Assembly (NCBI GenBank): GCA_029978085.1
Contig: JAPOJV010000005.1
Span: 1 to 50,319, forward strand
Source of the DNA: a bacterium
GTDB lineage: Bacteria; Planctomycetota; Planctomycetia; Pirellulales; UBA1268
Length of the DNA stretch: 50,319 nt
Reading direction: 5' to 3'
Shown: positions 1 to 50,319 of the stretch, in pieces
How the letters are laid out: each line of letters starts with the position of its first letter
Position numbering within the stretch: the first letter of the stretch is position 1
The notes under the pieces: model-generated
Database searches by the model: none
The model's input: the letters and a program-made list of their open reading frames with translations, nothing else
Told to the model about the DNA's origin: nothing
Translations under genes and position numbers: made by a program

Positions 1-1098
1 AACCAGCCCACGTCGCTGCGCAGGCCGGGGATCACCTCCGTGCTCGTGGTGCCGGATCGCTATGACGACGGCACGATTTCTCACTGCGGATTCATCCGGC
101 TCGTGCAGCCGTTCGACCACCTGGCGGCGACACGTGGCGACGTGCTCGTGGAGGTCGTCGACTTCGAGTCGGCGCTCGCCCGTGATGCCGACGTGCTCGT
201 CTGCCAGCGACATGCGGCCCCCGACCTGGCCACGGCGGAGCGGCTGATTGAGCATTGCCGGGCCCACGGCATTCGGCTCGTGTACGACCTCGACGACGAT
301 CTCGTGTCGATCCCGCCGACTCACCCCGAGGCCTCGCGGCTCATCCCGCTCGCAGCAGTCGTGCAGCGATTCGTTGCGGCCGCGGGGAGCGCGTGGGCGG
401 CGACGCCGGAACTGAGCCGCCGCCTGACGACCATGCGGCCGCATGTCGAAGTCGTCCGCAACGCCCACGACGACCGCCTGTGGCGGCACATCACGCCGGA
501 CCGCGTGCGCATACAGCGTGAGCCCGTGCGGATCCTCTACATGGGAACAGCAACCCACGACGACGAACTCGAGTTTCTCGCGCCCGTCGCAGAATCGCTC
601 CAGCGACGGTTCGGCGGCCAGGTCAGGTTCGATGTCGTGGGCGTCGCGAGACGAGCGCACCTCCCTCGAGGATTCCACCGCGTGATTCCCGAGGCGAGCT
701 CCACCACGCGCAGCTACCCCGGCTTCGTCGAATGGTTCAGTCGACAGCACTGGGACGTCGCCGTCTCACCGCTGCTCGACAGCCCGTTCAATCGCTGCAA
801 GTCGGCGATCAAGCTGCTCGACTATGCGGCTCTCGGCCTGCCGATCGTCGCCTCGCAGCATCCGGAGTATGCCGAGGCGTTCGGCCCCGACACCGGAGTC
901 CAGCTGGTCTCGAATACGACGGACGACTGGGTCGAGGCATTGGCGGGGCTGGTCGCGGACGCGCACGCCCGCCGTGAAACCGGCGCGAGAATCCTCGTCC
1001 ATTATCGTCTGCACCACACGTTCACCGTACAGCCGGACCTCGTCTGGGGTCCGCTCTGCCGCGCCCTCGCTCTCTCTGCTGCGGAGCGCGCCGCCTGA
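1..1098 (+). CDS. GT4-like glycosyltransferase, 5' end cut by window
   Basis: The reading frame is open from the first base, so the gene probably starts outside the window; the first start codon inside is GTG at 40. The protein has the fold pattern of GT4 glycosyltransferases. A YDLDDD motif (near residue 86 from the GTG) follows a short Rossmann-like half, and a C-terminal nucleotide-sugar half contains CKSAIKLLDYAALGLPIVAS, the usual donor-site region. The N-terminal half of the two-domain enzyme at 3671 has the same plan (FDIDD, then CEAKSELKYFEAA), so the two are probably paralogues. It likely transfers a sugar to a surface polysaccharide or protein glycan at the cytoplasmic face. Its TGA overlaps the ATG of the next frame by one base, which indicates one transcript. 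Donor and acceptor cannot be read from the sequence. Confidence 0.75.
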   Translation, partial: NQPTSLRRPGITSVLVVPDRYDDGTISHCGFIRLVQPFDHLAATRGDVLVEVVDFESALARDADVLVCQRHAAPDLATAERLIEHCRAHGIRLVYDLDDDLVSIPPTHPEASRLIPLAAVVQRFVAAAGSAWAATPELSRRLTTMRPHVEVVRNAHDDRLWRHITPDRVRIQREPVRILYMGTATHDDELEFLAPVAESLQRRFGGQVRFDVVGVARRAHLPRGFHRVIPEASSTTRSYPGFVEWFSRQHWDVAVSPLLDSPFNRCKSAIKLLDYAALGLPIVASQHPEYAEAFGPDTGVQLVSNTTDDWVEALAGLVADAHARRETGARILVHYRLHHTFTVQPDLVWGPLCRALALSAAERAA

Positions 1099-1655
1099 TG
1101 GCCGCCTACGAATTCGATCTGCCCGCCAGCGACGACTGCCTCGACGAGGCTGCCTATCTTCTCGCGAATCCCGACGTCGCCCACGCGGTGCGTGCTGGCC
1201 AACTGGTCTCGGGCCGCCAGAACTTCGACCTCTACGGCCGCAGCGAGTCGCCCCCGCGCCGCATGCGGATGACCGCCAGGATCCATGATGGTGGAAGCGG
1301 CAAGCGTCGATGGTGGAAGCGGCAAGCGTCCCGGCTCCTTCAACAACATGATGAACTTCGAGATCGTCGCGTACGACACGACGATGTGGTCAGGGTCGGC
1401 GAAGAACTCCCGTTCGCCGATGAATTCCTCGACACCGTAATCTCCAACGCTGTGCTCGAACACGTGAAAGATCCGTTTCGCTACGAGAGAGAGATGGCAC
1501 ACGTGCTGAAACCGGGCGGAGAGTTGTTCTGCGCGGTGCCGTTGCTTCAGCCGGTCCACGGCTATCCGCATAGGGAATTGCCACCTGTGGTGAACAGCGA
1601 ACTCGCTTCGGGCTACGCGTTGGTCGCCCGCAAACCGCTTCCCGGCGCACCATGA
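1098..1655 (+). pseudogene. decayed SAM-dependent methyltransferase
   Basis: The frame is open for 185 codons but looks like a ruined gene. Residues about 15-50 (AYLLANPDVAHAV, then FDLYGRSE) match the repeat often found at the N-terminus of glycan-cluster enzymes. Residues about 105-160 match class I methyltransferase motifs (ELPFADEFLDTVISNAVLEH, then HVLKPGGELFCAVPLLQP, HGYPH). A perfect 22-base tandem duplication (1287-1308 and 1309-1330) shifts the frame by one. The expected residues FNNMMNFEIVAYDTT lie in the shifted frame (from about 1339), and a second indel near 1375 restores the original frame. After HGYPH the usual catalytic-domain remainder is absent and the protein jumps to a tail ending LASGYALVARKP, which suggests an internal deletion. 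It overlaps both neighbours and is probably not a working enzyme. Confidence 0.65.
1287..1330 (+). repeat. 22-bp perfect tandem duplication
   Basis: Two adjacent identical 22-base units, starting GATGGTGGAAGC at 1287 and 1309. Because 22 is not a multiple of three, the duplication shifts the reading frame of the methyltransferase remnant by +1. Confidence 0.95.
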
Positions 1656-3550
1656 TCCCACCTTTCGTCTGTCTGCTCGTGCTCTGTTCCCTCGCCATCA
1701 CGGCGACGGGCTGGATCGCCGCCGTACTGGCTACGCGACCGACACGCATGACATGGGGCCAGGTCGCCGCCATCCTCGCCGCAGTCGCCTGCTCTCGCTG
1801 GGCCTTGGCCATCGTGTATGGGCCATCCACACCATATTGGGACCAGTGGAGCGGCGAGGCGGCCACGCTCCTGATCCCGTATCTCGACGGGCAACTGGAC
1901 TTCTCTCACCTTGTCGCTCCACACAACGAGCATCGCATCTGGTTCACCCGAATGGAGGTGCTGGGGCTGTTCCAGCTGACCGGAAGTTGGGATCCCACCC
2001 AGCAGATGTGCGTCAATGCCCTCCTACAGGGCATGGCGGCGAGCCTCGTATGGCTCGTCTGCGCTCGCCGTCAGAATGCAGGCTCTCGAGCATTCCTCGG
2101 GATTCTTGTCGTTGCGCTCATGGCCGGCCCGGTGCATTGGGAGAACAGCCTCGCCGGATTCCAGTCACAATTCGCCTTTTGCCTGCTCTTCACCGCAGCG
2201 TCGTTTCTCATCCTCCCGCGGGCGATCGATTCCTGGCGGTGGTGGGGGCTGTTCGTTGTCATGCTGGTGGCATGTCTGTTCACCGTTGGCGGGGGCGTTC
2301 TGGGTGCAGCGGCCGCCGGTGGTGCGTTGGTGGTCATGGCCGCGGCCAACGGAACGTGGCGCGAGCCACGAGTTGCGGCCGGCCTGCTGGCCTGCATCGC
2401 CCTTACCGGGATCGGCCTTGCGGTGCTGCCGCACGTCTCGCACCACGACAGCCTCCGTGCCGGTGACACGGCGGCCTTTCTCACTGCATTCGGCAAGGCG
2501 TTGGGCTGGCCGTCGCAGAAAATGCTGGGCTGGCTCGTCCTCTGGGCGCCGGCAGTCGTGTGTGCCTTGCTATCCATCCGACTCGGGATGGCACTCATTC
2601 CAGCCGAAGTCATCGCACTTTCGATCTGGATACTTTTGCAATCAGCCGCACTCGCAGCCAGCCGTGGAGTCGGTGGAGCAGGTCCCGCGGGCCGGCATCT
2701 CGATGTCGTCGTCGTCAATCTCGTCGTATCGGGCTTTTTTCTCCTCTCGCTGCTGCCCCGCTTCCGTCCTGCCATTCCCCTCACGATGGTCGCCACCGGC
2801 GTGTGGCTCATCGCCTGGCTGCCGCGATTCGTCGATGCATCCGTGGATGGTCTGCATCAGTCCGCGGAGCGACTGCGATTGGGCCGCCGGCACGGTGATG
2901 TCGTCTCTCGCTATCTCGAATCACGTGACCGATCACTCATGCAGCTTCGGCCGCTGGACGACATCCCCTGCTGGTCGGGGGACTACCTGAAACGTGTGCT
3001 CGAACATCCCAATATCCCCGACATTCTGCCGCTCTCGATCCGGTGGAAATGCATCCTCACGGGAGAAGGCGAGGGCTTTGCTCATCCGGGTCACTATCCG
3101 TTCCCAGAGAGCGAGCGAGCACACTCTCTTGGATCCTACGCCCTTGGATCCGGAGACACCAACACCGGCCGCTGGCGATCCGCCTTACTCGAGAGCCCCG
3201 GCGCCGGGATCGCGTTCGACGTCTCCGGATACCTTGGACAGCCCGGGCTGACGATGAATCTCGTCTGGCAGGACGGCGAAGAAACTCCGGTCCGATCCCA
3301 CAAAATACCTCGGGAGTCCTGGCGTCGTATCACGGTGCTCAACCGCCACCTGCCATATCGTATCGAACTCACCGATGACAGCGCCGCACAGTGGTTCGCC
3401 GTCTGTCCGCCTATGGCCGTTTCCCTGTGGGACCGGGTTGCATACTGGTGCCGAAGGCATGTTGAGTCGTTCGCAATCACGGGCTTGATGGCGACGATCG
3501 CTTTCGCATTTTTGGCCCTGCGGGAGCCCGCGGGATCGTCCACACGTTGA
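1652..3550 (+). CDS. polytopic membrane protein of a glycan cluster
   Basis: A 632-residue protein with about ten or more hydrophobic helices, for example near residues 5-28, 35-57, 145-165, 175-192, 198-230, 240-258, 290-335, 345-395 and a last one near 600-622. Between helices two and three there is a polar loop with YWDQW and HNEHR motifs, then a soluble region at about 400-595. The layout (acidic/His-rich first loop in a large multi-pass protein beside glycosyltransferases) recalls GT-C type lipid-linked sugar transferases or glycan polymerase/transport proteins, but I do not recognise the exact family. The start ATG overlaps the preceding TGA (ATGA), so it is translated with the upstream genes. 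Function is inferred only from topology and neighbours. Confidence 0.7.
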   Translation: MIPPFVCLLVLCSLAITATGWIAAVLATRPTRMTWGQVAAILAAVACSRWALAIVYGPSTPYWDQWSGEAATLLIPYLDGQLDFSHLVAPHNEHRIWFTRMEVLGLFQLTGSWDPTQQMCVNALLQGMAASLVWLVCARRQNAGSRAFLGILVVALMAGPVHWENSLAGFQSQFAFCLLFTAASFLILPRAIDSWRWWGLFVVMLVACLFTVGGGVLGAAAAGGALVVMAAANGTWREPRVAAGLLACIALTGIGLAVLPHVSHHDSLRAGDTAAFLTAFGKALGWPSQKMLGWLVLWAPAVVCALLSIRLGMALIPAEVIALSIWILLQSAALAASRGVGGAGPAGRHLDVVVVNLVVSGFFLLSLLPRFRPAIPLTMVATGVWLIAWLPRFVDASVDGLHQSAERLRLGRRHGDVVSRYLESRDRSLMQLRPLDDIPCWSGDYLKRVLEHPNIPDILPLSIRWKCILTGEGEGFAHPGHYPFPESERAHSLGSYALGSGDTNTGRWRSALLESPGAGIAFDVSGYLGQPGLTMNLVWQDGEETPVRSHKIPRESWRRITVLNRHLPYRIELTDDSAAQWFAVCPPMAVSLWDRVAYWCRRHVESFAITGLMATIAFAFLALREPAGSSTR

Positions 3551-3670
3551 TCATGCGGCTTCAGACTCGCCACCGAGCCCATCAGCGTCAACCGCCCAGC
3601 CCGCCTGGACACCCCACTCCCTGCCGATGCGGCATTGCCCCCTAACCCTGCCGTTGCGTAGCTTCCCGAC

Positions 3671-5731
3671 ATGCGTCTCGTTCCCCGCCGTGATCATCCG
3701 TCTCGCCGCGCCCTGCGTGCGTTCGGCCGCCGCGCCGTCGCCGTGCTCGGCCTGAAGTCGCTCCGGCTGCGACAGTGGCACCACTACGTCGCCGAGCACG
3801 CCCGGCGGGAACAGGACGGCCCCGGACACAGGATCGTGTTCATCTCCGGGGAACCCGACACGCCGGGGCATGCCTACCGGGTCGAGCGGTTCGCGCAGGC
3901 TGCCGCCGAACTTGGGCACGCCGTCGACGTGATCGACATCCACGACCTCGCTGCAGCCCACTGCCGCGGTCCTGCACCGACGGTCGTGTTCATGTGGCGG
4001 ACTCGTTGGAGCGGGCGACTGGAGCAGTCAGTCGCCGCCTGGCGACGCACGGGCGCCCGGATCGTGTTCGACATCGACGACCTGATGATCGACCCGGCCC
4101 TCGCCGATCCGGCCGTGATCGACGGCATCCGCTCGATGGGCCTCAAGCCGGCCGACGTCGCCCGCCACTATTCGGCCATCCGCCGCACGCTCGACCTCGC
4201 CGATGAATGCCTCGCGCCGACGGAATCGCTCGCCACCGCCCTGCAGGCCTGTGGCAAGCCGGCCGAAGTGATGGTCAATGGCTTCGATGACGACACCTGG
4301 CAGGCCAGCCGTGCAGCCGTGGTCAGCCGCCGTGCCGCGGGTGACGACGGCCTGATCCGGATCGGCTATGCGTCTGGCTCGCGAACGCATCAACGCGACT
4401 TCGCCGTGGTGGCACAGGCCGTCGCCGCGGTGCTGTGGGCACGGCCCGCATGCCGCCTCGTGCTGTTTCGTGAGCCACGGCGTGGCACGCCACTGCTCGA
4501 CGTCCACGAATTCCCGGCCCTCGCCGGACTCGAGCACCGCATCGAGTGGCGACCGCTCGTGCCTCTCGCCGACCTGCCACACGAGCTCGTGCGATTCGAT
4601 GTCAACCTGGCGCCGCTCGAGGTGGGGAATCCGTTCTGCGAGGCGAAGAGCGAACTGAAGTATTTCGAGGCGGCACTCGTCGATGTGCCAACGATTGCGT
4701 CGCCCACCGAGCCGTTCCGCACCGCGATCATTCCCGACGCGACCGGACTGCTCGCCGCCACGCCGGCCGAGTGGGAGGCAGCCCTGTTCCGGCTCGTGGA
4801 TGACGCCGGCTTCCGCCGTCACCTGGCCCACAACGCCTCCCGCCACGTGCTGCACCGCTACGGTCCCGACGGCCGCCGCGCCCGGATGCAGACGATCCTC
4901 GACCGCATCACGGCAACACCACCCCGGCCCGTGACCGCGTTTCGCATGCACGACGCGTCCCACCCCGGAACACCACCGAGCGTGCCTGCCACCGAGGTGG
5001 TCGCCCGGCACGGCGAGCCTCGACGCGCCGATGTTGCCGTGGTGATCCCGCTCTACAACTACGCCGGTCTCGTCACCGAGACGCTCGAGAGCCTGGCCCG
5101 CCAGACGCTCGCCTCGCTCGAGCTCGTGGTCGTCGATGACAGCTCCACGGACGATTCCCTCGACGTGGCCCGCGGCTGGCTCAGGAGCCACGCCGATCGG
5201 TTCGTCTCCGCGACGCTCCTCACGACCGTCACGAATCAGGGCCTCGCCCTCTCCCGCAATGCCGGCTTCGCGGCCGCCGAGGCCCCTTTCATCTTTCCGC
5301 TCGACGCCGATAACACGCTCGAGCCCGACTGCCTGCGGCTCCTCCACGAGCGATTGCAGCACTCGACCGCCTCCGCCGCCCATCCCACGCTGCGGCATTT
5401 TGGCGAGTCGGCGAAGGTCAAGCCGGCGCAGGCGTGGGATCCGGCCCGGCTGCGCCGGGGAAATTACATCGATGCGATGGCACTGATGCGCAAGAGTGCC
5501 TGGGCCCACGTGGGTGGCTACGTGAAGGGAGCATTCATCGGCTGGGAAGACTACGAGCTCTGGTGCCGCTTCGTGGAGCACGGCTTCTGGAGCGCGGCCG
5601 TGCCCGAGGCGGTCGCCGGTTATCGCGTGCACCGCGGCTCGATGCTTCGCGCCACAACCGAGCCCGCCATGCAGCGGGTCGTCGACGCGATCCGCGCCGC
5701 CCATCCCTGGCTCACCGTCCGCGCGGCCTAG
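3671..5731 (+). CDS. two-domain glycosyltransferase (GT4 + GT2)
   Basis: A 686-residue fusion. Residues about 55-420 form a GT4-like unit with ISGEPDTPGHAYR near the start, VFDIDD at about 137 and the donor-site region CEAKSELKYFEAALVDVPT at about 323. Residues about 455-686 form a GT-A fold GT2 domain with VVIPLYNYAG, VVVDDSSTDDS, the metal-binding LDADN and the acceptor-side WEDYELW. Such fusions usually add two successive sugars to one growing chain. The gene follows 120 bases without a clear promoter, and its 3' end faces the helicase gene across an F2 palindrome. It is the last gene of the glycan locus that enters from the left edge. Sugar specificity is unknown. Confidence 0.85.
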   Translation: MRLVPRRDHPSRRALRAFGRRAVAVLGLKSLRLRQWHHYVAEHARREQDGPGHRIVFISGEPDTPGHAYRVERFAQAAAELGHAVDVIDIHDLAAAHCRGPAPTVVFMWRTRWSGRLEQSVAAWRRTGARIVFDIDDLMIDPALADPAVIDGIRSMGLKPADVARHYSAIRRTLDLADECLAPTESLATALQACGKPAEVMVNGFDDDTWQASRAAVVSRRAAGDDGLIRIGYASGSRTHQRDFAVVAQAVAAVLWARPACRLVLFREPRRGTPLLDVHEFPALAGLEHRIEWRPLVPLADLPHELVRFDVNLAPLEVGNPFCEAKSELKYFEAALVDVPTIASPTEPFRTAIIPDATGLLAATPAEWEAALFRLVDDAGFRRHLAHNASRHVLHRYGPDGRRARMQTILDRITATPPRPVTAFRMHDASHPGTPPSVPATEVVARHGEPRRADVAVVIPLYNYAGLVTETLESLARQTLASLELVVVDDSSTDDSLDVARGWLRSHADRFVSATLLTTVTNQGLALSRNAGFAAAEAPFIFPLDADNTLEPDCLRLLHERLQHSTASAAHPTLRHFGESAKVKPAQAWDPARLRRGNYIDAMALMRKSAWAHVGGYVKGAFIGWEDYELWCRFVEHGFWSAAVPEAVAGYRVHRGSMLRATTEPAMQRVVDAIRAAHPWLTVRAA

Positions 5732-5743
5732 CGGCCCGATCAA

Positions 5744-5807
5744 GCCCACGTGGCCCGGTCGCGCCGTGACCGGAAAAAAGCATGTCACGGCGTGACACGC
5801 CCACGTG
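5744..5807 (-). repeat. F2 palindromic repeat, diverged copy
   Basis: Read on the minus strand, this matches the two long F2 copies at 22991 and 49855: a TGTCACGCCGTGACA palindrome, a T-rich linker, then GGTCACGGCGCGACCGG. It fills the space between two convergent genes. The two hairpins and the run of six A/T bases could act as a terminator in both directions. Confidence 0.75.
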
Positions 5808-5810
5808 ATT

Positions 5811-7541
5811 TCATGCGGCGGCGCGGGCGGGTGGGGCGAGCTTGAACAGGGCGAACAGGTCGTCCACCGTGAGCCCGCTGGCAGCCGGCGAGCCTGCCTC
5901 GGAGAGGATCGTGTCGGAGAGGTCTCGCTTTTTGCGGAGCACCTCGTCGATCCGCTCCTCGATCGTATCGACGGAGAGAAACCGCGTGACGGTGACCGCG
6001 CCGGCCGCCCCGATCCGGTGGGCGCGGTTGATCGCCTGGTCCTCGATCGCGGGATTCCACCAGCGGTCGAAGAGAAACACGTACTGGGAGAACTGCAGGT
6101 TGAGCCCCACCGCGCCGGCGCCGTAGGAGAGCAGGAGCACCGAGTGCTTCGGGTCGTGCCGAAACCGGTGGATGGCCTGGTCGCGGGCCTGCGTCGACAT
6201 GCCGCCGTGGTATTGGATCGCGCCGAATCGTGCCAGGCTCTTCTCGAGACGGCCGAGCGTTTCCACCCACTGGCTGAAGACGAGGGCCTTGCGGCCACTG
6301 GCCTGCACCTCCTCCAGTTCGGCCTGGAGGCAGTCGAGCTTGGCGCTCTCGCCGGTGGCCGTGTCGAAATTGCAGATCTGCTTGAGACGAAGCACCAATT
6401 CGAACACGTGCTGGATCGTCGCCTCGCGGCCCATGTCGGCCAGCCGCAACACCCCCTCCTCCTCGGCGCGGCGGTAGGTCTCCCGCTGCTCCGCCGTGAG
6501 CTCGATCCGCTCGTCGCGGTTGAGCCGCGGCGGCATGTCGGTGAGCACCTTTTCCTTGGTGCGGCGGAGGATGTGGTCGGCGACGGCAGCCCCCATCGCC
6601 CGTGGCGGCATCCGCTCGGACAGATGGCCGGGAGCCACGAACTCGAACAGCCCGACCAGATCGTCCGCCGAGTTCTCCACGGGGGTGCCGGTGAGTGCCC
6701 AGCTCCGCTGCCGCGTGATCGCCCGCACGGCCTTGCTCGTCTGACCCGCGCGGTTCTTGATCCGCTGCGCCTCGTCGAGCACCACGAGGTCGAAGGAGAG
6801 GCCGAGCTCGGCCACGAGGTCGCGGTCGCGGACCACCACCTCGTAGTTGGCGACCTTCACCGGCACGTCGGGTAGCGACCACTGCCACCGCCGCCGCTGT
6901 GGATCCCCCTCGATCACGGCCACGACGAGTTCCGGCGCCCAGTCGGCGAGCTCGCGGGTCCAGTTGGAGACGAGCCCCTTGGGACAGACGACGAGCACAC
7001 GGCGGCCCTGCCCCGTTCGCACGAGCAGCCGGATCGACGAGATCGCCTGCATCGATTTGCCGAGCCCCATCTCGTCGGCCAGCACGGCGCCGTGCCGTGG
7101 CACGAGGAAGGCCATGCCGTCGAGCTGGAAGGGAAACGGCTGCCGCGGAAACTCGAGCCGGTCGGCCTGCAGGATCGTCTCCAGATCGGGCTGCAGCAGA
7201 TAGAAGAACTTCTCCTCCGGCTTGACCACGTCCTTCGGCGGCACGAGCCGCGCCCGGCGCACCGGCCGATCGGCGGCCGGCGGCCGCGGCGCGCGAACCT
7301 CGGCCCGCGCGGCCGGCGGTGTCGGCGCGAGGGGCTGCTCGGCTCGCTCGAACCGAAAGCGACGAACTGCCGGACGCGGAACCTCGACGTCGATCCGCAG
7401 CACGGGAGCCGGCGCGGCGGTCACCGGCATCCGCACGACCGGCGGTCGAGGCACGGCGAGGCCGACGGGCGGCAGCACTTGCACGCTCGGCCATGCGAGC
7501 TCGCGGCCCCGCAGCCGCTGCAGGATCGGGACTCCGCTCAT
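5811..7541 (-). CDS. SNF2-family DNA helicase/translocase
   Basis: A 576-residue SF2 ATPase of the Snf2/RapA (HepA) type. The N-terminal 150 residues are Pro/Ala-rich and lack a SWIM or zinc-finger domain. Walker A is DEMGLGKSMQ, the Walker B box is DEAQ (the form common in bacterial Snf2 proteins), motif III is LTGTPVEN, and the C-terminal lobe shows FSQWVETL, YHGGMS, GAVGLNLQ, FDRWWNPA and QAINRAHRIG. These proteins move along double-stranded DNA and remodel DNA-protein or polymerase complexes. Its ATG overlaps the TGA of the upstream minus-strand gene (ATGA at 7538-7541), so the pair is translationally coupled. No nuclease or methylase partner is adjacent, so a defence role is not supported. 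Confidence 0.9.
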   Translation of the reverse strand: MSGVPILQRLRGRELAWPSVQVLPPVGLAVPRPPVVRMPVTAAPAPVLRIDVEVPRPAVRRFRFERAEQPLAPTPPAARAEVRAPRPPAADRPVRRARLVPPKDVVKPEEKFFYLLQPDLETILQADRLEFPRQPFPFQLDGMAFLVPRHGAVLADEMGLGKSMQAISSIRLLVRTGQGRRVLVVCPKGLVSNWTRELADWAPELVVAVIEGDPQRRRWQWSLPDVPVKVANYEVVVRDRDLVAELGLSFDLVVLDEAQRIKNRAGQTSKAVRAITRQRSWALTGTPVENSADDLVGLFEFVAPGHLSERMPPRAMGAAVADHILRRTKEKVLTDMPPRLNRDERIELTAEQRETYRRAEEEGVLRLADMGREATIQHVFELVLRLKQICNFDTATGESAKLDCLQAELEEVQASGRKALVFSQWVETLGRLEKSLARFGAIQYHGGMSTQARDQAIHRFRHDPKHSVLLLSYGAGAVGLNLQFSQYVFLFDRWWNPAIEDQAINRAHRIGAAGAVTVTRFLSVDTIEERIDEVLRKKRDLSDTILSEAGSPAASGLTVDDLFALFKLAPPARAAA

Positions 7542-8050
7542 GCGGCCCGCGCCGGAGGAGTCATCCGCTGCGCCTCCTCGATGGCCAGGCGAATCCGCTC
7601 GAACGGTTCAGAGAGATCGACGGCCGCAGCCATCGCTGCGAGCCGCTCGCGGACGACCGGCTCATCGCTAGCCGTGGCGAGAATCCGTACGCTTCCGACG
7701 GCAAAGCCGGCCTCTCCCGCCTCGTCGGGCCGCTTCACGGCGGCGACCGGCAGGCTCGTGTGCGACCGCACGGCGAGCAGCGGCTCGAAGTCGGTGAGCA
7801 CGACGAGTGGCTGACTTTCACTCTCGGCGAGCAACGTGCTTCCCACCTGCTCGCCGTGCAGATGACCGTGCAGCGTGGCGCCGTAGAGAATCTGCTGGGC
7901 GCGGGTGACCTTCAGTGGCGCGGTGCAGAGAAACTCCACCGGCCGGCCGCGGGCATCGACGACGAGGTAGCCGCCGAACAGGCCGTGGCCCGGGGCGTCG
8001 ACGGCCGTGAGAAACCCGAACAACGCCCCATCCGTGGTCGCCTGCTCCAT
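7538..8050 (-). CDS. hypothetical protein coupled to SNF2 helicase
   Basis: I do not recognise this 170-residue protein. The start at 8050 (MEQATTDGALFGFLTAV) is preferred because the upstream extension is Arg/Pro-rich and looks non-coding. The first half has alternating beta-like stretches (GYLVVDARGRPVEFLC, then QQILYGATLHGHL). The C-terminus has a helix rich in Glu and Arg (LSEPFERIRLAIEEAQRM). No signal peptide, membrane segment or metal motif is visible. It overlaps the helicase start by four bases, so it is probably made in step with the helicase and may be its accessory protein. Confidence 0.7.
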   Translation of the reverse strand: MEQATTDGALFGFLTAVDAPGHGLFGGYLVVDARGRPVEFLCTAPLKVTRAQQILYGATLHGHLHGEQVGSTLLAESESQPLVVLTDFEPLLAVRSHTSLPVAAVKRPDEAGEAGFAVGSVRILATASDEPVVRERLAAMAAAVDLSEPFERIRLAIEEAQRMTPPARAA

Positions 8051-8250
8051 GCCTGCTCCGTCGTGTCGCTGCGTTCCCGGCACCGGCCCTTGCCGGGGCT
8101 CGCCGCCGACTCCATCCATCGGGCATCGCCGGCGGTCACTTGAACGCCGGTCGCAAACCGGCGCCGGCCCCTGCCGCCTGCGGCTCCGACGCAAACTGGG
8201 CTGACCCTGACGCCCCCAACGACACCCCGGAAAGCAACTCCCAGCCCGGC

Positions 8251-8259
8251 TGCTACTAT
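8251..8259 (+). promoter_or_regulatory. putative extended -10 promoter
   Basis: TGCTACTAT fits an extended -10 element (TGnTANNAT type) 46 bases before the start at 8305. No convincing -35 box is visible. It lies in the divergent space between the minus-strand gene ending its reading at 8050 and the plus-strand gene; the rest of that space (8051-8304) shows nothing else clear. Confidence 0.4.
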
Positions 8260-8304
8260 TGTGGAGTCAGTGCCGACGCCCCCCTGCAAACCCCGAGGCT
8301 CCGC

Positions 8305-8772
8305 ATGCACGACGGCCCCCCGCTCTTCACGCAGGTCGATATCTCCGCGGGCACGATCGCCCAGGCCGGACCGACCGGAACCGGCGATGCCGCCGAGACC
8401 AACCGGCTGCTCCGCGATCTCGTCACGCTCCAGCACAAGCAGTGCGAACTGCTCACCGAACTGCTCGGCCAGGTCTCGCTCCAGCAGCGGCAGCGGATGG
8501 CCGAGCTGAAGGCGTGGAAGGAGGCCAACCCCGAACTCGCGACGTCGTGCCGTCGTGCGGCCGAGTCGCTCTCGAAGGTGCACACCGAGTTCCTTTCGAG
8601 CCTGGCCCAGGAGGCGGCCGACAACGCCGAAGATTTCTCCGACAGCGACTACGCGCTGGGCGAGTTTATCGATCGCTACGGCCCCCGCCTTGCCCACTTC
8701 AACGGCGTGCTCCAGCTCTTCGCCCAGCTCGGCGCCCCGTTGCCGCAGTCGGGGCCGGCATCTGACGGCTGA
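8305..8772 (+). CDS. hypothetical helical protein
   Basis: A 155-residue protein of unknown function. The ATG at 8305 (MHDGPPLFTQVDIS) is chosen because the possible N-terminal extension from 8140 is low-complexity and precedes the putative promoter. After about 40 residues the protein is almost entirely helical and rich in Glu, Leu and Gln (LLRDLVTLQHKQCELLTELL, then QQRQRMAELKAW), suggesting a coiled coil; the tail (FIDRYGPRLAHFNGVLQLF) is amphipathic. No catalytic motif or signal peptide is seen. It ends 45 bases before the adenylating enzyme gene and may be co-transcribed with it. Confidence 0.65.
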   Translation: MHDGPPLFTQVDISAGTIAQAGPTGTGDAAETNRLLRDLVTLQHKQCELLTELLGQVSLQQRQRMAELKAWKEANPELATSCRRAAESLSKVHTEFLSSLAQEAADNAEDFSDSDYALGEFIDRYGPRLAHFNGVLQLFAQLGAPLPQSGPASDG

Positions 8773-8817
8773 CCGACGCCTGCCATCCACTCACCCGCCC
8801 TCACGGAACCACCCTGC

Positions 8818-9951
8818 ATGGCCACCGCCGCCTCAGCCCCAGCCAAGCCTCCGGTCTTCCAGGTCGCCGATGCCGCCGCCATCGCAGCGGCCCGTTCCAT
8901 GCTCGACGCCCACACCGTCGAGACGATGGCATGGCACTTTCACGAGTCGACGGGCTGCCCGTTCTGGCTGGAGTATGCGAAGAGCCTGCCGTTCAATCCG
9001 CTCACCGACGTGACGTGCTTCGACGACCTGAAGAAGTTCCCGCCGTTCGAGGACGAGTGGCTCCGTGGCGGCCCGGTCCGTCGCTGGGTGCCGAAGGGCC
9101 TGGCTGATCAGCCGGCCTACGTGTTCGAGACCGGCGGTACGACCGGTATCCCGAAGTCGCGATACAACTCCCGCGACTTCCGCACCGACTACGAGATGTT
9201 CAGCGACACGCTTCCCGAGGAGTATTTTCCGAAGGGGGCGAATTGGCTGATGCTCGGCCCCTCGGGCCCGCGGCGGCTGCGGCTCTCGATCGAGCACCTC
9301 GCCCAACATCGTGGCGGCATCTGCTTCTGCGTCGACCTCGACCCCCGCTGGGTGATCAAGCTCATCCAGAAGGGCTGGATGGAGCACCTCGAGGCCTACA
9401 AGCAGCACTGCATCGACCAGGCGATCACGATCCTCGAGGCGGGCCACGACGTCCGTTGCATGTTCACGACGCCGAAGCTCCTCGAAGCTCTCGCCCTCGC
9501 CCTCGAGAAGAAGGGCACGACGATCCGCAAGGCGGGCATCACCGGCATCTTCTCCGGCGGCACCGAGTTCACGCCGCAGTGGACCCGCTTCGCGGTCGAG
9601 GAGCTCCTCGACGGCGCTTATATGACGCCCACCTACGGCAACACGCTCATGGGTCTGGCGGCGAGCCGGCCCGTCGTGCCGGCCGACGGCTACACGATCG
9701 CCTACTACGCGCCGCAGCCCCGCGCCGTCATCGAGGTGGTGGACTTCGACGACCGCGACCGCCTCGTTCCGTACGGTGGCACCGGCCGCGTCCGCCTCAC
9801 GACGCTCACGAAAGAAACCTTCATCCCCGGCTTCCTGGAGCGCGACGAAGGCGAACGCGAACTGCCCTACGCGAAGTATCCGTGGGACGGCATCAGCGGC
9901 GTCCGCCCATTCCGCGAACTGGCAGCGACGACGACCGTCGGCGTGTACTAA
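8818..9951 (+). CDS. LuxE/PaaK-like acyl-adenylating enzyme
   Basis: A 377-residue member of the ANL-related ligases, closest in plan to LuxE acyl-protein synthetase or phenylacetate-CoA ligase. The P-loop-like motif ETGGTTGIPKS is at about residue 104, GIFSGGTEF at about 242, and the adenylate-site region YGGTGRVRLTT at about 319. It is shorter than PaaK (about 430 residues), and the mobile C-terminal domain is reduced or missing, as in LuxE. It would activate a carboxylic acid as acyl-AMP for transfer to an enzyme cysteine or thiol. An aldehyde dehydrogenase and an iron alcohol dehydrogenase follow on the same strand, so the likely product route is acid to aldehyde to alcohol. The substrate is unknown. 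A hairpin follows the stop at once. Confidence 0.75.
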   Translation: MATAASAPAKPPVFQVADAAAIAAARSMLDAHTVETMAWHFHESTGCPFWLEYAKSLPFNPLTDVTCFDDLKKFPPFEDEWLRGGPVRRWVPKGLADQPAYVFETGGTTGIPKSRYNSRDFRTDYEMFSDTLPEEYFPKGANWLMLGPSGPRRLRLSIEHLAQHRGGICFCVDLDPRWVIKLIQKGWMEHLEAYKQHCIDQAITILEAGHDVRCMFTTPKLLEALALALEKKGTTIRKAGITGIFSGGTEFTPQWTRFAVEELLDGAYMTPTYGNTLMGLAASRPVVPADGYTIAYYAPQPRAVIEVVDFDDRDRLVPYGGTGRVRLTTLTKETFIPGFLERDEGERELPYAKYPWDGISGVRPFRELAATTTVGVY

Positions 9952-9957
9952 CTTCAC

Positions 9958-9987
9958 GGGAATTCTCGGCATCGTGCCGAAATTCCC
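9958..9987 (+). terminator. hairpin after the adenylating enzyme gene
   Basis: GGGAATT (9958-9964) pairs with AATTCCC (9981-9987), with an inner GGCA/TGCC pair. It starts seven bases after the stop codon. Only a short T stretch follows, so termination may be partial. A second small hairpin, GCCGAC/GTCGGC, follows at 9991-10006. Confidence 0.6.
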
Positions 9988-10068
9988 TTGGCCGACCTCC
10001 GTCGGCTGGTGATGACACGGCCCTCCAGGCCTGATGTCTTCACGCGCCTGGCTGTGCGAGGGCACGCC

Positions 10069-10210
10069 GGCTCGGGAGTGCCTACGCCCCATCGCCGGTT
10101 GCTCGCTACGAACATCCTGTCCTTCGCTCGCTCGATGCTGACGGCGCTTCGCCATCCTGGCTGCGCTTGTCAGCATACGCCGGCTCCCGGGGCACGGGTC
10201 ACCCGAAGCC
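10069..10210 (-). repeat. F1 structured repeat, copy A1
   Basis: Full F1 copy on the minus strand, head-to-head with A2. Read in element orientation it has the outer arms (GCCCC near GCCGG, pairing with CCGGC near GGGGC), stem 2 ATGCTGAC/GTCAGCAT, inner hairpin GCCA-GGA-TGGC, and hairpin 3 GGACA-GGA-TGTTC. Hairpin 2 differs from the other copies (GGCA/TGCC) at both paired positions. Confidence 0.85.
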
Positions 10211-10229
10211 TCCTCTACCGGTTGAGAGA

Positions 10230-10369
10230 GGCGAGGGGCTGCCGGTGCCATCTCGCGGGCTATGGAAGCGAGCGCAGGCAGGATGCCGAAGCGAAGCGGA
10301 CATGCAGTGAGCGAAGGACAGGATGTCCATAGCGAACGTCCGCCGAGAGGGCACCGGCAGCTCCTCGCC
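10230..10369 (+). repeat. F1 structured repeat, copy A2
   Basis: Full F1 copy on the plus strand. The outer arm is the longest seen here: 20 bases at 10230 pair with 20 bases ending at 10369 with a single G-T. The inner hairpins are GGCA-GGA-TGCC and GGACA-GGA-TGTCC. Stem 2 is not evident in this copy. It lies 19 bases from A1 and about 60 bases upstream of the aldehyde dehydrogenase start, so it could be transcribed in that gene's leader. Confidence 0.85.
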
Positions 10370-10428
10370 GGGTTGGGCAAGTAAACTCCAGCATCAGCTA
10401 AGCTACGCCTCCCACGAGGATCTCACCC

Positions 10429-11862
10429 ATGCACCTGCCCGCCTGGCGTTTCGGCAAGCCCTACGAGTCGCTCGAACGCGAGACGCTCGTGCATTTTCTC
10501 ACCGGCGAGCCCGTCGCCGAGGTGAGCCAGGTCGGCGGAGCGATCGTGGGACGCGACCTGCAGAAGGCGCAGCAGGCGCGGGCTGCCCTGCTCGCGATTG
10601 ACCCCGAAGAGATCGTCGAGCGGCTGCAGACGGCCGGGAATCTCTATGCCAATGGCACCGTGACGGTCGGCGATACAAAGCAGTCGCCCGACGACTTCGT
10701 GAAGCAGCAGTCGGCTACGACCGGGCTACCCGAATCGCTCTGCCGGGCCAACATGCAGAAGAACATGTTCGTGCTCTCGAACATGGACCGGATACTCGAC
10801 GCCCTCTCCCGCGGGCTCGACACGAAGATCCTCTGGCAGGGCTACGGGCAGGAGCACCGCGGCGTGACGGTGAGCTACCAGGCGCAATCGCCGGTGCTCG
10901 GGCTCGTGCTGCCGAGCAACTCGCCTGGCGTGCACACGCTCTGGCTGCCGGTGATCGCCCTCGGCGTCGGGCTCGTGATGAAGCCGGGCAGCCAGGAACC
11001 GTGGACCCCCTACCGCATGGCGGCTGCGATGGTGGAGGCGGGTATCCCGGCCGAGGCGATCGGACTCTATCCGGGGGCAACGGACGTGGGCGCCGGGATT
11101 CTCGCCGGCTGTCGCCGCAGCATGATCTTCGGCAGCGCGAAGACGGTGGAGCAGTATCGCGGCAACCCCGGCGTGCAGGTGCACGGTCCCGGCTTCTCGA
11201 AGATCATCTTCGGCGACGACTGCGTGGACAACTGGGAGCGGCACCTCGACACGCTCTGTGAGAGCGTGGCGATCAACAGCGGCCGTGGCTGCATCAATGC
11301 CTCGGCCATCTACGCCAGCCGCCACACCAAGGCGATCGCCGAGGCCATCGCGGCGCGGCTGGGGCCGGTCGACGTGAAGCCGCCGCAGGATCCCGAGGCA
11401 AAACTGGCCGCGTTCACGATCCCCGGCGCCGCCAAGGCGATCTGGGGACAGATCGAGGCGGGCCTGAAGGCTCCCGGCGTGACGCACGCGACGGCGGCCT
11501 ACGGTGACCGGCTCGTCGAAGGTGAGCGGTGTGGCTGGCTGCGGCCCACGGTCGTCCACTGCACGAGCCCCGAGCCTGAGATCGCCAAGGCCGAATACAT
11601 GTTTCCGTTCGTGAGCGTGGTCGAGTGTCCGCAGGGGAAGATGCTCGACTCGATCGGCCCCACGCTCGTCTGCTCGGCCATCACCGAAGACGAGGCCTTC
11701 CAGCGGCGACTCATCGATTGCACCCACATCGACCGGCTCAACCTAGGGCCGATCCCGACCACGAAGCTCGACTGGCTGCAGCCGCACGAGGGCAACATCA
11801 TCGATTTCCTGTACCGGTCGCGGGCGCTGCAGGTGGCGGCGGCGGTTGGTGCGCGGTCGTGA
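10429..11862 (+). CDS. aldehyde dehydrogenase / acyl reductase family
   Basis: A 477-residue ALDH-superfamily protein. The cofactor-binding half includes SPVLGLVLPSNSPGVHTLWL and VMKPGSQEPWTP at about 160-190. The catalytic cysteine is probably C288 in INSGRGCINAS. The sequence recalls acyl-CoA/acyl-enzyme reductases (LuxC-like) more than classic aldehyde-oxidising enzymes, but this cannot be settled by eye. It sits between an acyl-adenylating enzyme and an iron alcohol dehydrogenase, which fits reduction of an activated acid to an aldehyde, with the alcohol dehydrogenase next. The 477-base gap before it holds two F1 repeats, so it may have its own promoter; none is obvious. Confidence 0.85.
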   Translation: MHLPAWRFGKPYESLERETLVHFLTGEPVAEVSQVGGAIVGRDLQKAQQARAALLAIDPEEIVERLQTAGNLYANGTVTVGDTKQSPDDFVKQQSATTGLPESLCRANMQKNMFVLSNMDRILDALSRGLDTKILWQGYGQEHRGVTVSYQAQSPVLGLVLPSNSPGVHTLWLPVIALGVGLVMKPGSQEPWTPYRMAAAMVEAGIPAEAIGLYPGATDVGAGILAGCRRSMIFGSAKTVEQYRGNPGVQVHGPGFSKIIFGDDCVDNWERHLDTLCESVAINSGRGCINASAIYASRHTKAIAEAIAARLGPVDVKPPQDPEAKLAAFTIPGAAKAIWGQIEAGLKAPGVTHATAAYGDRLVEGERCGWLRPTVVHCTSPEPEIAKAEYMFPFVSVVECPQGKMLDSIGPTLVCSAITEDEAFQRRLIDCTHIDRLNLGPIPTTKLDWLQPHEGNIIDFLYRSRALQVAAAVGARS

Positions 11863-12046
11863 GGCGGCGCGTATTGGTCGCCGGCGGTAAAACCTCCGGC
11901 GTCGCTTCGGGATCCCTCCCGCCACCCCGGTTCCCGATGGCACGCACACAGCTACGGATATCCCTGTGCTCCTTCTCCGGTTTCCCCGACCGGCTCCTCA
12001 GCATCGAGGGCCTCAGGTGGGAATGGCCGGACATCACCGCGTGAAC

Positions 12047-13210
12047 ATGACACTTCCCGAATTCGAGTTTTGCGCGCCGACGCGGCTGGTGGTCGGTCGG
12101 GGTGCGCTCCGGCGGCTCGGTGAGCTGGCGAGTGAACTCGGGGCCACGCGGGTGCTCGTGGTGAGTGATTCGGGGATCATCGCTGCCGGGCATACGGCGG
12201 CTGGTATCGAGTCACTCGCGGCGGCGGGGCTGGGCACGGCCACGTTCTCGGGATTCACGGAGAACCCGTCGTCTCGTGAGGTCGAAGCAGGCGCGCGATT
12301 CGCCCGCGACTTCCGCCCCGATCTGGTCGTGGGACTCGGCGGGGGCAGCTCGATGGACTGTGCGAAGGGAATCAACTTTCTCCTCTCGTGCGGCGGCCGA
12401 ATGCAGGACTACAAGGGCCGCGGCACGGCGACGGGCCCCATGCTGCCGTCGATCGCCGTGCCCACCACGGCCGGCACCGGCAGCGAGACCCAGTCATTCG
12501 CCCTGATCACGGACGACGAGTCGGGAATGAAGATGGCCTGTGGCGATCCGCGGGCCGCCTTTCGCATCGCCATCCTCGACGTGAATCTCACGCTCACGCA
12601 GCCGCGCTCGCTGGCCGCCCTCACCGGCATCGACGCCCTCTCCCACGCGATCGAAAGCCACGTCAGCCGGGCGGCGACGCCCGCCTCGCGGACGTTCTCG
12701 CGGGAGGCGTGGCGGCTCCTCGCCCGCCACCTGCCGGGCATCGTGAGAGATGACGGCACGATCGCAGCCCGCGAGGCCGCGCAGTTCGGCGCCGCCCTCG
12801 CCGGTTTCGCGATCGAGAACGCGATGCTCGGCGCGGCCCATGCCCTGGCCAATCCGCTCACGGCGACCCACGGGATCGTCCATGGCCAGGCCGTCGGCGT
12901 GATGCTGCCGCATGTCGTGCGGTTCAACGGTCGCAGTCCCGGGGAAAATGCGTGTGCCGCAGGCTATGCCGAACTGCTAACCGACATCGGCATCGAATCC
13001 GACGTCCCGCGTGCCGGCGACCGGCTGGCCGACTGGCTCACCGCCCTGCTGCAATCGTCAGGGCTGAACACATCGCTCACTGCCTGCGGCTGCAGTCACG
13101 CTGATGCACACACCCTCGCCACCGCGGCGGCCGCGCAATGGACGGCAGGCTTTAATCCTCGCCCCGTCACCGCAGCCGATCTCGCCCGGCTGTACGAGGC
13201 CGCCCGATGA
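12047..13210 (+). CDS. iron-containing alcohol dehydrogenase
   Basis: A 387-residue group III (Fe-dependent) alcohol dehydrogenase. It begins FEFCAPTRLVVGRGALRRLG, typical of this family, with the NAD(P) loop GLGGGSSMDCAKG at about residue 98 and PTTAGTGSE at about 140. Metal ligands are expected in DALSHAIESH and in the later HALANPLTATHG / HGQAVGV region. The ATG at 12047 is chosen over an upstream start at 11966 because the extension is basic and low-complexity; GTG at 12041 is also possible. It would convert the aldehyde from the preceding enzyme to an alcohol, or the reverse. Its TGA overlaps the ATG of the propeller gene (ATGA). Confidence 0.88.
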   Translation: MTLPEFEFCAPTRLVVGRGALRRLGELASELGATRVLVVSDSGIIAAGHTAAGIESLAAAGLGTATFSGFTENPSSREVEAGARFARDFRPDLVVGLGGGSSMDCAKGINFLLSCGGRMQDYKGRGTATGPMLPSIAVPTTAGTGSETQSFALITDDESGMKMACGDPRAAFRIAILDVNLTLTQPRSLAALTGIDALSHAIESHVSRAATPASRTFSREAWRLLARHLPGIVRDDGTIAAREAAQFGAALAGFAIENAMLGAAHALANPLTATHGIVHGQAVGVMLPHVVRFNGRSPGENACAAGYAELLTDIGIESDVPRAGDRLADWLTALLQSSGLNTSLTACGCSHADAHTLATAAAAQWTAGFNPRPVTAADLARLYEAAR

Positions 13211-14442
13211 ATAGAAAAGTCGGCTTTCACCTGTTCCATCTGGCCATCATGGCGTGCCTCGCGTGCGCCGCGGCTTCAGCGACCGCCGCTGACGAGCCAG
13301 CCGCTCCACTCGCCGCCGCGCCGGCTGACGCATGGCCGCTGGTGCGGGGCAGCCTCGCCGGCACGGGCCGGTCCGCCGCCACGCTTCGGCTTCCACTCGT
13401 CGAAGCCTGGCGCCGCGACTTCGAGACGACGGCCTTCGGGGCCACACCCGTGATCGCCGCGGGCACGATCTACCTCGGCGATCTCGATGGCACGTTCCAT
13501 GCCCTCGCGCTCGACACGGGCCGCACGACATGGACATTCAAGGCCGACGAGGCGGGGTTTCCGTCGGCGGCGGCCGTTTCGCTCGATCCGGCCTTGCCGC
13601 TGGTGGTCGTCGGCGACGACGCCGGCGCCGTGCGGGCGTTCGAGTGCGAAACGGGCGAGGTGAAGTGGACCTATGCGACCGACGGCGAGATCTCCGGCGG
13701 CCCGACGATCATCCCTTCGGCCGCTGGCCCACGCGTGCTCGTCGGTTCGCAGGATGCGTCGCTCTCCTGCCTGTCACTCGCCGACGGGGCCGTGGTGTGG
13801 AAGCACTCGATCGCCGACCAGATCCGCTGCGCCCCCACCGTCGCGGAAACACCAGCGGGACCACGGGTGTTCATCGCCGGCTGCGACGGCAAGTTGCACG
13901 TGATCGACGTGGCCACGGGCGAGTCCACCGCTGCGGTCGCGATCGACGGCCCGACCGGCACCACGCCGGCAGCCGCCGGCGACCGCGTCTTCTTCGGCAC
14001 GGAGGGGGGCGGGTTCTTCGCCATCGACGTCGTGAAGCAGGAGGTGGCCTGGCGGATGCAGTCGGCGGTGCCGGGCCAGTCGTATCGGTCGAGCGCCGCC
14101 CTCACGGACCAGTTCGCGATCGTCGGCTCCCGCGGCCGGGCCATTGAGGCGTTTCGGCTCACCGACGGCGGCCGGGTCTGGCGAACGCCCATGCGCGGCC
14201 GCGTCGATGCGGCGCCGGTGCTCGTGATGGCGGCGGCTGACGCCGCCGGGGCACCGCGCGAGGTAGCGATCGTGGCCGATGCCGCAGGGAAGATCGTGGC
14301 GGTCGAGGCCGCGACCGGCGCGAAGGCCTGGGAGTTCGATGCGGGCGGCCGGTTCGACGCGGGCGCCGCAGTGGCGGGCGGTCGCGTCGTCATCGCCTCC
14401 GACGACGGCACGGTCTGGTGCTTCGCCAGTGGAGACGAGTGA
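13207..14442 (+). CDS. exported PQQ-type beta-propeller protein
   Basis: A 411-residue protein with a signal peptide (hydrophobic LAIMACLACAAASATAA, residues about 13-28) followed by PQQ-like propeller blades. The repeated blade signature is visible: GTFHALALDTGRTTWTF, GAVRAFECETGEVKWTY, ASLSCLSLADGAVVWKH, GKLHVIDVATGES and KIVAVEAATGAKAWEF. No N-terminal haem or catalytic PQQ-dehydrogenase residues are evident, so it is probably a BamB-like or binding propeller in the periplasm and not a dehydrogenase. It is translationally coupled to the alcohol dehydrogenase (ATGA overlap) and one base separates it from the next gene, so its role is probably tied to this cluster. Confidence 0.85.
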   Translation: MNRKVGFHLFHLAIMACLACAAASATAADEPAAPLAAAPADAWPLVRGSLAGTGRSAATLRLPLVEAWRRDFETTAFGATPVIAAGTIYLGDLDGTFHALALDTGRTTWTFKADEAGFPSAAAVSLDPALPLVVVGDDAGAVRAFECETGEVKWTYATDGEISGGPTIIPSAAGPRVLVGSQDASLSCLSLADGAVVWKHSIADQIRCAPTVAETPAGPRVFIAGCDGKLHVIDVATGESTAAVAIDGPTGTTPAAAGDRVFFGTEGGGFFAIDVVKQEVAWRMQSAVPGQSYRSSAALTDQFAIVGSRGRAIEAFRLTDGGRVWRTPMRGRVDAAPVLVMAAADAAGAPREVAIVADAAGKIVAVEAATGAKAWEFDAGGRFDAGAAVAGGRVVIASDDGTVWCFASGDE

Positions 14443-14443
14443 G

Positions 14444-14863
14444 ATGGCCTGGCTGCAACGTGAGCTGCGACTCGCTCCCCGCCGCCGTGGTTTCCATCTG
14501 ATCACGGCCGAGATCGAGGCGGCCCTCCGCGACCTGCCCCCGCTCCGCGTGGGCCTCGTGCACGTCTTCATTCAGCACACGTCGGCCAGCCTCTCGATCA
14601 ACGAGAACGCCGATCCCGACGTGCCGCGTGACCTGGAAATGGCCTTCAACGCGATCGCCCGCGAGGACTTCCCCTACGTGCACACGATGGAGGGGCCAGA
14701 TGACATGCCGGCCCACGTAAAGGCCTCGATGATCGGCAGCAGCGTCACCGTGCCGCTCCAGGATGGCCGCCTGCTCCTCGGCACCTGGCAGGGCATCTAC
14801 CTCTGCGAACACCGCGACCACGGCGGCCCCCGCCGTCTCGTGCTCACGGTGAACGGCGAATGA
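14444..14863 (+). CDS. yjbQ: YjbQ family (UPF0047) protein
   Basis: A 139-residue protein of the widespread YjbQ/UPF0047 family. It shows the family core FIQHTSASLSINENADPDV and MEGPDDMPAHVKAS, then the GTWQGIYLCEHRDHGG tail, with the conserved His and Glu residues. Members have been reported to have weak thiamine-phosphate synthase activity, but their physiological role is unsettled. The start ATG at 14444 lies one base after the propeller stop codon, so it belongs to the same operon. Nothing in its sequence explains why it travels with alcohol-metabolism genes. Confidence 0.88.
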   Translation: MAWLQRELRLAPRRRGFHLITAEIEAALRDLPPLRVGLVHVFIQHTSASLSINENADPDVPRDLEMAFNAIAREDFPYVHTMEGPDDMPAHVKASMIGSSVTVPLQDGRLLLGTWQGIYLCEHRDHGGPRRLVLTVNGE

Positions 14864-14876
14864 CCGCTCGTTTCCC

Positions 14877-14902
14877 GCATGCGGAGCCTGCGGACTACGG
14901 CG
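14877..14902 (-). repeat. F3 short palindromic repeat
   Basis: On the minus strand it reads GCCGTAGTCCGCAGGCTCCG then CATGCGG, with CCGCA pairing with TGCGG. It lies just after yjbQ and 18 bases before F1 copy B. Confidence 0.75.
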
Positions 14903-14920
14903 CAAACCAAAACGCCGTGA

Positions 14921-15052
14921 GGGGCTGCCCACTGCCCCGAAGCCGGCGTATGCTGACCAGCGTAGGCAGGATGCCGAAGCGCAGTCAGCATCGAGCGAGC
15001 GAAGGCATGGATGCCGTAGCGAGCGTCCGGCTCTCGGGGCATGGGCAGCCCC
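14921..15052 (+). repeat. F1 structured repeat, copy B
   Basis: Full F1 copy. Outer arm GGGGCTGCCCA / TGGGCAGCCCC plus TGCCCCG / CGGGGCA and GCCGG / CCGGC; stem 2 ATGCTGAC / GTCAGCAT; inner hairpin GGCA-GGA-TGCC; hairpin 3 GGCAT-GG-ATGCC. It lies about 60 bases upstream of the decarboxylase start. Confidence 0.88.
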
Positions 15053-15115
15053 GAACCCACGCCAACTGGCCACGATCATTGGTTGCGGCCGCAGGCCCTC
15101 GTTACGATGCCTCGC

Positions 15116-16564
15116 ATGCTGGCGCCGGCTTTTGATCCCGAGCGGTTTCGTCGCGAGGCGCGGGCCGTCGTCGATTGGATCGCCGACTACTGGCAGACGC
15201 TGGAGCCGCGGCCCGTACGGTCGCAGGTCGCGCCGGGTGACGTGCGGGCGCAGCTGCCGCCGCACGCGCCAGACGAGCCCGAGCCGCTCGCCGCCGTGCT
15301 CGCCGATCTCGACCGCGTAATCGTGCCGGGGCTCACGCACTGGCAGCATCCGGCATTCTTCGCCTACTTCCCGGCGAGCGCGAGCGGGCCATCGATCCTC
15401 GGCGAGCTGCTCGCGGCCGGCCTCGGCGTGCAGGGCATGCTCTGGAGCACATCGCCGGCCTGCACCGAGCTCGAGACCCACGTGCTCGACTGGCTGCGCG
15501 AGCTGCTCGGCCTCCCGGAACGGTTCGCGTCGAGCGGCATGGGGGGCGGCGTGATTCACGACTCCGCGTCGAGCGGCCTGCTGTGCGGGCTCGTCGCCGC
15601 CCGCGAACGGGCCACACACCTGCAGAGCAATCGGCACGGGCTGACGCAGACCGACCGGCCGCTCGTCGCCTACGCCAGCGCCGCCGCCCATTCGAGCTTC
15701 GACAAGGCGGCGCGGATCGCGGGCCTCGGCAGCGAGTGGGCGCGGCGAATCGCCGTTGATTCACGCGGCTGCATGGATGCGACGGCACTCGCCGCAGCCA
15801 TGGATGCCGATGTGGCCGCGGGTCGCATCCCGTGCTTCGTCTGTGCGACCGTGGGCACCACGGCAGCCGGGGCGATCGATCCGGTGCCGGAGATCGCCGC
15901 GGTCACGGCACGACACAATGCGTGGCTGCACGTCGATGCCGCCTGGGCCGGTGCGGCCGCGCTCTGCCCTGAGCTGCGGCCGCCGCTCGTGGCCGGTGCG
16001 GAGGCCGCCGACAGCTGGAGCTTCAATCCCCACAAGTGGCTCCTCGTCAATTTCGACTGCCACGCGCTGTGGGTGGCCGACCGCACGTCGCTCGTTCAGG
16101 CCCTCGCCACCCGCCCCGACTATCTCCGCAACGCCGCGACCGATAGCGGTGGCGTGATCGACTACGCCGAATGGCAGGTGCCGCTCGGCCGCCGGTTCCG
16201 CGCGCTCAAGCTCTGGCTCGCCCTGCGGATGCTCGGGGCCGAGGCGATCCGCGGGCGAATCCGGGCACACGTCGCCTGGGCGGGCGAGTTCGCCTCGTGG
16301 GTAGCGGCTGACCCGCGGTTCGAACTGCTCGCCCCGCGGTCCCTGAGCCTGGTCTGCTTCGGGCTGCGGGCCGGAGACGCCGCATCCCGCAGGCTGCTCG
16401 ACCGGCTCAACGCCGGCGGGACGGCATTTCTCACCCAGGCCACCGTGGGGGACAGGTTTGCGCTCCGCCTTGCCGTCGGGGCGGCCCTCACGGAACGGCG
16501 GCACGTGGAGGCCGTCTGGGCCGAACTCTCCCGGCTCGCCGACGAGGCCGCACAGACTGCCTGA
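15116..16564 (+). CDS. PLP-dependent group II amino acid decarboxylase
   Basis: A 482-residue enzyme of the aromatic-L-amino-acid/glutamate decarboxylase family. It begins with FRREARAVVDWIADYW, typical for this family, followed by WQHPAFFAYFP in the substrate region. The PLP-stacking histidine is in AAAHSSFDKAA (about residue 193), the PLP-nitrogen aspartate in HVDAAWAGA (about 273), and the Schiff-base lysine in SFNPHKWLLVNFD (about 307). Starts at 15116 and 15107 are both possible; the longer start at 15041 lies in the F1 repeat and is rejected. It would produce an amine such as tyramine, phenylethylamine or tryptamine; the exact substrate cannot be read. It is flanked by an F1 repeat and a promoter-poor gap and appears to stand alone. 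Confidence 0.88.
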   Translation: MLAPAFDPERFRREARAVVDWIADYWQTLEPRPVRSQVAPGDVRAQLPPHAPDEPEPLAAVLADLDRVIVPGLTHWQHPAFFAYFPASASGPSILGELLAAGLGVQGMLWSTSPACTELETHVLDWLRELLGLPERFASSGMGGGVIHDSASSGLLCGLVAARERATHLQSNRHGLTQTDRPLVAYASAAAHSSFDKAARIAGLGSEWARRIAVDSRGCMDATALAAAMDADVAAGRIPCFVCATVGTTAAGAIDPVPEIAAVTARHNAWLHVDAAWAGAAALCPELRPPLVAGAEAADSWSFNPHKWLLVNFDCHALWVADRTSLVQALATRPDYLRNAATDSGGVIDYAEWQVPLGRRFRALKLWLALRMLGAEAIRGRIRAHVAWAGEFASWVAADPRFELLAPRSLSLVCFGLRAGDAASRRLLDRLNAGGTAFLTQATVGDRFALRLAVGAALTERRHVEAVWAELSRLADEAAQTA

Positions 16565-16759
16565 ACCCCGCGGCCTGTCGCCGCCGGTTTTCAGTGCATT
16601 TTCTGCATATCCGGCGCCGAAAGAGACGGTGGGGTGAACCAACTTTCCCTCGCCTGCGTAGGATTCGGAGCGACCCAGCCTTTCCTGGACTGTTGCACCG
16701 GGAGGCCGGGCCGCGTGGCAACCGGCGCACCACATCAGCGCACCAGGGGAGTAGCAACC

Positions 16760-17173
16760 ATGGCACGCAAAGAATCACTGCTGAATCTGAGGGCGATCCT
16801 CGTGCGGCGGCGCGATGCCCTGCGCAGCGCGCTGGCCGGCGACCTCACCCTCTTGAAGGAGCTCCGCAGCGAATCGCCCGGCGACGTCATCGACGCCGCC
16901 TACGACTCCGCCCAGGACGAGATCAGCTCACAACTGGCCGAGGTGGAAAGCCGTGAGCTCGCCCACATCGAAAATGCGCTCGACCGGATGAAGGTCGGCA
17001 AGTACGGCCTGTGCGAGGTCTGCAGCGGGAAGATCCCGATGGTCCGGCTCCACGCCCTGCCCTATGCCACGATGTGCATCGACTGCCAGCGGGAGTCGGA
17101 GCGGTCGGGAGGCATCCGCCGCGAGGTGGAGGAGCGGAGCGAAGAGGCCGTCGGCGGCGAACTCGAACTGTAG
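16760..17173 (+). CDS. DksA/TraR-type C4 zinc-finger protein
   Basis: A 137-residue protein. An N-terminal helical hairpin (residues about 5-85) carries the acidic DAAYDSAQDE segment near the tip-to-base region, and the C-terminal zinc finger is CEVCSGKIP (about 93) with CIDCQRE (about 114). This is the DksA/TraR fold, which enters the RNA polymerase secondary channel. The start at 16760 is supported by a good ribosome site, AGGGGAG (about 16745-16751), unusual in this window. The 195-base gap upstream (16565-16759) shows no clear promoter. Because the coiled-coil tip motif of true DksA is not obvious, it may be a DksA-like regulator instead of the orthologue. Confidence 0.82.
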   Translation: MARKESLLNLRAILVRRRDALRSALAGDLTLLKELRSESPGDVIDAAYDSAQDEISSQLAEVESRELAHIENALDRMKVGKYGLCEVCSGKIPMVRLHALPYATMCIDCQRESERSGGIRREVEERSEEAVGGELEL

Positions 17174-17204
17174 GCGGCCCGCTCGGCCGGCCGTCGGCCG
17201 CGCG

Positions 17205-17213
17205 TGCTATGCT
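17205..17213 (+). promoter_or_regulatory. putative extended -10 for the HtrA gene
   Basis: TGCTATGCT matches an extended -10 element 50 bases before the HtrA start. No clear -35 is present. A transcript starting about seven bases downstream would begin inside the hairpin at 17220-17245. Confidence 0.4.
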
Positions 17214-17219
17214 TCGGGA

Positions 17220-17245
17220 GCGGGCAGCCCATCCGGGCCGCCCGC
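17220..17245 (+). terminator. strong GC hairpin between dksA-like and htrA genes
   Basis: GCGGGCAGCCC (17220-17230) pairs with GGGCCGCCCGC (17235-17245) around an ATCC loop, with one mismatch. It could end the upstream transcript or form the 5' end of the htrA mRNA. There is no U tract. Confidence 0.45.
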
Positions 17246-17262
17246 TTCCTCGAAGGTGCCTC

Positions 17263-18459
17263 ATGCCAGCCTCTTGTCGGCCCCTCGGACCTCGTTTTCG
17301 CTGGCTTGCGACGGGTGCCCTCCTCTGGGCCGGGAGCTGTGCTTCGCTCACGGCCGAGGAGCCACGACTCGCCCCCATTCAGGCCTCGGCGGGGCATGAC
17401 GACCGCGTCGATCCGATGCGGCCGGCCCGGTTGTCGGCGGCGGAGCGCGAGCGGCTCTACGCCCAGGCCGCCCGCGATGCCGAGCACCTCGAGCAGCAGG
17501 GACGCCAGCTACGGCGGCTCGCCCAGCTCGTCAAACCCACGGTCGTCCACATCAACGCCCGCAAGCCGCTGCTCAAGCCGCGAAGCGGGAAGACCACCGA
17601 GGAAGAGACCGGCTCCGGTGTGATCTGTGAAATCGCCGGCCGCACCGTCGTGCTCACCAATCGGCATGTCGTCGTGCGGTCGGAGCTCGACGCCATCGGC
17701 ATCGTGCTTGCCAATGGCCGTGAGCTTCACCCGCGGCGGCTCTGGTCGGATGCCGGCACCGATCTGGCCGTGATGGAGGTCGAGGGCGCCGATCTCGAAA
17801 CGGCGCGGCTGGCCGAGACCGACGACATCGACATCGGCGACACCGTGATCGCCATCGGCAGCCCGTTCGGCCTGTCGCACTCCCTCACGCTCGGCATCGT
17901 GTCGGCAAAGGGCCGCCGCGACCTCGAACTCGGCGACGGCGCCGTGAAGTTCCAGGACTTCATCCAGACCGATGCCGCGATCAATCCCGGCAACAGCGGC
18001 GGCCCACTCGTCAACCTGCGAGGTGAAGTGGTCGGTCTCAATACCGCGATCGCCAGCAGCTCCGGCGGCAGCGAGGGTGTGGGCTTCGCGATTCCGATCC
18101 CGATGGTGACGTTCGTGGCCCGCCAGCTCGTCGAGCAGGGATCGGTGGCGCGGGCCTATCTGGGCGTCTCGCTCGACCGCGACTTCACGCAGGAAGAGGC
18201 CCATCGACTGGGGATGGTTCGTCCCGTGGGCGCCCGCGTGGAGGCGGTCACCCGCGGCGCCCCTGCCGAGCTCGCCGGCATCCGACTCGACGACGTCGTG
18301 CTCGAGTTCGCGGGGCGACCGGTCGATGACGACGACCATCTCATGAGCCTCGTGAGCACCACGCCGGTCGACTCCGAGGTCGAGGTCGTAATCTCCCGCG
18401 ACCGGCCCCGCCTGCCGCTGCGGCTCCCCGGGGCGAGCCGCCGCGAATTCGAGCCGTAA
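17263..18459 (+). CDS. HtrA/Deg-type serine protease with one PDZ domain
   Basis: A 398-residue exported protease. Residues 1-30 look like a signal peptide (hydrophobic WLATGALLWAGSCASLTA). A short helical, charged region follows, then a trypsin-like domain with catalytic His in TNRHVVV (about 134), Asp in GTDLAVMEV (about 166) and Ser in NPGNSGGPLV (about 244). A single PDZ domain covers about 290-390 (AYLGVSLDR, then VTRGAPAELAGIRLDDVVLE). It would degrade or refold damaged envelope proteins in the periplasm. The ATG at 17263 is chosen because it gives the signal peptide; the frame upstream overlaps the dksA-like gene. Confidence 0.92.
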   Translation: MPASCRPLGPRFRWLATGALLWAGSCASLTAEEPRLAPIQASAGHDDRVDPMRPARLSAAERERLYAQAARDAEHLEQQGRQLRRLAQLVKPTVVHINARKPLLKPRSGKTTEEETGSGVICEIAGRTVVLTNRHVVVRSELDAIGIVLANGRELHPRRLWSDAGTDLAVMEVEGADLETARLAETDDIDIGDTVIAIGSPFGLSHSLTLGIVSAKGRRDLELGDGAVKFQDFIQTDAAINPGNSGGPLVNLRGEVVGLNTAIASSSGGSEGVGFAIPIPMVTFVARQLVEQGSVARAYLGVSLDRDFTQEEAHRLGMVRPVGARVEAVTRGAPAELAGIRLDDVVLEFAGRPVDDDDHLMSLVSTTPVDSEVEVVISRDRPRLPLRLPGASRREFEP

Positions 18460-18474
18460 GTCTCACAGTCGCCG

Positions 18475-18504
18475 CCCGTAGTCCGCACACTCCGGGTGCG
18501 GCCC
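18475..18504 (+). repeat. F3 short palindromic repeat
   Basis: It shares the 18 bases CGTAGTCCGCACACTCCG with the copy at 46679. CCGCAC pairs with GTGCGG around a CTCCG loop. It lies just after the htrA stop. Confidence 0.75.
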
Positions 18505-18562
18505 CCGGTGCAAACACCGCAGGCCCTTCTATTCCTCAGCGGGTCAACCTCCTGTAGCGAGG

Positions 18563-18617
18563 GTTCGGGGCTGCCCACGCCCTCTCGCCGGACGCTCGAG
18601 GGGATGGGCATCCCCTC
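18563..18617 (-). repeat. F1 structured repeat, truncated copy
   Basis: It matches one outer arm of F1 (GGGGCTGCCCACGCCC, then CGCCGGACGCTCG) followed by a hairpin, GGGGATG/CATCCCC, in the place of hairpin 3. Stem 2 and the other arm are missing. It lies in the 178-base gap between the convergent htrA and nucleoside hydrolase genes. Confidence 0.65.
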
Positions 18618-18637
18618 ACGAGTCCAAGGTAGGCCAG

Positions 18638-19591
18638 CTACGTCGCGTCGGCGGCGGTGCGGAGGGATCGCAGGATGCAGTCCTGAACCGCGGCGGCGTC
18701 GCAGCCGACGAGCAGGTCGGCGTTGGGCCGCCACTGGCGGATCTGCCGCCGGTCGATCACGAGCGTGCCCGCGGTGAGCTCCCCCTGGGTCTCGACGTCA
18801 GCCGCGACGGTCGTGCGTTCGAAGAGTTCGGGGTTGGTCACGGCGACGAGGGCGACGACGTCGTGCAGGCAGATACCCTCGCGGCCGAGGATCTGCCGCT
18901 GCGCCCGGAAGGCATGACCGAGCATTCCACGGACGGCCTTGCCAGCCCGCGAAAACTCATCCGGCAGTTCGGCGAGCAGTTCGAAGCCGAGGAGCACCTG
19001 GGCCGTCGTCTCCAGGGGCACGAGCGTCTTGGTGAGCGGCTCGCGGATCACGTGCCGCGCCGCGGCCGGATCGCAATAGAAGTTGAAGTCGGCAGTCGGC
19101 GTCGCGTTGCCCGAGGCGTGCACTGTGCCGCCGCAGATCACGAGATCGCCGATCAGCTCCGCGATCGATGGATCCCGCTTGAGCACGCGGGAGATGTTCG
19201 TCAGCGGGCCGAGGGCCACGATCGTGATCTCCCGTGGATGCGCCTTGAGGCACTCCCAGATCACCTTCTCGGCGGAGTGACCGCCGTGCAACTGCACCCG
19301 CGGCAGCTCGATGCCCCCCAGGCCGTCGGCGCCGTGGATGCTGTAGGGCTTTTCGGGGAGGGCCGCGCCGTCGTCGGCATTGCCGATCCGCGGCAGCCGC
19401 GGGGGGTCGAGGTAGCCGACGACCGCCTGGAGATTCGCGGTGGCCTGATCTGCCCCCACGTTGCCCCCCACGGCCGTCACGGCCACGACCTCCAGCCGCG
19501 GGTCGAACAACGCCATCGTCAGGGCCACGGCGTCGTCGATGCCGGGGTCGACGTCGAGGATGACCTTGCGGGGCGTGGGGATGGGGGGCAC
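18638..19591 (-). CDS. nucleoside hydrolase (IUNH family)
   Basis: An inosine-uridine preferring nucleoside hydrolase homologue, 317 residues from the GTG at 19591. The family's calcium-binding signature DVDPGIDDAVAL is close to the N-terminus, and TIVALGPLTNISRVL, ADFNFYCDPAAA and the late CLHDVVALVAVTNPELF also fit. It cleaves the N-glycosidic bond of nucleosides for base salvage. An ATG at 19678 would add 29 residues of unlike composition (MPFRIHFCGSCRRSG), so the GTG start is preferred, with moderate certainty. It is divergent from trpD across about 147 bases in which no clear promoter was found. Confidence 0.88.
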   Translation of the reverse strand: MPPIPTPRKVILDVDPGIDDAVALTMALFDPRLEVVAVTAVGGNVGADQATANLQAVVGYLDPPRLPRIGNADDGAALPEKPYSIHGADGLGGIELPRVQLHGGHSAEKVIWECLKAHPREITIVALGPLTNISRVLKRDPSIAELIGDLVICGGTVHASGNATPTADFNFYCDPAAARHVIREPLTKTLVPLETTAQVLLGFELLAELPDEFSRAGKAVRGMLGHAFRAQRQILGREGICLHDVVALVAVTNPELFERTTVAADVETQGELTAGTLVIDRRQIRQWRPNADLLVGCDAAAVQDCILRSLRTAADAT

Positions 19592-19738
19592 AGGAAAGAT
19601 CGCTCCCGAAGAACTCGTATCGGCGGTAGGCTCACCGCTCCGGCGGCAGCTCCCGCAGAAATGTATCCGAAACGGCATGCACGCGGCATCCGCGCGGCAG
19701 CCACTGGCCGACCACCGCCCTCATCCCCACTCGACACC

Positions 19739-20806
19739 ATGACCAATTCTGCTCCGCCTCCCGACGTCGATGCCTGGGCGGCAGACCTCCGTGCAGGGCG
19801 ACGTCGGCCTCAGGCCGACGTCGAACGGCTCGTCGCCGGCGTGCTCGCTGGCGACGTCGATCTCGAGGCCTTCGGCCGGTGGCTCGTGGCGCTCGCCGAT
19901 GTGGGCGAGTCGGCGGCAGACATCGCCGGTGTCGCCGCGGCCCTCCGGGCCCGGATGCTGCCGATCGCGGCGACCGGCCTCGTGGCCGACACCTGCGGCA
20001 CCGGTGGCGACGGCTCGGGCTCGTTCAACATCTCCACCGCGGCGGCGATCGTCGTCGCGGCCGCCGGCCAGCCGGTGGCAAAGCACGGCAACCGGGCCGT
20101 GTCGAGCAAGACCGGCTCGGCCGACGTGCTGGAGGCGCTCGGCGTGCGGATCGATGCCGGGGCCGCAATCGAGACCCGCTGCCTCGCGGAGCTGGGAATC
20201 TGCTTCTGCCTCGCGCCGCTCCATCATCCGGCGATGGCCCGCGTCGGCCCCTTGCGGCGGTCGCTCGGCCGGCCCACCGTGTTCAATCTCGTCGGTCCAC
20301 TCTGCAATCCCGCGGCCGCGAACGTGCAGGTGATCGGCGTGGGCCGTCCGGCCGCGCGGGAGCCGATGGCGGAGGCGGCCCGACTGCTCGGAGCCCGTCG
20401 CGCCGTCATCGTGTCGGGCCACGTGGGGAGCGACGCGAGCGGACCGGCGTTCGACGAAGTGAGTCTCTTCGGCCCCACCGACGTGATCGATGTGACCCCG
20501 ACGGCAACGACTCGCTTCCGCTGGACGCCGGAAGACTTCGGCCTCGCGATGCTGCCGACAGCGCGGCTTGCCGACCTCGAGGTCTCGGGCCCCGCCGAGA
20601 GTGGCCAGGCGATCCGCGGCGTGCTCGCCGGTGAGCGGAGCCCGCGCCGCGACGTGGTGGTGCTCAATGCCGCCGCCGTGCTCTGGGCAGCGGGCCGCGC
20701 GGCCGACCCACGCACCGCAACCTCGCTCGCCGCGACCGCGATCGATTCCGGCCGCGCCGCGGAACTGCTTGGACAGCTGGCCTCGCTCTCGCACGCCCAG
20801 CCGTAA
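19739..20806 (+). CDS. trpD: anthranilate phosphoribosyltransferase
   Basis: A 355-residue TrpD that joins anthranilate to PRPP in tryptophan synthesis. The PRPP-binding signature GTGGDGSGSFNISTAAA is at about 84. The KHGNRAVSSKTGSADVLEAL segment, the conserved HHPAMARVGPLRRSLGRPT region and FNLVGPLCNPA are also present. The length is close to the family norm with a slightly long N-terminus. The ATG at 19739 is the only start that avoids the antisense nucleoside hydrolase gene. No other trp genes are in the window. The P-type ATPase gene begins ten bases after its stop, so they probably share a transcript although their functions are unrelated. Confidence 0.95.
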   Translation: MTNSAPPPDVDAWAADLRAGRRRPQADVERLVAGVLAGDVDLEAFGRWLVALADVGESAADIAGVAAALRARMLPIAATGLVADTCGTGGDGSGSFNISTAAAIVVAAAGQPVAKHGNRAVSSKTGSADVLEALGVRIDAGAAIETRCLAELGICFCLAPLHHPAMARVGPLRRSLGRPTVFNLVGPLCNPAAANVQVIGVGRPAAREPMAEAARLLGARRAVIVSGHVGSDASGPAFDEVSLFGPTDVIDVTPTATTRFRWTPEDFGLAMLPTARLADLEVSGPAESGQAIRGVLAGERSPRRDVVVLNAAAVLWAAGRAADPRTATSLAATAIDSGRAAELLGQLASLSHAQP

Positions 20807-20816
20807 GATTGCCGTG

Positions 20817-22994
20817 ATGCTGCAGCTTCCCGTGATCCAGCCCGAGCCCGAGCCGCCGGCAGCGGCCGCACCGAAGCCGTGCTGCGCCCGAGAGGAGCCG
20901 CCGCACACCCATGAACTGCGGCGGCTGACCGTCTGCGCGGTGCTCGCCGTCGTCCTGCTCGCCGTGGCGATGGGAGGCATGGCGGGGCACATGCTGCCGG
21001 CCTGGCTCGGCGGCCATGCCGTGGCGAACTGGTTCGACGCCACGGGGCTCTCGGGCCGGCTCGGCAACTGGGTGCAACTCGCCCTCGCGACGCCGATCGT
21101 GTTCTGGGGAGGCTGGCCAATCCTCTCCGGCGGTATCACCGGCTTCCGCCGCGGCCGGCCCACGATGTTTTCGCTGATCGCGCTTGGCGTCCTCGTGGCC
21201 TGGGGCGTGAGCGTCGTCGCCACGATCGCACCGAGCCTGTTTCCCGATGCCTTCCGCCGGGCCGACGGCAGTGTCGAGGTGTTCTTCGAATCGGCCGGCA
21301 CGATCGTCGTGCTCGTGCTCCTCGGCCAGCTCCTCGAAACCCGCGCCCGCCGGAGCACGTCATCGGCCATCCGCGCCCTCATGGATCTCGCGCCCCACGT
21401 GGCTGAGCGGCTCGTCGGCACGACCGGTCAAGTGGAGACGATCCCGCTGGCGGCAGTCTGTATAGGTGACCGGCTGCGCGTGAAACCCGGTGGTCGGATC
21501 CCGACCGACGCGATCGTGATGGAAGGCGCGACCACCTGCGATGAGTCGCTGCTCACGGGCGAGCCGCTACCGGTCGAACGTGGCACGGGCGACCGCGTGC
21601 TCGGCGGCGCGATCAACGGCTTCGGGTCGATCGTGGTCGCTGCCGAGACGGTCGCCGCCGATTCGCTCGTGGCGAGGATCACGCGGCTCGTCCGCGAGGC
21701 GCATGAACAGCGGGCCCCGATCGAGCAGCTCGCCGACCGGATCGCCGCCGTGTTCGTGCCCGCCGTGCTCGTGATCGCAGGCCTCACGTTCGTCGCCTGG
21801 GCGGCATTCGGCCCGCAGCCGCGATTCGCCCTCGGTCTCTTGTCGGCGGTGAGCGTGCTCGTGATCGCCTGCCCCTGCGCCCTCGGCCTCGCCACGCCAC
21901 TGGCGATGACGGTGGCGATCGGCCGGGGCGCCCGGAGCGGCATCCTCGTGCGGTCTGCCGAGGCGATGGAAAACCTCGCTCGGGCCCGCACGCTGCTCTT
22001 CGACAAGACGGGCACGATCACGCAGGGCAAGCCACGGATCGTGGCGGCGGCGGACGCCACGGGCGCACCGCTCGACTTCGCCGTGGGGCCCGGCCGCTCG
22101 CTGCTGCAACTCACCGCAGCGGTGGAAGCTGCCAGTGAGCACGGCCTGGCGAAGGCGTTTGCGAGCGCGGCCGCAGACGCTGGCATCGAGCCGCTCGCCT
22201 GTGAGGGCGTGACCGCAAGCATCGGTCGCGGCGTGAGCGGCCGCGTACAGAACCGCGCGGTCGTGGTGGGGAGCGAGCCGCTTCTGCGGGACCGTGGCAT
22301 CGCGGTGCCGCCACTCGCGGGTCCGTTGGCCACGGCGCGAGACGGCGGCGCGACGCTCGTGGCCGCGGCCGTCGATGGCCGGTTCGCGGCATGGTTCGCG
22401 ATCGCCGACCCGCCGCGGCCCGAGGCGGCTGGTGTGATCGCGAGGCTCGCTGCGGACGGCTTTGGGCTGGAGGTGCTCTCCGGCGACGCACAAGCGGCGG
22501 TGCGGCATGTCGCCGATATCGTGGGCATCCGCGGCGCCGCCGGCAGCCTGACCCCGCAGGGCAAAACGGCCCGTGTGGCCGAACTGCGGGCGACCATCCG
22601 CGCTGCTCATCCGCAGGCAACGGTCGCTTTTGTGGGCGATGGCATCAACGACGCTCCCGCCCTCGCTGCCGCCGACGTCGGCATCGCAATGGGGAGCGGC
22701 GCCGACGTGGCCCTCGAAACGGCCGACATCACCCTCCTCTCCGGCGGCCTTACGGCCGTGCCCCGGGCCGTGCGCCTCGCCCGCGCCACGATGCGAACGG
22801 TGCGACAGAATCTGTTTCTCGCGTTCATCTACAACGCGATCGCGATCCCGATCGCCGCCGGCGCCCTCTACCCTCTCCTTGGCCACGTCACGAGCCCGAT
22901 GCTCGCCGCCGCCGCGATGAGCCTGAGTTCGCTCTCCGTGATCGCCAACTCGCTGCGGCTCCGCACGCCCCCGACCAGCTCCCCGCTTGTGTAG
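20817..22994 (+). CDS. P1B-type ATPase, probably Cu+ exporter
   Basis: A 725-residue heavy-metal P-type ATPase. No CxxC HMA domain precedes the first membrane helix; the N-terminus has only a CC pair and a short His segment. Key motifs are LTGEPLPVERG (actuator), CPCALGLATP in the metal-binding helix, DKTGTITQG (phosphorylated Asp), and GDGINDAPALAAADVGIAMG in the hinge. The last helices carry a YN pair and MSLSSLSVIANSLRL, which fit the Cu+ (P1B-1) class. The nucleotide-binding HP motif reads SEHGLA instead of SEHPLA, a notable change. It should pump Cu+ out of the cytoplasm. The stop codon TAG lies inside the F2 repeat that starts at 22991. Confidence 0.9.
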   Translation: MLQLPVIQPEPEPPAAAAPKPCCAREEPPHTHELRRLTVCAVLAVVLLAVAMGGMAGHMLPAWLGGHAVANWFDATGLSGRLGNWVQLALATPIVFWGGWPILSGGITGFRRGRPTMFSLIALGVLVAWGVSVVATIAPSLFPDAFRRADGSVEVFFESAGTIVVLVLLGQLLETRARRSTSSAIRALMDLAPHVAERLVGTTGQVETIPLAAVCIGDRLRVKPGGRIPTDAIVMEGATTCDESLLTGEPLPVERGTGDRVLGGAINGFGSIVVAAETVAADSLVARITRLVREAHEQRAPIEQLADRIAAVFVPAVLVIAGLTFVAWAAFGPQPRFALGLLSAVSVLVIACPCALGLATPLAMTVAIGRGARSGILVRSAEAMENLARARTLLFDKTGTITQGKPRIVAAADATGAPLDFAVGPGRSLLQLTAAVEAASEHGLAKAFASAAADAGIEPLACEGVTASIGRGVSGRVQNRAVVVGSEPLLRDRGIAVPPLAGPLATARDGGATLVAAAVDGRFAAWFAIADPPRPEAAGVIARLAADGFGLEVLSGDAQAAVRHVADIVGIRGAAGSLTPQGKTARVAELRATIRAAHPQATVAFVGDGINDAPALAAADVGIAMGSGADVALETADITLLSGGLTAVPRAVRLARATMRTVRQNLFLAFIYNAIAIPIAAGALYPLLGHVTSPMLAAAAMSLSSLSVIANSLRLRTPPTSSPLV

Positions 22995-23065
22995 GCCCGT
23001 CACTCCGCGTGGGCCTGTCACGCCGTGACAGGCTGCTTCACCGGTCACGGCGTGACCGGGCTACT
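22991..23065 (+). repeat. F2 palindromic repeat, copy 1
   Basis: A 75-base element bounded by GTAGGCCCGTCAC and GTGACCGGGCTAC, with two palindromes inside: CCTGTCACGCCGTGACAGG and CCGGTCACGGCGTGACCGG. It is nearly identical to the copy at 49855. Its first bases supply the stop codon of the P-type ATPase gene. Confidence 0.88.
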
Positions 23066-23068
23066 GCA

Positions 23069-23089
23069 GCCCGTTGCGGAGCAACGGGC
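23069..23089 (+). terminator. perfect 9-bp hairpin between convergent genes
   Basis: GCCCGTTGC (23069-23077) and GCAACGGGC (23081-23089) enclose a GGA loop. It lies between the F2 and F1 repeats and would fold in transcripts from either side. No U tract follows, so terminator function is only possible. Confidence 0.45.
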
Positions 23090-23117
23090 CTACGGGGGCC
23101 ACTCATCGGACTCGTGA

Positions 23118-23251
23118 GGGGCTGCCCGTGCCCCGGGAGCCGGCGTATGCCGCCGAGCGTAGGCAGGATGCCGAAGCGAAGGCGGCATCCGAGCGAGCGA
23201 AGAACAGGATGTTCGCAGCGAGCGTCCGGCTCTCGGGGCATGGGCAGCCCC
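23118..23251 (+). repeat. F1 structured repeat, copy C
   Basis: Full F1 copy. The outer arms match copy B; stem 2 is ATGCCGCC / GGCGGCAT (compensated relative to copy B); inner hairpin GGCA-GGA-TGCC; hairpin 3 GAACA-GGA-TGTTC. It ends nine bases before the 3' end of the minus-strand hydrolase gene. Confidence 0.88.
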
Positions 23252-23259
23252 GAACCACT

Positions 23260-24069
23260 TCACACGAGCGGGATCTCGAGGCCGTCGTAGGCCAGTTCGA
23301 TCCCCGCCGGCAGCCGGGCGGCCACCTCCGCGTGCACCACGTCGTGCGACATGTGCACGAAGAGCGTGCGGCGGGCTCCCACTCGCTCGGCCACCGCGAC
23401 CGCCTCGTCGAGTGAGAAGTGGGTCGGGTGACGGCTCGGCCGGAGGCAGTCGAGGACGAGCGTGTCGAGGCCGTCGAGCAGCGGCCAGGTCTCGTCGGGG
23501 ATGCCGTTCGTGTCGGTGCAGTAGGCCACGTCGCCAAACCGAAACCCGAGCACGTCGAACGTGCCATGACGCAGCCGCAGCGGCACGATCCGGCTGCCGA
23601 GCAGGTCGAACGGCGTGGTGTCGATCCGCTCGAACGTCAGCTTCGGCACGCCTCCGCCGGGGGGCGGCGCCGCGGAGAAGGCGTAGTCGAAGGCCCGGCG
23701 GATCCGATGCTCGACCCGTTCCTCGCAATAGACCGGGATTGCCCTGCCCGAGCGGAAGCAGAGCGGGCGGACGTCGTCGAGGCCATACACGTGGTCGACG
23801 TGGTCGTGGGTGTAAAGCACGGCATCGACCATGCCGATCCGCTCCCGCAGCAACTGGCCGCGGAGGTCGGGCGTGGTATCGATGAGCAGCGTGCCGCCGG
23901 GGAGGCCGACCGCGGCGCTCGTGCGGGAGCGGCTGTCGCGCGGGTCGTGGCTCGTGCAGGCCGGGCAGCCGCAGCCCACCATCGGCACACCCACGCTCGT
24001 GCCGGTGCCCAGGAAAAGCAGTCGGCCGGTGAGGTCGCGGGTGAGCGGTGCGTGTGCAGCGGGCGGCAT
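23260..24069 (-). CDS. PhnP-like MBL-fold phosphodiesterase/hydrolase
   Basis: A 269-residue metallo-beta-lactamase fold protein. It begins LLFLGTGTSVGVPMVGCGC, followed by CPAC, the cysteine cluster seen in PhnP-like enzymes. The zinc site is THDHVDHVYG at about residue 89, with later HGT, DTNG and HPTH motifs and a final HMSHD. The ATG at 24069 is chosen since the upstream extension is Arg/Ala-rich. Relatives cleave cyclic phosphate or nucleotide phosphodiesters; no phn genes lie nearby, so the substrate is uncertain. It is divergent from secA. Confidence 0.85.
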   Translation of the reverse strand: MPPAAHAPLTRDLTGRLLFLGTGTSVGVPMVGCGCPACTSHDPRDSRSRTSAAVGLPGGTLLIDTTPDLRGQLLRERIGMVDAVLYTHDHVDHVYGLDDVRPLCFRSGRAIPVYCEERVEHRIRRAFDYAFSAAPPPGGGVPKLTFERIDTTPFDLLGSRIVPLRLRHGTFDVLGFRFGDVAYCTDTNGIPDETWPLLDGLDTLVLDCLRPSRHPTHFSLDEAVAVAERVGARRTLFVHMSHDVVHAEVAARLPAGIELAYDGLEIPLV

Positions 24070-24176
24070 GCCGGCATGGCCCCGGAGGAGGTTTCGCAGC
24101 GCAGCCGCCGCGGCAGCGAGAATGTACCGCCGCGGGCCGGGATCGTGGGCAGGCAGGAATGCCGCTGCGGATCGCC

Positions 24177-24206
24177 TTGACCCATGCGGCACGTGACCGC
24201 GACAAT
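24177..24206 (+). promoter_or_regulatory. sigma70-like promoter of secA
   Basis: TTGACC (24177-24182), an 18-base spacer and GACAAT (24201-24206). A start site near 24213 would give a leader of under 20 bases before the secA ATG at 24231. Confidence 0.55.
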
Positions 24207-24230
24207 TCGCGGCAAAGGATACGTCAGCAC

Positions 24231-27767
<3,537 letters not shown>

Positions 27768-27912
27768 GGGCGGGCAATCCTGAGCCGCTGCCGCGCCACC
27801 ATTGCTTTGAAGCCCGCGGCGCAAGCCAAGGGAATCCGCGTGAACACGAGGGAAGCGAACCGCTGCTTTCGGGCTGGCCAAATGCCGCTGGTCCCGCCTA
27901 CGTTCACGAGTC

Positions 27913-29271
27913 ATGGCACTCGATCTCGCGTATCTCGTGGCCGCCCTCCTGGCCCTGCCCTGGGTCGTCTGGCGGAAGCTGTCCGGCGGGCGGCCGGTCG
28001 CCGCCCCGTGGATGCGGTTCACCGGGAGCATCCCCTCGCCTCCGGCTCCTGCGGCCAACGCGTCGCGGATATGGCTGCATGGCGTGAGCGTGGGGGAGGT
28101 GCAGCTACTCTCCGCGCTCGCGGCCGAGCTTCACGCGCAGGCTGAAGCGGCTGGCCGGAGCATCGACTGCGTCATCTCGTCGAGCACGACCACGGGCCTC
28201 GAACTGGCCGCGAAACGCCTCGGCCCCGACCGCGCGTTCCCCTGTCCGCTCGATTTCACGTGGGCGGTGGACCGCGTGCTCGACCGGGTGCGGCCCGATC
28301 TGATCGTGCTCGGTGAGCTGGAACTCTGGCCGACGCTGCTCGCGCGGGCGGCCCACCGCGGCATCCCCGTGGTCGTCGCCAACGGCCGGATGAGCGAGCG
28401 AAGCGCGGCGGGCTACGGCCGCGTGGCCTGGCTCGCACGGCGGATGCTCGGCCGCGTGACGACCGTCGCCGCCCGGTCGCAGGCCGATGCCGACCGGTTC
28501 GCCGCGCTCGGGGCTCGCGACGTGGTCGTGACCGGCTCGCTCAAGTTCGACGGCGTGCGCGGTGATCGCACCGCGCCGGACGTCCAACGGCTCCGGCAGC
28601 TGGCCGGCTTCGCTGCCACCGACATCGTGTTCCTCGCCGGCAGCACGCAGTCACCGGAGGAATCACTCGCGATCGACACGTTCCGCTCGCTCGCCCCGAG
28701 CCACCCGGCGCTGCGGCTCGTGATCGTGCCGCGGCACGTGGAACGCACGGCGGAGATCGCCGCGTTGCTCGACGCCTCGGGCCTACGGTGGCAGCTCCGC
28801 AGCCGGCTCGACGAGGTGCCCGCCGATCTTTCTGCCGGCGCGCCGCTACAGCATCCCAAGTGCGTGCTATTGATAGACACGACGGGCGAACTCAGCTGGT
28901 GGTGGGGCACGGCCACGATCGCCTTCGTGGGGGGTAGCCTCGACGGCATCCGTGGTGGCCAGAACATGCTCGAGCCGGCCGCCTACGCCGCGGCCGTCTG
29001 CTTCGGGCCACACACGCGGAACTTCCGCGACGAGGTCCGCCGTCTGCTCGATGCCGACGCAGCGGTCGTCGTGCCCGACGGCCCCGCTCTCACCACCTTC
29101 GTCGGCCGGTGCCTCGCCGATCCCGCCTGGGCCGCCGAACTGGGTGCCCGCGCCGCCGCACTTGTCGCCGCCCACCGCGGCGCCACGACCACGACCGCCC
29201 GCATCATCCTCGACCGGGTGAGGAATCCGGGACGGGAGCGAATTTCCACCCCCCACCCATACAAGCCCTGA
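27913..29271 (+). CDS. waaA: 3-deoxy-D-manno-octulosonic acid (Kdo) transferase
   Basis: A 452-residue WaaA/KdtA enzyme that adds Kdo from CMP-Kdo to lipid A precursor at the inner membrane. It has one N-terminal hydrophobic segment (LAYLVAALLALPWVVW), then IWLHGVSVGEV (with the catalytic-side Glu), SSSTTTGLELA, the GELELWPTLL motif near residue 135, and the C-terminal GT-B half with GSTQSPEE and GGQNMLEPAAYA. Length fits the family (about 420-450). It indicates a lipopolysaccharide-type outer membrane. The gene faces the minus-strand operon; a strong palindrome fills the 62-base space. Confidence 0.93.
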   Translation: MALDLAYLVAALLALPWVVWRKLSGGRPVAAPWMRFTGSIPSPPAPAANASRIWLHGVSVGEVQLLSALAAELHAQAEAAGRSIDCVISSSTTTGLELAAKRLGPDRAFPCPLDFTWAVDRVLDRVRPDLIVLGELELWPTLLARAAHRGIPVVVANGRMSERSAAGYGRVAWLARRMLGRVTTVAARSQADADRFAALGARDVVVTGSLKFDGVRGDRTAPDVQRLRQLAGFAATDIVFLAGSTQSPEESLAIDTFRSLAPSHPALRLVIVPRHVERTAEIAALLDASGLRWQLRSRLDEVPADLSAGAPLQHPKCVLLIDTTGELSWWWGTATIAFVGGSLDGIRGGQNMLEPAAYAAAVCFGPHTRNFRDEVRRLLDADAAVVVPDGPALTTFVGRCLADPAWAAELGARAAALVAAHRGATTTTARIILDRVRNPGRERISTPHPYKP

Positions 29272-29281
29272 GCGCCAGCGA

Positions 29282-29322
29282 GGGGATCCCGCGGCGCGAG
29301 CCGCGGAGCGGAACGGATCCCC
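29282..29322. terminator. bidirectional palindrome between convergent genes
   Basis: GGGGATCC (29282-29289) pairs with GGATCCCC (29315-29322), and inside it CGCGG (29290-29294) pairs with CCGCG (29301-29305). It lies between the waaA stop and the 3' end of the polyketide operon and can fold in either transcript. Confidence 0.6.
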
Positions 29323-29333
29323 CGAGAGGGAAC

Positions 29334-30854
29334 TCAGGATGTCGAACCGCCCGCCGGTCGTTCGATCGGCCCCTGCGCTTCGAGCGTCCGGCCTGCCAGG
29401 CCGACGAACGTAGGGGCGTAGCGGAGCGCGCGGAACGTGATGTTCATGCGCACGCCCGGGGTGCCGCTCACGTTCAACGCCGGCGGCACCGTGCCCTGCC
29501 GGACCGGCCCGGCGGCCGTGTCGGGATTGACGTAGCGCCACACGACGCGGCGTGATGCGGTGACCTCGAAGGTGGTGCCTTTCGCGCCGGCGTTCACCAG
29601 CGTATTGCCGTTCGGGAGCCGCTGGGCTCCGGAGACGATCGGCGAGAAGAAGGACGGCGGCCCACGAAAACTCCACACCACGTCGGCCCGGCCATACGCG
29701 GTCGGCGACTGCCTCAGCTCCACGACCGACGAATAGCTCGTGCCGCCGGCGCGGTACCAGCCATTGTTGTAGACGAGGATGTTGCCCGCCCCGGGGAGGC
29801 CGGGACGGATCCACTGGGCGTCGTGCTGCCAGAACAGCGTCTGCTTCGCACGGCGGTTCCAGGCACGGTCATTGCCGTACCGCCACAGCAGGTCGCCCCC
29901 CTTGCCCGCGTTGCCGCCGGTGTGCCCGGCTGCCTCCTCGGTGGTCGTGCTGTGATCGACGATCCAGATCTCGCAGAACTCCCGCACCGACACGATGATC
30001 TGGTCGGTGCTCGCGTTGTAGTCGATCGAATTGAAGTGAGCCCAGTCGGCCAAGTGGGTGTCGGCGGCCTGGCCCCTGGGGACGTAGTTCAGATTGATCA
30101 GTTCGGGGTGCTGGCGGACGCCTTTCGGCCCGAGATAGTTGGGCTTGGTCGGGTCGGACTGCTGGACGACGTGGTCCTTCATGTGCCACTGCCAGACGAT
30201 GCCCTCGCCGAGCCCGGTCGTGACCTCGCCCCCCGCCACGTCCGGATCGATCTCGATGATCACCTCCGGCCAGAGTTCGTTGTCGACGTCGGGATTGAGC
30301 GTGGCCGGATTCCGTCCCATCCCCACGGCCTGCTCGAACGTGAGCCGCTCCCAGGCAATAGCGAGAATGTTGCCGTTGGGCATCACGATGGCATCGTGGT
30401 GCAGCTGATACTGGGCGTTCGAGAGATCGTAAAACCAGGTCACGTTACTGTCCCAATCGAGAATCTCGATCCGTCCGGTTCCCCCGTTGTTGTTGAAGTC
30501 TTTCATCGAGAGGGGAAGGATGCAGTTGCGGAGCAGACGCCCATCCTCGAGCAGGTAGGACGACGTGGCCGGATAGGCACTCGTCCAGCTGTGCACCTTG
30601 TTGCCGGCGTTGTCGATGAGGTGCGTCCGTGGCGCAGTGGACGAGCCGAGCAGCGTGTAGCCCTCGAAGGCCCGGGCCCCGGCGGCCTGGATGAGGCCCA
30701 CCGTGTTGGCGAGCGGGAGCCGCGATTCGAGCGGCTCGTAGCCGGCCAGACGATCGCGTCGGCTCCGGGCTCGAGACGTCCGGCCGACGACTGACGCGAG
30801 GATCGACTGGATGGAAACGTTCACGTGACGGCGCTCCGGGGATGGGCCAATCAT
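29334..30854 (-). CDS. arylsulfotransferase-like propeller, last gene of PKS operon
   Basis: A 506-residue protein with a basic N-terminus followed by GYEPLESRLPLA, similar to the LEPR-type motif at the start of many secreted planctomycete proteins. The rest resembles the ASST family beta-propeller: LLEDGRLLRNC, RIEILDWDSNVTWFYDLS, LHHDAIVMPNGNILAIAWE, DWAHFNSIDYNASTDQIIVS, WQHDAQWI and RLPNGNTLVN. Family members use a histidine to move sulfate between phenols; several candidate His residues (LHHD, WAHFN, WQHD) are present but I cannot say which is catalytic. Its ATG at 30854 overlaps the TGA of the thioester reductase gene, tying it to the lipid/polyketide operon. It may modify or bind the product outside the cytoplasm. 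Confidence 0.75.
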   Translation of the reverse strand: MIGPSPERRHVNVSIQSILASVVGRTSRARSRRDRLAGYEPLESRLPLANTVGLIQAAGARAFEGYTLLGSSTAPRTHLIDNAGNKVHSWTSAYPATSSYLLEDGRLLRNCILPLSMKDFNNNGGTGRIEILDWDSNVTWFYDLSNAQYQLHHDAIVMPNGNILAIAWERLTFEQAVGMGRNPATLNPDVDNELWPEVIIEIDPDVAGGEVTTGLGEGIVWQWHMKDHVVQQSDPTKPNYLGPKGVRQHPELINLNYVPRGQAADTHLADWAHFNSIDYNASTDQIIVSVREFCEIWIVDHSTTTEEAAGHTGGNAGKGGDLLWRYGNDRAWNRRAKQTLFWQHDAQWIRPGLPGAGNILVYNNGWYRAGGTSYSSVVELRQSPTAYGRADVVWSFRGPPSFFSPIVSGAQRLPNGNTLVNAGAKGTTFEVTASRRVVWRYVNPDTAAGPVRQGTVPPALNVSGTPGVRMNITFRALRYAPTFVGLAGRTLEAQGPIERPAGGSTS

Positions 30855-31999
30855 AGTTCGCGGACGGGCGGCCACCGAAACCTGGCGTCGATGGCGAAGC
30901 GGCAGAGCCGGCGGAGCGTCGCCTCGTCGAGCGGCGGCGCCGGGAGGTCTGGGGCGGCGCGACTCGTCGCCGTGACGTCGAACTCCGGGTCGTCCCGCCA
31001 GTAGGCCCGGTAGACCTCCATCTGATCGCTGAAGAGCCGTGCCAAGACCGCGGGGTCGAACGCGGGGGCAGGCCCGCCGGCGGTGGCCGCAGGCAGTCGC
31101 ACCGCCATCTCCGTCACCATCCGCTCGAACACGGAACAGAGGAGCCCCACGCCCGTGGGCCGCGTGGACGTGAGGTGATAGGTGCTCCCGTGCAGTGCCG
31201 GGTCGATGACGATCCGCGTCATCACCGCCGACACCCAATCGACCGGCACCAGGTTCTTCCGCTCCTGGCCGGTCATGCCCAGGGCGTCGAGCAGCGAGCC
31301 TGGCTCGAGTGACGCCTGCACGAACGACTCGACGAACGGCTGCACGATCCGCAGCGGCTTGTAAAAGCCATGGAACGTGTTCGTGAAGCCGTTCACGAGG
31401 TCGCCGACGATGATGCTCGGCCGATACACCGTGCACACGTCGAGCCAGTCGGCGGCCCGCATCAACCGCTCCGCCTCGATCTTGCTTCGCTCGTAGTCGT
31501 TGCCCGGCGTCTGGCCGACGTCGAGCTCCGTCTCGAGCACCCGGCCGCGGCGCAGGCCGCACACGTAGGCAGTCGAGACATGATGCAGCCGGCGGATGCC
31601 CGCGGTGCGGCAGAGCTCGAGCACGTGGGCCGTGCCCTGCACGTTGCTCGCATAGGGTTCGCCGTCGCTTACGCGGCGGTCGAACGCGAGGCTCGCCGCG
31701 GCGTGCACGACCTCGCCGACGTTCGCCTCGACCCACTCCAGGGCCGCGGCGGGAAGCCCGAGTCCCGGCACCGTGATGTCCCCCGCGAGGACCACCGGCC
31801 GCGGCACCTCGACGCCCGCCACCTGACGCCAGTCGTCGAGGAGTTCATCGACCCTCGCTTCAGCGCCAGCAGTCTTGCTGCCACGGACGAGCACGGCGAC
31901 CTGCCGGCCCTGCGCCGTGAGATCCCGCAGCAGGAAGCGGCCCAAGAGGCCGGTGGCGCCCGTGAGCAGAATGCAGGATGAAGCAAGCGTCCTATACAT
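30851..31999 (-). CDS. NAD(P)H thioester reductase (SDR-extended)
   Basis: A 382-residue Rossmann protein of the thioester-reductase type (like the R domains of Lys2/NRPS and HglB). It has the cofactor loop LLTGATGLLGRFLLRDL near the N-terminus, VVHAAASLAFDR, VSTAYVCG with the catalytic Thr/Ser side, and YERSKIEAE as the YxxxK motif. VYRPSIIVGD and VPVDWVSAVM follow, as in this family. It would release an acyl chain from the ACP as an aldehyde or alcohol. The start at 31999 overlaps the upstream gene by eight bases; 32023 is a possible longer start. The stop overlaps the next ATG. Confidence 0.85.
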   Translation of the reverse strand: MYRTLASSCILLTGATGLLGRFLLRDLTAQGRQVAVLVRGSKTAGAEARVDELLDDWRQVAGVEVPRPVVLAGDITVPGLGLPAAALEWVEANVGEVVHAAASLAFDRRVSDGEPYASNVQGTAHVLELCRTAGIRRLHHVSTAYVCGLRRGRVLETELDVGQTPGNDYERSKIEAERLMRAADWLDVCTVYRPSIIVGDLVNGFTNTFHGFYKPLRIVQPFVESFVQASLEPGSLLDALGMTGQERKNLVPVDWVSAVMTRIVIDPALHGSTYHLTSTRPTGVGLLCSVFERMVTEMAVRLPAATAGGPAPAFDPAVLARLFSDQMEVYRAYWRDDPEFDVTATSRAAPDLPAPPLDEATLRRLCRFAIDARFRWPPVREL

Positions 32000-32756
32000 G
32001 AATCGCAGCGCCGCCATCGACAACGAGGGTCTGCCCCTGCACGAGGTCGGACAGCGGCGAGGCCAGGAAGAGGACGGCGTCGGCCACGTCGGCGGCCTCC
32101 AGCATCCGCTCGCCCACCATCGTCTTGGTCGTGCGGCCCGCGAACATCTCCGCGGCCCCCGGCAGCCGCCGCGTGGAATCGGTCTCCACGAGCCCAGCCT
32201 CGACCACGTTGACGTTCACGCCGCGGTCGCCGAGTTCCAGCGCCCAATGGCGGGCCAGGCTCACGAGGGCCGCCTTCGTGCCACCGATGAGGCCGTACAT
32301 CGGCAGCGCCATGTGCGTGCCGTGACTCGAGAGCACGACCACTTTGCCGCGACCTGCCGCCGATTCCAGGAGCGGCGCCGCCGCCTTGAGCAGGTGGACG
32401 AACGACAACACGTTCGTGTGCATCGCGGCGTCGAAGTGCCGCTGCGTCGTGACGGCCAGCGGCCGGAAGCCTCCCGTGGCGGCGGCATGCACGAGGATGT
32501 CGAGGCCGCCGCATTCGGCCTTCACGAAGCCGATCATCTCCTCGACGTCTTCCTGCTCGCCCACGTCGGCCCGGATGCAGGCGGCCTTGCGGCCCATGGC
32601 GGCGATCGCCTCCGCCACCTCCTCGGCCTCGCGGCCGCTCGTCACGTAGTTGACGACGACGTCGGCGCCCGCCTCCGCCAGCCGCAGGGCGCAGGCCTTG
32701 CCGATGCCACGGCTCGAGCCGGTGACGAGGGCCACTTTCCCGGTGAGATCGATCAT
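31992..32756 (-). CDS. FabL-like SDR, probable enoyl reductase
   Basis: A 254-residue short-chain dehydrogenase with TGSSRGIGKACALRLAEAG as the cofactor loop, HAAATGGF, and LSSHGTHMALPMYG in the active-site strand. The catalytic Tyr (Y154) and Lys (K161) are spaced Y-x6-K (YGLIGGTK), as in enoyl-ACP reductases FabI/FabL, and not Y-x3-K as in ketoreductases. The end LVQGQTLVVDGGAAI is typical of the family. Since the synthase next door has no enoyl-reductase domain, this protein probably supplies that step in trans. It begins one base after the stop of the PPTase gene. Confidence 0.85.
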   Translation of the reverse strand: MIDLTGKVALVTGSSRGIGKACALRLAEAGADVVVNYVTSGREAEEVAEAIAAMGRKAACIRADVGEQEDVEEMIGFVKAECGGLDILVHAAATGGFRPLAVTTQRHFDAAMHTNVLSFVHLLKAAAPLLESAAGRGKVVVLSSHGTHMALPMYGLIGGTKAALVSLARHWALELGDRGVNVNVVEAGLVETDSTRRLPGAAEMFAGRTTKTMVGERMLEAADVADAVLFLASPLSDLVQGQTLVVDGGAAIHV

Positions 32757-32757
32757 G

Positions 32758-33408
32758 TCAGTCACTCCCTGCCTGGTGTTCGACGCGTATGGAGGCGGCA
32801 GCCACGGCGATGGCCACGAGGTGCGTGCCGGCTTCGGTGAACACACCCCGACCACAGACGCGGCGATAACGACCGCAAACGGTCCAGCAAAAGCCGGCGG
32901 CGTCGAGCCGCTCGATTGCCACGGCGCGTGGCCGAAATCCATCGTCGAGGCGGGCGGCCTTGAAAGCGGCTTCCTTGGCGGCCCAGAGCCGCGGCCGCAG
33001 GAGGCCGTCGTCAGGAAACAGCGCGAGTTCCGCGGGCGTGAACCAGACGTCGAGCGCAGGTCCGGCCTCACCCGGATCGACGATGTCGAGGCCGACGCCG
33101 GCCGTGCCGCAGACGGCGGCACCGCACAGCCCGCCGGCATGCGACAGCGACACGGAGACCGTGGCCCCCCTGCCCCGCACCATCGCCAGCGGGCGGCCCG
33201 ATGGCAGAAGCGCCGCGACGCGGACCAGTCGTCGCTCGCATCCGCTGTGCGCGGCGACGAGATCCTCGGCGAGCCGGGCGGCCGCGGCCGAGATCCCGCT
33301 GCGATCGACCGCCTCGTCGATCGCGAGATCCACGTGGCAGCCGGCCACGTCGAGGCCGCGGTCGATGCGTGCGCGGGGCAGGCGAGCCTGCGGCAGGCTG
33401 TCGATCAT
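32758..33408 (-). CDS. Sfp-type 4'-phosphopantetheinyl transferase
   Basis: A 216-residue PPTase that attaches the phosphopantetheine arm to a carrier protein serine. Signature motifs are VSLSHAGGLC, GVGLDIVDPGE (magnesium-binding Asp) and WAAKEAAFKAAR (the W..KEA.FK motif). It is probably dedicated to the ACP of the adjacent synthase (S1270). Its ATG overlaps the stop of the synthase gene (ATGA at 33405-33408), so it is made in step with its substrate. The C-terminus is beta-rich and somewhat Cys-rich. Confidence 0.9.
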   Translation of the reverse strand: MIDSLPQARLPRARIDRGLDVAGCHVDLAIDEAVDRSGISAAAARLAEDLVAAHSGCERRLVRVAALLPSGRPLAMVRGRGATVSVSLSHAGGLCGAAVCGTAGVGLDIVDPGEAGPALDVWFTPAELALFPDDGLLRPRLWAAKEAAFKAARLDDGFRPRAVAIERLDAAGFCWTVCGRYRRVCGRGVFTEAGTHLVAIAVAAASIRVEHQAGSD

Positions 33409-36400
33409 GGACGGCCTCGCTCGGCGGAGATGACGGCCAGATGCAGCCCATCGAGTGCGAGGATCGCCCGGCCGTCGTCGCCGAACAGCACCAGGTCGTA
33501 GACACTCTCCCGCTCGTCGTTCGAGCGGAAGAGGATCCGCGTGACGCAGGTCTCGCCGGCCCGTGGACTGCCCGTGATTCGCAGCCGCTCGAACCGCACC
33601 GGCACCTCCACCCGCAGCCCGCAGAGGATGTAGGAGTAGACGCCGCAGGCCACGATGCAGCCGTCGAGCAGTGCGACCGGCAGGGTCCAGCCCGCGGCCC
33701 CGCGCGGGGCCGCGACGACGTCGGCGGCAGGGGCGACGAGGCGGCCCCAGCCGCCGCTCCGATCGAGGAAGAGGCCTGTCAGCGTGCGAAACGACTCACC
33801 GTGCCAGAGCGGCGCGGCGTCGGCATAGACCATCGGGTTGAAGGGCAGCGGCGGCTCGGACGCGTATGCCACGATCGGCTCGGCCGCCCCGGTCGCGACG
33901 AGCCCACGCAGGGCGATCCGCTCGTCGGCGGCCGGCTGCACGTCGGCCGTACCGGCGGCGACCCGGCCCTCCGCCCGCACGGCGCCGTCGCCCGCGGCCA
34001 TCCCCTCGACCCGCACCTGCCGCACCTGATCGGTCGAAAACGCAATCGGCCGCTCGACGTAGAAATCCCGAATCTCCTCCACGCGGCCACACGCCCCGGC
34101 CGCGAGGGTCGCCTGCGCGAGCAGCTCCGCTCCCATCACCGCCGGCAGCAGCGGCCGTCCGAACTGCAGGTGATCGAGCAGGAAGCGATCCGTGGTCGAA
34201 TCGAGTCGGAACACGACGTCCGTCGACGCGGCCCCGGTCTGCACCGCTTCGACCAGGCTGCCCCGTGGCGTGGATGACGCCGCGCGGGCGACGACCGCAT
34301 CCGGCACGCAGGCCGGCTCGGTCACCAGCACCTCCGCCTCGGGCAGGCCCGCCTCCAGCTCGTCCATGAACCGGCGAACGCCTTCGGCCAGCGGCATGAA
34401 CCGCAGGCCAAACTGCTCGAGCACGAACCGACTCTCGGGCCGGCACGCCATGCCCACCTCGTCCCAGGCATGCCAATGAAACACCGTCGTTCGCAGGCCA
34501 CTCCGGCGGCGGTCGGCGAGAATCTTCGCCAGCATGTCGTTGGCCAGCGAATAGTCGGCCTGACCGTGGCCACCGAGGCGACCGCTCGTCGAACCGAAGC
34601 CGACGACGGCCTCCAGCGCCGTCGGATCGAGTGCCGCGAGGAGATGCTCGATCCCCAGGCACTTCGGACCCAGCGTGGCCGCGAGCGCCTCGGGCGTCTT
34701 CTTCTCGAAGCGGCAGGCCGACTCGAACCCGGCACCGTGCAGCACGCCCCGCACGGGTCCCATCGTTGCCGTCACCCAGCCCACGAGCGAACGCACGGCG
34801 GCCTCATCGGCGAGATCACAGGCGACGTATCTCGCTTCGACTCCGTGCTCACGGAACCGGGCCAGCGACGTTTCGATCTCGATCGACTTCTCGACCCTCC
34901 GCCAGGCAGACCGGGGATCGGTGCCCTGGCCACGGGCATCGAGCATCACGCGGCTCCTGAGCTCCGTGCGCCCTGCCTCGTCGAGCGAAAGCCACGCTGG
35001 ATGGACGGCGACAGGATTCGTCGATCCGACGACCGCGAGAACGAGCCCGTGCCGGCGGGCAAGCTCGAGGGCACACGCCGCCGTCACGCCCCGTGCGCCT
35101 CCGGTCACGATCCATACGCTGCCACGGGCGAGCGACGCCAGCGGCGCTCCCGGCTGCAGATGCCGCTCGCAGGCCGCGACGGTCACCCGGCGGCCGGTTA
35201 CGAAGCCCACCTCGACCGGGCCGGCGGCGTCCTCCATCTCGCTGACGACGACGGAGGACAGTTGCGAAGGGGCCCCCGCCTGCGACGCGTCGAGCACGCG
35301 AACGTGGAGCGCGGGGAACTCGCGGGCGATGCCCTTGAAGAGTCCGGTGACCGCGCCCCCTGCGACGTCGCCGAGCGCTCCCGAGATGCCGAAGTCACCG
35401 CCGAGATCGACCACCGCGGTGAGCGTGGCCGACGCGAGATCGCCCACCTTGCTCCGGATCGCAATCCATCGCTGGCAGGCGAAGAACGGCACCTCGACGG
35501 TGCCGTGGCATCGCCGCGTCCAGTCACAGCCGCGGTCGTGCTGTCGGAACGCGATGATCAGGTGCCGCACCGGGCCGTTTCGCTCGGCGCGTTCGATAGC
35601 TGCGACCGCATCCGCCATGGATTCGCACCTGACGGACACCGCAACGCCGTCCCGTGCTTCGATCGCCCGCGCGAGCGAATCAGCAAGCTCACCGTCTCCC
35701 AGGATCAGCACCCGCTCGCCAGCCAAGCTCCGCCCGCGCCGCGGGGGCCCGAGCTCGCGCGTGGTGAGTGCATACCGCCGCGTGATCTCGCTGCCACCGC
35801 GTGGCTGCTGCGCCGAGCACGAACGGGCCCGCACGGCTCCACGCCAGGCCGCGCCGTCGATGGCCGCATCACTCCCGATCCATGGGCCGGTGAAGGGACC
35901 GCCCGAAACGGCGGCCGCGCCCATCTGCGTCACGCCACATGCGACCCAGGCGCAGGCGGTGGAGAGGGCATCGCGGGCCGCGGTGTGCTCACGGTCGAGC
36001 AGGGCCGCGAGGGCCTGGGGGCCGGCGACGGCGCCGTCGGCCAGGGCCACCCGCGCGAGTGGCGACCGCGCATCGCACGCTGAGAAACTCCGGTCCGTGG
36101 TGCCGGTCACGTCGGCACACACGACGGCCCGGGGAGGCAGTGCCCGCCCGCCGATCAGCCGCTCGGCATCCGCGGTCGAACGGCAGGTCGCGGCGATCTC
36201 TTCCACCACGGCAGTCGCCGCCTCGTTGGCGCCGCCGGTTGCGTGAGCAGCCACCACGATCAGACCGGCGTCGTTCCAGCCCACGGCTGCACCCGGCATG
36301 CCCGGCACGCCGACGAGCGTGGCGCGAAGCCCATGCGACTCGACCCGCCGCACCGTCGGCGTGGCGTGGCGGCCAAAGCAGGCGATCAGCCCACGCGGAG

Positions 36401-39400
36401 CCGAGGGATCGGCCGGCGCGACGAGCAGGGCAGCGAAGCCGCCCCGGATGGCGGCCACGTCGACCGGGGCGGGCACAGCGCCGGCTGTTCGCGGCGCGAC
36501 CGGCTTCGACTTCGCCTCGGTGGCCGCGGCCGAACGTCCACCCACCCGCGGGAGCATGTAGTCGAGGAGGTGCCGCAATGTGAGGAATTCGTCGAGCGAG
36601 ACGCCATCGTCTGCCTCCAGGCCATAGTTCTGGCCGATCTCGCCGAAGAGCTGCGCCTTGCGGATGCTGTCGATGCCGAGATCGGCCTCCAGATCGGCAT
36701 CGAGTTCCACGATCTCGCGTGGATAGCCCGTCTGCTCGACGACGAAGTCGATGAGAAACGCTTCGATCGTGGCGTCTTTGCCGAGACCGTCCGCGTCGCC
36801 ATGCCCGACGCGAGCCGGGGCGGACGGGCTCGATCCTGCCCGGTTCCGCTCGCGGCGGCGGGCCGTGGCATCGAACGACACGACGGTGCCGCGGGCCGGT
36901 CGTGGCTTCCGCGCGGACGGGCACGAGCCACGCGAGACCGCCGCCGGCTCGTGCGGCCGAATCGCGCCGGCCGCTTCGAGCTGCTCCCGCAGCCGCGCGA
37001 GCTGTTCGCCGGCGGCCCGGCCGCGCTGATCGAACTGCAGGAACGTGCAGCCCGCGCGGCCGTCGAGGATCCGCCTCGTCAGGCCGGTCAGAACGCCCGC
37101 GGGGCCGACTTCGACGAACGTGCGAACGCCCGCCGCATGGAGCCGCTCGATCACGCCGATCCACCGCACGGTGTCGGTCATCTGCCGGACGAGGCTGTGG
37201 CGAACGGCCGCTGGATCGGACATCGCCCCGACGGTGGTGCTGCTGTATGTCGGGGTCATCGGCGGCTTGATCGGGATCGCCGTGATCGCGACAGCCAGCT
37301 GCTCGGCCGCGCGACCGAGCAAGGGCGTGTGGAACGGGCTGGGCACGGCGAGCCGCTTCGACTTCACCCCCCGCACATCCAGCAGCACCTCGACAGCATC
37401 GACCACGCGGGCCGTGCCGCCGATCACGAACTGCTCGGGTGCATTTTCCGCGCACACCCACACCTGTCCCGCGAACGGCTGAATCGCCGCCTGCACGGTG
37501 TTGCGGTCCGCGATCACGGAGAGCATCGCCCCGTCACGAGGGCCGTGCTGCTCGACAGCGTCGGCCCGGGCCCGCGTGGCCCGGGCGCCATCCTCGACCG
37601 TCCAGGCGGCCGTCGCGGCTAACGCGGGAAACTCGCCGAAACTGTGGCTCGCCACGACGTCCGGCGAGAACCCCATGCCACGCAGCACCTCCCAGGCGAA
37701 CAGGTCTCCCAGATACATCGCCCACTGCGTGTCCCAGATTCGGGTGCCGAGACCGTTGTCGGGCCGCCAGGCGATCTCGGCGAGCGTTTCATGGCCGAGT
37801 CCACGGGCCATGCCGTCGAGCCGTGCGAGTGCGCCGCTGGCCTCAGCCGACTCGGAGACGAGCCCGCGGAACATGTCGGTGTATTGCGCCCCCTGCCCAG
37901 GAAACAGGGCGGCGACGAGCGGCCTGCCGGAGGGCCGCACCTCTGCCTGCGGCGTGGGCGAGACCGTGGCAGCCTGCGCCGCCGCCCCCACCTCGATCCG
38001 GCCCACGAGCGGGCCCTGGGAGATGGTGATGATCCCGTCAGTACGGGCGTTCGTGGCCGCGAGCACCTCGGCGGCCGCGGCCGCGGCGCCCGTGTGGCCA
38101 AACACCTTCGCCAGCGACGGCGGCGCGGAGCAGGCTGCCACGGCCGTCGACCACACCTCGGCGCTGCCGATAATGCCGCGGATCCGGTTGCCCGCAGCGC
38201 GGGCGTCCGTGAGTCGCTTGAGCACGAACACCACCGCGCCCTCGCCCGGCACCGCCGCATCGGCTTCGGTGCCGAGCTTGCCGTTCAGCGACAGTCCCTC
38301 GAAGGCCATGAGGTCGAGTGACCGCTGGCCCGCCGCACAGATCACCGCATCGCAGTCGCCCAGGCGAAGCATGTCGGCCGCCGCCGAGACCGCCGAAACG
38401 CTCGCACACGCGCCGGAATCGACCGCCAGCGCGCCCCCCATGAGATCGAAGGTCTTCGTGAGCCGGCTGGCGAGCGTGCTGCTCGTGAAGCTGCCCGTCT
38501 CGTCCAGAAGGGCCGGCATCCGCTCGAGAAGCAGCGTTTCATAGGCCTCCACGATCCGGCCACTGTCGGCCGCCGCGACGCCGCGACGCGCGAGGGCGGC
38601 CCGCAGCTCCCTGACCGTCTCGGGCAGTCGGAGGCCCATCTGTAAGTGGTTGGCGAAGTCGCCACCGAAGAGCGTGCCGACGACGACGCCCGTCCGCGTG
38701 CGATCGAGGCCGGCCTGCGGGCCGCCGGCATCGGCAATCGCCGCATCGGCCGCCTCGAGCAGCATGAACTGCAGCGGGTTGGCCGCGGCAATCTGCTTCG
38801 GCGGCACCCTGTGGCGGCGCCAGTCGTAGGCGAAATCGCGAACGAATCCGCCCTGGTCAGATGTCGTGTGCCACGTCCGCGGACCGGAGCGGTCGAGGCT
38901 GCGGGCCACCTGCCAGCGGTCCGCCGGCACCGCCCCGACCGCCGTTTCGCCGCGATCGACCCGGGCAAAAAAGTCGTCGAGCGAGAAGGCCCCGGGGAGC
39001 ACGCAGCCGGCACCCACGATCGCGATCCGATCGTCGTCGGTCGGCCTCGACGCACACACCGGCGGAACGGCCGTCGGCAGGTACTCAGCAACGGCAACGT
39101 GGACGTTGAGTCCCCCGATGCCGAAGGCGTTGACGGCCGCCTGACGGGGCGAGCCATCGGCGCGCGGCGGCCAGGCGAGCGGCTCACGAGGCACCATGAA
39201 TGGACTGTTGAGCCAATCGAATTCACTGCTCAGCTCATCGCAGGTGGAACCCGGCGGAATCACGCCGTGCTCCATCGCCAGCACCACCTTGACGAGGCTG
39301 GCGAGGCCGGCCGTTTCGAGCGTGTGACCGATGACGGCCTTCACGCTGCCGATGGGAATCTTCCGGCCGTGGGGCAGGTGCGGCCGGAGTGATCGGGCCA

Positions 39401-40475
39401 GGGCCGACAACTCCGTCGCATCGCCCACCCGGGTGCTGGTGGCATGCGCCTCGATGAAGTCGATCTGCCCCAGGTCGGCCGGATCGGCATAGGCCCGCTC
39501 CACCGCCATGGCCTGCCCCTCCTGCCGCGGCGCCCAGAGGCTCTTCCCCTTGCCGTCACTGGCGACGCCGAGGCCGCGGATCACGCCCCGGACGCGGTCG
39601 CCATCCGCGAGCGCGCGGGAGAGCGTCTTGATCACGATGGCGACGGAGCCCTCCGCCGTCACGAGCCCGTCGGCTGCCTCACCAAAGGGGCACGAGCCGG
39701 TGTTGCTCACCGACTGCGCGGCCGAGAAGAGCACGAGGCTGTCGGACTTGCAGTAGGACGCGCCCCCCACGATCGCCTGATCGATGCTGCCTCGCGCCAA
39801 CGCCCGACCGGCGATCGCCAACGCCTGCAGCGATGAGGCACAGGCGGCATCGACCGCGAGGAAGGGGCCGTCGAGCTTCAGCGCCTCGTGCACGATCTGC
39901 GCCGCGCCGTGGGCGCCGAGGTCGAGCTTCTCGCCCGGTCGGCGGCCCGGATACCGACGCCGCACGGCATCGACCACCTCTGCCGCGACGTCGCCGACGG
40001 TGGCGCCGAGGAGGTCACGGGCCGGCCCCGTCTCGGCCAGCAGCGACGCCGCCTCGTCGATGCCGGTTGCATAGACGATGTCGCCGATCCGCGTGCTGCC
40101 GCCGGTGTGGCCGACGTAGATGCCCGTTCTGCAATCACGCGGCATGGCGAAGGGATTCAGCCCCGCGTCAGAGCAGGCCAGCGACGCCACCTCGAGGAAG
40201 ATGTGATGTGCGATGTCGTAGCGAGCGACCAGGTCGGCCGTGATCGGGCAGGCCGCCGGATCAACCGGCCTATCGGAGAGGACGCCGCCCAGTTCCGAAT
40301 AGCTCCTGCCGACCCGACTCTTCTCGGGGTGGAAGTAGAGGTCGCGAGGCAGTCGCGATTCGGGCAATGGCCCCCAGGCAATGCCGCTGCTGACTACGAG
40401 CCGCCAAAAAGCGTCGAGGCCGTCGGCACCGGGCAGGCGGCAGGCCATGCCCACGATGGCAAGTGGTTCGTTCAC
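33405..40475 (-). CDS. iterative-type PKS/secondary-lipid synthase KS-KS-AT-ACP-KR-DH
   Basis: A 2356-residue megasynthase resembling PfaA and HglE-like enzymes. KS1 (about 1-430) has a complete triad: C212 in DAACASSL, H344 in EAHATSTRVG and H384 in GHTLETAG. A second KS-like domain (about 480-825) has a cysteine (C690, SGACASV) but lacks the EAHGTGT region. AT is about 850-1130 with S945 in SHSFGE. One ACP is about 1234-1307 with S1270 in LGIDSIRKA. A long linker or pseudo-KR (about 1310-1780) precedes the KR (TGGARGVTAACALELAR, then STSGRLGGHGQADYSLAND). A double-hotdog DH (about 2087-2352) has H2102 in DHLQFGRPLLP and D2271 in LLDGC. No thioesterase or ER domain is present. GTG at 40475 is chosen as start; the frame further upstream only shadows metK. 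Confidence 0.92.
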   Translation of the reverse strand: MNEPLAIVGMACRLPGADGLDAFWRLVVSSGIAWGPLPESRLPRDLYFHPEKSRVGRSYSELGGVLSDRPVDPAACPITADLVARYDIAHHIFLEVASLACSDAGLNPFAMPRDCRTGIYVGHTGGSTRIGDIVYATGIDEAASLLAETGPARDLLGATVGDVAAEVVDAVRRRYPGRRPGEKLDLGAHGAAQIVHEALKLDGPFLAVDAACASSLQALAIAGRALARGSIDQAIVGGASYCKSDSLVLFSAAQSVSNTGSCPFGEAADGLVTAEGSVAIVIKTLSRALADGDRVRGVIRGLGVASDGKGKSLWAPRQEGQAMAVERAYADPADLGQIDFIEAHATSTRVGDATELSALARSLRPHLPHGRKIPIGSVKAVIGHTLETAGLASLVKVVLAMEHGVIPPGSTCDELSSEFDWLNSPFMVPREPLAWPPRADGSPRQAAVNAFGIGGLNVHVAVAEYLPTAVPPVCASRPTDDDRIAIVGAGCVLPGAFSLDDFFARVDRGETAVGAVPADRWQVARSLDRSGPRTWHTTSDQGGFVRDFAYDWRRHRVPPKQIAAANPLQFMLLEAADAAIADAGGPQAGLDRTRTGVVVGTLFGGDFANHLQMGLRLPETVRELRAALARRGVAAADSGRIVEAYETLLLERMPALLDETGSFTSSTLASRLTKTFDLMGGALAVDSGACASVSAVSAAADMLRLGDCDAVICAAGQRSLDLMAFEGLSLNGKLGTEADAAVPGEGAVVFVLKRLTDARAAGNRIRGIIGSAEVWSTAVAACSAPPSLAKVFGHTGAAAAAAEVLAATNARTDGIITISQGPLVGRIEVGAAAQAATVSPTPQAEVRPSGRPLVAALFPGQGAQYTDMFRGLVSESAEASGALARLDGMARGLGHETLAEIAWRPDNGLGTRIWDTQWAMYLGDLFAWEVLRGMGFSPDVVASHSFGEFPALAATAAWTVEDGARATRARADAVEQHGPRDGAMLSVIADRNTVQAAIQPFAGQVWVCAENAPEQFVIGGTARVVDAVEVLLDVRGVKSKRLAVPSPFHTPLLGRAAEQLAVAITAIPIKPPMTPTYSSTTVGAMSDPAAVRHSLVRQMTDTVRWIGVIERLHAAGVRTFVEVGPAGVLTGLTRRILDGRAGCTFLQFDQRGRAAGEQLARLREQLEAAGAIRPHEPAAVSRGSCPSARKPRPARGTVVSFDATARRRERNRAGSSPSAPARVGHGDADGLGKDATIEAFLIDFVVEQTGYPREIVELDADLEADLGIDSIRKAQLFGEIGQNYGLEADDGVSLDEFLTLRHLLDYMLPRVGGRSAAATEAKSKPVAPRTAGAVPAPVDVAAIRGGFAALLVAPADPSAPRGLIACFGRHATPTVRRVESHGLRATLVGVPGMPGAAVGWNDAGLIVVAAHATGGANEAATAVVEEIAATCRSTADAERLIGGRALPPRAVVCADVTGTTDRSFSACDARSPLARVALADGAVAGPQALAALLDREHTAARDALSTACAWVACGVTQMGAAAVSGGPFTGPWIGSDAAIDGAAWRGAVRARSCSAQQPRGGSEITRRYALTTRELGPPRRGRSLAGERVLILGDGELADSLARAIEARDGVAVSVRCESMADAVAAIERAERNGPVRHLIIAFRQHDRGCDWTRRCHGTVEVPFFACQRWIAIRSKVGDLASATLTAVVDLGGDFGISGALGDVAGGAVTGLFKGIAREFPALHVRVLDASQAGAPSQLSSVVVSEMEDAAGPVEVGFVTGRRVTVAACERHLQPGAPLASLARGSVWIVTGGARGVTAACALELARRHGLVLAVVGSTNPVAVHPAWLSLDEAGRTELRSRVMLDARGQGTDPRSAWRRVEKSIEIETSLARFREHGVEARYVACDLADEAAVRSLVGWVTATMGPVRGVLHGAGFESACRFEKKTPEALAATLGPKCLGIEHLLAALDPTALEAVVGFGSTSGRLGGHGQADYSLANDMLAKILADRRRSGLRTTVFHWHAWDEVGMACRPESRFVLEQFGLRFMPLAEGVRRFMDELEAGLPEAEVLVTEPACVPDAVVARAASSTPRGSLVEAVQTGAASTDVVFRLDSTTDRFLLDHLQFGRPLLPAVMGAELLAQATLAAGACGRVEEIRDFYVERPIAFSTDQVRQVRVEGMAAGDGAVRAEGRVAAGTADVQPAADERIALRGLVATGAAEPIVAYASEPPLPFNPMVYADAAPLWHGESFRTLTGLFLDRSGGWGRLVAPAADVVAAPRGAAGWTLPVALLDGCIVACGVYSYILCGLRVEVPVRFERLRITGSPRAGETCVTRILFRSNDERESVYDLVLFGDDGRAILALDGLHLAVISAERGRP

Positions 40476-40564
40476 ATCGGCGTCCGTGTCGTCGCGATCG
40501 ACGGCAGTATGCTTGGCCGGACCTCCGGGGCAACCCCTCGCACACGCGGTTCTCACGCCACCAG

Positions 40565-40593
40565 TTGCCGACTCTCGCCCGAACCCCGATAAT
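40565..40593 (+). promoter_or_regulatory. sigma70-like promoter of metK
   Basis: TTGCCG (40565-40570), a 17-base spacer and GATAAT (40588-40593) form the best promoter in the window. The start site would be near 40600, giving a leader of about 65 bases before GTG at 40665. No SAM riboswitch fold was recognised in this leader. The same 189-base space must also hold the promoter of the minus-strand synthase operon, which I could not locate. Confidence 0.65.
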
Positions 40594-40664
40594 CCGCGGG
40601 AATCGAGGTCCGGACGCCGGACCCACCAGCATCGACCCTCTTCCTCAGGCACGAGGCACCAGCC

Positions 40665-41843
<1,179 letters not shown>

Positions 41844-41863
41844 GCGAGGAACTGGCCGAACGC

Positions 41864-42703
41864 ATGCCGAGCACCGGATTGTCGTCGTCGCGTCGAGCCG
41901 TGGCGGGCCCTGCCCGCCCGGCCGACGTGGCGATCGTCGGCGGCATGCCTGAGCTTACGGACCTGCTCGTCCGCGGCGCTGCCGCGATCGCCGGCGGCAC
42001 GGCCGTCGCCGGTGGATTCCTGCTCGTGGCGCGGCGGCTCACGCGGGCAATTCACACGTCTGCACCTCCGCTGGTACTCCTGGCCGCCGTGGCGGCCGGC
42101 GTGATGCTGGTGCTCGTCGCCGATCTCGGTGCGCGGCTCACCGGCGGCCGCGCAGGCCCGCTGGCCACGCGGATCGGCCTGCTGCTCGGCATGCTGGCGT
42201 TGGCCCTCCCTCCGGCAGCCACCTTCGGTTCCTGGGCGGCAGTCGGCGTCGCCACGGCCGCAACGGTCGCAGTTCTGCTCAGGCCGATGATGAGAGCCTC
42301 GTCGTGGCCGACGCTGCGCCCGTGGCCCGGTGTCGCGGCCATGCCGTCCGTTGCGTCACGAACGCCGCGTCGGCGGCGCCGGCGACTGCCCGGCAGCCTG
42401 CGGCAGCGATATGAGCGGTACGAACTGCCGATGGGCGGCGACTGCGTCCGCGGCCGACTCGCGATCGCCGTCCCCGCCGAAGCCCGTGCCGCAGCCGGCC
42501 ACATCGGCTTCTGCCCTGCGTTCGCGGAAACGCCGGACGTCGAGGTGACCACGTCGTATGATGGCGTGGAAGTCACCGTCACGGCCGCCGAAGTGCTGCC
42601 GTGGGGCGTGCGGGTCGAATGCCGACTCGCCGAGCCGGCAGAGGAGTCGCTCGAGATTCCCGTCGATGTCCTGGCTCGCGTGGCAGGCCGATCCTCATTC
42701 TGA
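41864..42703 (+). CDS. membrane protein of unknown function
   Basis: A 279-residue protein with four likely membrane helices in the first half (about 33-55, 67-88, 101-117, 121-140 from the ATG at 41864). A very basic stretch (TPRRRRRRLPGSLRQRYERY) follows, then a soluble beta-rich C-terminal domain of about 90 residues. An ATG at 41945 (MPELTDLL) may be the true start. I do not recognise the family. It lies 20 bases after metK on the same strand, so co-transcription is likely. Confidence 0.6.
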   Translation: MPSTGLSSSRRAVAGPARPADVAIVGGMPELTDLLVRGAAAIAGGTAVAGGFLLVARRLTRAIHTSAPPLVLLAAVAAGVMLVLVADLGARLTGGRAGPLATRIGLLLGMLALALPPAATFGSWAAVGVATAATVAVLLRPMMRASSWPTLRPWPGVAAMPSVASRTPRRRRRRLPGSLRQRYERYELPMGGDCVRGRLAIAVPAEARAAAGHIGFCPAFAETPDVEVTTSYDGVEVTVTAAEVLPWGVRVECRLAEPAEESLEIPVDVLARVAGRSSF

Positions 42704-42738
42704 CCGTCGCTGAGATCCCACGAGGGACATCATCATCC

Positions 42739-42849
42739 ATGGCTCGCTGGCCACAACACGCCTGGACGACGCTCTTCACCTACGGGCTGATATTCGGCGG
42801 TTTTCCACTGCTGTGCTTCTTGCTCTGGCTCTGGGTCCGCGGCAGATGA
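42739..42849 (+). CDS. 36-residue single-pass membrane protein
   Basis: A small frame starting ATG at 42739. It has a polar start (MARWPQHAW), one hydrophobic helix (TTLFTYGLIFGGFPLLCFLL) and a basic tail (WVRGR). The length, the clean helix and its place 35 bases after one gene and 22 bases before manC support a real small protein. Function unknown. Confidence 0.5.
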   Translation: MARWPQHAWTTLFTYGLIFGGFPLLCFLLWLWVRGR

Positions 42850-42871
42850 GGCTGCATGTCGTGAGGTTTGT

Positions 42872-43954
42872 ATGCTCCATGCGATCGTGATGGCGGGTGG
42901 CTCGGGTACGCGGTTTTGGCCTGCGAGCCGAGCGGCCCTGCCGAAGCAACTGCTGCCACTTGCGGGCGACCGGACGCTGCTCGAAGACACCGCCGCCCGA
43001 CTCGACGGCCTCGTGCCCGCCGAGCGGATCCTGATCGTGACGTCGGCCCGCCTGCTCGACGCCGCCCGCTGCCAACTGCCGCAGGTGCCCGAGTCGGGGC
43101 TCGTGGGCGAACCCTGCAAGCGCGACACCGCCCCCTGCATCGGCCTGGCCGCCCTGCTCGTCTCGCGGCACGACCCCGACGCCACGATGGCGGTGATGCC
43201 CTCCGATCATGTCATCCGGCCCACCAAGACATTCCAGGCCGCGATCCGCCAAGCCGCCGCGCTCGTCGAGGCCCGCCCCGGCCGCCTCGTCACGTTCGGC
43301 ATCCGCCCCACGTACCCGGCCGAAGGTTTCGGGTACATCCAACAGGGCGAGCCGCTCGCGGTCGGCCCCGGCGATGCCCCGGCCCACGCTGTGGCGAGAT
43401 TTCGCGAGAAGCCGCCGGCGAGCGTGGCCCGCGAGTATCTCGCCGCCGGCACCTATCTCTGGAACGCCGGCATCTTCGTGTGGAAGGCAAAGACGATCCT
43501 CGCCGCCCTCGCCGCCCGGCAGCCCGACATGCTCCAGCGGCTCGAGCGGATCGCCGCCGCCTGGGACACGCCCCACCGCGACGATGTCTTCGCCGCCGAG
43601 TTCGCTGCGATCAAGGGGATCTCGATCGACTACGCCGTGCTCGAGCATGCGACCGACGTGGCCGTGATCGAGGCGCCGTTCACCTGGGACGACCTCGGCG
43701 GCTGGTCGGCCGTGGCCCGCCAGCGCGGAGCCGACGAGCAGGGCAACACGATCGTGGGCCGCCACCTGGGCATCGACTCGACGGGCACGATCGTCCATGC
43801 CGCCGACGGCCATTTGGTCGTCACGATGGGGCTTGCGAATATGCTGGTAGTGCACACGCCCGACGCCACGCTCGTCGCAGAACGCGGCCACGAGGAGGCG
43901 GTGCGAAAGGTCGTGGCGGAACTCGAGGCCCGCGGATGGAACGAGTATCTGTGA
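42872..43954 (+). CDS. manC: mannose-1-phosphate guanylyltransferase
   Basis: A 360-residue nucleotidyltransferase that makes GDP-mannose for glycan synthesis. It has the signature MAGGSGTRFWPASRAALPKQ at the start, GEPCKRDTAPCIGLAA, MPSDHVI, the sugar-site YPAEGFGYIQ, and FREKP followed by LWNAGIFVWK. The later IDYAVLEHA and FTWDDLGGWSA are typical of GMP-type enzymes. It lacks the C-terminal isomerase domain of bifunctional ManC, so it is the single-function form. The product could feed the glycosyltransferases at the left end of the window. The stop overlaps the next gene. Confidence 0.92.
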   Translation: MLHAIVMAGGSGTRFWPASRAALPKQLLPLAGDRTLLEDTAARLDGLVPAERILIVTSARLLDAARCQLPQVPESGLVGEPCKRDTAPCIGLAALLVSRHDPDATMAVMPSDHVIRPTKTFQAAIRQAAALVEARPGRLVTFGIRPTYPAEGFGYIQQGEPLAVGPGDAPAHAVARFREKPPASVAREYLAAGTYLWNAGIFVWKAKTILAALAARQPDMLQRLERIAAAWDTPHRDDVFAAEFAAIKGISIDYAVLEHATDVAVIEAPFTWDDLGGWSAVARQRGADEQGNTIVGRHLGIDSTGTIVHAADGHLVVTMGLANMLVVHTPDATLVAERGHEEAVRKVVAELEARGWNEYL

Positions 43955-44961
43955 CCATTCGATCGCTGCTCTGCCTATGCCTGCTGGCCGCCCTGTGCGA
44001 CATCGCACGGGCCGATGACATGCCAGGCCGTGATGCCGCCTGGATCGACCAGCTGCGGCGTTCACGAGAGGCACTCGAGTGGACCGACGAGCTCGTGCGG
44101 CACGACTGGCGGCTGCAGCATCGCCCACAGGCGCTTTCGCCAGGCGACGCGTGCCGGCTCCTCGATCCCGATGACCGAGTCGTCCACGAGGGCACCCGCG
44201 GTGAATGCGAGGCGGTATTCGCCGATCTCGAGCAGTCAGGCCGCGTGAGCCCCGTCCGCGGACACACGGTCATCTTGCTCCACGGCCTCGGCGAGGGCCG
44301 GGACTCGATGGCCCCGCTGGCGAAGCATCTCCGCACGGCCCTCGATGCGACGGTGCTCACGTTCGGCTACGCGAGCGTGAAGGCCGACATCGATGCCCAC
44401 GGCCGGGCCCTCGACACCGTCGTCGCCCGCCTCCCCCAGGCCGAGACGCTCTCGTTCGTGGGGCACAGCCTCGGCAACCTCGTCGTTCGCCGTTGGATGG
44501 CCCTCGCCGCTGCTCGCGACCTCGCCCGCACCCGCCGCATGGTGATGCTCGGCCCGCCCAACCAGGGCTCCGACCTCGCCAGCATGGCATCGCGAATCTG
44601 GGGCCTCGCCTCACTCACCGAGGGAGCCTCGCGTGACCTGGTGGTTGATTGGCCGCGGGTCGCCCCGAGCCTCGCAGTGCCCGCCTGCGACTTCGGCATC
44701 GTGGCCGGTGGCCGCGGCGACGACACGGGCTACAGTCTGCTCCTCGACGGAGACGACGACGCCGTGGTGCGGGTCGCGGAGACGCGACTGGCGGGCGCCC
44801 GCGATTTCCTCGTCGTGCCAGTGCACCATGCCGCGATGATGAAGGATACGGCCGTGCAACGGGCCACGGCCGAGTTTTTGCAGACTGGACGGTTTCCCGA
44901 GCTGCCGCACCAAGAGCCCCGCAGGGCGGCTGCATCACCGCCAGCGGCGGGCGCCGAATGA
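43936..44961 (+). CDS. exported alpha/beta hydrolase, lipase-like
   Basis: A 341-residue protein with a signal peptide (SLLCLCLLAALCDIARA). The fold is alpha/beta hydrolase: VILLHGLGEGRDSM forms the oxyanion region, and the nucleophile is in FVGHSLGNLVVRR. MLGPPNQGSDLASM is the lipase/PGAP1-like segment, and the late VVPVHHAAMM carries the likely catalytic His. It probably hydrolyses an ester or acts as an acyltransferase in the periplasm. ATG at 43936 overlaps manC by 19 bases; GTG at 43951 (GTGA overlap) is an equal alternative. Its own stop overlaps the RuvX start. Confidence 0.8.
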   Translation: MERVSVTIRSLLCLCLLAALCDIARADDMPGRDAAWIDQLRRSREALEWTDELVRHDWRLQHRPQALSPGDACRLLDPDDRVVHEGTRGECEAVFADLEQSGRVSPVRGHTVILLHGLGEGRDSMAPLAKHLRTALDATVLTFGYASVKADIDAHGRALDTVVARLPQAETLSFVGHSLGNLVVRRWMALAAARDLARTRRMVMLGPPNQGSDLASMASRIWGLASLTEGASRDLVVDWPRVAPSLAVPACDFGIVAGGRGDDTGYSLLLDGDDDAVVRVAETRLAGARDFLVVPVHHAAMMKDTAVQRATAEFLQTGRFPELPHQEPRRAAASPPAAGAE

Positions 44962-45440
44962 CTGCTCCCGCTTCGGCACCGATCCCCGCAGGCCGCGTGG
45001 CCGGCGTCGACTATGGACGCCGCCGAATCGGCATCGCCGTCTGCGACGCCCACCGCATTCTCGCGAGCCCGCTGTGCATCCACGAAGCCGTGGGGGATCG
45101 CGGTGCCAATACGGCCTTCTTCCGCAAGCTGGTGTCTGACGAGTCGCTCGTGGGCTTCGTCGTCGGCCTGCCCGTGCATGCCGACGGCAGCGACAGCGAC
45201 ATGAGCCGCGAGGTGGAGCGGTTCGGCGCCTGGCTGGGCCGGATCACCGGGCTCCCCGTCGCCTTTCACGACGAGCGATACAGCTCCAAGGAGGCGGCCG
45301 GGATGCTCGCGGGCGTGGGGCTCACCCGCGGTCGGAAAAAGGAGCGGGCGGATGCGGTGGCGGCGCAGGTGGTGCTCGCCTCATGGATGGAAGGGCAGGC
45401 CGCGTCCGGCGGCGGCGGTCGTCCGGGGGCGCTCGAGTGA
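44958..45440 (+). CDS. ruvX: Holliday junction resolvase-like protein (YqgF)
   Basis: A 160-residue RNase H fold protein. It has VAGVDYGRRRIGIAVCD at the start (first catalytic Asp), FVVGLPVHADGSDSDMS, FHDERYSSKEA (Glu) and the final RADAVAAQVVLASWM (Asp). Members act in pre-16S rRNA end processing and have been proposed as junction resolvases. ATG at 44958 overlaps the TGA of the hydrolase gene (ATGA). The C-terminus is a Gly-rich tail. Confidence 0.9.
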   Translation: MTAPASAPIPAGRVAGVDYGRRRIGIAVCDAHRILASPLCIHEAVGDRGANTAFFRKLVSDESLVGFVVGLPVHADGSDSDMSREVERFGAWLGRITGLPVAFHDERYSSKEAAGMLAGVGLTRGRKKERADAVAAQVVLASWMEGQAASGGGGRPGALE

Positions 45441-45478
45441 TGAATTCCACGGGTGGCTCTCCCTGGCATATGTGCGCC

Positions 45479-45622
45479 GGCGAAGGGGCTGCCCACGCCC
45501 CGTCGCCGGACGCTCGCTTCGGGCATCCATGCCCTTCGCTCGCTCGATGGCGGCATCGCTCCGGCATCCTGCCTGCGCTTGCCGCCAACGCCGGCTCTCG
45601 GGGCATGGGCAGCCCCTTCGCC
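45479..45622 (-). repeat. F1 structured repeat, copy D
   Basis: Full F1 copy on the minus strand. The outer arms are GGCGAAGGGGCTGCCCA and its complement at the other end; stem 2 is TGGCGGCA / TGCCGCCA (different from copies A1, B and C but still fully paired); inner hairpin GGCA-GGA-TGCC; hairpin 3 GGGCA-TGGA-TGCCC. It fills most of the 233-base gap between ruvX and the YeeZ-like gene. Confidence 0.88.
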
Positions 45623-45673
45623 TCCTTGGGTGGTGTGCTGACCTTCATTCGTCGTTCGTAAAGGGCAGAGAGC

Positions 45674-46567
45674 ATGGCTGAAAAGCTGCAGGAGAGCGTG
45701 TCCTCTGCAAGCCGCCGGCGGACGCGGCTGGTGGTGGGGTGTGGATATCTCGGGGAACGGGTGGCGCGGCGGTGGGTGGGCGAAGGCGCGCGGGTGCTCG
45801 GGGTGACGCGGCGGGAGGCGAGAGCGCGGGAGCTGGCGGCGGTCCGGGTCGAGCCGATCCTGGCCGATGTGACCGATGCCGCGGCGACGCGATGGCTCGA
45901 GGAGCTGCCGCCGCTCGATACCGTGTTCTGGGCGGTGGGCTTCGATCGGGCTGCGGGCCGGACGCATCGCGATGTGCATGTCGGGGGCTTTGGGCGGCTG
46001 CTCGATGCGCTCGCCCGGAATGGTGCAGAGAGCGTCCGGCCGCGGGTGATTCTTTCGAGTTCCACCGGCGTGTGGGGCGACGAGGCCGGCGGGATGGTGG
46101 ACGAGCAGACGCCGCCGAATCCTGGCCGCGAGGCGGGGGCCGTGCTCGTCGAGGCCGAACAACTGCTTCGTGGCCATCCGGCCGGGCCGGGCGTGGCCCT
46201 GCGGTTCGCCGGACTCTATGGCCCTGGCCGGCTGCCGCGGCTGGATGACCTTCGGGCTGGCCGGCCGATCGCTGCCGATCCCGACACCTGGCTCAATCTG
46301 ATCCATGTCGATGACGCGGCCCGGATCGTCTGCGCGGTTGCCGATGCTGGGGTGCCGCAGCCGCTGTATGTCGTATCGGACGGCCACCCCGTGCTTCGGC
46401 GCGACTGGTATGGCAGGCTCGCCGCGGTCACCGGCTGCCCTGCGCCGACCTGGGATCCGTCGGCCCCCCGGGTCCGCGGCGCCGACAAGCGGGTGAACCC
46501 GGCGCTGCTGTTCCGCGACCTCGGGATCACGCTCGAGCACCCGGACTCACTCGCGATCCGGCCGTAG
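45674..46567 (+). CDS. YeeZ-like NAD(P)-binding SDR protein
   Basis: A 297-residue extended SDR. It begins LVVGCGYLGERVARRWVGEG, the short GCGYLG form of the cofactor loop typical of YeeZ-type proteins, with FWAVGFDR, LSSSTGVWGDEAG and LRFAGLYGPGRLPRL following. The usual YxxxK is not obvious; the region reads NPGREAGAVLVEAEQ, so catalytic activity is doubtful. The end (HPVLRRDWYGRLAAVTG) is normal for the family. AAGGGCAGAG just upstream may serve as a weak ribosome site. Confidence 0.8.
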   Translation: MAEKLQESVSSASRRRTRLVVGCGYLGERVARRWVGEGARVLGVTRREARARELAAVRVEPILADVTDAAATRWLEELPPLDTVFWAVGFDRAAGRTHRDVHVGGFGRLLDALARNGAESVRPRVILSSSTGVWGDEAGGMVDEQTPPNPGREAGAVLVEAEQLLRGHPAGPGVALRFAGLYGPGRLPRLDDLRAGRPIAADPDTWLNLIHVDDAARIVCAVADAGVPQPLYVVSDGHPVLRRDWYGRLAAVTGCPAPTWDPSAPRVRGADKRVNPALLFRDLGITLEHPDSLAIRP

Positions 46568-46589
46568 CGCCGTAGTCCACATGCGGCCC
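46568..46589 (+). repeat. F3-like short repeat
   Basis: CGCCGTAGTCCACATGCGG matches F3 with the central bases missing. It directly follows the stop codon of the YeeZ-like gene and faces the inverted copy at 46679-46705, making a 138-base segment with inverted ends. Confidence 0.6.
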
Positions 46590-46678
46590 ACGGTCTGAGT
46601 GCCGCAGCACCGAGCTATTCGCCTGCAGTTCCGAACGCCACGAGCTTCAACCTTCGCCCCTCGGCCTGCATGCCCACT

Positions 46679-46705
46679 CCCGCACACGGAGTGTGCGGAC
46701 TACGG
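46679..46705 (-). repeat. F3 short palindromic repeat
   Basis: On the minus strand it has CCGTAGTCCGCACACTCCG then TGTGCGG; CCGCACA pairs with TGTGCGG around a CTCCG loop. It shares 18 identical bases with the copy at 18475. Confidence 0.8.
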
Positions 46706-46717
46706 ACTGACAACAAA

Positions 46718-46730
46718 GTGACGGGCCTAC
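46718..46730 (-). repeat. F2 end fragment
   Basis: On the minus strand it reads GTAGGCCCGTCAC, the 13-base end of F2. It contains the TAG stop codon of the Prc-type protease gene. Confidence 0.6.
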
Positions 46731-48895
46731 GGCGTGGGCACCGCCGGCCGCACGACCTCGGCGCTCTGGCGGGGGGCGATCGCGTTGGCCGGCGCCGGCA
46801 CGGCGATGCCCGGCTTGCCGGAGGCCTGCAGGAAATCGACCGTCACGTTCATCGCCTCATCGAAATAGTAGTCGCGGCGGACGACGGGCCGCTTCTGGGC
46901 CTCCAGCTCCTCGAGCTTCTTCTCCTCCTCGTCCTCAGCGGCCCTGCCCTCGTTCCACTGCTTCTCGAACTCGGCCTCGACCAGCGAGATCGTCTTTTCG
47001 TCCTTCCGCTTCTTGTAGCGGGCGACGTCGTTGGCGAGCTTGCCGAAGTCGGCGTTGCCACCGATCCGTTCCGCCGACCGAGCCCGCAACTGGGCCAGCA
47101 GGGCCTCGTTGACGCGGCCGGTGGACTGGTAGCCGGCCTGCGGCACCTTGTCGAACGGGATCGCATGGTCGAGATCACCCTCACCCACCGGCAGGTGCGT
47201 GGTGAGACTCGGCAGCACGACGTCGCTCTTCACGCCCTCGAGCTGCGTGCTCGCGCCGCTCGGCCGGTAGAACTGCTGCATCGTGATCTTGATCGCGCCG
47301 AGCGACGGCGAGTTGTCGTACCGCTGGAACAGCTGGCGGCCAAGGTCGAGCAGGCTCTGCACGGTGCCTTTGCCGTGGGTCGCCTCGTCGCCGATGATCA
47401 GGCCGCGGTGATAGTCCTGGATCGCGCCGGCGAGGATCTCGCTGGCACTGGCGCTGAACTTGTTGGTGAGCACCACGAGCGGGCCGTCCCAGGCCACGCC
47501 CGGATCGACGTCGTCGTAGGGTCGCACCTGCTTGTCGGCATCCTTGATCTGCACCACCGGCCCCTTGTCGATGAACAGGCCCGTGAGCTTGATCGCCTCG
47601 GGGAGCGAGCCGCCGCCGTTGTGCCGCAGGTCCAGCGCCACGCAGTCGACGCCCTGCTGGCGAAACTCGTCGAGCAGCCGCTTGCAGTCGCGGGTGCTGC
47701 TCTTGTACTCCGCCTGCCCCTGCTGGGCGGCGGCCATATCCATGTAGAAGCTCGGCAGGTTGATCACGCCGATCCGGTACGGCGAACCATCGGCCTTCGT
47801 GCCGTGCTCAATCACCTCGCCACGGGCCTCGGCATCCTTGAGCTCGATCTTGGCCCGCGTGATGTCGTAGATCTTGGGCACGGTCTCGCCCACGGGGATC
47901 ACCTTCAGCCGCACGAGGGTGCCCCGCTTGCCGCGGATGAGCTTCACCACCTCGTTGAGATTCATGTCGACGGTGTCGACGATCTCGCCGTCGGTGCCCT
48001 GCCCCACGCCCACGATCCGATCCTTCGCCTTGAGCCGGCCATCCTTGTCGGCGGCCCCGCCCGGCGTGAGTTCCATGATCGTCGTGTAGCCGTCTTCGCC
48101 CTTGAGCTGGGCGCCGATGCCGTCGAGCTGGAGCCGCATGCCGATCTCGAAGTTCTCGAGGGTGCCGGGCGACATGAAGCTCGTGTGCGGATCGAAGCTG
48201 CCGGTGAGCGACGAGAGATAGGTCTCGAGCAGCTCGTCACCCGTCATCTGGTGCATCCGCTTGGCGAAGCTGCGGTAGCGACGCAGCAGCTTCTCCTTGG
48301 CCTCCTCGGGGGGCGTCTTCTCCATCTTCTGCACGAGCAGTTCGTATTTGATCCGCCGCCGCCAGAGATCCTCGGCCTCGGCCTCCGTCTTGGCCCACTG
48401 GGTGGCCTTGCGGTCGATGACGATCGACTCGGGCGTCGTGAAGTCGTGAGGCGTGTTCAGGAGCCGCTCGATCAACGGCAGCCGCGAATCGACCCGTTGC
48501 AGGAAGCGGTCGCACACCTGGTAGGCGAAGCTCACGTCGCCCCGCTTCACGAGATCGTCGAGCGAGTCCCGCTGCTGCATGAACGAGTCGACGTCGCTCT
48601 GCATCAAATAGATCTTCATCGGGTCGAGCGCCTCGAGGAAGGCGTCGAACCACCGGCGAGCCATCGCATCGTTGATCGGCTGCTTGAGAAAGTGCTCGCT
48701 CTCCAGATGCCGGCGCACCGCCTTGGCGATGTGGGGATCGTTCGCGCCGGGCTTCGGGCCGCCCGTAGGGGGCTGCTCGGCCAGCACCGGCCAGGCTGCC
48801 AGCGCTGCGAGGGCTGCCGCCGAGAACACCCCCGTCGTCCACGTCGTGGCCCGCCAGCCCTGCCGCCGCGACGCGGCTCCGGCGATCCCTACCAT
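46727..48895 (-). CDS. prc: tail-specific (Prc/CtpA) carboxy-terminal protease
   Basis: A 722-residue protease with an N-terminal signal (FSAAALAALAAWPVLA, about 25-40). A helical N-terminal domain is followed by a PDZ domain (about 235-330; GIGAQLKGEDGYTTIMELTP), then the protease core with LRHNGGGSLPEAIKL, the serine cluster FSASASEI (about 480-486) and a Lys in THGKGTVQ (K509), matching the Ser/Lys dyad of Prc. A Tsp-type C-terminal domain ends the protein. It cuts misfolded or peptidoglycan-linked proteins in the periplasm from their C-termini. ATG at 48895 is preferred; GTG at 48913 or ATG at 48955 are possible. Confidence 0.9.
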   Translation of the reverse strand: MVGIAGAASRRQGWRATTWTTGVFSAAALAALAAWPVLAEQPPTGGPKPGANDPHIAKAVRRHLESEHFLKQPINDAMARRWFDAFLEALDPMKIYLMQSDVDSFMQQRDSLDDLVKRGDVSFAYQVCDRFLQRVDSRLPLIERLLNTPHDFTTPESIVIDRKATQWAKTEAEAEDLWRRRIKYELLVQKMEKTPPEEAKEKLLRRYRSFAKRMHQMTGDELLETYLSSLTGSFDPHTSFMSPGTLENFEIGMRLQLDGIGAQLKGEDGYTTIMELTPGGAADKDGRLKAKDRIVGVGQGTDGEIVDTVDMNLNEVVKLIRGKRGTLVRLKVIPVGETVPKIYDITRAKIELKDAEARGEVIEHGTKADGSPYRIGVINLPSFYMDMAAAQQGQAEYKSSTRDCKRLLDEFRQQGVDCVALDLRHNGGGSLPEAIKLTGLFIDKGPVVQIKDADKQVRPYDDVDPGVAWDGPLVVLTNKFSASASEILAGAIQDYHRGLIIGDEATHGKGTVQSLLDLGRQLFQRYDNSPSLGAIKITMQQFYRPSGASTQLEGVKSDVVLPSLTTHLPVGEGDLDHAIPFDKVPQAGYQSTGRVNEALLAQLRARSAERIGGNADFGKLANDVARYKKRKDEKTISLVEAEFEKQWNEGRAAEDEEEKKLEELEAQKRPVVRRDYYFDEAMNVTVDFLQASGKPGIAVPAPANAIAPRQSAEVVRPAVPTP

Positions 48896-48969
48896 CTGGA
48901 GGTTGCAACTCACGGTCTGGCTCCTTCTGAAACGACTCGACCCGGACCTTGGCATTGTGACGACTCAGC

Positions 48970-49824
48970 TCAGGCTTGGCGAGACAGGCTCTCCAGCCCC
49001 GCTTGCGCGAAGGCCGCAGCTTCCGCAGCCCTGTGCACGACAGCCCGTGCCACTGCCTCATCGGCACCAAGCCGGCCAACCTGCAGCCATTCGAGGTGCG
49101 GCGCGAGTTGCCGACCCCGCTCGACCGCAGCGGCGACCTGACGTTCTACGTGGCCACTGAACAGAAGGTGCGGCTGCACGACGACCCGGCCCGCACCGAG
49201 GGCCGCGGCACGCTCGGCCGCCATGGCCACGGCCTCGTCGAGCGACGGCCTGGCGGCGGCGACGAATCCCTGCTCCACGGCCACGAACCGGCCGGTATAC
49301 GCCTCGTCGAGTGTCGCCGCCGTGAAAGCCCGCAGCTGCGCAGGCGTCTCGGGGTCGCTCGCCCCCCGCCCCACCATCACGAGCACCGCCGGCTCCCGGG
49401 CGCCACCCACCGCGCCGGCGAGTGCCGCCTCTCGCCTTGTACGCGAGAGATTCACGATTTCGGGATGCAGGCCGAACGGCTCGGCCATCCGGAACGCGAC
49501 CCCGGCAGCCTCAGCGGCGGCGGTGAGCGCCTCGGGCACATCTCGCCGCGCATGCCCAGCAGTGAAGAGCAGCAGCGGCATCGCCACGAGTTCACGGCAG
49601 CCACGGGCCGCGAGCCGGTTCACGGCGACCGCGATCGAGGGCTCGATCACCTCCAAGTAGCCGAGCTCGACTGGCACGCCTGGCAGCATGGCGGCGACGT
49701 GTCTCGTGACCGTCTCCGCCTCGCCTGCCCCGACTGGATCGGCCGTACCGTGGCCGACGACCAACAGCCCACATCCGCCGCCCAGGCGAGACACGGCGGC
49801 AGATGAACTGAACGAGCATGACAT
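48970..49824 (-). CDS. cbiX: CbiX/SirB-like sirohydrochlorin chelatase
   Basis: A 284-residue class II chelatase made of two similar halves. Half one has LLVVGHGTADP (His) and LLLFTAGHARRDVP (second His); half two has VMVGRGASDPET and HLLFSGHVERQV. In the second half the first His is replaced (GRG for GHG), so the active site is probably formed mainly by the first half. It would insert cobalt or iron into sirohydrochlorin for cobalamin or sirohaem. No other tetrapyrrole genes are nearby. It lies 74 bases upstream of the protease gene on the same strand. Confidence 0.85.
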   Translation of the reverse strand: MSCSFSSSAAVSRLGGGCGLLVVGHGTADPVGAGEAETVTRHVAAMLPGVPVELGYLEVIEPSIAVAVNRLAARGCRELVAMPLLLFTAGHARRDVPEALTAAAEAAGVAFRMAEPFGLHPEIVNLSRTRREAALAGAVGGAREPAVLVMVGRGASDPETPAQLRAFTAATLDEAYTGRFVAVEQGFVAAARPSLDEAVAMAAERAAALGAGRVVVQPHLLFSGHVERQVAAAVERGRQLAPHLEWLQVGRLGADEAVARAVVHRAAEAAAFAQAGLESLSRQA

Positions 49825-49854
49825 GCGGGCATTGTAGACGAGCTTCGTCTCGCT

Positions 49855-49929
49855 GTAGGCCCGTCACGCTGCGTGGGCCTGTCACGCCGTGACAGGCTGG
49901 TTCACCGGTCACGGCGTGACCGGGCTACT
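49855..49929 (+). repeat. F2 palindromic repeat, copy 2
   Basis: Nearly identical over 75 bases to the copy at 22991, including both palindromes and the GTAGGCCCGTCAC / GTGACCGGGCTAC ends. It lies upstream of the chelatase gene. Confidence 0.88.
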
Positions 49930-49938
49930 TACTCCGGC

Positions 49939-49962
49939 CCTCGGGGCATGGGCAGCCCCGAA
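49939..49962 (+). repeat. F1 fragment
   Basis: CTCGGGGCATGGGCAGCCCC is the right outer arm of F1 alone. It lies ten bases after F2 copy 2, as if the rest of the element had been deleted. The stretch from here to 50054 shows no gene. Confidence 0.7.
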
Positions 49963-50054
49963 CTTTCGCCACAGGAGGGTGACCTGCGGAGGAATAGTGC
50001 GGGTCTGCGGTTTTCAGAACGTCCGCGGCTTCCGCCGCAGAATCCCCTCGCTCG

Positions 50055-50098
50055 CGCTTTTTGATGTTGCGCTGCCGGTCATCCGGCGGCAAAAAGCG
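50055..50098. repeat. long nested palindrome upstream of transposase
   Basis: CGCTTTTTG (50055-50063) is exactly complementary to CAAAAAGCG (50090-50098), and inside GCCGG (50074-50078) pairs with CCGGC (50083-50087). It may be a terminator or lie near the left end of the insertion sequence. Confidence 0.55.
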
Positions 50099-50112
50099 GG
50101 GTTGGGGAAAAA

Positions 50113-50175
50113 GGCGGGGCTCCTCTACGACCAGATCTTGGTTGTTTTCTCCAGCCGCAAAAGGAGGCCCCGCCA
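50113..50175 (+). promoter_or_regulatory. inverted repeat that would hide the transposase ribosome site
   Basis: GGCGGGGCTCCT (50113-50124) can pair with AGGAGGCCCCGCC (50163-50175) with one bulge. The second arm contains the Shine-Dalgarno sequence of the frame starting at 50176. A transcript entering from outside would fold and block translation, a known protection used by several insertion sequences. Confidence 0.6.
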
Positions 50176-50319
50176 TGGTCATGGTCGCCGATTCGCTTCC
50201 TGGGCTCAAGGGCGTTCTGCAGCGGAGCGGCCTGCGCTGCACGGCGGCCGCAATGGCAACGCGGCTGATTGCAGCGTTCATCTTGCATCCTGGCCGCGTG
50301 TCGTGCCTGCAAGCGGCAG
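50176..50319 (+). CDS. probable transposase, N-terminal part, cut by window end
   Basis: An open frame of 48 codons running off the window. It begins MVMVADSLPGLKGVLQRSG and continues LIAAFILHPGRVSCLQAA, which resembles the N-terminus of DDE transposases common in planctomycete insertion sequences; the catalytic part lies outside. It has a strong ribosome site, AAAGGAGG (50161-50168), seven bases before the ATG, unlike most genes here, which fits a mobile gene. The family cannot be named from this fragment. Confidence 0.55.

Follow-up and report, generated by a model that had tools for sequence, protein, structure and literature searches.

The window analysed here is the whole of contig JAPOJV010000005.1 (50,319 nt), part of the draft genome of a lake planctomycete, 3.31 Mb in 263 contigs and 97.7% complete (G000). 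Five open reading frames lie on its minus strand, from position 40475 down to 29334, in the order synthase, phosphopantetheinyl transferase (PPTase), FabL-like SDR, thioester reductase (TER) and ASST-like propeller. All five have strong matches to curated families, and their junctions are tight: the synthase and PPTase genes overlap by 4 bases (33405-33408), a 1-base gap separates the PPTase end at 32758 from the SDR start codon (ATG at 32756), SDR and TER overlap by 8 bases (31992-31999), and TER and ASST share the 4 bases ATGA (30851-30854). The family matches and junction coordinates bear out the initial annotation, made from this DNA alone, in its description of five real and tightly packed genes, and gene content and overlaps support its view that they form one operon. 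The operon is flanked upstream by a divergent metK and downstream by convergent kdtA and secA. Its promoter presumably lies in the divergent intergenic region between the synthase gene and metK (40476-40664); promoter and terminator scans of this GC-rich region gave no usable signal.

The synthase (33405-40475, minus strand) is an iterative type I enzyme of 2356 residues with a GTG start. A KS with intact Cys-His-His motifs (KS1, residues 1-470) is followed by a CLF-like pseudo-KS (KS2, residues ~478-820), an AT (855-1137), a single ACP (1241-1306) with a spacer after it, a KR (1787-2006) and a DH (2084-2353). The domain search found neither an ER nor a TE domain in the 2356 residues, in agreement with what had been claimed at the outset. 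In KS2 the first His is gone and the Cys position is occupied by Ala, or by Asp in most relatives. The structure 6riw, the KS-CLF of the Moritella PUFA synthase (PMC9138089), aligns over residues 3-719, and since KS1 keeps its Cys-His-His motifs and KS2 is degenerate, the two domains are read as a KS-CLF pair. The CLF of the window synthase is shortened, a form that recurs in a genome of a different genus (G449), whose synthase aligns unbroken over residues 1-1233, so that an assembly error is an unlikely cause. Neither the CLF-like nature of KS2 nor the single ACP had been recorded in the initial annotation; relatives carry one to three ACPs. No synthase was found among plasmid records at 80% coverage. 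The PPTase (32758-33408, minus strand, 216 aa) is of the Sfp type, with PF01648 and a WAAKEAAFK motif.

Secondary-lipid synthases were typed by Shulse and Allen in 2011 into types A-T (PMC3098273). The active KS, ACP, KR and CLF partner by which Pfa/Hgl-type synthases are recognized are all present in the window synthase, which has one ACP in place of the tandem ACPs that are usual for this group and not required by these authors. Its KS-CLF, AT, ACP, KR and DH set, the dedicated PPTase and the presumed long-chain product resemble the Pfa and other secondary-lipid systems (PMC3098273), but here a single polypeptide holds all domains, arranged as KS-CLF-AT-ACP-KR-DH, a FabL-type SDR takes the place of the PfaD ER, and the TER is separate. 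The planctomycete types I and J (PMC3098273) have layouts other than that of the window synthase. A stand-alone thioester reductase recruited by a Pfa-like synthase is also found in the zeamine and fabclavine systems (PMC13291983), which add an aminotransferase and NRPS/PKS parts; the window operon has none of these.

The two reductases could supply what the synthase lacks. The SDR (31992-32756, minus strand, 254 aa) has a Y-x6-K motif (YGLIGGTK) that aligns with Bacillus subtilis FabL, and FabL is also its nearest solved structure (3oic, 1.2e-49, the next being at 5.8e-34) and its best NCBIfam match, at 240.6 bits and below the equivalog cut-off of 328. The structure match and the motif support the proposal that this enzyme acts as a FabL-like enoyl-ACP reductase in trans. 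It is unusually conserved, with 82-93% identity among close relatives bearing the cluster. The TER (30851-31999, minus strand) scores 147.4 bits against PF07993 (cut-off 20.1) and has both the GxxGxxG and the YxxxK motifs (GATGLLG and YERSK), with 132 bits against TIGR01746, below the cut-off of 213. Its nearest solved structures are reductase domains of PKS and NRPS, including that of MxaA. The family match and this likeness argue for the reductive release that had been predicted, with a reduced alcohol as the likely product.

The last gene (29334-30854, minus strand) encodes the ASST-like protein, a six-bladed propeller of 506 aa. Its family fold is confirmed: it scores 80.3 bits against PF05935 (cut-off 24.2), and its AlphaFold model (pLDDT 84, pTM 0.84; confidence is low for the first 47 residues) has Cpz4 (Z 32.4) and then AssT (Z 25.9) as its best PDB matches, ahead of the next unrelated propeller (21.6). 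The closest fold is thus that of the caprazamycin sulfotransferase Cpz4 (9kf6, 9kf4; 329 residues aligned), which likewise has a QHD catalytic motif and is encoded within a natural-product gene cluster, but the identity is ~22% in the aligned part, and Cpz4 acts on a liponucleoside in Streptomyces. With E. coli AssT (3elq, 3ets) the propeller and the active-site residues are shared. Besides H152/H153, most catalytic residues can be placed: H273, N275 and R291 correspond to H356, N358 and R374 of AssT in the profile alignment, and H344 lies within a QHD motif that aligns with that of Cpz4. This position is consistent with H344 being the counterpart of the sulfated histidine, which is H436 in AssT (PMC13426309), so that the AssT set H356, N358, R374 and H436 has its counterparts in the window protein. 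Two features of AssT are missing, namely the N-terminal beta-sandwich and T501, which is V407 here and I, L or V throughout the family. The H/N/R/H set is complete in all 11 aligned orthologs. R291 is kept in these 11 and in 3 of 10 planctomycete paralogs; because most of the paralogs examined have lost it, not all members of the wider planctomycete ASST-like family may be sulfotransferases. The protein had been called exported, which remains likely from its relatives and its N-terminus: several paralogs have signal-peptide-like N-termini, and its clade has an LExRLxLA motif near the N-terminus (LESRLPLA in the window) that is also found on other proteins of these genomes. A classical signal peptide is not obvious in the window protein itself.

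The distribution of the genes was surveyed in 72 genomes of the family, apparently all draft assemblies and mostly MAGs, with the SDR as cluster marker. The marker is present in 34 of them, and the order PKS-PPTase-SDR-TER is repeated in about 25 planctomycete loci, apparently mostly from lake MAGs. The conserved unit is this four-gene core. The initial annotation had taken the five genes as the unit and had itself named the absence of the ASST gene from most relatives' operons as the observation that would speak against it; a search for the five-gene order in planctomycete relatives found such an absence, with ASST directly after TER in one of about 19 relatives with a downstream flank (G444). 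The commonest neighbours of the core are a PapA-like acyltransferase (PF16911), which lies divergently upstream in relatives with known flanks, and Rieske oxygenases, of which one is frequently placed between the PPTase and SDR genes and a second frequently converges on TER. The suggestion that ASST replaces a glycosyltransferase found no support, as relatives carry these enzymes and no glycosyltransferase there. No PapA or Rieske homolog was detected in the window genome at the thresholds used, and the window version is the most compact form of the pathway.

The position of the ASST gene varies. Near the cluster it takes three layouts, being in the same direction after TER (window and G444), convergent on TER (G438) or beyond PapA (G400), and in the remaining relatives with an ortholog it lies on another contig. 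In the window and G444 it is probably translationally coupled to TER, since the two genes overlap. Orthologs occur in 15 of the 72 genomes, all 15 of them SDR-positive (P = 1.6e-6), the marker likewise accompanies every ortholog when only genomes with a completeness of 90% or more are counted (7 of 7, P = 0.0012), and the association persists when stratified by genus (P = 7e-5, product within genera), all P values being approximate, as the tests treat genomes, or genomes within genera, as independent. ASST distances are correlated with those of SDR plus TER (r 0.88 in a Mantel test, P 2e-4), and a single supported clade (97/94) unites the orthologs, separate from the other planctomycete paralogs. 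Because of this co-occurrence, the matching distances and the single clade, ASST is tied to the lipid pathway. ASST was not detected in 19 of the 34 SDR-positive genomes. It is no plain replacement of PapA, as G400 and G438 carry both.

The model that we propose, with about an even chance of being right as a whole, is a PUFA-synthase-like (Pfa/Hgl-type) secondary-lipid pathway with a FabL-type ER in trans, reductive release to an n-alkanol and PAPS-independent O-sulfation. To judge from the enzyme families, the synthase, with the SDR as trans ER in each cycle, would assemble an ACP-bound acyl chain, long and fully reduced, which the TER would release as an aldehyde or, with a second hydride, as a primary alcohol. 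The operon product is probably a long saturated fatty alcohol. This alcohol may be sulfated by ASST, as its fold, residues and co-occurrence suggest. The sulfuryl group of an aryl sulfate donor might pass to H344, by the ping-pong mechanism of AssT and Cpz4, and from there to the alcohol, so that a long-chain alkyl sulfate, an anionic lipid, could arise outside the cytoplasm. Relatives would diversify the output of this core through hydroxylation by Rieske oxygenases and esterification by the PapA-like acyltransferase. The most specific version, in which freshwater planctomycetes make long-chain alkanol sulfates (hydroxyalkanol sulfates where Rieske enzymes are present) through a single-protein PUFA-synthase-like megasynthase and a PAPS-independent sulfotransferase, is put forward tentatively and falls short of an even chance.

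Primary aliphatic alcohols, including 1-octanol, are known acceptors of aryl sulfotransferases (PMC13426309, PMC11576661). These enzymes favour phenols and sulfate aliphatic alcohols slowly (PMC11576661), and this preference, together with the distance of ASST from the cluster in most relatives, lends some weight to a different, rather unlikely reading, in which the core makes a long-chain alcohol and ASST acts on a further-decorated product or on another acceptor, such as a phenolic lipid, a glycan or a surface polymer. The operon holds no sulfate-donor gene. In caprazamycin, a type III PKS provides the phenolic sulfate carrier. A type III PKS is also present in the window genome, in favour of the reading with another acceptor, but as a candidate source of such a carrier it finds no support, being above cut-off in 46 of the 72 genomes regardless of ASST, which co-occurs with the cluster instead. 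The overlap of ASST with TER in the window and G444, and the probable coupling, also speak for an acceptor made by the core.

It is similarly improbable that the aldehyde or alcohol goes to wax-ester or hydroxylated ester lipids, with ASST as a non-catalytic structural or binding propeller or a mere neighbour. The frequency of PapA and Rieske neighbours, the lack of a conserved T501 and the many SDR-positive genomes without ASST fit such a fate, but they have to be set against the catalytic set kept whole in every aligned ortholog while 7 of 10 paralogs lost R291, the tight co-occurrence with the SDR, and a window genome with neither PapA nor Rieske homolog at the thresholds used. The heterocyst glycolipid island hgl (PMC11804610) shares the logic of PKS, thioester reductase and PPTase leading to long-chain alcohols, and a similar pathway with its sugar transferase elsewhere in the genome was considered. 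The window operon differs from hgl in its ER and in its tailoring by ASST or PapA/Rieske, and no glycosyltransferase (HglT in hgl) or HgdBC-type transporter is found in the operon or conserved in the flanks of relatives, which makes a glycolipid of this kind quite improbable. A polyunsaturated fatty acid, suggested by PfaA (TIGR02813) as the best NCBIfam match of the synthase and by the PfaC-like KS-CLF, is rejected on domain content and least probable of all, given the PfaA score of 580 bits against a cut-off of 1010, one DH, an SDR-type and no PfaD-type ER, and reductive release.

The natural acceptor is unknown for most aryl sulfotransferases (PMC13426309), and the operon offers an assayable candidate. 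If true, the alkanol-sulfate reading would provide a natural acceptor for this family, for which few physiological substrates are known, and a bacterial alkyl-sulfate lipid pathway without description in the literature searched. No paper describing the gene set was found in that search, which covered a minority of subscription journals. The pathway is patchy but family-wide in lake planctomycetes, with a PKS-PPTase-SDR-TER core and swappable PapA, Rieske and ASST tailoring, and may supply fresh waters with long-chain alcohols and hydroxyalcohols as well as esters.

Two further observations concern the relatives. The SDR, TER and ASST of G444 are 90-93% identical to those of the window, but its synthase, on a contig (C209) that carries PapA, is 75% identical, and because of this disparity the contig may come from another organism. 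In most relatives the TER has an extra C-terminal domain of ~115 residues with an SCP2 (sterol carrier protein 2)-like fold (model pLDDT 92), which is missing in the window, G444 and G449.

The same lipid core, in which a polyketide synthase is encoded with a PPTase, a FabL-like enoyl reductase (SDR) and a thioester reductase, is found in related lake planctomycetes, and at four loci (L039, L041, L062 and L066) it is flanked by conserved genes for a PapA-like acyltransferase and a Rieske oxygenase. These flanks probably belong to a pathway leading to a hydroxylated, esterified long-chain alcohol. In most relatives the thioester reductase carries a C-terminal SCP2-like domain (L039:21566-21910 and equivalents), and its structural matches include alkylsulfatases such as SdsA1. 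The locus L064 (6983-21821) is arranged differently, with the thioester reductase, a separate gene containing three ACPs, an AMP ligase, the synthase, whose KS identity is 47%, the PPTase and the SDR.

The arylsulfotransferase-like propeller protein of the window lacks the long C-terminal repeat extension (GDWDGDGxxxxGLYDP-like) of its orthologs at L101, L103-L106 and L108. Near its N-terminus it harbors an LExRLxLA-type motif (30705-30735, minus strand), which could be a planctomycete sorting signal; a similar motif is present in a different protein, encoded in the genome of a relative (L135:10719). A type III PKS encoded elsewhere in the window genome (contig C228, 1653-2291) might provide phenolic sulfate donors, and across the family it does not track with the propeller protein.

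Lake MAGs (L038, L039, L045, L053, L058, L060 and L067) are publicly titled 'Candidatus Kuenenia stuttgartiensis'. Despite these titles, contigs L038, L039 and L053 agree in content with G444, G400 and G419, genomes of the window's family.
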